Source: Verrucomicrobiales bacterium (lineage in GTDB: Bacteria; Verrucomicrobiota; Verrucomicrobiia; Limisphaerales; UBA11320). From it: a stretch of 64,000 nucleotides of DNA. The DNA is taken from the NCBI GenBank assembly GCA_016793885.1, contig JAEUHE010000042.1, positions 186,001 through 250,000 on the forward strand. Reading direction: 5' to 3'. Positions 1 through 64,000 of this stretch are shown piece after piece. The notes beneath the pieces are model-generated. The model was not told the DNA's origin. It did no database searches and saw nothing but the letters and a program-made list of their open reading frames with translations. Position numbers and translations under genes: made by a program. Position 1 is the first letter of the stretch; every line of letters starts with the position of its first letter.

Positions 1-223
1 GATGGTTGCGAAATCCGACCACTTCGGCCAGCGTCGTGCGATCATGTCGGGAGGATTCAATGCGGCAGATATCACCGACGGCCGCCACCGGTCCCTCGCT
101 TTCGATGACGAGCCCGATCAGTTGCACCACGTACCCCCGGCGTTCGATCAGGCGGCTCTGCCTGGTTTTGGAGAGGAGTTGGCTGATCCGGTTTGTTGGG
201 CGTGCGGAGGAGGTGTCAGCCAT
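1..223 (-). CDS. fliI: Flagellum-specific ATPase FliI (N-terminal part, cut by window edge)
   Basis: Only the first 74 residues are in the window; the gene continues beyond position 1. FliI is the cytoplasmic F1-beta-like ATPase that powers flagellar type III export. The visible part is the N-terminal beta-barrel, recognisable from GLVIESEGPVAAVGDICRI followed by TLAEVVGF, which matches the usual FliI start. The Walker A motif lies outside the window. It begins 35 bp after the fliH stop and is the last visible gene of the flgBC-fliEFGHI operon. The operon position supports FliI over a related T3SS or F1 ATPase. Confidence 0.85.
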   Translation of the reverse strand, partial: MADTSSARPTNRISQLLSKTRQSRLIERRGYVVQLIGLVIESEGPVAAVGDICRIESSRHDRTTLAEVVGFRNH

Positions 224-258
224 GGTTGAGTGGAGGAAAGCGGGCGGTTGTGAAGGGA

Positions 259-834
259 TCAGCTACTTAGAGTCTCACGAAGGTTTCGGAGTTTTGTTTC
301 CCGTTGGTTGTCAATGACTCCAAACCGGGTTTGAACCAGGCAGCCTCCTCGGGAGACGTGCGGAGCAGCCACCAGTCGGACCGCGTCGACCCCTGGCAAG
401 CCGGGCCGTTCGGCCTCGCCCACTTGTTCCAGCAAGGCCAAGTCATCAGGGTGGAGCTGAACCGTTATCTCCGTGGTGCCCTCGACCTGTGCCAGGGCCT
501 CGCGCACGGTGGACGCGACGCTTCCGGGGCTGAGGGGGATGTCGGCAACCAGTTTGCCAGCCACTTCGATCGATAATTCAACCAGCAGCGACTCACTTTG
601 CTGGACGACCTCCGTGACCGCCTTTCGCAGGGACTCGAACAGGCCTCGTTGGATAGCGGAGAGCTCGGAGCGCTGGGTCAGGAGTTGCTCGCGCATGGAT
701 TTCTCCGCATCCTGGCGGCCGCGTTCGTAGGCTGCGCGCTCGACAGCTTCGGAGGCAGGGTCGCCTGGGGCTGTGGGCCGCTTCATGCGTGCGTCGCGGA
801 AGGGAGTGGAAATGCTGAGTTGGTGTTGGCTCAT
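259..834 (-). CDS. fliH: Flagellar assembly protein FliH
   Basis: This 191-residue protein is the likely FliH, the cytoplasmic stator-like regulator that dimerises and holds FliI at the export gate. FliH sequences diverge widely. The assignment rests on position between fliG and fliI, length, a charged helical middle (residues about 28-95, rich in Glu, Gln and Arg, starting AAYERGRQDAEKSM) and a C-terminal domain with the FliH/V-ATPase-E-like pattern VAGKLVADIPLSPGSVASTV and later VQLHPDDLALLEQ. It starts 14 bp after the fliG stop. It was read as FliH rather than an unknown protein because of both pattern and synteny. Confidence 0.85.
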   Translation of the reverse strand: MSQHQLSISTPFRDARMKRPTAPGDPASEAVERAAYERGRQDAEKSMREQLLTQRSELSAIQRGLFESLRKAVTEVVQQSESLLVELSIEVAGKLVADIPLSPGSVASTVREALAQVEGTTEITVQLHPDDLALLEQVGEAERPGLPGVDAVRLVAAPHVSRGGCLVQTRFGVIDNQRETKLRNLRETLSS

Positions 835-848
835 CCGGGGTAGACCGC

Positions 849-1892
849 TTAGGCCGTTTCTTCGCGTCCGATGCTGATCTCGCCTTCCGACTCGAGGCGT
901 CGAACCACCTCGATAATTTTGTTCTGTGCGGTTTCGATGTCCCGCAGTTTGAGGGGGCCCATGAGACCCATTTCCTCGCCCACAGTCTCGGCGGCCCGTT
1001 TGGAGATGGCGCCCAGCAGGGCGCCCTTGAGCTCCTCGCTGGCCGATTTGAGAGCGATGGCGAGTTCGCGGAGGTCGACTTCGCGAAGGACTCGCTGCAG
1101 GCCCGCGGGTTCGATGCCGGCCAGATCCTCGAAGGTGAACATCTTCTGCTGAATGGACTGGACCAGCTCCGGGTTTCGCTCCTCCATGGCTACCAGCAGC
1201 GCTTTGCTGTTGTTCTTGTCGAGCGCGTTCAGCAGGGCAGCAGCGGCCTTGAGTCCGCCGGTTTGATTCAGAGCGCGAGTTTGGCGGGTGCCGGTTTTGG
1301 CACCCAGGATGGCCACCACTCGTTCAACGGCCTCGATCGGGGTGGGCACCAGGGTGGCCAGCCGCTCGACGACTTGGTCGCGGATTTCATTGCGGGTCAG
1401 GGTCAGTACCTGGCCGGCCTTGTCGGGAGGGAGATAGCTCAGGATGAGGGCGATGGTCTGGGGCTGTTCGGCTTTGATGATGGTGGCAATTTGGCGCGGC
1501 TCCATCTCCACGATCTCCTGCATGGCGGCGACAGGAGTGCGGCTGGGCGCCACGCGCGTGACGATATTGTTTGCTTTGAAGATCCCCATGGCTTTCTCGA
1601 GCGCCTGGGTCGTGAATTCAACGCCTCCGCGCACCGAGGTGCTGGCCTCGACCGCCACGTTGGAGAACTCCTTAAGAATCGCCTCCTGGAGCGGTCGGTC
1701 CATGAGCCCAATCTTCGCCATCTCCACTGAAATGGCATCGACCTCCGCCGGGGCCAGGCCTTTGAGAACCACTGAGGCCCCCTCCGGACCCAGCATGACC
1801 AGCAACGCCGCGATCTTCTGAAACGACGTCATGTGACTCACCGGGCTTTCGGCCTCGGCGGCTGGGTCTTTGGCTGCGGCTTCTGAGGACAT
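849..1892 (-). CDS. fliG: Flagellar motor switch protein FliG
   Basis: FliG forms the rotor ring between the MS ring and the C ring and carries the torque-generating charges. The 347-residue length is normal. An N-terminal segment (QKIAALLVMLGPEGASVVLKGL, about residues 24-45), a middle domain containing the EHPQ-equivalent stretch KAEQPQTIALILSYLPPDKA (about 138-157), and a C-terminal domain with REVDLRELAIALKSASEELK and the family-typical KLRDIETAQNKII are all present. The charged ridge in REVDLRELA is intact, so a working motor is expected. It starts 13 bp after fliF. Confidence 0.97.
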   Translation of the reverse strand: MSSEAAAKDPAAEAESPVSHMTSFQKIAALLVMLGPEGASVVLKGLAPAEVDAISVEMAKIGLMDRPLQEAILKEFSNVAVEASTSVRGGVEFTTQALEKAMGIFKANNIVTRVAPSRTPVAAMQEIVEMEPRQIATIIKAEQPQTIALILSYLPPDKAGQVLTLTRNEIRDQVVERLATLVPTPIEAVERVVAILGAKTGTRQTRALNQTGGLKAAAALLNALDKNNSKALLVAMEERNPELVQSIQQKMFTFEDLAGIEPAGLQRVLREVDLRELAIALKSASEELKGALLGAISKRAAETVGEEMGLMGPLKLRDIETAQNKIIEVVRRLESEGEISIGREETA

Positions 1893-1905
1893 GCGGGGTT
1901 AGTCT

Positions 1906-3507
1906 CTATTCTGGAGGCTTGTTTCGGTTGATCCAGTTGCGTAACGCCAGCGTCATGTTCTCCGGACTTTCTTTCATGAGTTGGTTGAGAACGCCCACGG
2001 TGACCACTTCGGGCTTACGGTTGGGGTTTTGCCAGTTGGGCGAGCCGTCACCCTCGGCGGCGTGCTCTTCCGGAGGAGGTGATCCAACCGGGATGTTTTC
2101 GGCGGAGGTTTTCTTCAGCAGACGGAAGAACGTCATGAGCGCTCCGAGGGCGAGCAGGGGGTATCCCAGGTTACGAAGCACGGCCAAGATGGTTTGCTTG
2201 GTTTCCTCCTTTTGAATCTGTTGGGTCAGGTCGGCCGCGTATTGTTCGTTGAACGGCATCTCTTCGAGCGTGAGCTCATCCTTTCGAAGGCTATCCGGGG
2301 TAATTTGGATTCCGAGGCTGCTCTGGAGAATGCGTTTGAGCTTGTCGAGTTCCTCCGGGGTGCGGGGCACGACCTTGCGGTTGGCTCCTTCGCCTTCATA
2401 GCGGACGTTGATGAATACGGCGGCCGACAGTCGGCGGAGACTGCCAGGCGGCAGGACGGTCGTGCTGGTGATCTTGGTAACGCCGTAGGTTTTCGTGGTT
2501 GTTTTCTCGCTGAGCTTTGAGGAGTTATTCGCTCCGGCAGCCCCGTTGGTGCTCGTGCTGGTATTGGTGGCCACTCCGGGCGACCCCCCGGCTCCTTGGA
2601 GATTCTCGGTGTCGTTTTTCTTGTCCTTGGTTTCCTCCTTCAGAGTGACCTGGCCTTCGGGATCATATTTCTCATCCTCTTTGCGGCCGCTTTCGAAATT
2701 CACTTCGGCCGCCACCCGCACCACCACCTGGCCGGGGCCGAGCACTTTCTCGAGCATGGTTTCCGCACTCTTGGACAGGTGCTGCTCGTATTGGCGACGG
2801 ACATTCAGTTGGGTGGCGGTCAGTCCGCCGATCGCATCGCCCTCGTCCTCGGCTGCGAGCGTGTTGCCGCGGCTGTCCATGACGGCCACCTGATTGGCTT
2901 GGAGGCCTTCGACCGCGTTGGCGACTAGAAATCGGATGGCATTCACGCTGGCGGTGCTGAGCGCCCCGGTGGCTCGGGTTTTGATCAACACGGATGCGGT
3001 GGGCTTCTTCTGAGCTTCGAGCAGCAGTCGGTTTTCGGGGACGACCACGAACACCCGCGCGCTTTCAACTCCCTCCATGAGCACGATGCTGCGAGCCAGT
3101 TCCGTCTGGATCGCCCGGACGTAGTTGGCGCGCTGAAGAAAATCAGAAATGCCGAAGCTGGATTTATCGAAGAGTTCGTAGCCGACACCTTCGCCTCGGG
3201 GGAGGCCGCGTTCGATCAGCTTCATGCGCAGGAAGTGAACTCGATCTGCCGGAACCCGGATTTGGCCGCCGCTGAGTTGGTAGGGAACCTTCAGCTCGTC
3301 CAGCACGGCCACGACTTTGCCGGCCTCGCTGTCGTCCATGCGCCCGTAGAGCATCTGGTAGTCGACTTTCGAGGACCACCAGGCCACCGAGAACAGGCCG
3401 ACGGCAACAACCATCGCTCCCAGCACGAGGCTGATGCGCTGATTGATGCCGATTTGCTTCCAGATTCCACCCAATTGCTGGGCCAAACGATCCAATTGCT
3501 CTTTCAT
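1906..3507 (-). CDS. fliF: Flagellar MS-ring protein FliF
   Basis: FliF oligomerises in the inner membrane as the MS ring, the first structure in flagellar assembly. At 533 residues it has the expected order: a membrane segment at about 25-45, the YscJ/FliF ring domain with GYELFDKSSFGISDFLQRAN at about 108-127, a second ring domain, a low-complexity Asn/Thr/Ser/Gly linker at about 300-335, a second membrane segment at about 440-465, and a C-terminal FliG-binding tail ending in LALRNWINRN. It lies 8 bp after fliE. The ATG at 3507 precedes a typical cytoplasmic N-terminus. Confidence 0.97.
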   Translation of the reverse strand: MKEQLDRLAQQLGGIWKQIGINQRISLVLGAMVVAVGLFSVAWWSSKVDYQMLYGRMDDSEAGKVVAVLDELKVPYQLSGGQIRVPADRVHFLRMKLIERGLPRGEGVGYELFDKSSFGISDFLQRANYVRAIQTELARSIVLMEGVESARVFVVVPENRLLLEAQKKPTASVLIKTRATGALSTASVNAIRFLVANAVEGLQANQVAVMDSRGNTLAAEDEGDAIGGLTATQLNVRRQYEQHLSKSAETMLEKVLGPGQVVVRVAAEVNFESGRKEDEKYDPEGQVTLKEETKDKKNDTENLQGAGGSPGVATNTSTSTNGAAGANNSSKLSEKTTTKTYGVTKITSTTVLPPGSLRRLSAAVFINVRYEGEGANRKVVPRTPEELDKLKRILQSSLGIQITPDSLRKDELTLEEMPFNEQYAADLTQQIQKEETKQTILAVLRNLGYPLLALGALMTFFRLLKKTSAENIPVGSPPPEEHAAEGDGSPNWQNPNRKPEVVTVGVLNQLMKESPENMTLALRNWINRNKPPE

Positions 3508-3515
3508 CAGTCAGT

Positions 3516-3908
3516 TTAAACCTGCATCCGCATCAGCTCTTGATAGGACTCCAAAAGCTTGTTTCGCACCTCGACCATGAGTTGAAAGGCAACGGATGCT
3601 TCCTCGGAGGCCAACACGGCTTCATGAAGCGGGACCCCGTCGCCCGCCAGCACTCCCGTCATGGCGGCGCTGGCCTGTGCCTGTTTGGCTTGGACCTCTT
3701 GAACCATTTGGCCGAGGACATTGCCGAAGTCTCCCGAGCCCTTGGCGGCGGGAGGCTGGATGGAAAGTGAATCCGCTGCGGAGCCCAGCTTCTCCAGTTC
3801 GTTGGCGGAGATGCCACCCGGCCGGCCGGAGGATAGGCTTGCCGCTGCGTCGCGCAGGGAAGCTAGGTCCGGGGGGCTGAAAGCCCGAACAGCGTTGATG
3901 AGGTTCAT
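3516..3908 (-). CDS. fliE: Flagellar hook-basal body protein FliE
   Basis: FliE is the adapter between the MS ring and the proximal rod. The C-terminal half carries the family signature: GNVLGQMVQEVQAKQAQASAAMTGVLAGDGVPLHEAVLASEEASVAFQLMVEVRNKLLESYQELMRMQV-type organisation, with the conserved helix ending in YQELMRMQV. At 130 residues it is longer than the usual 100 or so; the extra length is a Ser/Ala/Pro-rich N-terminus. It sits 19 bp after flgC, the normal order in flgBC-fliEFG clusters. Confidence 0.93.
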   Translation of the reverse strand: MNLINAVRAFSPPDLASLRDAAASLSSGRPGGISANELEKLGSAADSLSIQPPAAKGSGDFGNVLGQMVQEVQAKQAQASAAMTGVLAGDGVPLHEAVLASEEASVAFQLMVEVRNKLLESYQELMRMQV

Positions 3909-3927
3909 CGCGATAGCAGGTTAGAGA

Positions 3928-4350
3928 TCAACCCCGTTTTCCAAGGGTGAGGGTTTGAAGCGCCATCGAGCGGCAGCTCTTTGCGACGGCCAGATTGGCC
4001 TCGTAGGTACGCTGGGAGATGATGAGATCAATCATTTCGCTGTGCACGTTGATGTCGGGCACCTCGATCATTTTTCCCGGATTTGAGGGGTCGGGAACCA
4101 AACGAGGGGGGCGATTGTCATCCTGCACCTTGACGTTGACCTGGTGAGTCGGGATCGACTGGCCACTCTGGTTGGCCGTCTGCTGCTGGAGTGCGGTTTC
4201 GAAAACTACAGTCTGGCGCTGGTAGATTTTCCCGTCGGCACCACGCGTCGTCATCGAATTCGCGATGTTCTGGGCAATGATGTCGGTTCGGATGCGCTCA
4301 GCGCTGAGAGCGGACGAGGTGGCTTGGATGCCGGGCAGTAAGTCTACCAT
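3928..4350 (-). CDS. flgC: Flagellar proximal rod protein FlgC
   Basis: FlgC is a periplasmic proximal-rod subunit exported by the flagellar T3SS, so no Sec signal is expected and none is seen. The 140-residue protein has the rod N-terminal motif (RTDIIAQNIANSMTTRGADG, about residues 21-40), the KIYQRQTVVFE segment, the VPDINVHSEMIDLIISQRTYEANLA segment typical of FlgC, and a C-terminal coiled region. It starts 22 bp after flgB. The match is strong along the full length. Confidence 0.96.
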   Translation of the reverse strand: MVDLLPGIQATSSALSAERIRTDIIAQNIANSMTTRGADGKIYQRQTVVFETALQQQTANQSGQSIPTHQVNVKVQDDNRPPRLVPDPSNPGKMIEVPDINVHSEMIDLIISQRTYEANLAVAKSCRSMALQTLTLGKRG

Positions 4351-4372
4351 AGGGTGTTACGTCTCAGGGGGC

Positions 4373-4753
4373 TTAGCTGCGACCCGTGATCGCGAGTCGC
4401 ATCCGGAGCAGGTTTCCACTCAGGAGCTGGGTTTCAAACGCGTGATCCACCGAATTTTGCATGAGGTGGAGCATCTCCTGCTCTAAATTGACCGAATTTC
4501 CGTCCAGTCGGCTGGCGACCGCATTCGGGTCCTCGACGAGATTCAGGGGCAGGCTTTCTAGGCCTGACACCTGTTGGCTTCGGACGGCGCTTTGCAGTTG
4601 TTCTTTGAAGGCTTGGTCAAGCTGCATCCGGTGGTAGCCGGGGGTCTCGACATTCGCGACGTTGTTGGCAATGGCGACTCTCTCCATCGCGGTGCCGCGT
4701 AGGAGTTGCTTTGCTGCCACATAGTTTGGCTGGCTAAAAAGCGAATCGATCAT
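4373..4753 (-). CDS. flgB: Flagellar proximal rod protein FlgB
   Basis: FlgB is the most proximal rod subunit. The 126-residue sequence has the hallmark AIANNVANVETPGYHRMQLD (about residues 27-46) that defines the rod/hook N-terminal domain. The C-terminal part (LEQEMLHLMQNSVDHAFETQLLSGNLLRMRLAI) corresponds to the normal FlgB end. It is the first gene of the basal-body operon, whose promoter must lie in the 239-bp divergent region 4754-4992. I could not identify a convincing sigma-28 or sigma-54 promoter there. Confidence 0.95.
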   Translation of the reverse strand: MIDSLFSQPNYVAAKQLLRGTAMERVAIANNVANVETPGYHRMQLDQAFKEQLQSAVRSQQVSGLESLPLNLVEDPNAVASRLDGNSVNLEQEMLHLMQNSVDHAFETQLLSGNLLRMRLAITGRS

Positions 4754-4992
4754 AACTCGTTCTGCTTCTCAAGCAGCGGATATGCCAGGCCTGCTCTCGT
4801 CCTAAAACCCAGCAAACTCGTGCTTTGTGACGGGGCAGCTGGGCAAATTTAACAGTCTACCCGCCGAGATCTACGGACCCACCCTGGTGATAAGGCAATT
4901 TTGGCCGGTCCGAGGGTGGGTTTGTTCGTGGGCTGTCAACTCTGCCTCGAGAGATCGTTGCCAAACGCAGATCCATAGGGTAATTGAAAGCC

Positions 4993-7689
4993 ATGCATGG
5001 CCGTTCGATCATCGCAATTGGAATCTCGCTGCTGCTTTCGGTAACCCTTTGGGCTGCTGTCACTGCGGACGAGGAGTACGTGCGCATCTACCGCCTTGTT
5101 GTCGAGGCCGATGGGCTTCGGGAAGGGGGACAGATTGACCCTGCCTTGAAGCTTTACCTCAGCAGTAAGCAGGCGTTGGAGCAGCTGCAGTTGAAGTTTC
5201 CCGGTTGGAATGAACGTCTTCTGATCTATCGGCTTAGCTATATTACCGGCCAGATTAAGTCCCTCTCGGCCGCGCCTGCGCCTGCCCCGTTGCGGCCGTC
5301 GGCCACGGCACCGGCTGCTCCGGCTGCCCCGCCCAGCTCGGCGCCCGAAGCCAATGCTCCGCCAGCTCTTGATCCTCAGTTCATTCGGCTGCGTGAGGAG
5401 AATCAGGCCTTGCGGGCGACTGCGGCCCGGCTGGAGGCGAAGTTGAAAGAGGCGCTCTCGGTGCAGCCGAACACCACCGATCCTAAGGAATTGGCGAAAG
5501 CGCAGGATCAGCTGCGGGAATTATTGGTGGAGAACCAGGCGCTCAAGAATACCCTCCAGGAGGAACAAAAGAAGATTAGGTCCATCCTAGTGACCAACAC
5601 GGTCGTTCAATTGGTAACCAACCAGACTACGGTGACCAATCTGGCTTATGTGACCAACCGCGTGGTCGTGGAGCCTACCGATGTCGTGGAGATGCGCAAG
5701 AACCTCACCGATCAGCTGGGGGCTGTGAGCGCGCTGAAAACCGAGAATGAGGTGCTCAAGAAGGAGTTGCAGGTCGCGAAGTCGACGCCTCCGCCTCCTG
5801 CTCCGGTTAACCCGAATCCGGAGTTGGAGCGTCAGCTTCAGGAGGCTCTGGCCAGCCTCAAGTCTATGCAAGAGGCCAACCAAGAGTTGAACCGTAAGCA
5901 AAAGACGGCTGAGCAGCTGTTGGCTGAGACCAAGAATTCCCAGGCGAGCCAGGAGGAGAAGCTGAAACGCTTCAATGAATTGGAACAGCAGTTGGCGGAC
6001 TCTCGCACCGAATCCCAGAAGCTCGCGGCGCAGAAGGACGCCCTCGAGAAGCGTTTGTCGACGTCCATTACGGACCGGCCGGGAGATGCCGAATCGACCC
6101 GGCGTCTGGTCAAGCTCGAGAGGGATCTCTTGGAGAGTCAGTCGGAAGTTCGGCTCCTCGCGCGCCAAAAAGGTGATTTGGAGCAAAGACTGGCGACCGC
6201 CAAGACCGCAGCTAGCGGCGCTCCGGGGGCAGCGACTCCCTTGCAGCTCACCCCGGGCGCTGGAGGCGAAGCGGCCTCCGTTGAAGTGCATCGCCAGCTC
6301 AAGCAGGCCGCCTGGGAGGTGTTGAATCTGCAGGCTCAAAACCAGGAGCTTTTGCGCAAGCAGACTGCTTTGGAGCAGCAGCTTTCTCGCGCCGGCGGCA
6401 CGCGGGCGGGCTTTGACGCGGTGGATGAGGATCGGCTGCGTCGTCTGGAAAAGATGAACCAGGAGTTGAGCGAGACCAAGAAGGTCTCCATGCGGCTCGA
6501 GCGGGAGAATCAGGAGATGGCTCGGCAGTTGGCCGAATCCAAGCAGGCGCAGGCCCAACCCTCAGGCGGACGTTCGGCTAGGGAGGATGCGCTCCGTCAG
6601 CAAGTTCAGGAAGCTCAGGCCAAACTCCGTCAGGCGGAAGAAGCCAGCCGAGAGCTCGCACGCAAATCCGACCAGTTGGAGAAGCAGTTGGCCATGGCCA
6701 AGACGAGCGTGGCACCTGCAGCTGCGACTCCGACTGCGCCGCCAGCCGCGACACCCGCTCCGGTGCGCACGGATCGCGTGGAGCGTGAGTTGGCCGAGGC
6801 CCGTGAGCAGGCTCGCAAGCTTGAGCAGGAGAACCGAAACCTCGAAAAGAAGCTCGCCCTCGCTGAACAGGTTCCTCCGACCTCTCGAAGGTCTTCCGCC
6901 TCCAAGAACGCCAACGCCTCCCGAAGTCTGGAACGCGAGTTGGCGTTGCTGAAAAGTCGTTTGGATGTGTTGGAATCCAAGGCGGTGCCCTACACCGAGC
7001 AGGAATTGGCGTTGTTCGGTCGGCTGGAAGCCAATATCGCTTCGCCCTCCGACTTGGCGTCGAATCGGGCCGCCAGTCCAGCCTCCGGTGCCGCGTCGGG
7101 GTCGGGATCGGTGCCGACTGGCTTGATGAACGAGGCGCGAGCGGATTACGAGGCGGGCCGATACGCCCAAGCCGAGCAGAAATTTCAGCGTCTGGCGCAG
7201 CAGGATCAGGGGAACGTCAGCGTTCTCACGCACTTGGCGGCTGCGCAGTTCGCCTTGCAGCGGTTGGACCTGGCCGAGAAGACCATCCAACAGGCCTTGG
7301 CGGTAGGTGCTGAGGATCCGGCGGCTCTCTACATCCTCGGTTTGATCCGCCTGCGTCAGGACAAAACCGACGAGGCTCTCGATGCTCTAAGCCGTTCGGC
7401 CAACGCGAATCCTCAAAACGCGATGACTCAGAACTCGCTCGGAGTGGCCCTCAGCCAAAAAGGCTTGCGCGAGCCGGCCGAGACGGCGTTCCGCAAAGCC
7501 CTGCAGATTCAGCCAGACTATCCCGACGCCCATTACAATCTCGCGGTTGAATACATCCTGCAGCAGCCGCCCTCCCATAAGCTTGCCCAGTGGCACTATC
7601 AGAAGGCCACCAGCAATGGTCATCCTCAAAACGCGGAACTTGAGAAGCGACTGGACGCCGCATTCAAAGCGGCGGCGTCGGCCAAATGA
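4993..7689 (+). CDS. Secreted or membrane-anchored coiled-coil/TPR protein
   Basis: This protein of about 898 residues has an N-terminal signal or anchor (SIIAIGISLLLSVTLWAAV). An in-frame TTG at 4984 is possible, but the ATG at 4993 fits the signal peptide better. Pro/Ala-rich linkers separate several long Glu/Gln/Lys-rich coiled-coil blocks up to about residue 670. The C-terminus (about 710-890) holds four to five TPR repeats (EARADYEAGRYAQAEQKFQRL and LGLIRLRQDKTDEALDAL are examples). At about residues 200-225 there is an odd run of VTN tripeptides. The stop overlaps the next start as ATGA, so the two are translationally coupled. The role is unknown; an extracytoplasmic scaffold is the best guess. 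Confidence 0.85.
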   Translation: MHGRSIIAIGISLLLSVTLWAAVTADEEYVRIYRLVVEADGLREGGQIDPALKLYLSSKQALEQLQLKFPGWNERLLIYRLSYITGQIKSLSAAPAPAPLRPSATAPAAPAAPPSSAPEANAPPALDPQFIRLREENQALRATAARLEAKLKEALSVQPNTTDPKELAKAQDQLRELLVENQALKNTLQEEQKKIRSILVTNTVVQLVTNQTTVTNLAYVTNRVVVEPTDVVEMRKNLTDQLGAVSALKTENEVLKKELQVAKSTPPPPAPVNPNPELERQLQEALASLKSMQEANQELNRKQKTAEQLLAETKNSQASQEEKLKRFNELEQQLADSRTESQKLAAQKDALEKRLSTSITDRPGDAESTRRLVKLERDLLESQSEVRLLARQKGDLEQRLATAKTAASGAPGAATPLQLTPGAGGEAASVEVHRQLKQAAWEVLNLQAQNQELLRKQTALEQQLSRAGGTRAGFDAVDEDRLRRLEKMNQELSETKKVSMRLERENQEMARQLAESKQAQAQPSGGRSAREDALRQQVQEAQAKLRQAEEASRELARKSDQLEKQLAMAKTSVAPAAATPTAPPAATPAPVRTDRVERELAEAREQARKLEQENRNLEKKLALAEQVPPTSRRSSASKNANASRSLERELALLKSRLDVLESKAVPYTEQELALFGRLEANIASPSDLASNRAASPASGAASGSGSVPTGLMNEARADYEAGRYAQAEQKFQRLAQQDQGNVSVLTHLAAAQFALQRLDLAEKTIQQALAVGAEDPAALYILGLIRLRQDKTDEALDALSRSANANPQNAMTQNSLGVALSQKGLREPAETAFRKALQIQPDYPDAHYNLAVEYILQQPPSHKLAQWHYQKATSNGHPQNAELEKRLDAAFKAAASAK

Positions 7690-8105
7690 AACAGGCTTTT
7701 TTCGAGATCACCCTCCGGACTCAAGGCCGGGGGTTCACCGAGATCACCCCGCAGGTCCAGGGTCACCTGGACGACTGCAGCCTCACTACCGGGCTGGCGA
7801 CCTTGTTTATTCAGCACACCTCGGCCTCTCTCCTTATCCAAGAGAATGCCGATCCTGATGTGCGCGGGGACCTGGAACGGTTTTTTGAACGGCTGGTTCC
7901 GGACGGGGATCCGCTTTTCGTTCATACCGCAGAAGGCGATGACGACATGGCAGCCCATCTTCGGACGGCCTTAACTACTGTTCAGCTCTCCATCCCGATT
8001 CGATCGGGAAGGATGTGTCTTGGCACCTGGCAGGGGATTTATGTGTGGGAGCACCGGACCGCTCCGCACTCCCGCCGAGTGGCCATCCATTTCCTGGGAG
8101 AGTAG
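7686..8105 (+). CDS. YjbQ/UPF0047 family protein
   Basis: The 139-residue protein matches the YjbQ (UPF0047) fold: LFIQHTSASLLIQENADPDV with the HTSA motif, followed by DDDMAAHLRTALTTVQLSIPIRSGRM and GTWQGIYVWEHRTAPHSRRV. These conserved His, Glu and Arg positions line the family's active-site pocket. Members have been linked to thiamine phosphate synthase activity in a few bacteria, but the main physiological role is unsettled. Its ATG overlaps the stop of the preceding TPR gene by 4 bp. No thiamine genes are nearby, so a thiamine role is not supported by context. Confidence 0.93.
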   Translation: MKQAFFEITLRTQGRGFTEITPQVQGHLDDCSLTTGLATLFIQHTSASLLIQENADPDVRGDLERFFERLVPDGDPLFVHTAEGDDDMAAHLRTALTTVQLSIPIRSGRMCLGTWQGIYVWEHRTAPHSRRVAIHFLGE

Positions 8106-8159
8106 GCTGGTGCCATCGCCCCAGCATATCGTTTTGTCTCAACTCATCTAAGCAACTGA

Positions 8160-8966
8160 ATGCCTGACTGGATTGCTGTTATCATTCTGGGGATCATCGA
8201 GGGTTTGACCGAGTTCCTTCCGGTCTCCTCGACCGGCCACCTGCTGATCGCGGAACGTTGGATCCATGCCGGGGTCACCAAAACCGAGCTGTTCAAAGTG
8301 GTGATCCAATGCGGCGCGGTGATGGCGGTGCTGGTCGTCTTTTCCAAGCGAGCGCGGGAGCTGCTGCTCTCCAGCCGGGAGCCGGCCACGCGGTTGTACC
8401 TGCTGAAGCTGGGTTGGGCTTTCGGGATCACCGCCGCTGGAGGCTTCATTCTCAAGAAAGTTCTTCACTGGAAGCTGCCGGAGACAGTTTTTCCGGTGGC
8501 GATGGCTACGTTGATTGGTGGGATCGTGATTCTGGTGATCGAGCGTTGGTTGCGTGGGCGTCCCACTGTCGCCGAGGTAAGTTGGGCGGCGGCCACGGCT
8601 GTCGGTTGTGCTCAGTTGCTGGCGGCGACTTGTCCGGGAACTTCGCGCTCCGGAGCTTGCATCCTGTTCGCCTTGGCGCTGGGCATCAGTCGTCCGGCCG
8701 CTACCGAGTTCTCCTTTCTGGTCGGGATTCCCACCATGTTCGCCGCCAGCGGACTTGAGGTCCTGAGTGAGCTCAAGAGCGGCAGCTCCTTGACGAGCTC
8801 GGACTGGTGGCTCGTGGGACTTGGGACTTTGATCTCAGCCATTTCCGCCTTCCTGGTTGTGCGCTGGCTGTTGCGCTTCGTGCAGTCACACACGTTCGTT
8901 GGATTCGGATGGTATCGGATCATCCTCGGCACCATCCTTATCGTGTGGCTGGGGCGTTCCGCCTGA
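8160..8966 (+). CDS. uppP: Undecaprenyl-diphosphatase UppP/BacA
   Basis: UppP dephosphorylates undecaprenyl diphosphate on the periplasmic side of the inner membrane and recycles the lipid carrier for peptidoglycan and O-antigen synthesis. Both family motifs are present: GIIEGLTEFLPVSSTGHLLI (about residues 12-31), with the catalytic Glu and Ser-Thr-Gly-His, and CPGTSRSGACI (about 160-170), with the catalytic Arg. The length of 268 residues and several hydrophobic segments are normal. It stands 54 bp after the YjbQ gene and converges with the amylase gene, whose stop is 7 bp away. Confidence 0.97.
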   Translation: MPDWIAVIILGIIEGLTEFLPVSSTGHLLIAERWIHAGVTKTELFKVVIQCGAVMAVLVVFSKRARELLLSSREPATRLYLLKLGWAFGITAAGGFILKKVLHWKLPETVFPVAMATLIGGIVILVIERWLRGRPTVAEVSWAAATAVGCAQLLAATCPGTSRSGACILFALALGISRPAATEFSFLVGIPTMFAASGLEVLSELKSGSSLTSSDWWLVGLGTLISAISAFLVVRWLLRFVQSHTFVGFGWYRIILGTILIVWLGRSA

Positions 8967-8972
8967 GTGGTT

Positions 8973-11060
8973 TCAGGGATCTCGCCTGGTAGGCGCTGTA
9001 TAGCGGGCCTTTACCCAAACGGTCTGCTTGGGATTGGTAGAGCGTGCGTTCCGCACTTTGAGAGTGAGATAGCCTGCTTGCGAGGGGCTGACCTCCACTC
9101 GAACAACTCCCTGACCTGTGGATTGCCCCACCACCGAGTTCGCGTTCTCAACCTGGAGGGTAATGGGTGTGTTGGTGCGGCTGGGGTGCAACTCGACGAG
9201 GGTTTTCCGATTCGGCGCGGCATAGAGGCGCCCGACTGTCCGCCACTCAACCGATCGTGAAGGGAGAGCGCCACCTTGCCCTAACGACTGGGGATGCGAA
9301 TCCCCCAGGTCATCCGCCATCTCCCATTCCTGCAGGGTGCTGATCTCTGCTTGGGGCGGAATTGGGCTGATACCGGCGGGGCCCCAGACGGCATAGCCCC
9401 GTCGTCGGTTAGACCCATCGCATGGAGGCACATGGATGGTGACCTGTCCTGTCCCTCCCACGACCAGATCCTCGGTGTTCGCCCCGGAATAGTCGTGGAG
9501 ACGGGTGCCGGGAGCGAACGAGGTGGGGATCGTTGCCTCTTGCCAAGCTGTCCAATGGTCGTTCACGCCGATGATGGCCCGCGACTGACGCTCCATCACC
9601 AGCAAGTCGGCGGCCTGCCAGCGGACCAGATAAGCTCCCTCCTTGAACCTCAGGCTCTCATGACACCAGATCAGGTTCTTGAGATAATCGCGCGCTGGAA
9701 GTGTGGATTCGTTGGTGGGAAAATGGGTCCAGCGCGCACTGGTGGAGTGAAGGTCGAAAAGGTCTTCGAAGAAGATGCAAGGGGATCCATCCATGGCGAA
9801 GGCCACCGCGTAAGCGGCTTGGATACGAGGATCGTTGGGGTCGACGTGGCCGCCCAATTCGTTGGCGGAGTCCCACCCGACGTAATCACCTGTCGCGCCT
9901 AGTCTCGGACGAAACGAGTCATGGCTGTTAACGAAGCTGACGGCTCGAGTGCGACGCTGCTGTTGTGTGCTGGGAAGGGAGCCTAAGTCGAAGAAACCAC
10001 TGCCATCGATCATGCTCTTGAGCGACGAACGCAGGCTGAAATCAAAACTGCCCACCACGTCAGCGAAGCCGTCGCTGTGGTTCACGCTGTCGACCCACTG
10101 GTCAAGTTGGTCTCGGTTTCCGATGTATTCGCCCACGGCGAACATATCCGGTCCACCACTGGCGTCGTTGGCATTGTGGGCGAGGTTCCACAGGAAATCT
10201 TTGCAGGCCCACGGTTCGAAGTGTTTGACGGCATCAATGCGAAACCCGTCCACGCCGGTTTGCTTTTTGAGCCAGACTGACCAAGCCCTGACCTGGTCCC
10301 GGACGTAGTTGGCGGGCTGGGTCGGGTTGAATTTCGCGTTGCTACTCCGGCCATACGCATCGCGGAAATAACACAGATCCGGTCCAAACCAGCCTGCGGC
10401 GATATCGCCGTTCTCTGTGTCGTGCGCGGGAGACGGATGAAAGTTCTGCCAGTTTTTCGGGAAACGTCCTTTGCGGGCCAGGTAGTTGGCGGCTGTCTCC
10501 GACTTCGCTGGTGTTTGAAAGCAGGAGTAGCGGAAATTCTTGTATCGGTTTCCGTGAGCTTGGGGGTCTTCGCCACCGCTGCCGTCGCCTGATCCGGCCC
10601 CATTCAGATGGTTCCAGACTACATCCTGGATGACCTCAATGCCATTGGCATGCAGGATGGCCACGCAGCGCAGATAGTCGTCCTTGGTGCCGAAACGCGT
10701 TCCGGTGTTGCCGCCCTGCCATTTGTCGCCGAGGTCATAGTGATCGAAGGGAGCGTAGCCGACTGCGCCCGTAGCATCCTTGTTCTTGCAGGTCGGCGGA
10801 ATCCAGACGGCATCGATTCCCATCTCTCGCAGGCGCGGAGCCAGGTCGGCGAGGTAGGTGGACCAATCGGCAGGATAATTGTTGTTCCAATAGTCCCACC
10901 AGAAAGCCTGAAGCACCACGCGACCGTTGGCCGAACTCGCGGCTGAACGAACGGTTCCCAGGCTCCAGACGAGGCCGATGAGTAGCAGGAAGGCGAAAAG
11001 ATGTTTGAGTGGGTTAGGGGGAGCGGGATGCGACCGATGAAGGATGTGGGGGCTGTCCAT
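8973..11060 (-). CDS. Secreted GH13 alpha-amylase family glycosidase
   Basis: The protein has an N-terminal hydrophobic signal (about residues 18-42) and a (beta/alpha)8 GH13 catalytic domain. The catalytic residues can be placed: nucleophile Asp276 in GFRIDAVKH, acid/base Glu311 in FAVGEYIG, and transition-state Asp381 in FVNSHD. The substrate-binding segment DVVWNHLNG is also present. An all-beta C-terminal domain of amylase type reaches to about residue 545, and an extra 140-residue tail of unknown function follows. It probably cleaves alpha-1,4-glucans outside the cytoplasm. No glucan-uptake genes adjoin it, so the substrate is a family-level inference. Confidence 0.93.
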   Translation of the reverse strand: MDSPHILHRSHPAPPNPLKHLFAFLLLIGLVWSLGTVRSAASSANGRVVLQAFWWDYWNNNYPADWSTYLADLAPRLREMGIDAVWIPPTCKNKDATGAVGYAPFDHYDLGDKWQGGNTGTRFGTKDDYLRCVAILHANGIEVIQDVVWNHLNGAGSGDGSGGEDPQAHGNRYKNFRYSCFQTPAKSETAANYLARKGRFPKNWQNFHPSPAHDTENGDIAAGWFGPDLCYFRDAYGRSSNAKFNPTQPANYVRDQVRAWSVWLKKQTGVDGFRIDAVKHFEPWACKDFLWNLAHNANDASGGPDMFAVGEYIGNRDQLDQWVDSVNHSDGFADVVGSFDFSLRSSLKSMIDGSGFFDLGSLPSTQQQRRTRAVSFVNSHDSFRPRLGATGDYVGWDSANELGGHVDPNDPRIQAAYAVAFAMDGSPCIFFEDLFDLHSTSARWTHFPTNESTLPARDYLKNLIWCHESLRFKEGAYLVRWQAADLLVMERQSRAIIGVNDHWTAWQEATIPTSFAPGTRLHDYSGANTEDLVVGGTGQVTIHVPPCDGSNRRRGYAVWGPAGISPIPPQAEISTLQEWEMADDLGDSHPQSLGQGGALPSRSVEWRTVGRLYAAPNRKTLVELHPSRTNTPITLQVENANSVVGQSTGQGVVRVEVSPSQAGYLTLKVRNARSTNPKQTVWVKARYTAPTRRDP

Positions 11061-11098
11061 AGCTTCCAGGTTCCTGGGGGGTGGTTAATCGAGTGTGT

Positions 11099-11596
11099 TC
11101 ACAAAGGAATGTGTTCGACCTTGTAAATCTGCAGCCCGCGCGCCTGGTAATTGACGAGGGCGGCAGGATGATCCTTGCTGCAGGTGTGAACCCAGACTCG
11201 ATCGGGGTGGGTTTCCCAAGCCGTCAGAAGCGCGCAGCTCAGCAGGTAACCGCCCATCCCTTGGCCGATGAATTTAGGCGCTAGGCCGAAGTAGGAGATT
11301 TCCACCTGACGTTCGATCTGGAAATTCAGCTCGAAGTAACCGGCTGGTGAGCCGTCGTAGTAAAGGACGAACGTGCGCAGTGATTCCGCCTCGGCGTATG
11401 CTTTCCATTCGGCATCGTCCCAGACAAGTTTATCCACCCATCCCCAGTCGCCGCCCACCAACATGTAGAGAAAGCGATTGAACTGCCATTGCTTGACTGT
11501 TGTTTCGCGAATCTCCAGGTGGGGGTCCGGGCAGGGACGGGGCCTGATCGCCTCGCGCGACAGCATTTGGAGATAGGTCACGGTGACGATGGCCAT
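11099..11596 (-). CDS. GNAT-family N-acetyltransferase
   Basis: The protein of about 165 residues contains the acetyl-CoA-binding GNAT pattern: VEISYFGLAPKFIGQGMGGYLLSCAL (motif A with the Q/RxxGxG/A-like QGMGGY), followed by VHTCSKDHPAALVNYQARGLQIYKVE. A longer reading frame reaches 11644 but would overlap the nitrilase gene. The ATG at 11596, 7 bp after the nitrilase stop, gives a compact two-gene unit and a normal GNAT length. Its acceptor substrate cannot be predicted. Confidence 0.85.
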   Translation of the reverse strand: MAIVTVTYLQMLSREAIRPRPCPDPHLEIRETTVKQWQFNRFLYMLVGGDWGWVDKLVWDDAEWKAYAEAESLRTFVLYYDGSPAGYFELNFQIERQVEISYFGLAPKFIGQGMGGYLLSCALLTAWETHPDRVWVHTCSKDHPAALVNYQARGLQIYKVEHIPL

Positions 11597-11603
11597 GTCC
11601 GGG

Positions 11604-12413
11604 TCATTGGAGGTGGGTCGCGAGGACTGCTGCCGTGGAAGCACCTGGGGGCATTCGCCGATCCGTCAGCGCAGGGAACTTTGCTCGCCAACTCGCCGAC
11701 AGGTGTGGATCCAGCTGAGCCTTCATGACTCCTTCGGGCTCTCCCGCCTCCGCCAGGATTTCCCCTAACGGGTCGACAATCAGGCTCTGGCCGGTGTAGT
11801 GAAGCGTGGGATCGCTACCGGTTCGGTTAACGCCTACGACATAGGCTTGGTTCTCTATTGCTCGCGCTTGCAGCAACGTTCGCCAATGGCCCACTCGAAC
11901 GACCGGCCAATTGGCGATCACGACAAGGAGGTCCGCACCTTGGTCAATCGCGGCGCGGAACAGTTCAGGGAAGCGAAGGTCGTAGCAAACGAATGGAGCG
12001 ATTCGGAATCCGCCATAGGAAAAGACTTCGACCTGTGTTCCGGCCGCAAAGTTTTGAGCCTCCCCGGCCAAGGTAAACGGCTGCATTTTCGCGTAGCGGC
12101 ACTCCATGACACCCGCAGGGGAAAGGAACACCGATTCGTTTCTGGGACGACCCTGGGCATCCTTAAGGACCATTCCAGCCAGGATTCCAACCTGGTGCTT
12201 CTGAGCCAACTGAGAGAGGAAACGTACGGTCGGGGAGGGAAGTGATTCCTGGTTTTTAGCGGCATCCATGCTGAATCCGGTCGCGAACATCTCCGGCAGC
12301 ACAATGAGGGATCCTGGCTCGGGGGAGGCTGCGGCCATCAGGCGATCGACGCGGGAGAAATTCTCCGGCTTGTTTTCCCAAACGATGTCTAATTGGATGC
12401 CAATGACGTTCAT
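11604..12413 (-). CDS. Carbon-nitrogen hydrolase, omega-amidase (YafV/NIT2) type
   Basis: This 269-residue cytoplasmic nitrilase-superfamily enzyme has the complete catalytic triad: Glu41 in VLPEMFATGF, Lys109 in YAKMQPFTLAGE and Cys143 in FVCYDLRFPE. The FxxCYDLRFPE form and the EMFATGF motif point to the omega-amidase subgroup, which hydrolyses 2-oxoglutaramate or 2-oxosuccinamate made by glutamine transaminases, including in methionine salvage. The GNAT gene follows after 7 bp. No methionine-salvage gene is near, so the exact amide substrate is inferred. Confidence 0.92.
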   Translation of the reverse strand: MNVIGIQLDIVWENKPENFSRVDRLMAAASPEPGSLIVLPEMFATGFSMDAAKNQESLPSPTVRFLSQLAQKHQVGILAGMVLKDAQGRPRNESVFLSPAGVMECRYAKMQPFTLAGEAQNFAAGTQVEVFSYGGFRIAPFVCYDLRFPELFRAAIDQGADLLVVIANWPVVRVGHWRTLLQARAIENQAYVVGVNRTGSDPTLHYTGQSLIVDPLGEILAEAGEPEGVMKAQLDPHLSASWRAKFPALTDRRMPPGASTAAVLATHLQ

Positions 12414-12761
12414 GGTGGCGCGCTTTCGAAAACTAGGCCTGGGGCCTGTTAACGCTCAGGCCTGCTGTAAAGCGAGCCTAGGCGGTTCCTGAACCGGGTC
12501 AAGAGTGCCGACAAGTGGGGTGGTGGCCCAGGTGTGACTATTTCCGGGTGAGGGCGCGTCCGCATCAGCAGAGATTCCCGACTCCGTCGGGACCTGAAAC
12601 GCTGGGCAACGCCAGCGTTTCTCGCATTGCCGGCAGAGTCCGAATCCCGCGGGTTCTCGGCTTCGGCCTCAGAAACTCCTTCGAACAGAGGGCTACCCTG
12701 AACACATTCTGTGACCTCTGAATCTTGCATCTCCGTCGATGGGTCCGCTACCCTGCCTGGC
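12414..12761. other. Intergenic region with a cluster of short hairpins
   Basis: This 348-bp divergent region holds the promoters of the nitrilase and SMP-30 genes and a cluster of short perfect inverted repeats. These are a 7-bp stem at 12576-12582/12586-12592, a 10-bp stem at 12596-12605/12612-12621, and a GC-rich hairpin at 12642-12656. The stretch 12631-12660 resembles the start of the repeat element at 22716-22745. Reading frames crossing it are made mostly of these palindromes and I do not accept them as genes. Confidence 0.7.
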
Positions 12762-13691
12762 ATGATTTCGAAGCGAACCTTCCTTCGTCGGACTGCGGCA
12801 GCTCTCGCGCTGCCCGCGGTGGTTCCCCTGGCGGGCTGTCAGTCGAGCGGGTCCCATGAGCCGCTTTGGACCGCGAGACCGCTTACGCAGCCGGGTGAGT
12901 TCACACTCGGCATTGAAGGGCCGGCCTGCGATCGCGATGGGAATGTCTACGCCGTCAACTATCGCAAAGAGGGAACCATCGGACGCACTCGACCCGACGG
13001 CACTTCCGAGGTTTTCGTTGAGCTTCCCGGCAAGAGCGTTGGGAACGGGATCGTGTTCGATCGCGCTGGCCAGATGTTTGTCGCCGATTACACCCAGCAC
13101 AATGTGCTGCAGATCGACCCGCGTACGCGCAAGATTTCGGTGTTCGCGCACAACCCGAAGATGAACCAGCCTAACGATCTGGCGATAGCCCCGGATGGCA
13201 CTCTGTTTGCGAGCGACCCGGGATGGAAGACTGGTGATGGTCAGCTGTGGCGTATCGACAAGGATGGCTCGACGCATCTGCTCGCTCAGGGAATGGGTAC
13301 CACCAACGGCATCGAGGTCAGTCCTGATGGGAGCACGCTCTATGTGAACGAGAGCGTTCAGCGCAATGTTTGGGCATTTACCCTGACTCCACAGCGTACC
13401 TTGACCAATAAACGCCTGCTCAGGAAATTCGAGGATTTCGGCTTCGATGGCATGCGCGCGGATGTCGATGGGAATCTCTATATCACCAGGCATGGTGCTG
13501 GTTTGGTGGCTGTGGTCTCCCCGCAGGGGGAAGTCCTACGCACCATTCCGGTCCTGGGCAGCAAGCCGAGCAATTTGTGCTTTGGGGGGCCGGATGGCCG
13601 AACGATTTACGTCACGGAAGTGGAGCATACTCGGCTGGTCACATTCCGCACGGAGCGTCCTGGGCTGGCCTGGAAGCGACTCCGCTCCTGA
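12762..13691 (+). CDS. SMP-30/gluconolactonase-like beta-propeller lipoprotein
   Basis: The protein of about 309 residues starts MISKRTFLRRTAAALALP and reaches a lipobox (PLAGC) near residue 26, so it is probably Tat-exported and lipid-anchored. The remainder is an SMP-30/gluconolactonase six-bladed propeller: GIEGPACDRDGNVYAVNY, GNGIVFDRAGQMFVADYTQHNVLQID, QPNDLAIAPDGTLFASDPGW, TNGIEVSPDGSTLYVNES and SNLCFGGPDGRTIYVTE are the successive blade motifs, with the metal-binding Glu, Asn and Asp positions. An upstream in-frame start at 12711 lacks a signal and was rejected. It likely hydrolyses a sugar lactone outside the cytoplasm; the substrate is unknown. Confidence 0.92.
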   Translation: MISKRTFLRRTAAALALPAVVPLAGCQSSGSHEPLWTARPLTQPGEFTLGIEGPACDRDGNVYAVNYRKEGTIGRTRPDGTSEVFVELPGKSVGNGIVFDRAGQMFVADYTQHNVLQIDPRTRKISVFAHNPKMNQPNDLAIAPDGTLFASDPGWKTGDGQLWRIDKDGSTHLLAQGMGTTNGIEVSPDGSTLYVNESVQRNVWAFTLTPQRTLTNKRLLRKFEDFGFDGMRADVDGNLYITRHGAGLVAVVSPQGEVLRTIPVLGSKPSNLCFGGPDGRTIYVTEVEHTRLVTFRTERPGLAWKRLRS

Positions 13692-13746
13692 CTCTATCAA
13701 GGGACCTCGACCACCGGTTCAACGTCTCCAAACCGCAGTGTTGCCG

Positions 13747-14952
13747 CTAAGAATGCGGACGAAGCTCATCTGATTCGTGAACCTGCACGTGAGTCGCCAG
13801 CCAAATACTTAGCGCGCCAGCCGCAACGGCGATCCATCCCAGCCAGTGAAAATTCACTAGTTCCCCGGAAGGGGCGGTGGTTACCACCCGGCCGGCGATA
13901 CCGGAAGCCAGTCCGGTGGCGAGGTCGCGAGCGCAGCCGCTCAAGCTCATAAAGGCCCCGCGTCGCGACGCCGGCACGGCGAGCGTCATGATTGCCTGGC
14001 CGGGCACGAAGCGTCCGCTGGCGAAGACAAAGAACGCTCCGCCCGAAACCAGCACCGCCCAGACTGGCAGGCGGCCTGAGTTCGCGATGAACACCGTGAC
14101 CAGGCTCGCGATGATGACCAGCACGGAGAACACGCGGCGCCGCCCGAAACGGTCGGCCAGCCTGCCGATCCGTGGCGCGGTGAACACGGTCAGCACCCCG
14201 CCGGTCAGATACACGAGGAACAGATCGTTTTCCGGCAAACCGACGTTATGAACGAGATAAGGGGAGAGCAGCGGAATGATGGTGAAATGGCCCAGCACGG
14301 TTGCCACCATGAACAGCAAAGCCCGGCCGGCATTGGCGTCGCGTATCAGTTCGGAGAACGCGCGCCGGGAGCGGCCGCCCTCGAGATGTCCGCGAAGAGA
14401 CGGCATTTTCAACAGCGCCACCGCCCACGTCACACTCGCCATTCCTGCGAGGACGAAGAACGGAGTTTCCCAACGGAACATCTGCGCCAGTTGCAGCCCG
14501 AAAGGGACGCCGAGCGCCGCCGCTACCGAGAAAGCGGTCATCACGATGCCCATGGCCGCCGCGCGGCGTTGCGGCGGGATGACGTCCCCGACGATGGCCA
14601 ATACGGTTGCCGTGGAAAGTCCTCCGAACGCGCCGCTGACCGCCCGCGCGACGAGAAGAGGCGTGGCATTTTGCACCAAGGCACACGTCAAGGTACCCAG
14701 AGCGAATCCCGCATAAGTGAACAGCAGCAGCTTCTTGCGATCGAACCGGTCAACGAACGGCGCAGCCAGCAGGCTGACGATGCCGGAGCTGATCGCATAG
14801 GCTGCCACAAAGGCCGCGAATTGTCCCGGCCCGATCTCCATCACCCGCATGAGCTGCGGTCCAAGCGGCATCATGATCATGAAGTCCATGATATGCGTGA
14901 ACTGCACCGCCGCGAGCAGCAGCAACAATGAACGTTCGGAAAGTGGTTTCAT
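13747..14952 (-). CDS. Major facilitator superfamily transporter
   Basis: This 401-residue inner-membrane protein has about 12 hydrophobic segments. The MFS loop 2-3 motif appears as FVDRFDRKKLLLFTYAG (about residues 65-81) and its half-repeat as IGRLADRFGRRRVFSVLV (about 262-279). The segment GDVIPPQRRAAAMGIVMTAFSVAAALGVPFGL resembles the AraJ/drug:H+ antiporter-type transporters. It stands alone, 36 bp from the ABC-F gene on its upstream side and facing the SMP-30 gene. The substrate is unknown; efflux of a sugar or drug-like compound is the usual guess for this subgroup. Confidence 0.92.
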   Translation of the reverse strand: MKPLSERSLLLLLAAVQFTHIMDFMIMMPLGPQLMRVMEIGPGQFAAFVAAYAISSGIVSLLAAPFVDRFDRKKLLLFTYAGFALGTLTCALVQNATPLLVARAVSGAFGGLSTATVLAIVGDVIPPQRRAAAMGIVMTAFSVAAALGVPFGLQLAQMFRWETPFFVLAGMASVTWAVALLKMPSLRGHLEGGRSRRAFSELIRDANAGRALLFMVATVLGHFTIIPLLSPYLVHNVGLPENDLFLVYLTGGVLTVFTAPRIGRLADRFGRRRVFSVLVIIASLVTVFIANSGRLPVWAVLVSGGAFFVFASGRFVPGQAIMTLAVPASRRGAFMSLSGCARDLATGLASGIAGRVVTTAPSGELVNFHWLGWIAVAAGALSIWLATHVQVHESDELRPHS

Positions 14953-14988
14953 GGCGCCGGACCCCGACGGCTGGCTTCGAGGAGCCGC

Positions 14989-16905
14989 TTAAACCGAGGC
15001 GGACTCGACGCGGATGGCCTCAAGCTCCTCCCAACGGGCGTAGAGGCTGACGATTCGTTGCTTTTCCTTCTCCATCTGCTCGGTGAGTTGGGTTGTTTTC
15101 GTTCCGTAGTCGCGGTGGAAATCCGGAGAAATGAAGAGGGCCTCGATTCGGGCCACTTCCGCCTCGGCCGCCTGGATGACCGCCTCGATCCCCTCCAGCT
15201 CGCGCTGTTCCTTGAAGCTGAGCTTGCGCTTTTTGCCGCTGCCTCCGCCGCTGGCGACCGTCGCTCCCGCTTTTTCTCTCGCCCCCGGGTTCTCCCCAGA
15301 ACGGCCTCCGGCTCGTGCCTGGGAGGCGCGCTTCTTCTTCTCCAAATAATAGTCGTAGTTTCCGATGCTGTATTCGACCCGGCCTTCGCCTTCGAAGGCG
15401 AGGATGCCGGTGCAGATCCGGTTCAGAAAGTAGCGGTCATGGCTAACCACCAGGACGCAGCCGGTGAATGCCAGCAGCGCTTCCTCCAACACCCGTAGTG
15501 AGGGCAGGTCCAGATCGTTGGTGGGCTCATCCAGGATCAGGAAGTTTCCTCCCTGCTTGAGGATGCGTGCGAGCAGGAGCCGGCTGCGTTCACCTCCGCT
15601 CAGGTACTTCACCGGAGTGACGATGCGGTCGTCCGTGAACAAGAAGCGTTTGAGGTAAGCGCGCAACGAAAGCTTGGAGTCGCCCCACTTCACCCACTCA
15701 CTGCCATCGCTGATCTCCTCGAGCACGGTCCGATCTTCATTCAGCTGTAGTCTCCCCTGGTCAATGTAATTGAACTGAGTCAACTGCCCGGTCCGGACCT
15801 CTCCGAGCGTGGGGGCGAGCTGCCCGATCAAAATGCGCAGCAGCGTGGTTTTGCCCAGTCCGTTTCGTCCAGTGATCCCGATACGTGTTCCGCCGGCGAA
15901 GGTCAGGTCGATGTTCTGGAACAGCCACCGGCCGCCGAGTTCCATTCCGACGCCACACAGATCCACCACGCGATTTCCCAGCTGGGGCGCCGGTGGGATC
16001 ACCAGATCCATGTCGGACTCCTCCGGGGGAGGGCCTTGCTCGGCCACTTCGAAGAATTGGTCGAGGCGGCTCTTGGACTTCGTGGTCCGCGCCTTGGGCT
16101 GACGGCGGACCCAGTCCATTTCCCGCCGCAGGAACATCTGGCGTTTATGCTCGACGAGTTCCTCGGACAGCAGCTTCTCCGCCCGCGCCCCGAGGTAATC
16201 GGTGTAGTTGCCATCGTAGCGTTCGAACACGCCGTTGCGGAGTTCGATGATCCCGGTGGCGATTTGATCGAGAAAGTGTCGATCGTGAGTCACTACGAGC
16301 AAGGCGCCGGGGTATTGGGAGAGATACTCCACGATCCATTCAATGCTCTCGGTGTCGAGATGGTTGGTGGGTTCATCCAGGATGAGGAGATCCGGTTGGG
16401 CGACGATCGCGCGCGCCAGGGCTACACGTCGTTTTTCCCCGCCGGACAGCGACTGGATGTCCCGATCTGCCGCCGGGCAGTTCAGGTGCGCCAGGGCCAG
16501 CGTGATACGGTGGTCCAGATTCCATCCATCGAAGTGGGCGATTTGTTCCTCCAGGACGGCGTGTCGGGGTGAGTCTCCCGCGAGGTTTTCGAACTCTTCG
16601 ATGAGATCCAAGATGTGCTTGGCTCCCGATCGAATATTCTCCTGCACGTTCAAGGCGGGATCGAGGGTGAACTCCTGGGGGAGATAGCCGACCACCAGGC
16701 CGCGCTGCCGGGTGACATTGCCCGAATCGGGAACGATCTCGCCGGTGAGAATACGCAAGAACGTTGTCTTGCCGCTGCCGTTGCGGCCCACCAGACCGAG
16801 GCGGTCGTGCTCGGCGACCGACAGCGAGGCGCGGTTCAGGATCTCTCGATCGTTGTGTCGGAGTTCGATGTCCTGAGTGGACAAGATTGAAATTCCAGGT
16901 TCCAT
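14989..16905 (-). CDS. ABC-F family ATPase (Uup-like)
   Basis: This soluble 638-residue protein has two ABC ATPase domains and no membrane segment. Walker A motifs are GRNGSGKTT (about residue 39) and GRNGLGKTT (about 347). Signatures are LSGGEKRRVALARAI and LSGGERSRLLLARIL, and Walker B LLILDEPTNHLD and FLILDEPTNDLD. The inter-domain linker is charged. A C-terminal coiled coil with a basic Gly/Ser-rich lead-in (about 535-630, KKRKLSFKEQRELEGIEAVI) identifies the Uup branch. ABC-F proteins act on ribosomes or, for Uup, in replication-linked precise excision; the exact role here is inferred. Confidence 0.94.
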   Translation of the reverse strand: MEPGISILSTQDIELRHNDREILNRASLSVAEHDRLGLVGRNGSGKTTFLRILTGEIVPDSGNVTRQRGLVVGYLPQEFTLDPALNVQENIRSGAKHILDLIEEFENLAGDSPRHAVLEEQIAHFDGWNLDHRITLALAHLNCPAADRDIQSLSGGEKRRVALARAIVAQPDLLILDEPTNHLDTESIEWIVEYLSQYPGALLVVTHDRHFLDQIATGIIELRNGVFERYDGNYTDYLGARAEKLLSEELVEHKRQMFLRREMDWVRRQPKARTTKSKSRLDQFFEVAEQGPPPEESDMDLVIPPAPQLGNRVVDLCGVGMELGGRWLFQNIDLTFAGGTRIGITGRNGLGKTTLLRILIGQLAPTLGEVRTGQLTQFNYIDQGRLQLNEDRTVLEEISDGSEWVKWGDSKLSLRAYLKRFLFTDDRIVTPVKYLSGGERSRLLLARILKQGGNFLILDEPTNDLDLPSLRVLEEALLAFTGCVLVVSHDRYFLNRICTGILAFEGEGRVEYSIGNYDYYLEKKKRASQARAGGRSGENPGAREKAGATVASGGGSGKKRKLSFKEQRELEGIEAVIQAAEAEVARIEALFISPDFHRDYGTKTTQLTEQMEKEKQRIVSLYARWEELEAIRVESASV

Positions 16906-17068
16906 GGTTCTAATGCTCTAAAGTGAGTTCGGTCGACGGCGTCGGTCTGTAGCGGCGTTCCTGAGGCGACCCTGCCGGTGACCGGTCAGGCGCTCCAAGA
17001 GACAGCTCGATGCTTCCGTCCTCGGACGGATCGGAGGGGAGGGGAGCGGTGGAGCGGTCTGGGCGGGG

Positions 17069-18178
17069 TTACTTACGTCGAGCGCTCCACTCAACGTCCT
17101 GCTCCTCCCCGTTGAGGAGGGTTTTGACGCGTCCGTTGATTTTGCCGTCCGTCAGCGTCCCCGACATGCGGTAGGTTAGCTCGCCTCCGGTTGGGCGGTC
17201 GCGCTTCACGGTCCAGCTCATTCGGTTTCCTTCCAGCTTACCATCGGCGATCTCCAGCCAGCGGTCGGTGTTGCCCCGGGCGAACTTGCCTGTGATTTGG
17301 CTGCCTTGAACCGTGAGGATCAGCGGGGCTTCCACCGGATTGCCGTCCGGACCTTGAATCTTCCAGATCCATTCTCCAGCGAGAGTTTGAGCATTGGGAT
17401 TGACTGCATCGCCTGCCGTTTGGCCACCCATCAGTGAACTGAGTTTCTCCTCGATAGAGTCGGCCCACAGCGAGTAGCCCTTCGGCGACAAGTGCAGATA
17501 ATCGGGCATAAGGTCACGCGGGATCAAACCCTGCTCGGTAACGAAGAGATGTCCGATGTCCAGCCAGTGCACCCACTGACTGTCGGCCAGACGCCGAAGG
17601 ATCTGGTTCACCTGGAGCAGCTTTCCGCGCTGGTTGGAGGGGTTTTCACCCCGAGGAAAGATGGCCAACAGCAGAATCTTGGTCTGGGGAAGCTTCGCTC
17701 GCAGCTTGGTGACGATCGCGGCGACGCCGTCGGCTATCTGAGCGATCGAGTTGTCTTCTCCGTTGGAGTTGTTGGTGCCGATCATGACCACCGCAGCGCG
17801 CGGCGCGAGTCCGTCGACGTTCCCATTGTCCAGGCGCCAAAGCACATGCTGAGTTCGGTCGCCTCCAATGCCCAGGTTGATCGCCTTGCGCGGGGCATAA
17901 TAGCGTTCCCACACCGCTTTGCCTTCTCCTTCCCAGCCTTGGGTGATGGAATCGCCGATGAAGATGACCTCGGCGGAGCGGCCGCCATCAGCCGCCCGCT
18001 GATTGAGGAGCTTTTGGCGGGTCTTCCAGCTTTCGTCGGCTCGAGGGACGGGGTCGGTCGCCGAGTGCACACTGGCGCCCTGGCCGACTCCTGGAAAGAG
18101 GCAGAACGCGACACTCGTCAACAAGGCGAAGAGCGCTGGTCGGTTGGTAAGTCGATGGGTTAATTGCGGCGATGACAT
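17069..18178 (-). CDS. Secreted GDSL/SGNH hydrolase with C-terminal beta domain
   Basis: After a signal peptide (RPALFALLTSVAFCLFPGVGQGAS) comes an SGNH hydrolase: block I FIGDSITQGW with the nucleophilic Ser, block II INLGIGGDRTQHVLWRL with the oxyanion Gly, block III VVMIGTNNSNGED with the Asn, and block V MPDYLHLSPKGY with the catalytic Asp/His. This form is closest to the platelet-activating-factor acetylhydrolase-like and carbohydrate-esterase members. A tail of about 105 residues (from LAGEWIWKIQGPDG) looks like a small beta-sandwich found on PVC secreted proteins. An in-frame start at 18196 is possible, but the ATG at 18178 gives a normal signal peptide. Confidence 0.92.
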   Translation of the reverse strand: MSSPQLTHRLTNRPALFALLTSVAFCLFPGVGQGASVHSATDPVPRADESWKTRQKLLNQRAADGGRSAEVIFIGDSITQGWEGEGKAVWERYYAPRKAINLGIGGDRTQHVLWRLDNGNVDGLAPRAAVVMIGTNNSNGEDNSIAQIADGVAAIVTKLRAKLPQTKILLLAIFPRGENPSNQRGKLLQVNQILRRLADSQWVHWLDIGHLFVTEQGLIPRDLMPDYLHLSPKGYSLWADSIEEKLSSLMGGQTAGDAVNPNAQTLAGEWIWKIQGPDGNPVEAPLILTVQGSQITGKFARGNTDRWLEIADGKLEGNRMSWTVKRDRPTGGELTYRMSGTLTDGKINGRVKTLLNGEEQDVEWSARRK

Positions 18179-18330
18179 GGGATAATGATCTAGCAACGAT
18201 TTGATATCCTAAGGGCGGTCGAACTACAACCCGCAAACGCATTTTTCGTTCGGATACTCCAGATGAACAATCTTGCTTCCGGAACAGTCAATCTTTGACT
18301 GCCGGCCCTTGGGCTCCTAACTATTAACGA

Positions 18331-19440
18331 ATGCAGCCGATGTCCCTTAGTCTATTTTGGTTGAACCGGAGACCGCACCTGTGGGTGCTGTTGGTGTCGG
18401 CTGCGTTGGTGGGGTGCAAACAGGAGTCGATCCAGGTTTATGAGGTGCCTAAGGAAAAGGCGCCGGTGCGCGCGGACACGGCCGGCGTGGCCCCGCCGAT
18501 GCCGGAGTTGCGGTGGAGCAAGCTGCCGGAGGGATGGGAATCTCGGGAGGTGCCGAATCGGATGCGGGCGGCCAACTTTGTAATCGCCGGTTCTGGTGGT
18601 CGGTCAGCTGAACTCTCGGTGATCCCGCTTGCGGGCATGGGCGGCAATGATCTGGAGTTTGTCAACATGTGGCGCAAGCAGATCGGGTTGGGGCCGGTGG
18701 AGGCCGATGCGCTGGCCAAGTATGTGGCCCCTCTCCAGATCGCTGGATTGGAGGGCAAGCTTTTCGACATGCGTGGATCTGAGGCGGCTCAGGCGACCGA
18801 TCCCAATGGCGTTCTGGTGGCGGTGGTGGTTCGCGAGGGGGTTACCTGGTTTTTCAAGCTGGCGGGCGATGAGGGGTTGGTTCAGGCGCAGCGGCCGGTG
18901 TTGACAGAGTTCTTGAAGGGCGTCTCGTTCGCGGAGCCCTCGGCGGATCGGCCGGTGGCCAGCGCTTCCGCCCCTTCCGCGCCAGTTCCACCCGCGTCCG
19001 AACCAGGTCTGCCGGCGTGGACGGTTCCCGCCGGCTGGCAGGCAGCCAGCCCTGGTCCGATGGTCTTGAGCAAATTTGTGGTGACCGGCGAAGCCTCCGC
19101 CAAGGCGGATGTGACCATCAGTCGTTTCCCGGGTGATGTGGGAGGGCTGCTAGCGAACGTGAATCGTTGGCGGGGGCAGGTCGGTTTGTCTCCCTTGGCC
19201 GCTGACTCTCTTGCCCAGGAAACGCAGCCTTTGGTCTGGGAAGGCGGGAAGGGGACGGTCGTTGATTTTCTAGGAACCGATGCCAAGACCGGCCAGCCGG
19301 CGCGGCTGGTGGGAGTGGTTGTCCCTGTGAACGGGGACACCTGGTTTTACAAGATGATGGGAACTCCGTCCGTCTCCGAGCGGGAGAAGGGTCCTCTTCT
19401 CAAGTTTGTTCAAAGTGCGAAATATGGCCAAGCCCCTTAA
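18331..19440 (+). CDS. Lipoprotein with two copies of one domain
   Basis: The N-terminus is a lipoprotein signal ending in VSAALVGC; the second Met at 18340 may be the true start. Two related halves follow. The first (about residues 55-200) begins LRWSKLPEGWESRE, has FVNMWRKQIGLGPVEADALAK and ends WFFKLAGD. The second (about 225-365) begins PAWTVPAGWQAAS, has NVNRWRGQVGLSPLAADSLAQ and ends WFYKMMGTP. I do not recognise a named family. The end overlaps resB by 17 bp, so it probably belongs to the cytochrome c maturation operon and faces the periplasm. Confidence 0.85.
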   Translation: MQPMSLSLFWLNRRPHLWVLLVSAALVGCKQESIQVYEVPKEKAPVRADTAGVAPPMPELRWSKLPEGWESREVPNRMRAANFVIAGSGGRSAELSVIPLAGMGGNDLEFVNMWRKQIGLGPVEADALAKYVAPLQIAGLEGKLFDMRGSEAAQATDPNGVLVAVVVREGVTWFFKLAGDEGLVQAQRPVLTEFLKGVSFAEPSADRPVASASAPSAPVPPASEPGLPAWTVPAGWQAASPGPMVLSKFVVTGEASAKADVTISRFPGDVGGLLANVNRWRGQVGLSPLAADSLAQETQPLVWEGGKGTVVDFLGTDAKTGQPARLVGVVVPVNGDTWFYKMMGTPSVSEREKGPLLKFVQSAKYGQAP

Positions 19441-20650
19441 ACGATTTCTGAACCTGCTCTGTTCCTTGCGGCTGACGATTGTGCTGCTGGTGCTGGGGTT
19501 GATCCTGGTCTTTCTGGGAACGATGGCGCAGGAGCCTCTCGGGCTTTACATCGCCCAGACTCATTTTTTCCACAGCATGTTTGTCGATGCGGCCGCCATG
19601 CTGGCCGCGCTGAAGAAGTCCGCCCAGCTGGTGAACATCTACCTCACCCCCATGCTTGCCGCCGATGTGTTGGCGGCTCCCTGGATTCCGGTTTTTCCCG
19701 GAGGGTATCTGATCGGCACGCTGCTGCTCATCAATCTGGTCGCCGCTCACATCCAACGGTTTCGGATGTCCTGGAAAAAGTCGGGAATCTTTTTGGTCCA
19801 CTTGGGGCTCATCCTTTTGCTGTTGGGGCAGTTGATGACCGACCAGTTGGCGACCGAGAGCGGCATTCGGATTCGCGAGGGTGAAACCCGCAACTATTCC
19901 GAGGCCGACCGCCGTTCCGAATTCGCGCTCATCGATACCACGGAAAAGGAGAAGGACAAGGTGTTCGCCGTGCCCGAGTCGCTGCTGAAGCAACGCGGGG
20001 CCATCCAGCCTCCCGGCTTGCCGTTCCATCTTAACATCAAGGAGTATTTCGAGCATTCCACGGTGACCAACCGCAGTGGTGCGATCCTGAACCAGCCGGC
20101 TCAGGCGACCCAGGGCATCGGCGTCAGGGCGCACGCGATCGAGCTTCCGCGGGTTACCTCGATGGAGTATCGCGATGTGCCGTCGATGGTGGTGGAAGTC
20201 GCGGGTCCGGAGGGCTCTTTGGGAACCTGGATGGTGTCTGGCTACTTCGATGAGCCTCAGAAGTTCACCTACAAGGATCGGACTTATGCGATGACTCTGC
20301 GGCTGGCTCGTCATTACTATCCGTTTAGTCTGAGCCTGCTCGATTTCCGTCACGATAAGTACAAAGGAACCGAGCTGCCGCGGAATTTCTCCAGCCAAAT
20401 CCGGCTGCAGAATCCCTCCACCGGTGAGGATCGCGAGGTCTTGATCTACATGAACAACCCGTTGCGATACGCCGGGCTGACGTTTTATCAGGCCAGCTTC
20501 GACAAGGTGGACGACAAAGTGACGGTGTTGCAGGTGGTGCGCAATCCGGGATGGCTGACCCCCTACATTGCGTGTATCATGGCGGGACTGGGTCTCGTGA
20601 TTCAATTCATGATACATTTGGTTGGATTCATCAAAAAGCGAACCTCATGA
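19424..20650 (+). CDS. resB: Cytochrome c biogenesis protein ResB
   Basis: ResB works with CcsA in system II cytochrome c maturation, delivering haem to apocytochromes outside the inner membrane. The protein of about 408 residues has the family layout: an N-terminal hydrophobic helix (LTIVLLVLGLILVFLGTMAQ), two more near residues 90-150 (including KSGIFLVHLGLILLLLGQLMT), a large periplasmic domain with YMNNPLRYAGLTFYQASFD, and a final membrane helix (PYIACIMAGLGLVIQFMIHL). The ATG at 19424 was chosen over a TTG at 19406. The stop overlaps the ccsA start as ATGA. Confidence 0.93.
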   Translation: MAKPLKRFLNLLCSLRLTIVLLVLGLILVFLGTMAQEPLGLYIAQTHFFHSMFVDAAAMLAALKKSAQLVNIYLTPMLAADVLAAPWIPVFPGGYLIGTLLLINLVAAHIQRFRMSWKKSGIFLVHLGLILLLLGQLMTDQLATESGIRIREGETRNYSEADRRSEFALIDTTEKEKDKVFAVPESLLKQRGAIQPPGLPFHLNIKEYFEHSTVTNRSGAILNQPAQATQGIGVRAHAIELPRVTSMEYRDVPSMVVEVAGPEGSLGTWMVSGYFDEPQKFTYKDRTYAMTLRLARHYYPFSLSLLDFRHDKYKGTELPRNFSSQIRLQNPSTGEDREVLIYMNNPLRYAGLTFYQASFDKVDDKVTVLQVVRNPGWLTPYIACIMAGLGLVIQFMIHLVGFIKKRTS

Positions 20651-22539
20651 AAAAGCAGCTTCCTCTGATTCTAACGGTTCTGGTGTTGTTGTGGCTGGGA
20701 GCCGGGTTGCGTCCGCCGCGGGTGCCCGAGGGGATCAACACCAAGGGCTTTGGCCAGTTGCCGGTTCTGTTGAACGGCCGAACCCAGCCGATGGACAGCG
20801 TGGCCCGCAACTCACTCCTGGTGTTGCGGGGCAAGCAGACGGTGCCCGTGGAGGGGGGCAAGACGTTGCAGGCGATCGACTGGTTTCTTGAGGTGGTTTT
20901 CAAACCGGATCAGGCCGACACCCGCCAGGTCTTTCGGATCGATCATCCCGATCTGCGCGGCATGCTGAAGTTGTCACCGGAGGAGAAATTCTTCTCGTTC
21001 ACGCAGTTCCAGACCAACATCATGGACTTGGGACGGGAGGCGGAACGCATCGATACCGAAAAGGTGAAGAGCGAGAGCCAAAACCCGTTCGAGAAGGCCG
21101 TGATGCGACTGCATCAGAATGTGATTCTTTACCGCCGAATCAAGAACACACTCAAGCACGAGTCAACGCTGGATTTTGCGGCTGAGCTGAAGACTTATCA
21201 GGCCGCTGTGGAACCGGGTGTGAAAGCGGTGCGGGATCGCGAGGCGGGCAAGGAGTTTGATCAGAAGGCCTTTGACACGATTGTGGATCACCTCCAACGC
21301 TACGATCAAATGGCGCGTTTCGGCTACGCCTTGGTGGTTCCTTCTGGATCTCCGAATCATACTCGAGACGATTGGATGAACGTGGGTACGAGCCTGATGG
21401 AAGCAGCCCGAGGTGGCAAAGTCCTCGAACCCGTTTTGTCCTATGCGGAAATGGCCTCGGCCTATCATGCGGGCGAGCCCGCTCGCTTCAACAGTTCGTT
21501 GAGCAAGTATCAGCAATGGCTCTTGGATCATCAATACCAGCCTGAGGTGGCCAAGGGAGGCAATGAGCACTACTTCAATCACTTCGAGCCATTCTACAAA
21601 TCCTCGGCGATCTACGTGCTGGCTTTCATCCTGGCATGTGCCTCCTGGTTCAACCAATCGGAGCCGTTCCGTCGTTCGGCGCTCTACCTGTTGATTCTCA
21701 CCGCCCTGGTTCATACGTCCGGCCTGATCTATCGGATGGTCTTGGAAGGCCGTCCTCCGGTCACCAACCTCTATTCTTCGGCGGTGTTCATTGGTTGGGG
21801 CATCTGCATTCTGGGGATTACGATTGAGTTTTTCTATCGGAATGCCATTGGGTCGGTAGTGGCTTCGATGGGTGGCTTCACCACCTTGATTGTGGCGCAC
21901 AATCTTTCATTGGGCGGAGACACCATGGAGATGATGCGCGCGGTCCTCGATACCAATTTCTGGTTGGCCACTCATGTGGTCGTGGTGACGCTCGGCTACT
22001 CGGCCTCCTTCCTAGCTGGGTTTCTGGCGATGCTCTATGTGCTGCGGGGAGTGCTGACGACCTCCCTGACGGAGCAGATGGCCACGGCGCTCTCCCGAAT
22101 GGTTTACGGCATCATCTGTTTCGCGACCTTGTTCAGCCTGGTAGGCACTGTCCTCGGGGGCATTTGGGCAGACCAATCCTGGGGACGGTTTTGGGGCTGG
22201 GATCCCAAGGAGAATGGGGCCTTGATGATTGTGATTTGGAACGCTGTCTATCTGCATGCTCGGTGGGGGAAGATCTGCACGGAGAAGAGCCTGATGGCCA
22301 TCGCCCTGTTCGGAAACGTCATTACGGCTTTCTCCTGGTTCGGCGTGAACATGCTGGGGATCGGATTGCACTCCTACGGATTCATGGACGCCGCGTTCAA
22401 GTGGCTGCTGATCTTCGACATCTCCCAGCTGATTTTCATCGGGATGGCGCTGCTGCCTTTGAGCTACTGGCGCAGTTTCTCCAAACGGCCGCCGGCTGCG
22501 GGTGCGGGGACCGCGGCGAAGCCGGCGACGGTGTCTTGA
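20647..22539 (+). CDS. ccsA: Cytochrome c biogenesis protein CcsA (ResC-type), with a large periplasmic N-terminal part
   Basis: The C-terminal half (about residues 325-620) is the CcsA/CcmC haem-handling domain, with the WWD motif in the form WGRFWGWDPKENGALMIVIWN and conserved histidines in MVLEGRPPVTNLYSS, ATHVVVVTLGYSA and AVYLHARW regions. The N-terminal half (about 30-310) after one membrane helix is a soluble, charged region beginning GFGQLPVLLNGRTQPMDSVARN, as in the longer CcsA proteins of PVC and Bacteroidota. The ATG at 20647 overlaps the resB stop. ResB and CcsA together explain how the c-type haem proteins at 24534-29645 could be matured. Confidence 0.93.
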   Translation: MKKQLPLILTVLVLLWLGAGLRPPRVPEGINTKGFGQLPVLLNGRTQPMDSVARNSLLVLRGKQTVPVEGGKTLQAIDWFLEVVFKPDQADTRQVFRIDHPDLRGMLKLSPEEKFFSFTQFQTNIMDLGREAERIDTEKVKSESQNPFEKAVMRLHQNVILYRRIKNTLKHESTLDFAAELKTYQAAVEPGVKAVRDREAGKEFDQKAFDTIVDHLQRYDQMARFGYALVVPSGSPNHTRDDWMNVGTSLMEAARGGKVLEPVLSYAEMASAYHAGEPARFNSSLSKYQQWLLDHQYQPEVAKGGNEHYFNHFEPFYKSSAIYVLAFILACASWFNQSEPFRRSALYLLILTALVHTSGLIYRMVLEGRPPVTNLYSSAVFIGWGICILGITIEFFYRNAIGSVVASMGGFTTLIVAHNLSLGGDTMEMMRAVLDTNFWLATHVVVVTLGYSASFLAGFLAMLYVLRGVLTTSLTEQMATALSRMVYGIICFATLFSLVGTVLGGIWADQSWGRFWGWDPKENGALMIVIWNAVYLHARWGKICTEKSLMAIALFGNVITAFSWFGVNMLGIGLHSYGFMDAAFKWLLIFDISQLIFIGMALLPLSYWRSFSKRPPAAGAGTAAKPATVS

Positions 22540-23019
22540 TACAGCCAGCGTCGGGATAGCCCTCCGGGCGCGCCGAAAAGCGGTAGAGGGCTACAGCAGT
22601 CCAGGACGCTTCGCGACCGAGTTGGGTCAGATGGAGTGCGGTAGACCTCTCACAGCTTTAGCCCCAAAAGTGCCCACTAGACAGGTGGGGTGATACCGGC
22701 GTTTCCCAACTTGTCGGCAGAGCCCGAACCCGCAGGGTTCGAAGAGAATAGCCGGGGGTGCCAGCACCCCCGGAACCGTTAAAAATGCGGAGCATCGCGC
22801 AGCGATGCCACCGGATTCCGAGGCTTGCATCTCCATTGCTCAAGGATACTGATCGTGGGTCGATCCACTCGCCGACGGGTGGCACGCCTTTCAGGGTGCT
22901 GTAGACAGGGGCCGAAAGACCGGGCGTGTCGCTGCGCTTCACGCCCCGGCCAATCTCTTTGAACCCTGCGGGTTCTCAGCTGCGGATCTCCTCCAACTTG
23001 TCTAGCCCCGCGCTTGAGC
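22540..23019. other. Hairpin-rich intergenic region
   Basis: The 480 bp between the convergent ccsA and DUF1501 genes contain no credible gene. They hold the three-hairpin repeat at 22724-22814, a further hairpin around 22921-22949, and a 6-bp hairpin at 22961-22975. Similar motifs occur at 12631-12660 and 35691-35780. Transcription terminators for both flanking genes presumably lie here, but no classical stem plus U-tract is clear. Confidence 0.7.
22724..22814 (+). repeat. Three-hairpin intergenic repeat, copy A
   Basis: Three short palindromes follow in order: a 7-bp stem (22725-22731/22735-22741), a stem of ten or more bp built on CCGGGGGTGC/GCACCCCCGG (22752-22773), and a 7-bp stem GCATCGC/GCGATGC (22793-22808). 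The part 22751-22814 matches the reverse complement of 35691-35754 at 59 of 64 positions by my count, and the first hairpin is shared as well. Compensating changes in the stems suggest that the structure is conserved. Confidence 0.85.
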
Positions 23020-24489
23020 CTAGGTAAACAACTTCGTCAGCGCTTTGGCTTTCACCAACTCACGAGGCTGGTTGAGATGGTTGTAGACGATGGTTTCGGG
23101 GTCGATTCCCACCGCGTGGTAAATGGTAGCGAGGACTTCGCTGGGATGCACGGGATCTTCGGCCGGACTGGATGCGGTCTTGTCCGACTGCCCATGCACA
23201 TATCCGCGCTTGATCCCAGCTCCCCCGATCACCGAGGTGTAGCAATAGGGCCAGTGATCCCGACCATCCGCACTGTTGCTGTTGCCCGAGGTGCTTAAGC
23301 CCTTCTCTGGACTACGTCCGAACTCGCCGATGGCCACCACCAGGGTGTCGCTCAACATGCCTCGCTGGTCGAGGTCCTCGAATAACGCGGACAACCCCTG
23401 ATCCAGCATCGGCCCGGACTGGTTCTTCATTCGGTCGGTCAACCCCACATGCACATCCCAGCTGTGGTTGTCCGAGTTGGCGATCTTGGGCCACACTACC
23501 TCGACCACCCGAGTGCCGGCTTCGACCAACCGGCGCGCCAGGAGACAGCTCTGTCCAAAGGTGTTGCGACCGTACCGATCCCGCATCGCTGCGGTTTCCT
23601 GCCCCAAATCAAATGCTTTGCGTGCTCGGCCAGAGATAATGAGGTTCAGAGCCCGCTCGTAGTACTCGTTGAGGTTATAGCTTTCTACGGCCTTTTCGAT
23701 CTCCGGCATGGCGTCGTTGAGTGATTCTCGAAGCCGGGCGCGTCGTTGCAAACGCAGGGAGAACACCTCGGAGGGTAACTTGAGATCGTCGGTCTTGATG
23801 TTGTCCATCTTGGACATGTTCATGTCATCGCCCTCTGGAAAGAGCGTGTAGGGATCGAATCCTTTGCCGAGGAACCCGGCGGCCCCGCCTTTGCCAACCA
23901 CATTGCTCTCCTGAAGGGGGCGGGGGAGCATCACGAAGGGCAGCATCGGTTCGGTGGGAGGCTTTAGTCGGATGATATTTGATCCGAAGTTGGGGAAATC
24001 TTTGGCGTTCGGAGGTTCGAGCTGGCCGGAGGGACTCACCTTGTCGGTGGTGTATCCGGTCATGATTTGGTAGATCGCCGCGGTGTGGTTGAATAACCCA
24101 TTGGGCGTGTAGCTCATGGATCTAATCATTGTGAACTTGTCGTTCACTTTGGCCAGCTGCGGGAGCACCTCAGTGAATTGCACTCCCGGGATCTTGGTTG
24201 AGATGTTCCCAAACGGGCTTTTGATCTTGTCTGGCACATTCTCCTTGGGATCCCACAGGTCGAGATGGCTTGGGCCACCCTGGAGATAAACCATGATGAC
24301 GCTTTTCGCTTTTCCCCACCCGGCCCCACCTTTCGCTCCCAACTCGTTGGCCCTCGCTCCCAGCTGCAGCAGGGAGCCAAGGGACATGCCCAGAATGCTG
24401 GAGCCGCCCACGCGCAGCAGGTCGCGACGGCTGAGCTTCAGATTTTGATCGCAGAGGTCCGTGCAGAATTCGCCAGGGATGCGCAGCAT
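23020..24489 (-). CDS. DUF1501 family protein (Tat-exported)
   Basis: This 489-residue protein begins with a twin-arginine signal ([26 protein letters not shown]). The sulfatase/phosphatase-fold DUF1501 domain follows: [19 protein letters not shown] near residue 64, [61 protein letters not shown] and [28 protein letters not shown] are family landmarks. DUF1501 proteins are almost always paired with DUF1549/DUF1553 proteins in PVC bacteria, as here with a 44-bp gap. The biochemical function is unproven; a periplasmic hydrolytic role linked to complex polysaccharides is often suggested. Confidence 0.95.
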
Positions 24490-24533
24490 AGGTTGATGTG
24501 ATGTTGAAAGGTTCGGTCGGCGTTCGAGGCAGT

Positions 24534-27500
24534 TCAGCGGTTAAACAAAAAGGATGGGGTATTCAGCAGCGCCCAGGTCAAGTCCTGGGCTCCGGTGAGA
24601 CGCTTGTTGGCAATCTGTTTCGAGCTCACTTCGACATCCTGACGGAGCTGGACCAAGGCCGGGTCGGTTTGGATGGGGCGGGAAGCCTTGGTCAGGGCCG
24701 ACTTGAGCTCTTTGATCTTCTCGTCCTCGGGCACGGGCTTGCTGGCTGTGACGAGAGCCTGCTCGCGCTTCTTCAGCTCGGTGTCCAGTCCTCGATAGAA
24801 GTCCAGCATCCGAGCGGCTTGTGGTGGTGTTCGCAAGATGTTGGATACTTGCGCGATGTCGGAGACGTCCGCAGGTAGCCCCTCGGCGGCAGCTGCAGCG
24901 CTCGTCGTCACCCAGAGTCGGAAGCGACCGATGTCGTTTCCAGGCTGATAGCGGTGCTGGAGGGTGATCTTGAGTGTAGTGCCTTCCGCAGTTCCCACGG
25001 GCTGCTCCAGCGCGAAGGTCGCCCAATGGCGCTGGCCTGTCTCCGATTCCCCGATTGCCCAGCCTTCCTTGCGTCCTTGCTCCACTTTGCCATCGAACGT
25101 GTGCTTTAGGTCCAGTTCCTTCTGAACCAGGTCGGCTTTCCCGTCCGTGATCTTCTGGCGCATCAACTTGGCGGCATTAGTTTTCGAAGCCGACTCGATC
25201 ACCAGCTCGCTCAGGAGGAAGTTGCCATTCTTATACCCCGGTCCGAAGTTCGGGAGTCCATCATCCGGCAAGACCTCGAGTTTCACTCCGGTAATGCCGG
25301 CCAGGGCGACATCCGCCGTGATAGCATAGTCGGGCATCTCCCCATTGGCGCTGGAAGCCCGGATACTGCCGTCGGGCAGTTTCTCGAGCCTCACTGATCC
25401 GCTGCCTTTCAGCTCGCGGGCATCGATGGGATACCACCGGGTTTTAAGGTGGTCATCGGTGAGGCGGTTCTCCCAGTCTGCGAGCCGTGCCGGGAGCAGC
25501 GGTTGGAAGTCGCCCAGGATCCGCTGCGCCTCCGCGATGCGCTCCTCGCGTTCCCGTGTCAGCTGCGCGATCTTCGGGGCCTGAGCCAGGAGGTGAGCGG
25601 TGATGGCGCCTTCGGCTTTGGCGATCTCGGCTGCGCGTTCTTTTTCCCTGAGCGTGCGGGTCTGTGCCCATTCATACTCCGCCTTGGCCAGCTCGTTGGT
25701 GAGCTGGGCGTGCTCTGAGTCCATGGATTCCATGGCTTGGAGGGAGGAGTCGATTTCCTTTTCGGTCGCCGGCCGGTTAAGCACGCGCAGGAACACCTCC
25801 CGGACGACGGCGCGATCGTCTTTTTCCTTGGCGACGAGTTTGGCGAGTTCGTTTCGTGGATCGTTCACCGCGCCCGATACCGCCGGACCGCTCAACAGGG
25901 ACATTACCGATCCGAGACGAATGTCGTTGCTGCGTTCGCATTCGCAAGCGCTTTCGCGGGCCGGCCGGCCCAGGTTGGCGAGGAAGCCGCTAGGAACATC
26001 TACTCCGGAATCCACGAGTTGGGCCGCTCGGGTTCCGAGCTTGACGCCTGGAAAATTCAAGGTGGACCCGGTGACGCGATACACCGTGTCCATAAGCACC
26101 TCGGCGGGAAGGCGGCGTGGCGTGGCATGGCTGAAGTTGATTTTGTCGTCCGCGTTCCAGCGGTGGCTGGCCACCGTAAGTTGGTAGGTGCGGGATTGGC
26201 AAATCAGTCGGAGGATCCGGCGAGTGTTGAAGCCGCTACTCACAAATTCCTGGGTCAGGTACTCCAAAAGCTCAGGGTTGGAGGGCGGGTTCCCCGCGCG
26301 AATATCATCGAGCGGATCAATCAGGCCGACCCCCAACAGGTATCCCCACAGCCGATTCACATAGCTGAGGGCGAAGTAACGGTTGTCGGAGGAGGTCATC
26401 CAGGCCGCGAGGTGCTGTCGCCGCGTTTCGTTGGTCGAGCTACTGAACTTGGCGGTAAACGGAAAATCCGGCGGCGCTACCCGACCGGTGCGCTCGTGGA
26501 TCATCTCGCCCTCCGCCTTATCCATGATTTTTTCGAACAGGGGTTTCGAGCCTTCGACCGCCGATCCCCCGATCCTCCGGTCTCCGCTGGCTGGATCCTT
26601 TTGCAAATCCACTTGAGAGAAGAAGGCGGACATCTGGTAATACTGATCCTGCGTCCAACGCTCGAACGGATGATCGTGGCACTTGTTGCAGTTGAATCGA
26701 GTGGCCAGGAAGAGGTGCGTGGTGTTCTCCATCGTCTCAGCTGGGGTGCGGAGCACCTTGTAGTAGGAGGCCGGCGGGTTTTCGCGATTGGAGCCGGAGG
26801 CAGTCAGGATTTTTCGCGCGAACTCATCATAGGGTGTGTTGGCTTGGATCTCCCCCCGGATCCACTCCCGAAACAGAACCGCTCCTTCCTCTCCCAAGAA
26901 CTTCCGGTTGACCTGCAGCAGATCCGCCCATTTGTTGGCCCAGTGGTCCACGTAGTCAGGACTGCCGAGCAGTTGGTCAATTATCTCATCCCGTTTGGTA
27001 CGGCTGTCTCCCCGGTCGTTCAAGAACCGTCGCACCTGATCCGAGGTGGGAGGCAGGCCGGTCAAATCCAGGTAGACCCGCCGGATAAATTCAGCATCGG
27101 TGGCCAATTCGCTGGGCAGAATCTTCATCCGTTTCCATTTGGCCGCGACGAACTCATCGATGCGGTTGTTGGCGGGCTGATCCTTCCAGACAAATCCGCT
27201 TCGGTCTCCCATGACCGTCACGGTCGTCGCGGCGTACGCACCCTCATAGCGAGCCAGGACGGGCGCTTCTCCACGGCGGAGCGTGGTGACGATGCCATCG
27301 GAGCTTGTTGCGACCACATCCACGTTGCCGCTTTCCACGAAGGCTTCGGAACTGACATCCCGAGTCCGGCCGTCGGTATAAGTGGCCAGGATGCGCATTT
27401 GCTGACGACCACCGATCTCCTGCACGACCGGGTTTTTGGGGAAGAGTTCGATCTTGGCCACCCGGGGTGACGATGGGTTTAGCGCAGCGCCGGACGCGAT

Positions 27501-29645
27501 CCATTTGCGCAGGACCGCATAGTATTCCGTGTCAGTGGTGGTGCGTTGTCCACCTTCATGGGGCACCGCACCCGTCGATTTGAGCAAGAGGAGGCTGTCG
27601 TCGGGAGAGGCGACTGCTACCCGTCGTCCCGCATGGTCGTCGGCGAAGGAGCGGACATCGTAAAGCGGGTCGTAGCCGCGCAGCGATAACTTGAAGCCAT
27701 TCTTGCCGTCCTTGGCACCGTGGCAGGTTCCGGCGTTGCATCCGAGCTTGGACAGGATGGGATTGACGTCCTGAATAAAGTCAGCCTCGAAGTCGGGTTT
27801 GAACTGGTTCAGATCCAGCTTGGCGGTGGTGCTCTTTCCCTGCAGCGAGACTTTGACCGTGCCGCTGCCTGGCTTGAGACCCGTCAAGCGACCGGAGTGG
27901 CTGATGGTTGCCAAACCTTCGTCCACCTCAAACTGGCACTGGCGCGTGACATCCGCCTCGTCGCCCGAGGCCAGCTTGGCGGTCACTAGGAACTGAATAT
28001 GATCGTTTCGCGTGCGGAGACTTACCTCGGAGGGCTGCAGCATCAATGAAACGACCTGGGCGCCGGGCGACAGCGTTTCCTTCGGGTCTTCTGGCTTTCG
28101 GCCCGCTGGCAGCGAAACCTCAATTGCCGCGTCTTTTGTGGCCGTCTCCAGTTGGGCTACCGCCGGAAAGGTCTTGAGGATCTTGGCGGACGACGAGTCC
28201 AGAAGTCGAACCTGGCCGTCGCTTCCGGAAACGGCGATCACTTTGCCGTCCGGACTAAACCGTGCCGCGTAGATCGCGACACTGGGAAAGGAAATCTTGG
28301 CGAGCACCTTGACATCCGCTGTTACGTATTTCTCGATGGCCGCTCGTTCCTCTGCGGATTGACCCGCGACTTCCTTTTCATGGATCTGAGCCAGGTTTGC
28401 CGGCAGGCTGGAGTCGAAGGCGGCGTTGTAGATTTGTACGGCTCCATGGCCATCCAGGCTGGCACCGGCCACCACCCGGTTGCCATCCGGGCTGTAGTCC
28501 ACGCTGAAGAGACGCCCCTCCATGGCTGGAAAGCGACGGATCAGGTTGGCGTTGTCCCCGATACGCCGGCTGGTTTTGCGGAAGACCCGATAGATCTGAG
28601 GCACTCCGTCCGCCCCTCCGATGAGGATCTCGTCGCGATGCGGGTGTCGGGCGACGCTTTGGACGCCTCCTCGGAGGGCGCCCGGAGTAATGGACGTAAT
28701 GTTGTCGACGAAGCGCTGGGTTGCGACCTCGGTCAGCTTGGCCGACATATCGCGACCCACTGAAATCACATGACTGCCATTGGTGGAGAATACGGTATCC
28801 AGGACCCAATCATTGTGCGATCCCTGTTGCAGCACCTGTTTGCCAGTCGCGGCCTCGATGGCGCGGACCGTTTTGTCCGGGCAGCCGAATGAGACCAGTT
28901 TGCCGTCGGGGGACCAGTTCACCCCATAGAGTGTGTCGTAGCCCACCGGGGCCGATACCAGAAGCCGACGTTTCTCGATGTCCCAGATTTGAACTTCCCC
29001 CAGGCGTCCCGGTTGGCCGCCACCGACCGCCAGTTGTTTGCCGTCTGGAGAGAAACGGAGCGATTGGATGCGATCCGAGAGACCGACCAGGCGAGCTGTG
29101 ACGCCGGATCCATCGGCGCGGTGCAGCAGCACTTCATGGAATCCGGCGACCGCGAGGAGCGTGCCGTCCGGGGAGTAGTCCAGGGCGGTAACCAAAGGGC
29201 TTCGGGTATAGAGCGGGGGATGCTCCCCATCGTATTTTTGACGCGCATTGGCCGGGGTATCGTCCGTGGCTCCCTGGGCGATCCAGGAGCGGATCATCTC
29301 GATCTCCAACGCATGGAGAGGGGGCTTTCCCTTGGGCATCTCGGCCTCGCCCTTGGCGGGGGTGATTTGTTTGACGAAGAGGCTGGCCTCCGGCTGACCC
29401 GAGACGATGGGCTTGTCCTTGCTGTCACCCGGCTGGATCAGGCGGTCGTAGTCGGTGAGGACGTAACCGCCCTTTGGTTTCGCGGGCTGGTGACACCCCT
29501 GGCAGTTGGCCTGCAGGATTGGCCGGATATCCTTGTAATAGCTAACGGGCTTGTTGGTGGTGGCTGACTCCGCCGCGGTTCCATGGACCAATGGCAGTAA
29601 CGTGGCGAGCAGCCAGCCTGCAAACGTGAGGACTCGAAGTGTCAT
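24534..29645 (-). CDS. Giant multi-haem PSD1 / WD40 / DUF1549-DUF1553 protein
   Basis: About 1703 residues starting at the ATG at 29645, which opens a signal peptide ([19 protein letters not shown]); an earlier start at 29744 was rejected. In order: Planctomycete-type cytochrome c domain with CQGCH; a WD40-like propeller of at least seven SPDG-type blades (about 150-530); a bacterial Ig-like domain ([18 protein letters not shown], then [17 protein letters not shown]); a second haem-like site CNAGTCH with a CX4CH spacing; DUF1549 with [11 protein letters not shown]1553 ([21 protein letters not shown]); and a long coiled-coil plus carbohydrate-binding-like tail. It forms an operon with the DUF1501 gene. 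The role is unknown; a periplasmic redox or saccharide-related function is inferred. Confidence 0.93.
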
Positions 29646-29806
29646 TCTGGTTAGAGCCAAAATTGGTAATGGTGGTATCTGGTTTTGTTTAGGCGAAATG
29701 GGGGCGGTTGCCAAGCTTTCTCCTGGGGTGGTCGTTGAATACACTCCGCGAAAACCCCTCGCACCGAACGTTCAGACCCGATAGGGTGGTGGCTGGTTGG
29801 TAACTT

Positions 29807-32416
29807 ATGGACGACAAATTGCTGAAATGGTTGGGACGGAAGGACTACACACCGAGCAGTGCTGCGGAACTGCTCAAACCCTTGGGGTTAAATCGAAAGC
29901 AGCTCGAAGCGCTCGAGGAAACGCTCCATCGATTGGAGCAATCAGGAGTGATCGTCCGCACCCGTGCGCAACGATATATCATGTCGCGCGAGGCGGATCT
30001 GATCCCGGGGACCATTCAGATAAACCGTCAGGGCAAAGGCTTTCTGCAACCTGACGAAGCGGGTGCGGAAGAGATTGTTATCCCCGAAAGTCAGACCTCG
30101 ACGGCCATGCACGGGGATCGGGTGCTGGTGCGCCGCGAGGTGGTGGCTCAGGCACGTGCTGGTGGAGCCAAAGAACCTCAAACGGGGAGCGTCATTCGGA
30201 TTCTGGAGCGTCGCAAGAAGCAGATCGTGGGAACGCTGCAGCGCACCAAGGAATTCCTCTACGTCATTCCGGATGACCCGCGTCTGCCGCACGATGTCTA
30301 TGTTCCACCGCCGCGCGATGTCGGACGTCCGGCCTACCCGGGCGACAAAGTAGTGGTGGAGTTGCTGCGCTGGGAATCTCGACATAGCAATCCGGAGGGG
30401 GAGATTATCGAGGTGCTGGGAGCGCCTGACGAGGAGGGGGTGGACATGTTGTCGATTCTACGCAACTACGAGTTGCCACTCCATTTTCCACGTCCTGTTC
30501 TTCAGGATGCGGACGCGATTTTGAGCCAGCGGTCTTTGGCTGATGCGAGCCCGCAGGATCTCGAGGGACGGGTGGATTGCCGATCGCATAGTGTCATCAC
30601 CATTGATCCCGATGACGCCAAGGATTTCGACGATGCCATCGCCCTGCAGGAGGGACCGGACGGCCAATGGCGGCTGTGGGTCCACATTGCAGACGTTAGC
30701 CATTACGTGACCCCCGGCAGCCTGCTCGACCGAGAGGCTCGCCTGCGCGGGAACTCGACCTACCTGGTCGATCGAGTGATCCCGATGTTGCCCGAGGTGT
30801 TGAGCAATGAGCTGTGCTCCCTCAAGCCCCATGTGGACCGGCTCACGAAGTGTGCGGAGTTTTTGCTGGAACCGGATGGACGAGTCATTCGAACGAAGTT
30901 CTATCCGGCGGTGATTAGGTCGGTGCGCCGATACACCTATCAGGAGGTGTTCGCCCGACTGCAGGTTCCGCCTGTCGATCCATTGGATCGCTTGCTTCAT
31001 CAGGCAAATCAGCTGGCGCAGTCAATCCGGCGTTCCCGCTTCAAGGCGGGTTCATTGGACTTGGACTTTCCGGAGATGAAGATCCGACTCGACGAGCGGG
31101 GCAAGGTGTCCCGGATTGAGCGTGTCGAGAATGATGTGTCACATCAGCTGATTGAAGAATTCATGCTCTTGGCGAATGAGGCGGTGGCAGCTCGACTGCG
31201 CACCCTCCACCGGCCGGCTGTCTACCGGGTGCACGAGGCGCCCAAGGAGCGGCGGCTGGAGGATTATCGCCAGGACGTCATCTCGCATCGGGTTCCATGC
31301 GGCCCGCTCGCGAAGCGCACCGAGGTCCAGAAGTTGCTGGCGAAGCTCAAGACGATTCCAGTGGGTCCAGCGCTGAAGATCGGCTTCCTGCGTTCGCTGA
31401 TGAGAGCTCGCTATGACGTTCAGCCTCTTGGCCACTACGGGCTTCACAAGACCGACTATACCCACTTTACCTCGCCGATCCGGCGCTACGCCGATCTTCT
31501 GGTTCACCGGGCTCTGTTCGATACCAAGCTCCTGTCCATGGCCGAGATGAAATCCGCCGCCGAGCACATCTCCTTGAAGGAGCGAAACTCGGCGGATGCG
31601 GAGCGGGACAGCAAAGAAGTGAAGCTCTACGCTTATCTGCGTGAGCAATTGAAGACCGGCAAGCGGGTCGCCTACGCAGGCCTGGTGACGGATGTTCGGA
31701 ATTTCGGGTTCTTCGTAGATGTTCCGGAACTCGGGCTCAGCGGATTGGTGCATTTGTCCACCTTGGGTACGGACTTCTTTGTGTTCGATGCTTCCCGAGG
31801 TCATCTCGTAGGTCGTCGAACCCGGCAGATCATCCAGTTGGGCGATCGAATCCCGGTGCAGATTCACAAGGTGGATGTTTTCAAGAAGCAGGTGGATTTC
31901 GAGTGTGTGCCTCCGGCGAAGGCGGGTGGTCTCACCCCGTCCAAAGCAAGACCGCCTCAAGTGCAAAGGCATCAAGGTAGCCAGCGCCGGCCTCAGCGGC
32001 CTGGGAATTGGCCTCAGGAGCCCGGGAACCGTCCGCAACGTTCCACTAACCGGTCCTCAGAGACCCATCCGCGTCCGAGTTCGCCTCCCAACCGTTTACA
32101 GGTGTCCAGCCATCGCGCACCAGGGACCGGGGGGCGGCTTCAAACGTCGGGAACCCGACCACCGGACGTTGGCAATCGGCCGTCCGGAAGCGGAAACCGT
32201 AACCAGTCCGCCCCCCCCCGGCTTCAGGCGTCGGGCAGTCGCCCTCCCGGCGGAGGCGCTCGTCTTCAGGTATCGAGCAGCCGTCCGCCGAGTTCGGGTG
32301 GCCGTCCGCAGTCTTCCGGCAACCGCCCGCCGGGATCCAAGCGACGTCCGGGAGGTCCGAACGATCGCCCGTCGGGCTCTGGAGGCCAATCGCGGTCGCG
32401 ACGCCGTCGGCGCTGA
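29807..32416 (+). CDS. rnr: Ribonuclease R with long basic repetitive tail
   Basis: RNase R is a processive 3'-5' exoribonuclease that degrades structured RNA. The 869 residues contain an N-terminal winged-helix region, two cold-shock-like OB domains, the RNB catalytic domain with ITIDPDDAKDFDDAIAL (about residues 264-280, the metal-binding Asp cluster), HYGLHKTDYTHFTSPIRRYADLLVHR (about 543-568), and an S1 domain (VAYAGLVTDVRNFGFFVDVPEL, about 621-642). From about 705 onward there is a 165-residue disordered tail rich in Arg, Pro, Ser and Gly, with recurring NRPP/SRPP/GGRPQ units. The tail is much longer and more regular than in the E. coli protein. A bidirectional terminator follows. Confidence 0.96.
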   Translation: MDDKLLKWLGRKDYTPSSAAELLKPLGLNRKQLEALEETLHRLEQSGVIVRTRAQRYIMSREADLIPGTIQINRQGKGFLQPDEAGAEEIVIPESQTSTAMHGDRVLVRREVVAQARAGGAKEPQTGSVIRILERRKKQIVGTLQRTKEFLYVIPDDPRLPHDVYVPPPRDVGRPAYPGDKVVVELLRWESRHSNPEGEIIEVLGAPDEEGVDMLSILRNYELPLHFPRPVLQDADAILSQRSLADASPQDLEGRVDCRSHSVITIDPDDAKDFDDAIALQEGPDGQWRLWVHIADVSHYVTPGSLLDREARLRGNSTYLVDRVIPMLPEVLSNELCSLKPHVDRLTKCAEFLLEPDGRVIRTKFYPAVIRSVRRYTYQEVFARLQVPPVDPLDRLLHQANQLAQSIRRSRFKAGSLDLDFPEMKIRLDERGKVSRIERVENDVSHQLIEEFMLLANEAVAARLRTLHRPAVYRVHEAPKERRLEDYRQDVISHRVPCGPLAKRTEVQKLLAKLKTIPVGPALKIGFLRSLMRARYDVQPLGHYGLHKTDYTHFTSPIRRYADLLVHRALFDTKLLSMAEMKSAAEHISLKERNSADAERDSKEVKLYAYLREQLKTGKRVAYAGLVTDVRNFGFFVDVPELGLSGLVHLSTLGTDFFVFDASRGHLVGRRTRQIIQLGDRIPVQIHKVDVFKKQVDFECVPPAKAGGLTPSKARPPQVQRHQGSQRRPQRPGNWPQEPGNRPQRSTNRSSETHPRPSSPPNRLQVSSHRAPGTGGRLQTSGTRPPDVGNRPSGSGNRNQSAPPRLQASGSRPPGGGARLQVSSSRPPSSGGRPQSSGNRPPGSKRRPGGPNDRPSGSGGQSRSRRRRR

Positions 32417-32450
32417 CCGTCCTCAGCGGAAACCCTCGGAGAGGAACGAA

Positions 32451-32478
32451 AAAACCCGCAGCGCGAGCTGCGGGTTTT
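32451..32478. terminator. Bidirectional intrinsic terminator
   Basis: A perfect 12-bp stem (32451-32462 with 32467-32478) closes a GCGA tetraloop, flanked by a T-run on the right for plus-strand transcripts and an A-run on the left that gives a U-run for minus-strand transcripts. It lies between the convergent rnr (plus) and the small secreted protein gene (minus), so it probably ends both. Confidence 0.92.
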
Positions 32479-32524
32479 CAATTGTTGAATTGAACCGGGC
32501 GGTCGTGCAGACCGCGGGAGGTCC

Positions 32525-32845
32525 TTACTTAACTTCGTCGATCTTGGACACCTCGATCCACTTCTTGCCGTCCTTCTCGGAGACCTTGCCTTTGGCCACC
32601 ACCTTGGTGGTAGAGCTGCAGACCTTCTTGTGGAAGGCCTTGCTGATGTCGTTGTCCTCGAGGTAATAGACAACCTTTTTCCCATCCTCTTCGACGCGAA
32701 CGGCGTTCTGGCACTTGGCGGTTTCCTTCAGTTCGCATTTCGCGCACAGGCCCTCGCCCTTGAGCGTCTTTTCTGCGGCACTGGCGGAGGTGCTGATAAG
32801 AGATCCCACGGCAACCGCCGCGATCATAGTAATAATTTTCTTCAT
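32525..32845 (-). CDS. Small secreted Cys-containing protein (DUF6370-like)
   Basis: About 106 residues with a Sec signal (KKIITMIAAVAVGSLISTSASA). The mature part carries GLCAKCELKETAKCQNAV, then VYYLEDNDISKAFHKKVCSS and a small beta barrel-like end (TTKVVAKGKVSEKDGKKWIEV). The CxxC plus two more Cys and the His suggest a metal site or redox pair. The pattern fits the DUF6370 family as I remember it, whose function is unknown. The ATG at 32845 was chosen over 32893 because it directly precedes the signal peptide. Transcription would end at the terminator at 32451-32478. Confidence 0.82.
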   Translation of the reverse strand: MKKIITMIAAVAVGSLISTSASAAEKTLKGEGLCAKCELKETAKCQNAVRVEEDGKKVVYYLEDNDISKAFHKKVCSSTTKVVAKGKVSEKDGKKWIEVSKIDEVK

Positions 32846-33011
32846 GTTCTGTCCTTTTGCTGCCTGGTTTCGGTGGTTTACAAGGCCTGACACATCCTGG
32901 ACCAGTTCGGTGAAAAGCTCGGCCTGGTGCGCTGGCCAGGAATGGAGTGTCAGTTCTGAGCCTCGATGTCAACTGTTTCGAGCGTTAGTCGTCGGTGACG
33001 GGTGGCTAGGT

Positions 33012-34517
33012 TCAGTGGCCCAACTCGGCTTGGAGCAGGGGAGTTGCCACCTCGTTCCCTTCGCGGGCGCGGAAGTAGCGCCGAGGGGAAGAGCCTCCGG
33101 GGAGCCGGTTTACGATCCCGCCGGTGGTGAACCGGTTGGTGACCGTGGGTTGCCAGTCCTGGAGATCGGTGGACGTTTCGATGATCAAGGAGGATTGTGA
33201 ACGGCCGTGCACGCGTAGCTCCACCTCGCCCTCAGTGTAGCTCAGAATACTCACGAAGGGCAGGACCCGATCCGACAATAGGTAGTTCTCAACCACGTGT
33301 TCGGCCACTTTCTGCCCGGTTTCCTTTCCCGCCACGTTGTCAAACGGGAAGTGAATGCCGCCGTAGATCCGGCTCATCCCCACCTCATCGGCACACGCGG
33401 ACAAGCTGGTAAAATGCCTGAGCTTGCCCGGCAGGGAGTCCGACGTGGCGGTGAAGGAAATCTCATCGGTTCCGTAGAACCAGGCGAGCACCGCGGCGCT
33501 GGCCTTACTGAAGGTGCTATGACCGCTCGTGTAGGCGGGAAACGGTGGCGACGCCAAATAGTGATCCCAGCCCGGCTCGGGAACGGTTTCGGGGTTGTTG
33601 TCCTCATCGGCTCGCTGAATCGCGGTGACAGGACGCCATAGGTTGTAGCGATACTTGGCCTCCCAGCACACGATCGCAGCGTCGGCTTGAGCCAGGCTGA
33701 GTAGCGCCATCAGGCGCGCGGTGGACGCGAGGTCAGTGCCTCGGGAGCGCGCGATGCTGGCCGCGATCTCGTGCCAGTGGCCCGGGGGCATGGCCGTGTA
33801 GGAGAAATCTGACCAGAACACTGCGATTTCTGATTGTTCGGCGGTGCGCTTCGTGCTGGTTTTGCTTCCGAGGGACCGCACTTCGTTCAGTGCTCGGGCG
33901 TATTCGACACTGTCCATCGCAGGAGGCGGAGGCGGAACAAAGGAGCTGAGATCGGAGAGGGTAAACGGGCGGACGTAGCGCCATTGAGGGGTAAGCGGGG
34001 GACGGAAGAAGGGGGGCGTCCGACGCCATTGGCCGGGCGCATCGCTTGGGATGTAGGGTACGTCTGTCGAGGCTCCGTCGTCTGACCGCTCGGCCAGCAT
34101 ACGTTGGGCGATGAGGGTACCCAATTGCAGCCCGTTGGTCAGAGAGCTATCGAGGGCTACCGACGCGAGCCATGTATCGAAGGTATCATCCGCCTCCGCC
34201 TGAACGCTTGGGTAGAGCGATTGAATCACCTGGTAACCGGCAGCGGCCACGGCGGCTTCGAGGGAGATCAGGGTGGGGGCAGTCGGTTGGAATCGGTAAG
34301 GTTGGTGATCCCGCGTGATCGAGTTCACGGCATCATAAATGGCCAGATGAAGGATGGCCAGGTTCCGTGTCGACAGAGTGGGTCCGGTGTTGTCGATTCG
34401 GATGGCCGCCATCATGACGGCATTCCAGTCCAACACCGCATTGCCGGATGCCCTGGGCACCAGCAGACCTAGCAACAACGCCCCTAGCACTCTGGCGGCA
34501 CGGATCCGATGGGACAT
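33012..34517 (-). CDS. Secreted vanadium-haloperoxidase/PAP2-superfamily protein
   Basis: About 501 residues beginning with a signal peptide (RVLGALLLGLLVPRASG). The PAP2/vanadium-haloperoxidase catalytic motifs are seen: PFPAYTSGHSTFSKASAAVLAWF (the PSGH-type motif, with Thr in place of Pro-Ser context) and GMSRIYGGIHFPFDNVAGKETGQKVAEHV (the SRxxxGxHxxxD motif with the catalytic His). The upstream motif Kx6RP is plausible as KYRNLWRP-like KYRYNLWRPVTAIQ. The last 70 residues resemble the C-terminal beta domain (IETSTDLQDWQP) common on verrucomicrobial secreted proteins. Activity as a haloperoxidase or an acid phosphatase cannot be told apart from sequence. Confidence 0.93.
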   Translation of the reverse strand: MSHRIRAARVLGALLLGLLVPRASGNAVLDWNAVMMAAIRIDNTGPTLSTRNLAILHLAIYDAVNSITRDHQPYRFQPTAPTLISLEAAVAAAGYQVIQSLYPSVQAEADDTFDTWLASVALDSSLTNGLQLGTLIAQRMLAERSDDGASTDVPYIPSDAPGQWRRTPPFFRPPLTPQWRYVRPFTLSDLSSFVPPPPPAMDSVEYARALNEVRSLGSKTSTKRTAEQSEIAVFWSDFSYTAMPPGHWHEIAASIARSRGTDLASTARLMALLSLAQADAAIVCWEAKYRYNLWRPVTAIQRADEDNNPETVPEPGWDHYLASPPFPAYTSGHSTFSKASAAVLAWFYGTDEISFTATSDSLPGKLRHFTSLSACADEVGMSRIYGGIHFPFDNVAGKETGQKVAEHVVENYLLSDRVLPFVSILSYTEGEVELRVHGRSQSSLIIETSTDLQDWQPTVTNRFTTGGIVNRLPGGSSPRRYFRAREGNEVATPLLQAELGH

Positions 34518-34611
34518 AAGGACTAGTCTATCACACCTCCCGCGTTCTTGCAAAACCCCTACCCGTATCAAACCATCAAACCAGACCAGGCAAGGGTAAG
34601 CCGCTACCGCA

Positions 34612-35484
34612 CTAGCTCGCGAGGGCGATCAAGTAACGCTTCACTCGGGCGGCTTCCTCGGTTTGCTCCGCCTGGAGGTAGGTCTGCTGTAGGTTGGCAC
34701 ACATGCGCATCAGGATTCTGCGGGTACTGACAGGTGCCAGATAGCCTTCGTGAAGTCCGTGGTTGGTGGCGTGCAGGTGTTGAATGCAGTCTGCCTTCAT
34801 CAGGAAGCGGCCGTGATGAAAACAATCGATGTAGAGCTCCAGAATAGGAGATTGAAACCGGCAGATGAAGTGACCGGGCAGTCCGATGCCTGTAACTGGA
34901 AGTCCTAGGCGTCGGCAGACAAACAGGTACAGTGCGCACAGCCCGATCGGGTTGCCAGTTTTCCGCTCCATGATCCGGTTGAAATAGCAGTTTTCAACGT
35001 TGGTTTCATATTGGGGATTTCCATGGAAACCCTGATCGATGAAGAGAAAGTGATTGATGGCCAGGAGTTTTTGTTGCGGGGATACCGCCGCTTGGAGGCG
35101 CGCTCTGAGCTCTGCTCCGAACTGGTCCAGTTGTGCGTTGAGTGCACCCAGATGCACCTCAGGATCCTTGGTGCGAGCCAGCAATCCCACGCCCATCTCC
35201 AGATCCAAGTCCTCGCCTTGGTTGGAACAAAAATCCAAAAACTGCACGTCCGCCTGCAACCGCTTGAAATGCGTCACGATCTCCCGCGTGCGACGTCGTA
35301 GGGCAGGGTCGTTGTCCAGTGAGTAAGGCTTCAGCCAGTCGACCACCACGGGTCCGTAGCTCATCAGCTTGCGGCGTACCTCTTGGTGAACTCGAGCGTC
35401 GTCATCGGCCAGCAGACTGATCAAAGCCGTACGTTGGGCATCGGACAGGGTGGAGTCTGCTTCAGTCGATGTGTTCGCGTTCAT
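34612..35484 (-). CDS. SirB1-like transglutaminase-fold protein
   Basis: The 290-residue protein has an N-terminal helical region that resembles HEAT-type repeats (about residues 15-80) and a transglutaminase-core-2 (SirB1) domain: VENCYFNRIMERKTGNPIGLCALYLFVCRRLGLPVTGIGLPGHFICRF is the family core. The classic Cys-His-Asp triad is only partly visible: Cys in VENCYFNR or IGLCALYL, His in LPGHFI. SirB1-like proteins lack a proven enzymatic role. It is cytoplasmic, with no signal peptide. The gene is preceded by the palindromic region 35551-35630. Confidence 0.9.
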   Translation of the reverse strand: MNANTSTEADSTLSDAQRTALISLLADDDARVHQEVRRKLMSYGPVVVDWLKPYSLDNDPALRRRTREIVTHFKRLQADVQFLDFCSNQGEDLDLEMGVGLLARTKDPEVHLGALNAQLDQFGAELRARLQAAVSPQQKLLAINHFLFIDQGFHGNPQYETNVENCYFNRIMERKTGNPIGLCALYLFVCRRLGLPVTGIGLPGHFICRFQSPILELYIDCFHHGRFLMKADCIQHLHATNHGLHEGYLAPVSTRRILMRMCANLQQTYLQAEQTEEAARVKRYLIALAS

Positions 35485-35550
35485 AGGCTTCCTTCCGACT
35501 GAAACGTCTTATCGCACAGAAATGGCGGAGAGGCAAACCGGAAACGAGGG

Positions 35551-35630
35551 GAGTGACGAGTGACGAGTGACAAGTTGCGGACACCAGTCCCCGGACCCGG
35601 CAACTCATCACTCACTACCACTCGTCACTC
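35551..35630. repeat. Imperfect 80-nt inverted repeat built on a GAGTGAC unit
   Basis: The left arm holds tandem GAGTGAC/GAGTGACGA units. The outer 12 bp (35551-35562 with 35619-35630) pair perfectly, and the inner 14 nt (35565-35578 with 35600-35613) pair at 12 of 14 positions, leaving a loop of about 21 nt. It would form a long hairpin on either strand. It is upstream of the SirB1-like gene and downstream of pnp; the function is unknown. Confidence 0.88.
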
Positions 35631-35690
35631 AGATCGTGCCACCCGCGTGTGTTTTAGCGGGCCGTTCATTCTCCTGTTTAGGTTGAAGGG

Positions 35691-35780
35691 CCGGTGGCAT
35701 CGCTGCGCGATGCTCTGTATTTTTAACGATTCCGGGGGTGCCAGCACCCCCGGCTGATCTCTGCGAACCGTGCGGTTCGG
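35691..35780 (-). repeat. Three-hairpin intergenic repeat, copy B (inverted relative to copy A)
   Basis: Read on the minus strand, it has the same order as copy A: a 7-bp hairpin (35764-35770/35773-35779), a CCGGGGGTGC hairpin (35732-35753) and a GCATCGC/GCGATGC hairpin (35697-35712). The segment 35691-35754 matches copy A at 59 of 64 positions by my count. Confidence 0.85.
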
Positions 35781-35809
35781 AGTTCCATCATGCCTTTTGG
35801 ACACAATAA

Positions 35810-35836
35810 AAGGCGTGCCGCCGTGCGGCACGCCTT
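35810..35836 (-). terminator. Intrinsic terminator of pnp
   Basis: A perfect 11-bp stem (35810-35820 with 35826-35836) with a 5-nt loop lies 22 bp beyond the pnp stop. On the minus strand it is followed by TTTATTG. This is the expected end of the rpsO-pnp transcript. Confidence 0.88.
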
Positions 35837-35858
35837 GGGGGGGATCGAAACTCTAGAA

Positions 35859-37991
35859 CTAGGCCTTGTCGGCTAATTCCTTCTCGCGGTCAGCCATGGC
35901 GGCTTTGCGCGATAACCGGACACGGCCTTTCTCGTCGACTCCCAGGCACTTGACCCAGATTTCATCGCCCATCTTGACGATGTCTTCGGTCTGCTTAACC
36001 CGGAAGTTGGCGAGTTCGCTAATATGGCACAGGCCGTCCTTGCCCGGCAGGAACTCGACGAAGCAACCGAATTCCTTGATGGTGACGACCTTGCCTCGGT
36101 AGATCTTGTTGATTTCTGCCTCCGCGGTCATCCCCATGATGGCGTCCCGGGCAATCTTCATGCCTTCGGCCGAGGTGGAGTAGACGTTCACCGTTCCATC
36201 GTCCTCGATGTTAATTTCGCAACCCGACTCATCGACGATGCGCTTGATATTCTTTCCACCGGGTCCGATCAAAGCTCCGATCTTCTCGGGGTTGATCTTC
36301 ATGGTTTCGATCCGCGGCGCGTATTTGCTGAGCTCAGCGCGCGGGGCGGCGATGATCAGGCTCATCTTCTGCAGGATGTCGATCCGCGCGACCCGCGCCT
36401 GCTCGAGGGCTTCGGCCATGATCTTATGCGGCAGACCGCGCAGCTTGAGATCCAGCTGGAACCCGGTGATACCCTTTTCGGTTCCGGCGATCTTGCAATC
36501 CATGTCGCAGAATGCGTCCTCCCAGCCGATGATGTCGGTGAGCAGTTCGTAGCGTTGGATGCGGTAGTTTTCATCCGACTCTGTGCAGATGCCTACGCTG
36601 ATGCCCGCCACGGGGCGAATCATCGGGACGCCTGCATCCATCAACGCCAAGGTTCCGCCGCAAACGCTCGCCATGGAGGTGGAGCCGTTCGACTCCATGA
36701 TCTCGCTGGTGATACGGATGGCGTACGGATAGGTGGACAGCGGGAGCATGGGCTCGATGGAACGTTCGGCGAGCGCACCGTGCCCGATTTCGCGTCGGCC
36801 CGGGCCGCTGATGCGGCCGGTTTCACCTACGGAGAAGTTGGGGAAGTTGTAGTGAAGGATGAACTTCTTCTGATTGCCTCCGCCCGTGTAGGAATCGAAC
36901 TCCTGAGCGTCTTCGGTGGTGCCGAGTGTGGCCAACGTGACTGCCTGGGTCTCTCCACGATAGAATAGGGCCGAACCATGAGCGCGGGGAAGAAGTCCCA
37001 CTTCACCACCGATGGGTCGCACCTGAGTGAAGCTGCGGCCATCGAGCCGCTTCTTCTGCTCGAGAATCAGTCCGCGGACCGCTTCCTTCTGCAGATGGTA
37101 GAAAGTCTCTTTGATCACCATGTCGGTGACCTTTTCGGCAGTGTATTTCTCGACCAATTTGACGCCGACCGAGTCCGCGACAGCTTTGCACGCCGCTTCG
37201 CGAGCCAGCTTTCCAGGGGTGAGGAGTGCCGCCACCATGCGATCTCCCGCCAGCGCTTTCGCGTCGTTCAGAATCTCGTCGGGCACCACCGTGATCTCGA
37301 TCTTCCGCTTGGGCTTGCCAGCCTTGGCCGCCATATCCTTCTGTGCCGCGATCATCGGGGCGCAGGCCTCTTGGGCGAATTGAAGAGCGGCACTGAAATC
37401 GGCTTCGCTGATTTCCTTGGCCGCCCCTTCGAACATGACGATGTCCGTGCTGTTTCCAACGTAGACCAGGTCGAGGTCGCTTTGAGCGAGTTCCGCGTGA
37501 GTGGGATTGGCCACGAACTTACCATCGACGCGCCCGATGCGGACGGCACCCAAAGGTCCGTCCCAGGGAATGTCGCTGACCGTGAGTGCAGCGGAAGCTC
37601 CGATCACACTCAGGATATCAGGGTCGTTTTCTCCGTCAGCGCTCAGGAGGATGCTCTGGACCTGGACTTCATTGAACCAACCCTTTGGGAAAAGCGGGCG
37701 GATGGGGCGATCGGTCAAACGGCAGGTCAAGATTTCCTTCTCCGTCGGACGACCTTCGCGTTTAAAATAGCCTCCAGGGAACTTTCCGGCAGCGGCGGCC
37801 TTCTCGCGGTAATCGACCGTGAGGGGGAAGAATTCCTGACCGGGCTTGGCCTTGGTCGCGGCCACCGCAGCGACCACCACAATGGTCTCGCCGAGTTGCA
37901 CAGTGACCGAGCCGTCGGCCTGTTTGGCGAGTTTCCCGGTTTCGATCTTAATGGTTTTGTCTCCTACAGGGGCAGTAATAGTGTAGCTCAT
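35859..37991 (-). CDS. pnp: Polyribonucleotide nucleotidyltransferase (PNPase)
   Basis: PNPase is the phosphorolytic 3'-5' exoribonuclease of the degradosome. All domains are present in the 710 residues: first RNase PH domain (about 10-140), the helical linker, second RNase PH domain with [35 protein letters not shown] (about 380-410), the KH domain ([21 protein letters not shown], about 565-585), and the S1 domain ([27 protein letters not shown], about 635-660). The gene is downstream of rpsO, as in many bacteria, but with a 338-bp structured spacer. Confidence 0.98.
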
Positions 37992-38329
37992 TTGTATTGG
38001 CGCCCACCGGCTTAGAGGAACTTCACTGAATGCCCTGGATGGGGGCCCTCAGTGAAATTACCCTCGCCGATAAGCAAGACGCGTTGGGATTTTAGAAACA
38101 TCCCTGCGGGTAGGCCGGCGCGCCTCCGGTTTCCCGCCGGGTGAGGCTAATACCGATTAGCCTCCATTCAATTCATCTGACTTACGGAAAGAAGGATACA
38201 AGGACTTCGAAACGTGACCTGACCGACCCTCGCTCTGGGTTGAACGTTCGAGCTGCTCGCCACGTTTCAACCACCTGCTTTCAGATCTCAAAGGAGATCC
38301 AACAGTGGAGGTCACGCCTCCTCTCGAAA
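37992..38329 (-). promoter_or_regulatory. Structured rpsO-pnp spacer and pnp leader
   Basis: These 338 bp hold no gene. Inverted repeats visible are: 8-bp stem 38022-38029/38049-38056 with an inner 4-bp stem, just upstream of the pnp start; CCGGCG/CGCCGG at 38115-38120/38135-38140; an 8-bp stem 38209-38216/38261-38268; a GATCTC/GAGATC hairpin around 38284-38298; and GGAGG/CCTCC around 38305-38319. In E. coli a pnp leader stem-loop is cut by RNase III and drives autoregulation. A similar role here is an inference from position. Confidence 0.6.
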
Positions 38330-38584
38330 TCACTTACGTAGCTTGAGCTTCTTCGTAATGGCTTGATAGCGTCCGGTATCCGTTTGATGGAGATAATCCA
38401 ACAAGCGCCGACGTTGACCGACCATCATGAGCAAACCGCGGCGGGAACCATGATCCTTCTTGTTCTTCTGAAGGTGCTCCGTGAGGCTGTTGATCCGCTC
38501 GGTCAGGATGGCAATCTGGACATCGGCCGATCCGGTATCTTTATCGTGCAATTGGAAATTCGAGATCAATTTAGTCTTTTCCAT
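38330..38584 (-). CDS. rpsO: 30S ribosomal protein S15
   Basis: S15 binds the central domain of 16S rRNA early in 30S assembly. The ATG at 38584 gives an 84-residue protein starting [20 protein letters not shown] and containing the family core [46 protein letters not shown], ending in a basic tail. A longer frame to 38656 has no S15-like sequence and was rejected. It is followed by pnp. Confidence 0.98.
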
Positions 38585-38656
38585 AAATCCGCTGATAACT
38601 CTTAAAGTAATAAAGCGGAAACTGTAGGGGGAGCAACCTTGTGCTGTAAAGCACAT

Positions 38657-39682
38657 TTAGGCCGGGTCTTTAGCCGAGGGGTGTGGGACCAATTTCGGCA
38701 AGTGACCCACGACCGCCGATCCCGCCTCGGACCGGACCTCCTGGAGTGCACCCTGACAGCTGCTCCCACAACCGGCAGTGCAGGCGACGCAATGATCCCC
38801 GGTCCGAATCGAACCTCCATCCAATTCCTCGGGGGTAACATCCCACAAATAGCGATCCGGTTTGGCCCCGAGGGAGATGCCGAGCATCTGATTGAAATCA
38901 CAATCGTAGAGACGCCCCTGAAAGTCCACGCTCAGGGTGTTCCGGCACATCAATCTGGGCAGGGTGTCCGGATTAAAGTGAGTGGCCAGCAGGTCCAGAT
39001 AGCACCCCAGCTGTTCTTGTTGACGAAGGTCCTCAGCAAACCGGGCGATCGGTTGGTTAGTCAGCGCAATGAGCTGGGTGAACCGAATGGCGTAGTTGTC
39101 CCACAGCGCCTGCCGATAGTCCTCCTCCAGTTCGGCCTGGGGCGGAGGCAGCGTGGGTCCCAGGGGGTTGAACACTAACGTGAGCGAGTGGGTCATCCCG
39201 TAGCCTACCTGGTTCAGTTTTCGAAGCCCCGCGATGCTTTTGGCGAACGCTCCATTGCCGCGCTGCTGGTTCACATTCTTCTCCAGGTAGCAAGGGAGTG
39301 ACGCCACCACCTCGACGTGACAGGACGCCAGGAACTCCGGAAGCCATTCAAACCCGGGCTCCTCTAGAATCGTCAGGTTGTTCCGATCCAAGACCCGGCA
39401 GCCCGCATCTCGGCTGACCTCGACCAAACTACGAAAGTGCTCACTCAGCTCCGGAGCGCCGCCGGTGATGTCCACTATGGCGGGGCGATTCTGGCGGATC
39501 CAGTCCTCAATCCGGCGGGCGGTGGCTGCCTCCATCATTTCGGTCCGCCAAGGGGCAGCGTCCACATGGCAGTGTCGGCAGGCCTGATTGCATTTCTTTC
39601 CGACATTGATCTGCAGCGTTTCCACCCGCCCCCGTTGGAGCGAAAGTTGATGGTGGGCTAGCAGAGTCGCAAATCGGTTCAT
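38657..39682 (-). CDS. arsS: Arsenosugar biosynthesis radical SAM protein ArsS-like
   Basis: The protein of about 341 residues has the radical SAM cluster motif in INVGKKCNQACRHCHVDA (CX3CX2C), followed by the DITGGAPEL segment. A C-terminal domain contains MCRNTLSVDFQGRLYDCDFNQMLG and ends in the Cys-rich DHCVACTAGCGSSCQG, which would bind extra Fe-S clusters. This layout is that of ArsS (DUF3641-containing), which makes dimethylated arsinoyl-adenosine derivatives. No arsM or ars operon is beside it, so the substrate is inferred from family. An upstream start at 39724 gives a basic, implausible N-terminus. Confidence 0.88.
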   Translation of the reverse strand: MNRFATLLAHHQLSLQRGRVETLQINVGKKCNQACRHCHVDAAPWRTEMMEAATARRIEDWIRQNRPAIVDITGGAPELSEHFRSLVEVSRDAGCRVLDRNNLTILEEPGFEWLPEFLASCHVEVVASLPCYLEKNVNQQRGNGAFAKSIAGLRKLNQVGYGMTHSLTLVFNPLGPTLPPPQAELEEDYRQALWDNYAIRFTQLIALTNQPIARFAEDLRQQEQLGCYLDLLATHFNPDTLPRLMCRNTLSVDFQGRLYDCDFNQMLGISLGAKPDRYLWDVTPEELDGGSIRTGDHCVACTAGCGSSCQGALQEVRSEAGSAVVGHLPKLVPHPSAKDPA

Positions 39683-39772
39683 CCTCCTCAGCCTAGCTGC
39701 GCGTGGCATTGGAGGCAATGCCATGATCTCCGGAGCGTGGTGGAAGGGTCTGAGCGTCCCCCGCAGGGTCCC

Positions 39773-40531
39773 TCAGCCTCGCCATCCGCCGTTCACTTCC
39801 AGGGTCTGTCCGGTGACATAGCTAGCCCAGGGAGAGCACAGAAACACAGCCACCTGTGCCACCTCTTCCGTTGTTCCCAGGCGACCGAGCGGAATCTGTT
39901 TGAGCATCTCGAGACGGATCGGCTCGGGAATCGTGGCGGTCATGGCGGTGTCGATGACTCCTGGGGCGATCGCATTGGCCCGAATGGATCGGCGCGCCGC
40001 TTCGCGGCTGATGACGCGCATCAGGGCCTGGACTCCTGACTTGGCAGCCGCGTAGTTGGCTTGCCCGAAAGAGCCCAGGATTCCGGCGATGCTGGCCAAA
40101 CCAACGATCGAGCCCCCGTTGTGCATGATCTCCAGTCCGAACTTGCAGCAGTGGAATACTCCCGAGAGGTTGACATCGATGACGCAGCGCCAGTCCTCCA
40201 GCGACATTTTGGCAATCGTTCGGTCGCGCAGGATGCCGGCGTTGTTGATGAGCGCGTGGATCCCCCCAAAGCGGTCTTTCGCCTGTTGCATCATCTGCGC
40301 CACCTCCTCCGGCTGGGAGACATCGGCCGTCAGAACGAAGGCGCTTTCGGCCCTCACTTGATTGAGCTCTGCCGCCAGGCTGGCCGCCTGGGCGCTTGTT
40401 TGGAGATTCGGATGGTTGATCAGGACGGTCGCGCCCGCAAGATGGAAGGTCCTAGCCAGTTGGGCGCCAATGCCCTGGGATGCGCCGGTGATCAGAACCA
40501 CCTGGTCGGAAAGGTCGATGCAAAGGCTCAT
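39773..40531 (-). CDS. FabG-like short-chain dehydrogenase/reductase
   Basis: This 252-residue NAD(P)-dependent SDR has TGASQGIG (about residues 15-22) for dinucleotide binding, NNAG at 96-99, and the catalytic Ser147-Tyr160-Lys164 (GLASIAGILGSFGQANYAAAK). The end (VAVFLCSPWASYVTGQTLEVNGGWRG) is typical of FabG-type 3-oxoacyl-ACP reductases. The gene is not in a fatty-acid cluster, so a role in PHB, acyl or other carbonyl reduction cannot be chosen. Confidence 0.93.
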   Translation of the reverse strand: MSLCIDLSDQVVLITGASQGIGAQLARTFHLAGATVLINHPNLQTSAQAASLAAELNQVRAESAFVLTADVSQPEEVAQMMQQAKDRFGGIHALINNAGILRDRTIAKMSLEDWRCVIDVNLSGVFHCCKFGLEIMHNGGSIVGLASIAGILGSFGQANYAAAKSGVQALMRVISREAARRSIRANAIAPGVIDTAMTATIPEPIRLEMLKQIPLGRLGTTEEVAQVAVFLCSPWASYVTGQTLEVNGGWRG

Positions 40532-40591
40532 GCTGCCGCTTTATGCATGAGGCCCTCGCGGTGTGCCAGGTTTTTAACGAAGGTCCGGTGC

Positions 40592-41359
40592 CTAGTGCTT
40601 CAAGGCTCGGTTGATCTGCCGTTTGGAGTTGGAGTAGAGCTCCTCGATCTCCGATTGCGTGAGCCGGTGCGGAATTCGAGTGCCATTCGCCTGACGTAGC
40701 TCCAGTTCGAAATGGGGAATCGACGCCGCTGCCTCCGTCGCGACATCCACCGCTGGAATGAAGTTTTCCCCCAGAGTGACTTGAAGGCGATCGGTTTCCG
40801 CGGTCATGAGCTTCTGGCAGAAGTCGATCGTTCCCCCACGCTGGAGGAATCGGATGCTCCAGTCGGAGGGTGCCAAGGTGCCCAACGCGGCTAACAGGTG
40901 GTCCAGGGTAGGGCTTTCCGCCGCGGTTTCCAGGGAGGCGTTGGCTTCAGCATCTGGTTCCTCCAGGCACAGTTCCAGGGTGACTGCCTCGTCTACCAGG
41001 TAGGGGCGGCATCGGTCATGCACCACTTGGAAAACCCGTCGGGCAGGAACCCCGCTCAGGACGGCCTGTTCCAACCCCCGAGGCTCCAGCCTTTGAAGGC
41101 GAAGCCAATACTCTTCCCGAATCAGATCGACGGTGCCCCAAGGTTGCTCAGAGTCGTATCGTTCTCTGACAAGGCTCACCTTCCACAGGGTCTCATGATG
41201 TCTGAAAAGGGCTGAAAGGTTGGACTCCAGAAAGCGCTCTCCTTGGTCATCGGAGCGCGAGTGCACATGGCAAACCCATTCTTCTGGAGCGACTTCATTC
41301 AAACGCACCAGGAGCTCCTGCAGAGTCCACTCTACGGTTGATTTACCGTCTGGCTTCAT
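40592..41359 (-). CDS. Unrecognised cytoplasmic protein with two related halves
   Basis: I do not recognise this 255-residue protein. It has no signal or membrane helix and is acidic. Two parts look related: WTLQELLVRLNEVAPEEWVCHV near residue 11 and PTLDHLLAALGTLAPSDWSIRF near residue 150, each followed by a short predicted strand-helix segment. The C-terminus is basic and Ser/Arg-rich (SNSKRQINRALKH). It is divergent from the spermidine-synthase-like fusion gene. Codon pattern matches neighbours and the frame is long, so I accept it as a real gene. Confidence 0.75.
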   Translation of the reverse strand: MKPDGKSTVEWTLQELLVRLNEVAPEEWVCHVHSRSDDQGERFLESNLSALFRHHETLWKVSLVRERYDSEQPWGTVDLIREEYWLRLQRLEPRGLEQAVLSGVPARRVFQVVHDRCRPYLVDEAVTLELCLEEPDAEANASLETAAESPTLDHLLAALGTLAPSDWSIRFLQRGGTIDFCQKLMTAETDRLQVTLGENFIPAVDVATEAAASIPHFELELRQANGTRIPHRLTQSEIEELYSNSKRQINRALKH

Positions 41360-41579
41360 AGCGATTCAGCATCGGCCGCACACTCTAATCATAGCTGCTT
41401 TTAGGCCACCTGGCTAGACCCGCTAACGGGTGAATGTCACCGTAAATCGAGGCCGCCCCAGAAAAGTGTAGAAACAAGCCCTTGCGTTCAAAATGTTTAG
41501 ATGTAGTGTCCGAATTATGTCATTAAATGTCCAAAAAGTGACTGTGTAGCCATTTTGGCGAGTTTTCCTGGTGACTCCT

Positions 41580-44219
41580 ATGAACCTATCCCGACTACCG
41601 GCACTCCGGGTGCCGTTGCTTCTATTTTTTGCCTCCGGGGCGGCCGCGTTGATCTATGAAACCGTCTGGGTGCGCGAGTTCGGACGATCTCTGGGGAACA
41701 CCTCGATGTCGGTCGCATTGGTGACCGGCTTGTTCGTTGGAGGGTTAGGGTTGGGCAGTTTTTTTGCCGGGAGGGCTGGGGTCCTTCGTCGGGCGGCCGA
41801 TGCCGGCCGATTGTGGAGACTTTATGCGGCCTGCGAGGGGCTGATTGGGCTCGTTGCCTTGGCAACCTGGGTGGCACAGAAATCCTTGCTGGCGGCCTTG
41901 CCTGCTCGCACCGCGTCCTACGAGCTTGATGACTCGGGGCTGTGGGTGCTGACCCAAGGATCGGTTCTCGCACAGCTCGGCGTGCTAGCGGTTCTGATCT
42001 TGCCCGCCACGTTGCTGATGGGGGCAACGTTTCCCCTGCTGCTCCGGATCACCCGGGAGAGCTATGTTTCCAACGGTTGGGGGTTTGGGCTTCTATATGG
42101 CAGCAACACCGCGGGCGCCATGGCGGGCTGTTTATTGGTCGACCTGTGGCTCGTTCCACAGCTGGGAAGCCGCGGCACGCAGTTGTGCGCGATTGCTGTG
42201 AATATTCTCGTTGGGTTGGTTGCTTGGGGGTTCGCGCGGTACGCCACCGTGCCTTTGTCTGGGGCGGAGGCGGACGGCTCAGGCACCCCGTTGCGGGTGC
42301 TGGCTCGCCGGCATCAGCCTGAATTCCTGTTTGTGTGCGTCGTGGTGGCCATTTCAGGATTTGTGGCGATGGGCCTTCAGGTGGTCTGGGCACGGTTCCT
42401 GACCACGGCCTTGGGCGGAACTCGTGGGGTGTTTTCGATCCTGTTGGGGGTCATCCTGGGAGGAATGTGGCTGGGATCGATAGCGGGTGGGTGGTCGGTG
42501 CGTCGGTGGCGGATGCCCTGGGTGTTCTGTGGGCTCGGCTCGGTCCTCCTCGTCGCCAGCTCCATGATGGGACTGATTTGGTTCGATCGCGCCCTGTTGG
42601 CTACGGGCTCTTTCGCCGGTTTGCACCAGACTCTCGAGCGGTATCACTTGAGCTGGTTGACCGATGTTCTCTTCGTTCTCAGGACGGTTTTGCCCGTGGC
42701 TGGCGTCGCCTCGTTTTGGGCCGGATTTACGGTGCCGCCTGCTATCGAGATTTTGAACTTCGATCGAGCCCATGAAAACCGCCTGACGAGCATCGCCTAC
42801 ATGGTCAATTGTTTGGGCGCCCTGCTCGGAGCGGTGGGCGTGGGGTTCTTCCTCCTTCCAGAGTTCGGAATGCAGGCAACCGTGCTCTTGCTTGCATTCC
42901 CGCTCTTGGGAGTTGCCTTGAGTCTGATCGTCATGGGTAGGCGAGGTTGGGCGGGTTCCCGTCCCGCCGGTCTGGCGGCAGCGGCGGCCCTGGTGTTGTT
43001 GCTTGGCTATTGGAACAGCCTTTCGCCTCAATACTTGCTTCTCAAAGTGTTCGATCCTCCGCGGCGGAAGGAAGGGTTTTTGGCGCTGTCGGAAGACCTG
43101 AACGAGTCCATCGCCGTTGATGAGCATCCCATCACCAAGGATCGCTATCTGCTGACCAACGGGCATTCCATGTCGGGCACTGCGCTGGGATCGGTGCGCT
43201 ACATGAGGATGTTCAGCCATCTGCCGCTGCTTCAGATGGCCGAGCCGAAGGATGCACTGGTGATTTGTTTTGGCGTCGGCAACACACTGCATGCCGCTTC
43301 GCTCTACCCGTCGGTGAGTCGGTTGGAGGTGGTGGACCTGTCGCGGCACGTGATCGAACACGCCGGTTACTTCGCCGAGTGGAATCGCCAAGTGCTCAGA
43401 GATCCGCGCGTGAGGGTCTTTATCAACGATGGACGTCATCACCTTCAAATGCAGCCGCCGGGCTCGTACGACCTGGTAACCTTGGAGCCTCCCCCTCTGG
43501 CACATTCGGGAGTCGCTAGCCTTTACACTCGCGAGTTCTATGACCTGGTGCGCTCCCGGCTCAAGTCGGGCGGTTTTCTCACCACCTGGTTGCCGGCGCT
43601 GCAGCTGACGGAGCCCGCGCTCCGCTCCGCCATTGGCGCTTTTGTTGAGGTGTTTCCCAACGCCGTCCTGCTCCATGGGCATGCCGATAACTTCATTTTG
43701 ATGGGCCGTGCGGCGGAAACGAACACCGTGGAGTTGTCCCAGCTTGAGAATGCCTTGTCGCGGCATCCCGAGGTGCGGGCGGATTTGGATGAGGTGTTTC
43801 TGGGGACCATGACTGAGCTGCTTGGCACTTTCGTGGCCTCCCCGGAGCGCCTGTCTGCCTTTAGTCGTGGCGCCGCCCCGCTCACGGACGACCAGCCGAA
43901 CATGGACTATGGCTACATTGCCTTCCTTCGCTCGAAAATCCCCTCAGGAATGATCGGTGTCAGAGAGATCGGCGATTGGTACAAAGGCCGTGATCTAGAT
44001 CCTAGCCGAGAGTCCTACCTGGTGCCAGGGCTGCCCACTTACCTGGCCATTATGGAGAACTATTATTCGACCATCCCGCCCATCGACTATTTGAAGCCCC
44101 GCGTGCCGCATCGGCTGACCCTGGACCTCATGTCACCAGAGGTGAGCCGGGTGATTGAACGCAGCCCCTATCTTCAAGGAGTGCTCCGCGCGCAGCTGCA
44201 GGAGCTGGGTGCCAGGTAG
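41580..44219 (+). CDS. Membrane protein fused to a spermidine-synthase-like domain
   Basis: About 879 residues. The first 470 form a polytopic membrane region (about 12 hydrophobic segments, starting LLLFFASGAAALIYETVWVREFGRSLGNT), a form seen in many bacterial spermidine-synthase fusions. Residues about 560-715 have the Rossmann methyltransferase-like polyamine-synthase core: DALVICFGVGNTLHAASLYP (Gly-rich loop) and VEVVDLSRHVIEHAGYF-like cofactor-binding segment. The expected catalytic Asp region is replaced by VTLEPPPLAHSG. A 150-residue tail follows. The ATG at 41580 is preferred to the GTG at 41571. Whether it makes polyamines is doubtful; a membrane-linked function is more likely. Confidence 0.88.
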   Translation: MNLSRLPALRVPLLLFFASGAAALIYETVWVREFGRSLGNTSMSVALVTGLFVGGLGLGSFFAGRAGVLRRAADAGRLWRLYAACEGLIGLVALATWVAQKSLLAALPARTASYELDDSGLWVLTQGSVLAQLGVLAVLILPATLLMGATFPLLLRITRESYVSNGWGFGLLYGSNTAGAMAGCLLVDLWLVPQLGSRGTQLCAIAVNILVGLVAWGFARYATVPLSGAEADGSGTPLRVLARRHQPEFLFVCVVVAISGFVAMGLQVVWARFLTTALGGTRGVFSILLGVILGGMWLGSIAGGWSVRRWRMPWVFCGLGSVLLVASSMMGLIWFDRALLATGSFAGLHQTLERYHLSWLTDVLFVLRTVLPVAGVASFWAGFTVPPAIEILNFDRAHENRLTSIAYMVNCLGALLGAVGVGFFLLPEFGMQATVLLLAFPLLGVALSLIVMGRRGWAGSRPAGLAAAAALVLLLGYWNSLSPQYLLLKVFDPPRRKEGFLALSEDLNESIAVDEHPITKDRYLLTNGHSMSGTALGSVRYMRMFSHLPLLQMAEPKDALVICFGVGNTLHAASLYPSVSRLEVVDLSRHVIEHAGYFAEWNRQVLRDPRVRVFINDGRHHLQMQPPGSYDLVTLEPPPLAHSGVASLYTREFYDLVRSRLKSGGFLTTWLPALQLTEPALRSAIGAFVEVFPNAVLLHGHADNFILMGRAAETNTVELSQLENALSRHPEVRADLDEVFLGTMTELLGTFVASPERLSAFSRGAAPLTDDQPNMDYGYIAFLRSKIPSGMIGVREIGDWYKGRDLDPSRESYLVPGLPTYLAIMENYYSTIPPIDYLKPRVPHRLTLDLMSPEVSRVIERSPYLQGVLRAQLQELGAR

Positions 44220-44300
44220 TACTAACAATACCCTAAATAATTCCTGGATCTTCAGCGTCGATCCTGTCGTTCATGACTGGAAACCAAATGCTTTGATGAC

Positions 44301-44981
44301 ATGGCATTGCTGACGATTTCACAACTGGTGAAGGACTTTCTGGCCCCCGACGGCTCGACCAATCGGGTGGTGCAGGTCGCCCATTTCCAGCTGGAGGAGC
44401 GGGCTCAGTTGGCGTTGAGGGGGGAAAGCGGCTCGGGGAAGACCACCTTCCTAAACCTCATCGCCGGGATTCTCAAGCCGGACCAAGGGCGTATTGTCGT
44501 GGCCGATGAAGAGATGTCGGCCCTCAGCGAGCCGGGACGCGACCGTCTCCGCGCACGCTCCATTGGTTATATTTTTCAGACCTTTAACCTGCTCCAGAGC
44601 CATACCGCCTTGGAAAACGTCCTGCTCGGGATGTCTTTTGGGGTAGGGGAGGATCCGGTGAAAGCCGAGGGACTTCTGAAACGCGTGGGCCTGGGGGATC
44701 GACTCCACTACCGCCCGCGCCAGCTCTCCACGGGACAGCAACAGCGGGTGGCGGTGGCGCGCGCCTTGGCCGGGCAGCCTAAGCTGGTCCTCGCCGATGA
44801 GCCCACCGGGAACCTGGACAGCACCCGATCCAGGGAGGCCTTGGTGTTGATTCGTGAAGTCTGTCGCGAGAACGGGGCGGCGTTGCTGCTGGTAAGTCAT
44901 GATCCCGGCGTGCTGGGGCAGTTTGACCAGGTCCAGGACTTCCATGCCCTGAACGCCGCCATGAAAGGGGCTGGACAATGA
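44301..44981 (+). CDS. ABC transporter ATP-binding protein (LolD/MacB type)
   Basis: This 226-residue ATPase has Walker [11 protein letters not shown] (about residues 37-46), Q-loop FQTFNLLQ, signature [15 protein letters not shown], Walker [13 protein letters not shown], and H-loop LLVSHDPG. This is the LolD/MacB/FtsE branch that energises periplasmic or outer-membrane-directed processes rather than classic import. The stop overlaps the following permease start as ATGA, so the two are coupled. Confidence 0.95.
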
Positions 44982-46183
44982 CCATTCTTCGAATTGTTCT
45001 CAAGAGCCTCCGGCAGCATCTGCTCTCCACGTCCATCACGGCCTGTTCGATCGCCCTGGCGACCGGCCTGTGGATCTCCGTTTGGGTGGTCAAGGATCAG
45101 TCTCAATCCACGTTTACCGGAGTCACTGCCGGGTTCCATGGGGTGCTGGGAGCACGAGGATCTTCGCTTCAGCTGGTGCTCAACTCCATCTTCCACCTGG
45201 AAGCCTCGCCGGGAAATCTCCCCTGGAGCGACTATGAGGACCTGCGTAAGGATGAGCGGGTGCAACTCGCCATTCCGCTGGCGGTGGGCGACAATTACCA
45301 CGGCTATCGACTGGTCGGCACCACCTCGGAGCTGTTCGAGAAGGGTGAGTATCGAGAAGGAAAGCCTTATCGGGTTCAACCTGGAGGACGATTCTTCGAC
45401 AGCCAGCGGCGGGAAGCGGTGGTGGGTAGCTTCGTGGCCCAGCAGCTGAGGCTCAAGGTGGGGGACACGTTTCATCCCTACCACGGCCTCATTTTTAACG
45501 AAAACGATCGGCATGCGGAGACCTATGTGGTGGTGGGCTTGCTCGAGCCTTCCAACACACCTGCCGATCGGGTGATCTGGATCCCCTTGGCCGGGATTCA
45601 AATGATGAGCGGTCACGATGCCAAGTCGGCCACTGAGATCAGCGCCGTGCTCGTGAGGCTCAAAACACCCATGGCGGGGAAGCAGCTTGAGATGCTCTAC
45701 AACAAGCAGGGGAACCGGCTGACGTTCGCCTGGCCGATCAGCACCATACTGGTTCAGCTGTTCGACAAGATTGCCTGGTTTGAGCGAGTGCTTGCCCTGG
45801 TCTCCTACCTGGTGGCATTGGTCGCGGCCGCCTCCGTTCTGGCCAGCATCTACAACTCGATGAACGAGCGTCGTCGGGAGATCGCGATTTTGCGCGCCTT
45901 GGGGGCGCGGCGCTTCACCGTGTTCGCCATCATCATTCTGGAGGCGACGGCGATCGCCGCAATCGGCATCCTGCTAGGGGCGGTGGTCTATGCCGTGCTC
46001 ATGTCAGGAGTGGCCAACCTCATTCGCGCGCAGACGGGCGTCGTTCTCAACCCATTTGAGCCGGCCGCGGTCATGTTGTGGGCGCCGCTGGCGATGTTGG
46101 GACTTGGGGCGTTGGCTGGAGTAGTGCCGGCGTTTAAGGCCTACCGCACCGATGTCGCTCAGAACCTGACGCCTGCCTCATGA
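44978..46183 (+). CDS. FtsX/MacB-type ABC permease
   Basis: The 401-residue permease has the four-helix MacB/LolC topology: a membrane helix at about 17-38, a large periplasmic domain (about 40-270), and three C-terminal helices within the FtsX domain (WFERVLALVSYLVALVAAASVL, FTVFAIIILEATAIAAIGILLGAVV, AVMLWAPLAMLGLGALAGVVP). The coupling segment MNERRREIAILRALGARR is typical. A partner at 44301 and a His-rich lipoprotein downstream suggest a lipoprotein-handling or mechanotransmission complex. Confidence 0.93.
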   Translation: MTILRIVLKSLRQHLLSTSITACSIALATGLWISVWVVKDQSQSTFTGVTAGFHGVLGARGSSLQLVLNSIFHLEASPGNLPWSDYEDLRKDERVQLAIPLAVGDNYHGYRLVGTTSELFEKGEYREGKPYRVQPGGRFFDSQRREAVVGSFVAQQLRLKVGDTFHPYHGLIFNENDRHAETYVVVGLLEPSNTPADRVIWIPLAGIQMMSGHDAKSATEISAVLVRLKTPMAGKQLEMLYNKQGNRLTFAWPISTILVQLFDKIAWFERVLALVSYLVALVAAASVLASIYNSMNERRREIAILRALGARRFTVFAIIILEATAIAAIGILLGAVVYAVLMSGVANLIRAQTGVVLNPFEPAAVMLWAPLAMLGLGALAGVVPAFKAYRTDVAQNLTPAS

Positions 46184-46235
46184 TCGTCGCCTCTGGACTC
46201 ACGGCTCCGGTTCCTCTACGTTCCTCGAACTCTCT

Positions 46236-46712
46236 ATGAAAATGCTCGCTCTCTTACTGGTAGGAATCTCAGCTTGGTTTCTGGCTGGTTGCGGTGACTC
46301 CCACTCTTCACACGATCACTCGAGTCATGGGGCTGGATCGGAGCATAGCCACGCGGCACCTCATGGCGGAACGTTGGTGGAACTCGGCCAGCACGCCTTT
46401 AACGTGGAGTTTGTGCGGGATCTCGAGGCGGGGAAGCTGATCGCTTACATTCTCGATGCGCACGCGGAATCCTACCTCCGGTTGCCGATACCCAGCTTTG
46501 AGGTGACCCTGATGAAGCCGGGCCAGCCTGAAACGGTAAAGCTTGCCGCGGTCGAGAATTCCAAGACCGGCGAGAAGGTGGGCGATACCTCGCAGTTCGA
46601 GGTGCAGGCGGATTGGCTCAAAGTAGCCTCCCCCTTGGCCGGGGAGATCAAAGAGTTGGATCTTCGCGGTTCCAAGTTCTCAGGGGGCAAGTTCCAGCTT
46701 CCGGGCAAATAA
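46236..46712 (+). CDS. His-rich lipoprotein
   Basis: The 158-residue protein has a lipobox (WFLAGC) after a signal peptide. The mature N-terminus is His-rich (GDSHSSHDHSSHGAGSEHSH, then APHGGTLVELG), a likely metal-binding stretch. The remaining 110 residues have no recognised fold; the HGGxLVELG motif recurs on PVC proteins near metal transporters. The gene starts 52 bp after the permease, with which it probably acts. The outer- or inner-membrane destination cannot be told. Confidence 0.82.
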   Translation: MKMLALLLVGISAWFLAGCGDSHSSHDHSSHGAGSEHSHAAPHGGTLVELGQHAFNVEFVRDLEAGKLIAYILDAHAESYLRLPIPSFEVTLMKPGQPETVKLAAVENSKTGEKVGDTSQFEVQADWLKVASPLAGEIKELDLRGSKFSGGKFQLPGK

Positions 46713-46796
46713 CCCCTGGCCGGGATGCGTGCCATCCAGCTGCGCTTAACAAACATGGCTTTCGACCTGGACCGTTAGCAATTGCGCGACTCGTGG

Positions 46797-49700
46797 ATGT
46801 CCTTACTGCTCCCAGCTTTGCGGCCCGTCATACCCGACCATCGGCTGATCACTCTCATCGGCGGTGGCAGCTACGGCCAAATCTGGCTGGCCCAGAATGT
46901 GGCGGGCGCTTATCGGGCGATCAAGGTGGTTTCACGGTCGAACTTCCACTCGGACCGCCCCTACGAGCGGGAGTTTGAGGGCCTTCAACGCTTTGAGCCC
47001 ATCTCTCGTTCTCACGAGGGCTTTCTTCAAATTCTGCATATCGGTCGCAACGACTCCGAGGGTTACTTCTACTATGTCATGGAGCTGGGGGACAGCCAGG
47101 ACGAGGCCTGGCAACAGGACCCCTCGAAGTATTCTCCGCGCACTCTGTCGAGTGAGTTGGTTCAGCATCTCCGGTTGCCCCTGGATCGCTGTCTCGAGGT
47201 GGGGCTCGAGTTGAGCGCCGCTCTGGCTCGACTTCATCTGCAAGGGCTGGTGCATCGAGACCTCAAACCGGCGAACATTGTCTTCGTGAATCGACGTCCC
47301 AAGCTGGCGGACATCGGATTGGTGACGGAGGCGGGCAACTCGGTGACCTTTGTTGGCACGGAAGGATACGTTCCCCGGGAAGGGCCGGGCGCGCCCAACG
47401 CCGACATCTATGCGCTAGGCAAGATTCTCTATGAGATGGCAACCGGCTTCGATTGTTCTCGTTTCCCCGATCTGCCGGAGGAACCTCCAACTCCCGTGGG
47501 GAGTCTGACTTTTGCCGAATGGAATGAAGTCGTCTGCAAGTGTTGTGACGAAGATCCCTGGCGTCGCTACCAACAGGCGGAGGACCTCCGATTCCACCTG
47601 TCTCTGCTTAAGGCGGGAAGCTCGCTTCGACGACTTCTGAGACTGGAACGCACGCTGCAGCGCGTTCGGCGTCTCGCCCTCCCCGGCCTCTTGATGCTTG
47701 TCGCGGCGGCGGCGGTGGGCTTTTCCGTCTGGCGTTCGCGCCAGGATGCTGCGGTCATTTCGCGGCGGGAGTTCGAGCTGTCCCAGAGGAAGGTGGGATC
47801 GTTCGTCGCTACCGGTGGCCAAGCCATGCAGAGTGGAGACTTTTCTGGCGCGCTGCCGTGGTTCACCGCTGCACTGGCGCTGTTGGACAACGATCCAATG
47901 GCGTTAGAAACCCATCGGACCCGCATGGCCGCGGTCTTGGACCGATCTCCTCAGCTGAAGCAGCTTTGGTTCTCCGAGCACGAAGCGCGTTTCGGCCAGT
48001 TCACGACCAATGGCGAATCGGCTCTGGTGCAGACGCTGAGCGGTCGGTTTCAGCTCCGCCGGGTGTCGGACGGCGCCAGCCTTTCGCCTGAGTTTGGTAG
48101 CCTGAAAGGCGAGGAGCTTGCCTGCCTTTCCGCCGATGCCACGCTGGCGCTGACAAGCTCGCGCCGGGAGATGTTAATTCGTCTCTGGGATCTGCGCGGC
48201 GATAAGCCGGTGGGCCAGGTTCAGTTTCACAGCTGGGTCACTGCCGCGAGGCTTAGCCCGAATGCCGATCGGGTCGTGGTGGGGCTCTATGATGGCAGCG
48301 TGGTGATTCATCACCTGGCGACTCAGCGGCAGGTGGTGCTGCGCGCCCACAGCAAGCGCGTCTTGCATGTGACGTTCGATCGACACGGAGACCGACTGCT
48401 CACCTGCGGTGAGGACGGACAAGCCTGTATCTGGCACGGGGTCACCGGGGAGCGGATTTCGCGCTTTCTGGATCACGCCAACTGGGTTACCTGGGGTGCC
48501 TTCAGCCCTGACGGATCCAGAGTGGTTACGGCCGGTTTCGATCGAACCCTTCGAGTTTGGAACCCGGTCGACGGCGCTCCTTTGCTCCCAGCGCCCTTCG
48601 ACCTCGCCTCGGTGGCTCGGAGTGTGGAGTTCACCGCCGATGGGCGGAACCTGGTGATCTCTGATTTCGAATTCCGAGTGCTCGTCCTGGATGCTCTGGA
48701 CGGACAGCGTGCCGGTCCGGTGTTTCACCACGGCGAGCATGTGGTTTTTGCTGATGCTAGCCCATCGGGAGATCGGCTCCTGTCGGTCTCACAGGACGGA
48801 ACCACCCGCATCTGGCAGATTCCGAAGAAGGTTCCGGTGAGCTCTTGGGCCGTGCTGGATTTTCAGCCCATGGCACAGCGGGGTATCGTCCTGACCAATG
48901 GCCGCTTCGCCGAACTCGAGCTTCCGCTCGGAGCGATCCGCGCCCAGCGGAACGAAATGGCGGAAGATCGTGCGCCTGTAGCTCGCTTTCTCGCGGATGG
49001 ACAGTCGTGTGCCACCTTGTCGGAGGTCGTGACTGCGGACGCGGACCCTGAACCCATGCGTGTGCTGAAACGAATCGATTTTGCCGGCGAAGCTAGCGAT
49101 TCGATCGCGCTGCGTCTGCCCGCCGCTTTCGATCGATTCCTTGGGCTAGGGACCCAGCGCTCCATTGCGGTGTGGTCCACGAATGTGCTGACGCGGTATG
49201 AGCTGGGAGCAGCGCGCCAGAGTTGGCAGGTAGAGTTCGGCGGATCGCGGCTGCATCAGGTTTTCCCGGACTCGGCGGGCGAGCGAATCGCTGTGGCGTT
49301 GACGGGGCGGGCGGGCCATTCATTGCAGCTGCTGGATTCCTCAGATGGACGATCGATTTGGGGCGGTCCGGTCCAGGTCAAGGGTGAGATCAAGGCCGTC
49401 GCATTTTCTCAGGATGGGAAATGGCTGGCGGTGGCTTGCAGCAGCAGTCCGGCACGGAGCGAAGCCGCATTCGTTTTCGAGTGCCGTTCCGGACGCCTCG
49501 TCGGCGAACCGTTCTTTCACCGCGATGGGGTCCTCTCGGTGGCATTCAGTCCGAGCGGGAAAGTCTTGGTGACCTGCGGCGAAGACAAGACCACACTGAT
49601 CCGCAGCTTGGAGACCGGACAGCAGCTGGTGCGCCCTCTGCTGCATCAGGAACAAGTGCTGCGCGCGGTGTTCAGTTGGGATGGCCGCTGGCTGGCGACT

Positions 49701-50018
49701 TTATGCAAGAATCAAGTCCTCCAGGTCTGGGATGTTGGAACCGGGGACCCAATCACTCCTCCCATCGATCTTCCCGGACGATGCAACCAGGTCGCTTTTC
49801 ATCCCCAGGCGCAAGGAGTTTGGGCGTGGGCTCCTTCGGACGGCCAGCTCATGGGTGAGGTCTGCTGGGTGCCGCTTCGGCGAGAAACACGGAGCCTGGA
49901 TGAACTCGCCGCCATTGCTCGGGTCTTGTCCGCCCAGTATTATCACTACAGCGGGGGACTGTTGCCCTCGCCTCGCAAAGTGCTGGATGAAAGCTGGTCC
50001 AAGGTGCAAAGCCCTTGA
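46797..50018 (+). CDS. Ser/Thr protein kinase with C-terminal WD40 propeller
   Basis: About 1073 residues. The kinase domain (about 15-275) has a Gly-rich loop (IGGGSYGQIWLAQN), ATP-binding Lys in RAIKVV, catalytic loop VHRDLKPANIVF and metal motif ADIGLV in place of DFG. A single membrane helix (GLLMLVAAAAVGFSVW, about 300) separates it from a WD40-like domain (about 400-1040) in which blades such as VLHVTFDRHGDRLLTCGEDGQACIW and VTWGAFSPDGSRVVTAGFDRTLRVW are clear. Kinase in the cytoplasm and propeller outside is the expected topology. The start at 46797 replaces a TTG at 46782. A terminator follows at 50051. Confidence 0.92.
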   Translation: MSLLLPALRPVIPDHRLITLIGGGSYGQIWLAQNVAGAYRAIKVVSRSNFHSDRPYEREFEGLQRFEPISRSHEGFLQILHIGRNDSEGYFYYVMELGDSQDEAWQQDPSKYSPRTLSSELVQHLRLPLDRCLEVGLELSAALARLHLQGLVHRDLKPANIVFVNRRPKLADIGLVTEAGNSVTFVGTEGYVPREGPGAPNADIYALGKILYEMATGFDCSRFPDLPEEPPTPVGSLTFAEWNEVVCKCCDEDPWRRYQQAEDLRFHLSLLKAGSSLRRLLRLERTLQRVRRLALPGLLMLVAAAAVGFSVWRSRQDAAVISRREFELSQRKVGSFVATGGQAMQSGDFSGALPWFTAALALLDNDPMALETHRTRMAAVLDRSPQLKQLWFSEHEARFGQFTTNGESALVQTLSGRFQLRRVSDGASLSPEFGSLKGEELACLSADATLALTSSRREMLIRLWDLRGDKPVGQVQFHSWVTAARLSPNADRVVVGLYDGSVVIHHLATQRQVVLRAHSKRVLHVTFDRHGDRLLTCGEDGQACIWHGVTGERISRFLDHANWVTWGAFSPDGSRVVTAGFDRTLRVWNPVDGAPLLPAPFDLASVARSVEFTADGRNLVISDFEFRVLVLDALDGQRAGPVFHHGEHVVFADASPSGDRLLSVSQDGTTRIWQIPKKVPVSSWAVLDFQPMAQRGIVLTNGRFAELELPLGAIRAQRNEMAEDRAPVARFLADGQSCATLSEVVTADADPEPMRVLKRIDFAGEASDSIALRLPAAFDRFLGLGTQRSIAVWSTNVLTRYELGAARQSWQVEFGGSRLHQVFPDSAGERIAVALTGRAGHSLQLLDSSDGRSIWGGPVQVKGEIKAVAFSQDGKWLAVACSSSPARSEAAFVFECRSGRLVGEPFFHRDGVLSVAFSPSGKVLVTCGEDKTTLIRSLETGQQLVRPLLHQEQVLRAVFSWDGRWLATLCKNQVLQVWDVGTGDPITPPIDLPGRCNQVAFHPQAQGVWAWAPSDGQLMGEVCWVPLRRETRSLDELAAIARVLSAQYYHYSGGLLPSPRKVLDESWSKVQSP

Positions 50019-50050
50019 GTTTCGGCTGGCAGCCTGTGGGACTTGTCTCC

Positions 50051-50071
50051 ACCCCGACTCGGAGTCGGGGT
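50051..50071 (+). terminator. Candidate intrinsic terminator of the kinase gene
   Basis: An 8-9-bp stem (50052-50059 with 50063-50070) with a CGG loop is followed by TTATTTCT. It lies 33 bp after the kinase stop. The T-run is short, so termination strength is uncertain. Confidence 0.65.
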
Positions 50072-50164
50072 TATTTCTAGCAGGCCCACGTCCAGAAAGC
50101 CCTGGAACCAAGGATTAGCCGTGGTGAGCACCTTGTAAAACGATATTCTAAGTCCGACGGCCTG

Positions 50165-52141
50165 CTAGAAAGAGAGCTTGTTCGGAGAGACTGGAGCGGC
50201 CGATCTTCGACGCTCCTTGTGAATCGGGTGGGAAGGTTGGCCGCCTTCCGGGCTTGAACCTGTCGCTCCCGGCGTTTCGTCGGCGGGCTGGCTGGCAGAA
50301 CTGCCCACCAGCTTGTCGAGTTCAGTCATCGCTTGCTTGAGAACCTCCGCTTGCTTGCTCAGACCGCTCGCCGAGGCGGTGGTTTGCTCCGCTCCTTGGG
50401 AATTCTGGATCGCGATTTTCTCGATCTGCTGGATGCCCTCCTTGATCTGGTTGATGCCGACATCCTGGTCGGAGGAAGCCTTGGCGATCTGGGCTACCAG
50501 ATCATCCACTTCTTTCACTTTTTTCACGATCACCTGCAGCCGTTCGGTCATTTCCCGGGTGATCTGGACCCCCTGTCGGCTGCACGTGCAGGAGTGGGCG
50601 ATTTTTTCACTCGTTTCCGCAGCGGCGGCAGCGGAGCGCTGAGCCAGGTTGCGAACCTCATTGGCCACCACCGCGAAGCCCAGTCCGGCATCACCCGCGC
50701 GCGCGGCTTCCACGGCCGCATTCAGCGCCAGGATGTTCGTTTGAAAAGCGATCTCGTCGATGGTCTTTAGGATCTTTCCGACGTCGCTGCTCGAGGTCTG
50801 GATGTCGCTCATGGCCGCCTGCATTCGGTCCATGTCCCGACTGCCCAAGTCCACGACCTCGCAGGCCGATGCGGTCACGGCCTTGGCGGTGGCGGCGTTC
50901 AGGGAGTTCTGGCGGGAGAGATCCGCGATGGTGGCCGTCGCGCTGGCGGTTTCCTCGACAGCGCTGGCCTGGAGGTGAGCGCCATCACTCAGTCTGCTAC
51001 TGGAACCCTGCATCGCAGAGGAAGCCTGGTTGACGCGCTGGGTGCCGGCCTTGACGCGCGCGGTCACCAGGCAGATCTGGCGAGTCGTGGCCCGAGCGAT
51101 CAAAAAGGCAATCAGCGTGCCTGCTATCACGGTGATGATGGAAACGATCAAGCTGATCTGGACCGTTCTCTTGGACTTCTCTGCCAGCAGAATCTGTCCG
51201 GCGTCAAATTGGCGTTCGGTGGCCGTCCTCAGTCTTGCCACATTTTGAGTGATCTCCTGGGCGAGGTGCGCGAAGAATTCGTAATCTGCCTTCGCTGCCA
51301 GCGCTTGGCTGGCCTTATCGAAAGTTTTTGTGAACTGAGCCTCCATCTCGTCGAGCAAGGGCTTGGTCGCCTCGCTGTCCTTGGACTTGCGCAGTGCTTC
51401 GAGCCCTTCGGTGAATTTGGCTCGTCCGACGAAGTTCAGGTCTCGAATGGAGGTGGTATGCAGCACGGCCAGCACGCCCCGGGTCATCACGTTGAATGAT
51501 TTGGGATCCAGAGGGTAGGCATCCAGAACTTTGCGGAACGTCTTGGCGAGCGCCTCCTTGGAACTCTCCAGTTCGCCGCGATTAACGAGCCGGCTTTCCG
51601 CGAGTTGGGCGGACTTCACACCCGCTTGCCGAAAGCGAACGGCATTGGTGCTCAGGAGGCTGATCAGCTGTCCCATGGTGCGGATCTCCGTCGATTTGAC
51701 GTCCTCCGTCGCGGCCACTGAGGCGGATGCGATGCCCCCGGAATTGGGGCGCGTGTCGACCGAACCGCCCTCGGGAGGTGGGGCGGCGCTAGAGCTAGAA
51801 CCACTGGTGGACGGCGCGAGAGCCTCCGAGTGAAACCGCTTGAAACGCTCTGAATTCAGTTGGCTGAGAGAGGAGTCGAGTTTGCTCAGTTGAGTATCCA
51901 GCTCCCGTTGGGCGGCTTGCACATCGCTCACGCGCAAGGCCAGGAACGACTCCGCCACCAGGTGCCCGATCTCGTCTACCTGAGATTTGATCTCCAGTGC
52001 CTCCCGATAAAGCGGGATTCGCTCGCTGCTTTCCAACTCAATGATTGCCACAATGGCACGAAGCTCGAGGTAGACCAGGCCGACAACGACCGCGAAACCG
52101 GCTACGAGCACGCCCACGGCGGTGAGGATTCGTTTGAGCAT
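50165..52141 (-). CDS. Methyl-accepting chemotaxis protein
   Basis: The 658-residue protein has an N-terminal membrane helix (about 7-30), a periplasmic sensor region (about 30-340), with a helical bundle and a low-complexity Ser/Pro linker (STSGSSSSAAPPPEGG), a second membrane helix (IVSIITVIAGTLIAFLIA, about 335-355), HAMP-like linker and a C-terminal signalling domain. The hairpin tip VGKILKTIDEIAFQTNILALNAAVEAARAGDAGLGFAVVANEVRNLA is intact. Together with the flagellar operon this indicates chemotactic motility. The ligand is unknown. Confidence 0.95.
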   Translation of the reverse strand: MLKRILTAVGVLVAGFAVVVGLVYLELRAIVAIIELESSERIPLYREALEIKSQVDEIGHLVAESFLALRVSDVQAAQRELDTQLSKLDSSLSQLNSERFKRFHSEALAPSTSGSSSSAAPPPEGGSVDTRPNSGGIASASVAATEDVKSTEIRTMGQLISLLSTNAVRFRQAGVKSAQLAESRLVNRGELESSKEALAKTFRKVLDAYPLDPKSFNVMTRGVLAVLHTTSIRDLNFVGRAKFTEGLEALRKSKDSEATKPLLDEMEAQFTKTFDKASQALAAKADYEFFAHLAQEITQNVARLRTATERQFDAGQILLAEKSKRTVQISLIVSIITVIAGTLIAFLIARATTRQICLVTARVKAGTQRVNQASSAMQGSSSRLSDGAHLQASAVEETASATATIADLSRQNSLNAATAKAVTASACEVVDLGSRDMDRMQAAMSDIQTSSSDVGKILKTIDEIAFQTNILALNAAVEAARAGDAGLGFAVVANEVRNLAQRSAAAAAETSEKIAHSCTCSRQGVQITREMTERLQVIVKKVKEVDDLVAQIAKASSDQDVGINQIKEGIQQIEKIAIQNSQGAEQTTASASGLSKQAEVLKQAMTELDKLVGSSASQPADETPGATGSSPEGGQPSHPIHKERRRSAAPVSPNKLSF

Positions 52142-52256
52142 AAACTAACTGTAGAAACTAAGTTCTGGACAGGATGGGGCCCGGGATGAGGCTCCTTTCG
52201 CGCCGGGCGTCCCCGTGGAGTGCTCGCTCATGAGCCTCAGCGGAGGGGATATCTCC

Positions 52257-52817
52257 TTACTTCTTCTCGGCCAACTGCTTTTTGAGCCGATCCATTTGCT
52301 CCAACCCTTCCTCCATCTCCTCTTTCACCGCTTTGAGGTCATCCTCTCCTTTGCTCACCGCATAATTTTGGGCGGCTTTCAGCACCAGCAGGGGATGTAC
52401 AATTGAGTGGATTGGATCGGTAAAGTGTTCGTTGCTCTCTTCCTTGAGATCCACGCCGGGGTCGTTCCCTGGTTTGGAAAAGTAACCCAGATCATGCCAT
52501 TCGGTCTCCAGAGATTTGAAATCTAGCTTCTCCATGGCGGGGATGCTGGCTACCACGGTCTTGAGTAGCTTGGCTCCTGCGGGAAAGGCTTTGCCATACT
52601 CTTCCGCGGCCCATGATGCATCGGCTAGACACTCTCGGACATGTTTCTCCACAACCGTCGCATCGATTTTTTTCGTGATCGCCATTTCGAGGATGGCTTT
52701 CGCGTTCTTACTATAGTTCTGGGTGTGTTTTTCGAGAGCCGCCGAGTCGGTCGCCGCCCCCGCCCTCACCAAAGAAAGTCCGAGTAGGACTCCACTTATC
52801 AATTTGTTGAATCTCAT
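52257..52817 (-). CDS. Secreted helical protein of unknown function
   Basis: The protein of about 186 residues begins with a signal peptide (NKLISGVLLGLSLVRAGAA). The mature part is mostly helical and charged, with several conserved-looking segments (TVVEKHVRECLADASWAAEEYGKAFPAG, VHPLLVLKAAQNYAVSKGEDDLKAVKEEMEEGLEQMDRLKKQLAEKK). I do not recognise the family. The ATG at 52817 is preferred to 52859, which lacks a signal. It stands between the chemoreceptor and GntP genes on the same strand without obvious link. Confidence 0.8.
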   Translation of the reverse strand: MRFNKLISGVLLGLSLVRAGAATDSAALEKHTQNYSKNAKAILEMAITKKIDATVVEKHVRECLADASWAAEEYGKAFPAGAKLLKTVVASIPAMEKLDFKSLETEWHDLGYFSKPGNDPGVDLKEESNEHFTDPIHSIVHPLLVLKAAQNYAVSKGEDDLKAVKEEMEEGLEQMDRLKKQLAEKK

Positions 52818-52960
52818 ACTTCTTGATGTGGAGGTGTTTTTTATTTCGTCAGCTTGCATTCCTCCCTCCTCTGTCTTTCATCGGTCAGCTAGCGGATCCC
52901 TTAAACGAGAATTGCCTGGGGTTATGGCAGTTCCCGTTCAGTTGGCTGGACTGGCTGTGT

Positions 52961-54340
52961 CTAGATCACCAGGCTGATTCCATACGCGATCAGCATGCCG
53001 ACGATTCCGACAATGGTTTCAGTGATCGTCCAGGTGCGCAGTGTCTGACCTACGGTCAGGCCTAAGCTTTCTTTGACGATCCAGAATCCGCCGTCGTTCA
53101 GGTGTGAAAGGAAGAGTGACCCGCAGCCGATGGCAATGACAATCAGCTCGCGGTTCACCTCCATGTTGCCCTCCAGGGCAGGGGCCAGCAGGCCGGCCGC
53201 TGTCGTGATCGCCACGGTGGCCGAGCCGGTGGCCACTCGGATGAAGGCCGCCATCAGCCACCCATAGATAAGCAGCGGCAAGTGAATCGATCCCGCGAAA
53301 GAGGCCAGGGAACCTGCCACTCCGCTCTCTTTCAGCACGCGGGCGAAGCCTCCGCCACCCCCCACGACCAGCAGCGTCATACCGATGGTTCCGATGCTTT
53401 GTTCGGTGAACCGGAGGACTTCACTCCTAGAATAGCCGCAGGCGGTTCCCAGGGACCAACTAGCGAAAAGCACCGAGATCATCAGCGCGATCGTGGGGTT
53501 GCCGAGGAAGGCCATGGCAGCACGCCAGGGGTTTTCCTTGCTCAAGGTCAGTTCTGTCACCGTGGTCAGGAGCATCAGAAGAATGGGCAACAGGATCGAG
53601 ATGAGAGTGATGGTGAAGCCCGGCAGGACCAGGTCGCTTCGCAGGTTATCCTGCTTGGAGGGAGACGGTGGGGCTGTCACCGGGATATGTGCGACCACCA
53701 GCCGCGCGAAAAGCGGCCCAGCCAGCAAAATGGTGGGAATGCCCACGACCATGCCCCACACCAGCACCATGCCCATGTTGGCCTTGAGCAGGTCAACCGC
53801 GACAACCGGTCCGGGGTGAGGCGGCATAAGCCCGTGCATGACCGAGAGGCAGGCGAGCATGGGGATCGCCAGAAGCAGAAACGGTTGTTTGGTCTCCCTG
53901 GTAAGCGTCAACAGGATTGGCAGCAGCAGGAGCAGACCGACCGCAAACCAGGTTGCCAGTCCGACCGCCAGCGCCAGGATCATCATGCACCACATGGCGT
54001 GGCGGGAGCCGAACCAGCTGTTGATGCGTTGAGCGAGCACTTCCGCACCGCCCGATTCAGCCAGCAGCTTGCCTAGCATGGTGCCCAGGCCGATCACCGC
54101 CGCGATCCCGCCCAACGTGGCCCCCACGCCAGCCGCGAACACGCTGACGATTTCCCCCATGCTCAGAGGGTGTGGCTTGCCGGTAGCTGGGATGCCGAAC
54201 GTTAGAGCGCCAATGCCCACAAGCAGGGAGGCCAGGGCCAGGGCGATAAATGGGTTGAGCTTGAGGCGCGTCACCAGCACCACCAGCCCGGCCACCGCGA
54301 CCAAGGCCAGCAGGATCAGTTTCCAATCGTCGGGTGTCAT
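52961..54340 (-). CDS. GntP-family permease (459 residues)
   Basis: A normal-length GntP gluconate:H+-type symporter with about 12-14 hydrophobic segments. Family features include the N-terminal LKLNPFIALALASLLVGIGALTFGIP, the VIGLGTMLGKLLAESGGAEVLAQRI segment, LMPPHPGPVVAVDLLKANMG, and the C-terminal ATGSATVAITTAAGLLAPALEG and HLNDGGFWIVKESLGLTVGQTLRTWTITET motifs. Likely substrates are gluconate or related sugar acids. The gene lies 27 bp after its larger paralog. Confidence 0.94.
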   Translation of the reverse strand: MTPDDWKLILLALVAVAGLVVLVTRLKLNPFIALALASLLVGIGALTFGIPATGKPHPLSMGEIVSVFAAGVGATLGGIAAVIGLGTMLGKLLAESGGAEVLAQRINSWFGSRHAMWCMMILALAVGLATWFAVGLLLLLPILLTLTRETKQPFLLLAIPMLACLSVMHGLMPPHPGPVVAVDLLKANMGMVLVWGMVVGIPTILLAGPLFARLVVAHIPVTAPPSPSKQDNLRSDLVLPGFTITLISILLPILLMLLTTVTELTLSKENPWRAAMAFLGNPTIALMISVLFASWSLGTACGYSRSEVLRFTEQSIGTIGMTLLVVGGGGGFARVLKESGVAGSLASFAGSIHLPLLIYGWLMAAFIRVATGSATVAITTAAGLLAPALEGNMEVNRELIVIAIGCGSLFLSHLNDGGFWIVKESLGLTVGQTLRTWTITETIVGIVGMLIAYGISLVI

Positions 54341-54367
54341 ATCCAGGACTGCAGCCTTCAGCGCTCC

Positions 54368-56161
54368 TTAAAGCAGTGGGACCAACTTGGAGAAAACCAG
54401 GCAGACTCCAAGCCCCGCGATGCTATTGACTGTGACCGCGACCGACCAGGTCTTAAGCGTTTCCTTCTCGGTGAATCCGCTCAGCTTTCCCACCACCCAG
54501 AATCCGCTGTCGTTCATCCACGACCCAATCATGGCTCCGAAACCGATCGCCATAAACAAGTAGACTGGATGGTAGGGCAGGGAGGCTGCCGTGCTCATGA
54601 TCGGGTAAATCATGGCCGACGTGGTCAACATGGCCACTGTTGCTGAGCCTTGAGCCATGCGAATGACGCCCGAGACCAGCCAGGAGAGCAGCAGCAGGTT
54701 CACATCCTTGCCCTCTACCAGTGCTTTCACCGCGTCGCCGACTCCGGCGTTCTTAAGCATCAGCCCAAAGGCGCCTCCTGCGCTCGTGATCAAGATGATC
54801 ACGCCGGCGGTGGCGAACGGAGGCTCGATGAGCTGGCCGATCTTTTCAAGTGTCAGGTCTTTCTTCTGCCGGACCAGGACGAGAATCGCCAAGGTGGCTC
54901 CTAACAGCAAAGCGATGTTCCGGTTTCCCCAGAAAATTCCCCATTGATAGATGCTAGGGTTCATGCCGGTGGTGGCTTTGAGTTCTTGGGAAAAGGCATC
55001 CTCCAACAGCGCGCGGTTTAGCCGGACCAGGTTGTCTGCTTGAGGCGCGGAGGCCTTCAGCGCTTGAGTAGTGGGTCGGAGAGTCACGCCCTGCCAGGCG
55101 GCGTCCGCGCCGGCGAATTTACCTCGGATGATCGTATTCAGCTCGCCCGCAAGGTTGGCCACGAGTGCTGAGGAAGGGGCGGCGGCGACATCCAACGCGG
55201 CGATGGAGTCCTTGGTTTTGGTGCTGAGCTGCCCGTTCAGCCATTGAGCCGCCGGGTCCGCCGAGGCCTTGATCCTCCTCACGAACGCACCTGGGTCTTG
55301 AAAATCGGCCGCCAGGAATCCTTTGCCTTGGATGGCAATGAAGGTGGACGACAAAGAAATCAGCACGATGGGCAGAATGACGGGAAGGATCGAGGCCCAG
55401 AACCCAGGTAGCTCGGATTCCGGCCGTTCGGCGTTCGCCCGCAGTTCGCTGAGGGACAGGCCGGGCACTTCCCGCAGCGGTATGGTCATGCGTCTGTTGA
55501 TCCATTTCATGACCGTCCATGAGCACGCCACCGGGATGATGCCAGCCACCAGTCCAACCATGATGGTCAGTCCCACATCCAGCTTCAGGCTCTCCGCCAT
55601 GGCCAGCGGTCCAGGGTGCGGCGCGATCAAGGAATGCGTGACCACTCCACCGCAGCAAATGGCCATGATGTAGAGCATGTAGTCCTTGCCGGTTCGCAGG
55701 TGCATGGCCACGGCAAGCGGCAGCAGCAACATGAAAAACGTGTCGAAGAAAATGGGGATGGAGAGAATGTAGCCGCTCACTAGAATGGCTGCTCCCGCCC
55801 GTTTGGTCCCGAAGAGCGCCAGGAAGCGCCGCACGACCTTGTCGGCCGCGCCGCTCTCCATCAGGCACATGCCGATCACCGAGGCCAGAGCGATGACGAC
55901 GCCAATCTTGCCCGCGGTCACCCCGAACTCGGAGGTCGTCAACTCCACTGCCTGCACCCAATGGCTTTTCTCCGTTTCGCCCGGCAGGGTCTTGGCCAGC
56001 AACCCGGCGCATATCGCCGCGAGAATCAGAGCCATGAAGGCGTGAACCCTCAGGACGGTGATCAGCGTCACGATCAGCCCAACGCTGATCGCGAGGACGG
56101 CAAATGGCCAATAGTCGGGAGCCCCAAGGGCTTGAGCCAGGAGTGGATTGATTGCGGTCAT
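54368..56161 (-). CDS. GntP-family permease with large central insertion (about 597 residues)
   Basis: A paralog of the downstream permease, with LMESGAADKVVRRFLALFG, SLIAPHPGPLAMAESLKLDVG, IRMAQGSATVAMLTTSAMIYP and SWMNDSGFWVVGKLSGFTEKETLKTWSVAVT as matching motifs. It is about 140 residues longer; the extra part (from GKGFLAADFQDPGAFVRRIK to NPSIYQWGIFWGN) falls between two membrane segments near the middle and is hydrophilic. The start at 56161 (MTAINPLLAQALG) is preferred to 56278, which has a low-quality N-terminus. Sugar-acid uptake is inferred from family. Confidence 0.92.
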   Translation of the reverse strand: MTAINPLLAQALGAPDYWPFAVLAISVGLIVTLITVLRVHAFMALILAAICAGLLAKTLPGETEKSHWVQAVELTTSEFGVTAGKIGVVIALASVIGMCLMESGAADKVVRRFLALFGTKRAGAAILVSGYILSIPIFFDTFFMLLLPLAVAMHLRTGKDYMLYIMAICCGGVVTHSLIAPHPGPLAMAESLKLDVGLTIMVGLVAGIIPVACSWTVMKWINRRMTIPLREVPGLSLSELRANAERPESELPGFWASILPVILPIVLISLSSTFIAIQGKGFLAADFQDPGAFVRRIKASADPAAQWLNGQLSTKTKDSIAALDVAAAPSSALVANLAGELNTIIRGKFAGADAAWQGVTLRPTTQALKASAPQADNLVRLNRALLEDAFSQELKATTGMNPSIYQWGIFWGNRNIALLLGATLAILVLVRQKKDLTLEKIGQLIEPPFATAGVIILITSAGGAFGLMLKNAGVGDAVKALVEGKDVNLLLLSWLVSGVIRMAQGSATVAMLTTSAMIYPIMSTAASLPYHPVYLFMAIGFGAMIGSWMNDSGFWVVGKLSGFTEKETLKTWSVAVTVNSIAGLGVCLVFSKLVPLL

Positions 56162-56371
56162 GATCGGTTGAACCGGCGTAGTTCGACAGAAAAAACCTCC
56201 AGGGTCAAGCGATGGGCGGTGGAAACGGGTTGTGGAAGTGCCGGATTTTCTTGGACCTTGCGTCATCCAAGCCGCCACGGAGGCATTATTTCCTGGATGA
56301 GGAAAAGCAGCGCGTGAAACGAATGGTTCCGAACTCGCCTGGGCGAAGGAACAGAGGTTATGACCTTAGAG

Positions 56372-57760
56372 TCATGCCCCTGATTCACGTCCGTTGTTCG
56401 GAGGTGCGCCCTCTCCGGAAACACAAGTCTCGCCGGCCTGAGCCTTCGCCAAACGCACGACGAACCAGAATAACGATCCTTCCCCAGGTCGACTCCGCAC
56501 TCCGATGTCCCCGCCCATGAGCTTCACCAGCCGGCTGCTAATGGCCAATCCCAGGCCGGCTCCTCCAAATCGGCGAGTCGTCGAGAGATCCGCCAAGGCG
56601 AAGGGTTGAAACAGGCTGCGCTGCGCGTCCTCGGAGATGCCGATTCCGGTGTCGGTCACGCTGAATCGGAGAGTGGCGTTTTTCACCGATTGCTCGAGAA
56701 GCGTCACCTGGACTTCCACCTGGCCCTTGGTGGTGAACTTGAAGGCGTTGTTCACCAGGCGACTCAACACCCGACCCAAGCGCCGAGCGTCTCCCCAGAG
56801 CGGGGTTGGAATCGCGGGGTCGACGGATTCGACCAGTTTCAGATTCTTGCTCAGCAGCGCGGGGCTGAGTTCGCTGGTGATGCGGGAAACCAGCGAGCTC
56901 ACATCCAGCTCGGTCTGGTCGACGCAAACCCCGTTTGTCTCCAGTTGGGAGAACTCGAGAACGTCGTTCAGCATCGCCAGCAGCACCTCTCCGCTAGCGA
57001 GCGCGGTCGACGCATAATCATGCTGCTCTGCACTGAGGTTCGTATCGAGGAGCAGCTTGGTCATGCCCAGCACTCCGTTCATCGGAGTTCGGATCTCGTG
57101 ACTCATCACGCTTAAGAATTGACTCTTCGCGCGGCTAGCTGCCTCGGCGGCGCGAGCCAGTGCGTTAGCGCGGGCAGTTTCAGCCGTGAGGAACCTGTTC
57201 GCCGCGCATAGATCGGCGGTTCGCCGGTCAACCAATTGCGCGAGCTGATGGAGGTTTCCGCTGACCGCTCGCCCCAGTCGCCATTTCTCAGACAAGGCGA
57301 TCGCCATTTGCAGCGCTTCGGTGTCGTCAAAGGGCTTCTTCAGGATCAGCAAATGATCCGACACCCCCAGCTTGACCAGCAGGTCTTCGAAGGAGTAGTC
57401 GGAGTAGGCCGTGCAGATCACCACCTGAAGTTCTGGGTCCGCTCGACGGAGGTGCTGAATGGTCTCCACCCCGTTCCAACCCGGTGGCATTCTCACGTCG
57501 ACGAACGCGACGGCGTAAGGCCTGCCCGCCGCCCGAGCCTCCTGAACTCGTTGCAGACCCTCTTGGCCCTGAAATGCGGTGTCGACCTCAAACGACTCGC
57601 CACGGGGCTCCTCTCTCGCCGTGCCCAGAAATGCCGATTCCGAGCGCTCGAGTGCCGTTGGCTCTGCCATGAAGCCGGCAAAAATCTTCCTGAAATCCTC
57701 GTGGATGATCGGGTGATCGTCGATAACGAGGATCCGGCGATGGTCAAGGGGCTTGATCAT
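56372..57760 (-). CDS. REC-first hybrid histidine kinase
   Basis: About 462 residues. A receiver domain (about 5-150) opens with [15 protein letters not shown] and has the phospho-acceptor Asp in [14 protein letters not shown] and Lys in ILKKPFDD; an insertion of about 25 residues separates the first strand-helix unit. The HisKA domain ([22 protein letters not shown], about 220-241) and HATPase ([28 protein letters not shown]) follow. The start at 57760 overlaps the upstream kinase by 17 bp. It is soluble and probably a phosphorelay intermediate of the preceding membrane kinase. Confidence 0.93.
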
Positions 57761-59720
57761 GGGTCGAATTTGCAGGCTTTCGGGGAGTCGCATTCATTGG
57801 CAGTTCCAGGGTAAATTTCGCTCCCTGGCCGGGACCGTCGCTATGGACTGTCAGCCTGGCCCCCATTTCCTTGGCGGCATTCGCCCCAGCATGCAGCCCG
57901 AAACCGTGCCCCCCTTGACGAGTAGTGAAGCCGTGGCTGAAAATGCGATTGAGGTTTGCCTGGGGTATGCCGATGCCGTTGTCCAGAACCGAGATTTGAA
58001 CCCATCCGTTAAGCTGCCGGCATCGCACCGTGATCCTGGGCGCGACTCCCTCCGCCGCGATGCAGGCATGCATGGCATTGCGGATAAAATTCACCAGAAT
58101 CTGTAGCACCCTATGCTTGTCGCCCGAAATCGGAGGGATCTCCTCTTGCAGCTCGCGGACGACTTCGATGGCGTGTTGCGTGAGTTCATGGCTGCTCATC
58201 TCGAGTGCGTCCGCGATGAGATCGGCCACCTGGATGGTTTCAGGTACGCAGGCAATCCGCGCGTACGATTGCTGGCGGGCAACAATCTCCTTAATATGGT
58301 CGATGTTCTTGGCCAAGCTTCCGACCTCCTCAGCCATCGCGTCCCGCTCCTCGTTCAGCTGATCGGCGAGTTCCTTGAGGTATGACGTGAGCTTTTCGCC
58401 ATGTGCGTCCCAGGCGAGGAACGTCGGCAGCTCCGCGGATTTCTCACGAAGCAACTTGGCAACTTTGTGAAGGCCGGGTGTCCGGCTCCTGCGGAGTCGC
58501 CCGCTGAGCAGTCGGCACGAAACGTTCACGCTGTTCAGAACGTTCCCCACGTTGTGTAACACGCCGGTTGCGACCTCCGCCATCCCTGCCTGTCGCGAGG
58601 ACGCCACGAGTTGGCGCGTGAGCCGAATCCTTTCCGTAATTTCGATACGGATTGCCAGGTAACCCTTGATCTTCCCGTCTTCGTCGAACATGGGACCGAT
58701 GGCCGTATCCACCCAATAGGTGTGACCATCCTTGGCCCGATTCCGAATCTCCCCCCGCCAGACGTTCCCCTGGGTGATGGTCTGCCACAGTTGCTGGAAA
58801 AACGAGTCCGGATGCTCGCCCGACTTGAGGATCCTATGGTTTTGGCCGATCAGTTCCTCTCGCCTATAGCCCGAGAGCCGACAGAAGTTTTCGTTGGCAT
58901 GCGTGATCCTGCCCGCGCGATCCGTGATGGCGATGAGGTAGGCGCGATCCAAAACGGCATTGATGGCCGCCAGGGAACTCAGCGAAGCCTTCAGCCGTTC
59001 TTCGGCCAATCCCCGCTCGTCGATCTCCTCCTGCAGGCGTCGGGTCCGATCCTCGACGCGCTCACCAATCATCTGGTTCATCTGCTCAAGTCGGGCCTGG
59101 CGGTCGGCGATTAGACGGGATTCGCGCAGGCCATGTCGGATCGAAAGCCATAGAAAGCTATCCTCGAAGATCACCCATCCCGTGTGCTCAAGCCAACGCC
59201 AGGGGCTGGCTTGGGCTACGCCGAAGATGGACTGTGGCCAGAACGCCCCCCGGACTACGTGATCCAGGATGATGAGACTGGTGGCCGTGCCCAGCACCTT
59301 CCAATCCCGGTAGAAGGCTAGGAAAGCCAGCGATCCGAAAATGTGGAAATGGGTCTCGATGCGGCCGCCGGCTAGGTGGACCAGCAGCGCTGAGCTCAGC
59401 ACTTGACCGACGGCGACGGTTTGCCGGGTGATCTCCGCGCCGGGGTGCGACCAAGCCAACCACACGGGTAGGCTGGCCACCGCTGCCCCCAGGAAAACTG
59501 CCGCCCAGACATGTCCGTGCACCTCGCTCTCCATTCCTTCCCACGCCTGGGGAGAGATCCAAAGAGCGGTCACAATCCCCGCGATCCACTGAACAATCAT
59601 CAGATTCGCGAACATGCGGTCCGTGCGGACGTGGATTTCCTGTTGCCGCTCCCTAAAGATTTCCTCGCCTCGGCAAGCCAGCGGGTCGGATGTGGGGCAG
59701 GGGGCGTTCAAAGGCGCCAT
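57744..59720 (-). CDS. Membrane-bound PAS sensor histidine kinase with HNVGN-type H-box
   Basis: The 658-residue protein has about six N-terminal hydrophobic segments (about 38-200, the group including [28 protein letters not shown]), a coiled coil, a PAS domain ([44 protein letters not shown], about 280-325), then a PAC-type end. The kinase H-box is atypical: [23 protein letters not shown], a form known in a distinct kinase subclass. The HATPase has [11 protein letters not shown] (N box) and [33 protein letters not shown]. The start overlaps the RedB-like gene by 13 bp, and the next gene is a REC kinase. Confidence 0.93.
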
Positions 59721-60421
59721 TCATCCCCCTCTCCGCCGCCATTCGGTTGCCCGCGAAACAAAGGGCAGCCGAAGACTGGCGAGTGACTTAGCTGGCGGGT
59801 GCCATGCAGCAAAAGCTGCCTGACTGCCTCCCGTCCCTCGCTATCACCCGAGTGGTTCCGCGCTGGAGTGATGCCTCCGTGGAACACCAGCTGCCCATGC
59901 TTGCTGTAGACGATGACGTCCCCGGAGGTGAACGACTGGAAGAGTCTTGCTTCCTGAGCTCCGACGTCCGCATGGAGCGTTGCCCCTGGAATCGTCGCCG
60001 CCTGGCTCCACCGATCCGTTGAACCCCATCGCTCACGGCTGGCCGCCGGATACAGCATCACCACGTGAGCCTTGACGCGTCCTTCGCAGCGCGCCAATAA
60101 GTGGGCGAGTTCTGCTAGGCTCGATGCAGAGCAGGCACATTGCGGGTGGACCATCATCACAAGCGTGGGCAGCATGGGGGACCGCTCCAGGATGCTTTGC
60201 TCCGGCCATCGCTGCGGAGGTTTGCCCGTCTTGCCGGGACTTAGGCTGCGCTGATGGATCAGGGCAAACCCAATGAGCAAGAACGCCAGCCAGAGCCCTA
60301 TGGCCGCGGAGCGAGGGCGCAATCCGACCAGCGAGGAAGGGCGCGAAGGGACCGGGGATGCCAATGATCCCCGGTCGGACTTCGTCACCCCGCCGTTGCC
60401 GCGTGTCAGTATCCCATTCAT
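59708..60421 (-). CDS. RedB-like membrane-anchored thiol protein
   Basis: About 237 residues with one membrane helix (SAAIGLWLAFLLIGFALIHQ, near 35-55). The rest resembles a thioredoxin-like fold with MVHPQCACSASSLAELAHLL, in which CAC gives a Cys-X-Cys pair in place of CxxC. Related proteins named RedB are found next to similar histidine kinases in PVC genomes as far as I recall. The last 13 bp overlap the kinase start, so it probably senses or relays an extracytoplasmic redox signal to it. The start at 60421 was chosen over 60463 because the longer one runs into the terminator hairpin. Confidence 0.78.
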   Translation of the reverse strand: MNGILTRGNGGVTKSDRGSLASPVPSRPSSLVGLRPRSAAIGLWLAFLLIGFALIHQRSLSPGKTGKPPQRWPEQSILERSPMLPTLVMMVHPQCACSASSLAELAHLLARCEGRVKAHVVMLYPAASRERWGSTDRWSQAATIPGATLHADVGAQEARLFQSFTSGDVIVYSKHGQLVFHGGITPARNHSGDSEGREAVRQLLLHGTRQLSHSPVFGCPLFRGQPNGGGEGDEWRL

Positions 60422-60454
60422 CAGCTCTTCATCATGACTTCCCTCAAAAAGCAG

Positions 60455-60497
60455 AAGGCACAACCGTCCCTGGGTTAACCAGGAACGGTTGTGCCTT
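60455..60497 (-). terminator. Strong intrinsic terminator or attenuator
   Basis: A perfect 13-bp stem (60455-60467 with 60485-60497), extended by a 5-bp inner stem after a mismatch, is followed on the minus strand by CTGCTTTTTGAGG. It lies downstream of the REC gene at 60611 and only 34 bp before the RedB-like start. It can end the upstream operon and may also act as an attenuator for the downstream one. Confidence 0.85.
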
Positions 60498-60610
60498 CAA
60501 CTTGCGGGACCTGATCCCGCCCGGGAAAGCTCGCTCAGACCCGTCTGAGGTCTCAGCCTGCTAAAGACCTATCGGTTTGCCGAGGACGAGGGTTAAGTCC
60601 TCGCGTCGCA
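60498..60610 (-). promoter_or_regulatory. Array of short hairpins between two signalling operons
   Basis: Between the REC gene and the terminator are four further inverted repeats: 60504-60509/60515-60520 (6 bp), 60534-60540/60543-60549 (7 bp), 60548-60553/60565-60570 (6 bp, overlapping the previous one and so mutually exclusive) and 60581-60587/60597-60603 (7 bp). No -35/-10 pair is clear. The promoter for the downstream operon may be in or above this leader. Confidence 0.65.
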
Positions 60611-61159
60611 TTAGCGCCAAAAAGGTGTTTCGAGCAGCAGTTCCAGCTTTTCACGGAGCTGGCCCAGCGCTTTTGATTTAAAAGCTCGTTTGGTGTCGCG
60701 TAGAACCTCGATGGCTTCCCGAACGGCATGGATCGCGCGCCTGGCCTCGATCTTCACTTGGCGCTCTTGCAACGCCCGCTGCGCTATCGGGGGGAGCAAC
60801 TTGAGGTTGTTCTTCGCGACATAGTCGGTGGCGCCCTCACGGAGGAGACATGCGAGCGTTTCCTCGCCGATCGCCCCCGAAACCAAGACAAACGGAACAT
60901 CCGGATAAGCGTCACGAGCGATGGCTAGGGCCTCCGACCCGCTAAACCCGGGTAACTTAAAATCTGAAAGGATCAGGTCGGGATTGATGCTAGCCAAGGC
61001 TCGGACATACGCGGGCTGGTCGGTACAGTGGTGGAAACAGCATTTCCGCTCCAAGGACTTCAGTTGGCGTTGGATGAGTTCCGCATCCCACATCACATCC
61101 TCTAGAACGATCACCTGCAACTCGCGGTCCGGAGCGAGGGGCTGTGGACTGGGGTTCAT
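60611..61159 (-). CDS. Stand-alone response regulator with helical C-terminus
   Basis: This 182-residue protein has a receiver domain (about 13-135): acidic pocket VIVLEDVMWDAELI, phospho-acceptor Asp in LILSDFKLPGFSG, Thr/Ser in FVLVSGAIGEE, and Lys in ATDYVAKNNL. The remaining 45 residues are helical and basic (RQVKIEARRAIHAVREAIEVL) and hold no known output domain. Its ATG overlaps the kinase stop as ATGA. It probably receives phosphate from the kinase at 61156 and passes a signal by protein-protein interaction. Confidence 0.93.
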   Translation of the reverse strand: MNPSPQPLAPDRELQVIVLEDVMWDAELIQRQLKSLERKCCFHHCTDQPAYVRALASINPDLILSDFKLPGFSGSEALAIARDAYPDVPFVLVSGAIGEETLACLLREGATDYVAKNNLKLLPPIAQRALQERQVKIEARRAIHAVREAIEVLRDTKRAFKSKALGQLREKLELLLETPFWR

Positions 61160-62391
61160 ATCGCGGGAGGCGAGGGTGGAGGTGAAGTTAAAGGGGAGCC
61201 CGTCTGCGGCAGGCTGAACGTGAAAACGGCTCCCCCATTGGGCTTTCCTTCAGCCGAGATGGTCCCATGGTGTCGTTGGACGATACGCTGGACCAGAGCC
61301 AGTCCGATGCCATTTCCCTCAAATTCAGCATCGCTGTGCAGACGTTGGAATACACCGAACAGCTGACTTGCTTGCTCCATATCAAACCCAGCTCCATTGT
61401 CCTGGATTCGATAGCTGATCTCCTCAGGCCCAACCCGCCCGGTGACGTGAATCGTGGGGTTCGGTCGCTTGCTGCTATACTTAATCGCATTCGAGATGAG
61501 ATTGGTCCAAACCTGGCGCATCATCGAGACATCGGCAGAAACTGCCGGCAGATCTTCGATGTGGATTCGCAGATCCGGTGACCTTGCTTGCTGCTCCAGT
61601 TGCTCGCAGACACTTCTGCACTGGGCCGACATGTCAACCTCAGTCAGCCGGAGGGCTTGGCGGTCCAGCCGAGACAGAGCCAGTAGGTCGTCTATCAGCT
61701 CACCCATCCGATAGGCCTCGCTCTGGATGACGCGGAGCACTCGGTGTCCCTCGGCATCGAGTCGATGCCCATAGTCTTCGGCGAGCACATGGGCGAACCC
61801 ATGGACGGCTCGGACCGGAGCCCGCAAATCATGGGAGACGGAGTAGGAGAAAGCCTCCAATTCTCGATTCGCCGCCTGAAGCTGGGCAGTTCGTTCGCGA
61901 ACTCTCATCTCCAATTGGGCGTTCAAGAGATTGATTTCCCTCTGAGCCGCGATGCGTTCGCCAATGTCGCGAGCGATCTTGGAGGCCCCGATGATCGTGC
62001 CATCCGCTCGTCGGATGGGTGAGATGGTCAGGGAAATATCCACGCGAGTTCCATCCTTGCGGATCCGCACGGTGTCGAAATGATTCACCAACTCTCCGCG
62101 CAGAATTCGTTCCAAAATCCAGTCCTCCTCTTCCATCTGATTAGGAGGGAGCAGTCGCTTGATGGATTGCCCGATCATTTCTGCAGCGGAGTATCCGAAG
62201 AGGCGTTCGGCACCACGATTCCAGCTCGTCACGATCCCTTCGATCGACTTGCTCACGATGGCATCGTTGGAGGAGTTCACAATGGCGGCGAGCCGAGCCT
62301 CGACGAACCGTTCGGGCTGATCTTGAACGGTCGTAGAGTTCACGCCGCCGTCGCCCTTGGCGGGCATCTCTCCTGGATTGGATTGGTTCAT
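61156..62391 (-). CDS. Soluble PAS sensor histidine kinase
   Basis: About 411 residues without a membrane helix. A PAS domain (ARLAAIVNSSNDAIVSKSIEGIVTSWNRGAERLFGYSAAEMIGQSIKRLLP, about 30-80) and PAC segment (DISLTISPIRRADGTIIGASKIARDI) are followed by a coiled coil and a phytochrome-type HisKA (FSYSVSHDLRAPVRAVHGFAHVL, about 208-230) and HATPase (NLISNAIKYSS, QDNGAGFDMEQASQLFGVFQRL, GNGIGLALVQRIVQRH). The start at 62391 overlaps the XRE-REC stop as ATGA. Confidence 0.94.
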   Translation of the reverse strand: MNQSNPGEMPAKGDGGVNSTTVQDQPERFVEARLAAIVNSSNDAIVSKSIEGIVTSWNRGAERLFGYSAAEMIGQSIKRLLPPNQMEEEDWILERILRGELVNHFDTVRIRKDGTRVDISLTISPIRRADGTIIGASKIARDIGERIAAQREINLLNAQLEMRVRERTAQLQAANRELEAFSYSVSHDLRAPVRAVHGFAHVLAEDYGHRLDAEGHRVLRVIQSEAYRMGELIDDLLALSRLDRQALRLTEVDMSAQCRSVCEQLEQQARSPDLRIHIEDLPAVSADVSMMRQVWTNLISNAIKYSSKRPNPTIHVTGRVGPEEISYRIQDNGAGFDMEQASQLFGVFQRLHSDAEFEGNGIGLALVQRIVQRHHGTISAEGKPNGGAVFTFSLPQTGSPLTSPPPSPPAI

Positions 62392-63101
62392 GGGGTCGGT
62401 GTCGAACCTTGGCTCTGCCGAAGCAGCGCCCACTGACACGCGAGCTGAGGGGTAATGCTGCAGAAGCGCTGAAAGTTGACTGGTTTGACGATATAGGCAT
62501 CCGCACCCAAGGACTGGCTGGTGTGGAAGTCTGCATCGCTTTCGGACACCGTCAGCACCACCACCGAAATCATCCTCGTTCGCTCATTTGCTTTGATGCT
62601 CCGCAGGACTTCAATGCCGCCGAGCTTCGGCAGATTGAGATCCAGGAGCACAACCAAGGGAAGCGGTTCGTCCTTGCGACTGGCATGCCGGCCGGAGCCG
62701 AACAGAAACTCCAACGCCTCGTCACCATCGTGGATCACGTGAACCTGGTTGTTGAGGCCTGATTTCTTGAAGGCTCTCAGCGTCAGATCCACATCCTTGA
62801 GATTGTCCTCCACGAGCAGAATATCCACCAAGCGCGCTGATCCATTCGGACGACGAGGATCGTTTAGCAACATGGGGAGCTCGTGGACACTGGTGAAGAG
62901 CGCGGGTAGAGAGATATCCAGTGCGATGGCGAGTCGCTCCATGCTCTCTAACGAGAGGTTCCGTGCGCCGCGCTCCACATCGGTGATGTAGGTTCGGTGC
63001 AGCTTCGCCCGCTCCGCCAATCTCTCTTGTGAGATCCCTCGACGGAGCCGCCAAGTTTTAACGTTTGCCCCAAACCTTTGTTTGATGTTTGGTTCAACCA
63101 T
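62388..63101 (-). CDS. XRE-family HTH fused to an Rcp1-type receiver domain
   Basis: About 237 residues. The N-terminus (IKQRFGANVKTWRLRRGISQERLAERAKLHRTYITDVERGARNLSLESMERLAIALDIS-type sequence, about residues 4-62) is a Cro/C1 HTH. After a short linker a full receiver domain follows (about 92-225): VDILLVEDNLKDVD, LDLNLPKLGG with the Asp, VVLTVS and YIVKPVNF with the Lys. DNA binding in front of REC is the reverse of the usual order. It is the first gene of the coupled XRE-REC/kinase/REC unit. An in-frame ATG at 63122 is also possible. Confidence 0.92.
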   Translation of the reverse strand: MVEPNIKQRFGANVKTWRLRRGISQERLAERAKLHRTYITDVERGARNLSLESMERLAIALDISLPALFTSVHELPMLLNDPRRPNGSARLVDILLVEDNLKDVDLTLRAFKKSGLNNQVHVIHDGDEALEFLFGSGRHASRKDEPLPLVVLLDLNLPKLGGIEVLRSIKANERTRMISVVVLTVSESDADFHTSQSLGADAYIVKPVNFQRFCSITPQLACQWALLRQSQGSTPTP

Positions 63102-63496
63102 AGAGACTACTTCATTCGTCATCACTTCGAGAGTAACCGAGGGATCAACAGACTATACGTGACACCATCACGTCAGAATCGTTTTCCTGTCGGGTTCAGA
63201 ATTGTTCCGATGAAACAGCCATCCGGCCTGGATCCGTTGGAGGCTTCAAATCACGCCTCCCGATCAAGTGGTTCATCGAGGGGTTGCTCTAGCGCGTGCA
63301 GGAAGTGCCGCCGAGACAATTGTGGTGGAATGGACGTAGAACGGGATGACTCAGACCTGATCGCCTGTTTCAGCCTCTGTCTGAGGGAGAACTAAAGGTT
63401 TAACCGGGTTTCAGATGCGCGCCGTTTGGGTTCAGACTGGTTGGACTCCGGTTGATACCCACAGCCTTGCGCGGTTTGCGTGACCGTTGGAGGCGC
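63102..63496. other. Intergenic region with candidate operator
   Basis: No credible gene is seen in the 395 bp between the XRE-REC and C39-like genes. An inverted repeat ACGTGA-N5-TCACGT at 63157-63173 lies 56 bp upstream of the XRE-REC start and may be an operator. A 105-residue plus-strand frame here has no recognisable feature and overlaps the XRE-REC start. Confidence 0.6.
63157..63173. promoter_or_regulatory. Candidate operator, ACGTGA-N5-TCACGT inverted repeat
   Basis: A perfect 6-bp inverted repeat with a 5-bp spacer lies in the putative promoter region of the XRE-REC gene. Its size fits the binding of a dimeric XRE protein, possibly autoregulation. A 17-bp palindrome can arise by chance in several hundred bp, so the call is weak. 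Confidence 0.35.
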
Positions 63497-64000
63497 TTAC
63501 TTCCGACGAATCTCGATACCAGTGCCTCGCCAGATCTCGCGGAAGGCTGCGGGGCGATACTCGCGCAAGCCCTGGTTGGGATCTCCGACGACGACGGCAG
63601 AAGGAGTGACGCGGAGCACGGTCACGTAGTGGTCGACCAGAAATCCATATTTGATGACCGCCAGCGTGAACACCCCTGGCTCGCGGCCGAGTTCGTTGAG
63701 TTCCGGATAGGGGCGGTGTCGCGAGACGATGCCGTCGGCGCCGTAGCGCGCTGCGATGGCGTCTGACAGGAGATCGGATGGAGTTCCAAGTGAATTGCTG
63801 GTGTGGGCGAGAATGGCCAGCTCTCCCTCTTGGGCCGGAATCCCCAATTTGCGCAGTGCGGTGACGGCGGCTGCTGGGCCACAGCTGTAATCGGTTCCTT
63901 GGATGCAAATGCCGTTGTCATCGATCTGTGTGACATAGCTCTGCCAGAAGCTGCGATTGAAAGCTGGCGCCAGGAAGGGCCAGATGCACACCACCGAAAC
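63497..64000 (-). CDS. C39-like cysteine peptidase domain protein (5' end outside window)
   Basis: The frame is open to the right edge, so the true start may lie outside; a GTG at 63994 gives 165 residues. The visible part has a hydrophobic N-terminus and a C39-type papain-like core: QGTDYSCGPAAAVTALRKLGIP with the catalytic Cys, VDHYVTVLRVTPSAVVVGDPNQGLREY with the catalytic His and Asp. C39 domains cleave double-Gly leaders in bacteriocin transporters. No ABC transporter or peptide gene is visible here, so a stand-alone C39-like protease is the best description. Confidence 0.8.
   Translation of the reverse strand, partial: VSVVCIWPFLAPAFNRSFWQSYVTQIDDNGICIQGTDYSCGPAAAVTALRKLGIPAQEGELAILAHTSNSLGTPSDLLSDAIAARYGADGIVSRHRPYPELNELGREPGVFTLAVIKYGFLVDHYVTVLRVTPSAVVVGDPNQGLREYRPAAFREIWRGTGIEIRRK

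Follow-up and report, generated by a model that had tools for sequence, protein, structure and literature searches.

A Zrg-like ABC transporter unit with an unrelated His-rich lipoprotein as a probable metal-handling system in a Verrucomicrobiales bacterium

What is the function of an ABC transporter of the LolD/FtsX type that is encoded together with a His-rich lipoprotein? Such a three-gene unit lies in a 64,000-nucleotide stretch of a Verrucomicrobiales genome (the window; contig JAEUHE010000042.1, positions 186,001 to 250,000). The original prediction regarded it as a metal-handling unit and a distant functional analogue of the Zrg system of Vibrio. Zrg genes are required for Vibrio growth under zinc limitation (PMC9820375, PMC9817125), whereas the homologous pair of Pseudomonas aeruginosa has been read as an exporter of pyochelin and cobalt (PMC11481552). 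Because homologues are thus interpreted as zinc import in one organism (PMC9820375) and as export in the other (PMC11481552), the direction of transport is disputed.

All three open reading frames lie where they were predicted (Table 1), and sequence motifs and Pfam matches confirm the LolD-type ATPase and the FtsX-type permease. The ATPase carries a Walker A motif (GESGSGKT, residue 41), a signature (LSTGQ, 142), a Walker B motif (LVLADEP, 162) and SHD (199), and the permease matches FtsX (4.4e-16) and MacB_PCD (1.7e-10). The ATPase stop and the permease start overlap by four bases (ATGA at 44978), and 52 bases separate the permease stop from the lipoprotein start. The earlier observation that no Zur-like box is seen upstream was borne out: the gap before the ATPase has no such palindrome, and no motif is common to the 21 orthologous upstream regions (10.4 versus 10.2 for shuffles). 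The flanking genes in the window are not metal genes. On one side is an 882-residue protein (41571-44219) in which a spermidine-synthase domain follows a long membrane part. On the other, a Ser/Thr kinase-WD40 repeat fusion (46782-50018) comes right after the lipoprotein, and nothing ties this kinase to the unit.

Table 1. Features of the ABC transporter-lipoprotein unit in the window
Feature	Position	Strand	Evidence or remark
ATPase, LolD/MacB-type NBD (ZrgC-like), 226 aa	44301..44981	+	ABC_tran 3.3e-32; complete ABC motifs; orthologues always adjoin permease
Permease, 4-TM FtsX/MacB type, large periplasmic domain (ZrgB-like), 401 aa	44978..46183	+	Pfam, tree with ZrgB, AlphaFold2 model
HG(169-170)...H179 motif, permease periplasmic domain, candidate metal ligands	45482..45514	+	Alignment and motif scan
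His-rich lipoprotein, PHGG family, 158 aa, lipobox LAGC-Cys19	46236..46712	+	39 aligned relatives; AlphaFold2 model pLDDT 87
His-rich linker and HxHxAPHGG motif (lipoprotein residues 23-45)	46302..46370	+	H37, H39, G44, G45 at least 90% conserved
Gap upstream of ATPase	44220..44300		Without Zur-like palindrome or conserved motif

The permease was searched against 72,556 plasmid records. Its best annotated matches were ZrgB permeases in clusters of DUF2796, ATPase, permease and DUF3299 genes from a P. aeruginosa strain, a Rhodobacteraceae bacterium and Phaeobacter, the last with a Fur-family regulator as its first gene. A profile of the permease orthologues scored its relatives (ZrgB, Thermus/Deinococcus proteins and others) at 140-249 bits, with ZrgB at 215-225, while the other permeases of the tested set reached at most 71 bits, MacB 35 and LolC/LolE 24. 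In a maximum-likelihood tree that took in three ZrgB proteins and left out the FetB/FetC permeases, the window orthologues, ZrgB and proteins of Deinococcus, Thermus and Rhizobium stood apart from LolC, LolE, MacB and the genomes' own paralogues (support 92/98); the clade of the window permease itself had support of 100/100. Identity is about 30% to ZrgB and 18-21% to LolC/LolE/MacB. The HG pair and His179 are present in 19 of 19 proteins on the ZrgB side of the tree, whereas by alignment and motif scan LolC, LolE, MacB and the own-genome paralogue all lack this HG...H pattern at the aligned position. The AlphaFold2 model (pLDDT 85) is a type VII ABC permease, and its nearest PDB structures are LolE, HrtB, MacB and a Streptococcus transporter (Z 19-24). 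Judged by sequence, the permease belongs to the ZrgB lineage, which is a relationship of homology beyond analogy.

Two plasmid arrangements from this lineage are of separate interest. On a plasmid of Rhizobium sp. NXC24 (L094:5001-5993), the permease has a His-rich loop, HIHGMGHHDDHEDPAEAHDEHEHH, in its periplasmic domain, as if it had a built-in metal-binder. Plasmids of Thermus and Deinococcus (L092, L093) encode an alkaline phosphatase, a small protein, an ATPase and a ZrgB-like permease in a row, possibly for zinc supply to the alkaline phosphatase.

In the 58 genomes of the order, which are related and mostly fragmentary and whose genes were called by simple open-frame and GC-position rules, the permease was found in 31 (E <1e-100), DUF3299 in 30 and the lipoprotein in 24. 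The permease co-occurs with DUF3299 (28/3/2/25 genomes with both, permease only, partner only and neither; Fisher 8e-11) and with the lipoprotein (23/8/1/26; Fisher 2e-8), although these Fisher values are only rough because the genomes are related. At the 31 orthologous permease loci, the lipoprotein adjoins the ABC pair in 13, and for a further 10 the genome encodes it at another place; the remaining eight permease orthologues come from genomes with no detectable lipoprotein. Homologues of the pair are therefore not consistently without the lipoprotein, the pattern named in advance as evidence against the unit. The usual gene order in the relatives is ATPase-permease-lipoprotein-DUF3299. Outside this bacterial order, a further family of the same class and a further lineage of the same phylum have it too, and many genomes keep the arrangement at 50-76% permease identity. 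DUF3299 follows the permease, with no lipoprotein, in four genomes. A profile built from the relatives' DUF3299 proteins finds the PA4066 (ZrgE) structure, 4hsp, with E 1.8e-9, and Vibrio zrgE is annotated as DUF3299 (PMC9817125). By profile match and annotation, then, the usual fourth gene in the relatives is of the ZrgE family. This gene is missing from the operon and window studied here; the one copy of the host genome is on another contig (C260), where it adjoins a gene for an AMP-binding enzyme. At one locus (L175:5627-7712), three tandem DUF3299 genes follow the lipoprotein.

The lipoprotein has fewer clustered His residues than first thought. Nine had been counted in about 30 residues, which is an overcount: seven fall within 21 residues (23, 26, 28, 31, 37, 39 and 43), seven is the maximum for any 30, and the whole protein has nine, the last two at 53 and 76. 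Conservation reaches 90% or more across the 39 relatives for the HxH (37, 39), the GG of PHGG, Glu58 and His76, which shows that the protein is not rich in His by chance; the remainder of the His-rich linker is variable. In ZrgA/PA4063, an N-terminal HxH and a Glu form one zinc site, and the conserved N-terminal HxH and Glu58 of the lipoprotein resemble this make-up, a resemblance only. No Pfam or NCBIfam family covers the lipoprotein, and a PDB sequence search with the protein or its profile gave no match. The plasmid records held no match either, so there is no annotated context outside the phylum. The lipoprotein represents an undescribed family and is a candidate metal-binder.

The AlphaFold2 model of the lipoprotein predicts an Ig-like beta-sandwich. 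Its best structural neighbours are FetP, CrdA, P19 and HftA (Z 7.4-8.8), all periplasmic copper or iron proteins, and the top match is modest (Z 8.8 over 105 residues, rmsd 3.0, 9% identity). Foldseek ranked weak C2-domain matches first, with every match at E >0.001, and found nothing in a viral library. Because Foldseek alone puts C2 domains first, the likeness to FetP, CrdA and P19 is a lead, not an assignment. Two known families were considered and rejected. The lipoprotein is not ZrgA: PF10986 (DUF2796) exceeded its cut-off in none of the 58 genomes of the order, and a comparison with the ZrgA profile gave a probability of 0.7%. Nor is it of the P19 family, as neither it nor its 39 relatives matched PF10634 at E 0.01. 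The lipoprotein would fill the functional place of ZrgA and is not its homologue by any test made. "Analogue" is therefore the right word for this component.

Neighbours were counted by Pfam domain, on the same strand and within 5 kb, at 58 lipoprotein loci. They were DUF3299 (27), CobW-type GTPase (20), ABC permease (20), RND pump (7), metal P-type ATPase (4) and ZnuA (3). There are at most five CobW genes per genome, which puts chance adjacency at roughly 0.2% per locus, but the CobW cases are not independent because most come from one family, the Opitutaceae. COG0523 GTPases have been partly linked to zinc starvation (PMC2770081). Some stray lipoprotein copies adjoin unrelated genes (DNA polymerase III beta clamp, DUF2851, SecA, Glu/Gln tRNA synthetase), so not every copy is in a metal context. 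Metal genes nevertheless lie near the lipoprotein in many other genomes. The host genome also has a separate znuA-znuC-znuB-zur operon, including a Zur-like gene, at C93.

Taken together, the permease's place in the ZrgB lineage, the DUF3299 partner in relatives and the lipoprotein's metal-gene neighbours support the original prediction. We consider that the unit is probably a Zrg-type system for a divalent metal, most likely zinc, in which the lipoprotein takes ZrgA's functional place. The ties to DUF3299 and ZnuA are indicative of zinc starvation.

In MacB/LolCDE-type (type VII) ABC complexes, ATP moves a periplasmic domain and the solute is not passed through the membrane. The ATPase and permease are predicted by fold to form such a complex, and by analogy ATP would drive a mechanical step in the periplasm. 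The membrane-anchored lipoprotein may collect the metal through its HxH/PHGG motif and Ig-like domain. It would then dock on the periplasmic domain of the permease and hand metal to it, or receive metal from it, with the HG...H pair perhaps taking part in the transfer. The DUF3299 (ZrgE) protein, an operon partner in relatives, presumably works with the complex. As an outcome, periplasmic metal might be released or passed to high-affinity importers such as the host's ZnuABC.

The unit could instead export a metallophore or a metal complex in the manner of MacB, with the pair pumping a chelator and the lipoprotein loading it with metal or stripping metal from it. The permease is in the same fold class, and the nearest experimentally studied homologue, PA4064/PA4065, has been so interpreted, with pyochelin as the substrate (PMC11481552). 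However, the immediate neighbours of the unit include no MacA-like adaptor and no TolC, and the NBD is not fused to the permease. Moreover, the genes that accompany the lipoprotein at other loci encode metal ion transporters and CobW, and the neighbours scanned included no metallophore genes. We regard an exporter of this kind as unlikely.

A dedicated LolCDE-like lipoprotein release machine, with the His-rich lipoprotein (and lipoprotein-type DUF3299) as its client, is still harder to reconcile with the data, although the permease model has LolE as one of its closest structures (Z 20-23), the presumed client is encoded next to the ABC pair and several of the DUF3299 proteins carry a lipobox-like Cys. 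LolCDE and MacAB share the type VII ABC fold with the unit, but they belong to another clade. There is a single permease gene here, not a LolC/LolE pair, and the permease scored 58.9 bits against the LolC/LolE models, whose cut-off is 362. The lipoprotein also has no adjoining ABC pair at 38 of its 58 loci, and the Zrg protein that corresponds to it, ZrgA, has been described as a periplasmic protein and not a lipoprotein (PMC9820375). Release of lipoproteins is thus an improbable function for the unit.

The metal could also be copper or cobalt rather than zinc, with the lipoprotein as a CrdA/P19-like copper or iron protein and the unit serving detoxification. The structural neighbours named above bind copper or iron, some lipoprotein copies have RND and P-type ATPase genes as neighbours, and the CobW, RND and P-type ATPase links could be read in this way, against zinc. 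CrdA of Helicobacter pylori in particular is a fold neighbour (Z 8.8); it is small and exported and has a link to RND metal efflux that some lipoprotein relatives share. But the copper motif of CrdA is Met-rich, and the protein is without His (PMC9182242), whereas the lipoprotein alignment lacks such a Met cluster and its conserved candidate ligands are His and Glu. None of 288 genomes from the phylum has the P19 family PF10634, and the links to DUF3299 and ZnuA again favour zinc. We therefore think copper or cobalt a poor prospect. Lastly, that this is an ordinary FtsX/LolD pair of unassigned purpose beside a lipoprotein gene by chance can practically be dismissed: pairs of this type abound (the host genome has 16 permease matches) and the window's other neighbours are unrelated, but the conserved arrangement in many genomes and the strong co-occurrence contradict it.

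How close is the probable Zrg-type unit to systems already described? Zrg of Vibrio and PA4063-PA4066 of P. aeruginosa likewise have a separate LolD-like ATPase and just one MacB-like permease, which is of the 4-TM type and belongs to the same lineage. Zrg also shares the HG...H pair of the permease, a His-rich presumed metal-binder in the operon and, with relatives of the host genome, the DUF3299 partner. In contrast, its metal-binder is ZrgA (DUF2796, ferredoxin-like fold), encoded before the ATPase, whereas the lipoprotein has a predicted Ig-like fold and is encoded after the permease. The unit further differs in that no Zur box was found, its DUF3299 gene is on another contig and permease identity is only about 30%. 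The P19 iron system FetMP-FetABCDEF also encodes an Ig-like periplasmic metal protein with an ABC transporter, but it has two permeases, FetB and FetC, plus the FetM permease and thioredoxins (PMC10783030), compared with one permease gene in the unit, and the lipoprotein has no PF10634 match.

Because an unrelated lipoprotein replaces the usual zinc-binding protein of Zrg, these comparisons suggest an ancient engine with an exchangeable metal carrier. Tentatively, and with somewhat less confidence than in the metal-handling role itself, we propose that the ABC pair and DUF3299 form this engine and that the metal-binder varies: Proteobacteria would use ZrgA, Verrucomicrobiota the unrelated PHGG lipoprotein with its Ig fold and Rhizobium possibly the His-rich loop of its permease. 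If so, ZrgA would not count among the classical substrate-binding proteins, and the system would act mechanically on periplasmic metal carriers. A lineage that keeps the pair and DUF3299 while its metal-binder is swapped for one of another fold tells the essential engine apart from the component that can be exchanged, and the HG...H pair offers two testable residues common across phyla. Since the lipoprotein family is missing from Pfam and NCBIfam and recurs beside CobW, ZnuA and metal pumps, the naming of an undescribed periplasmic metal-binding family would follow.

Several other gene arrangements were seen in the genomes surveyed. One contig (G001:C320, L131) has a row of CobW, PepSY_TM, DUF3299 and ZnuA genes, with a divergent DUF3299, and is a candidate zinc-starvation cluster. 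In the host genome, genes for ribosomal protein S18 and a DksA/TraR zinc-finger protein lie just upstream of znuA-znuC-znuB-zur (L132). DUF1559 prepilin-like genes stand beside clusters of ZnuA, lipoprotein and DUF3299 at two loci (L116, L120). Finally, three loci (L024, L025, L026) come from metagenome bins whose titles, Klebsiella or Akkermansia, were given no weight in the analysis: their genes match this uncultured verrucomicrobial group, and the titles look wrong.
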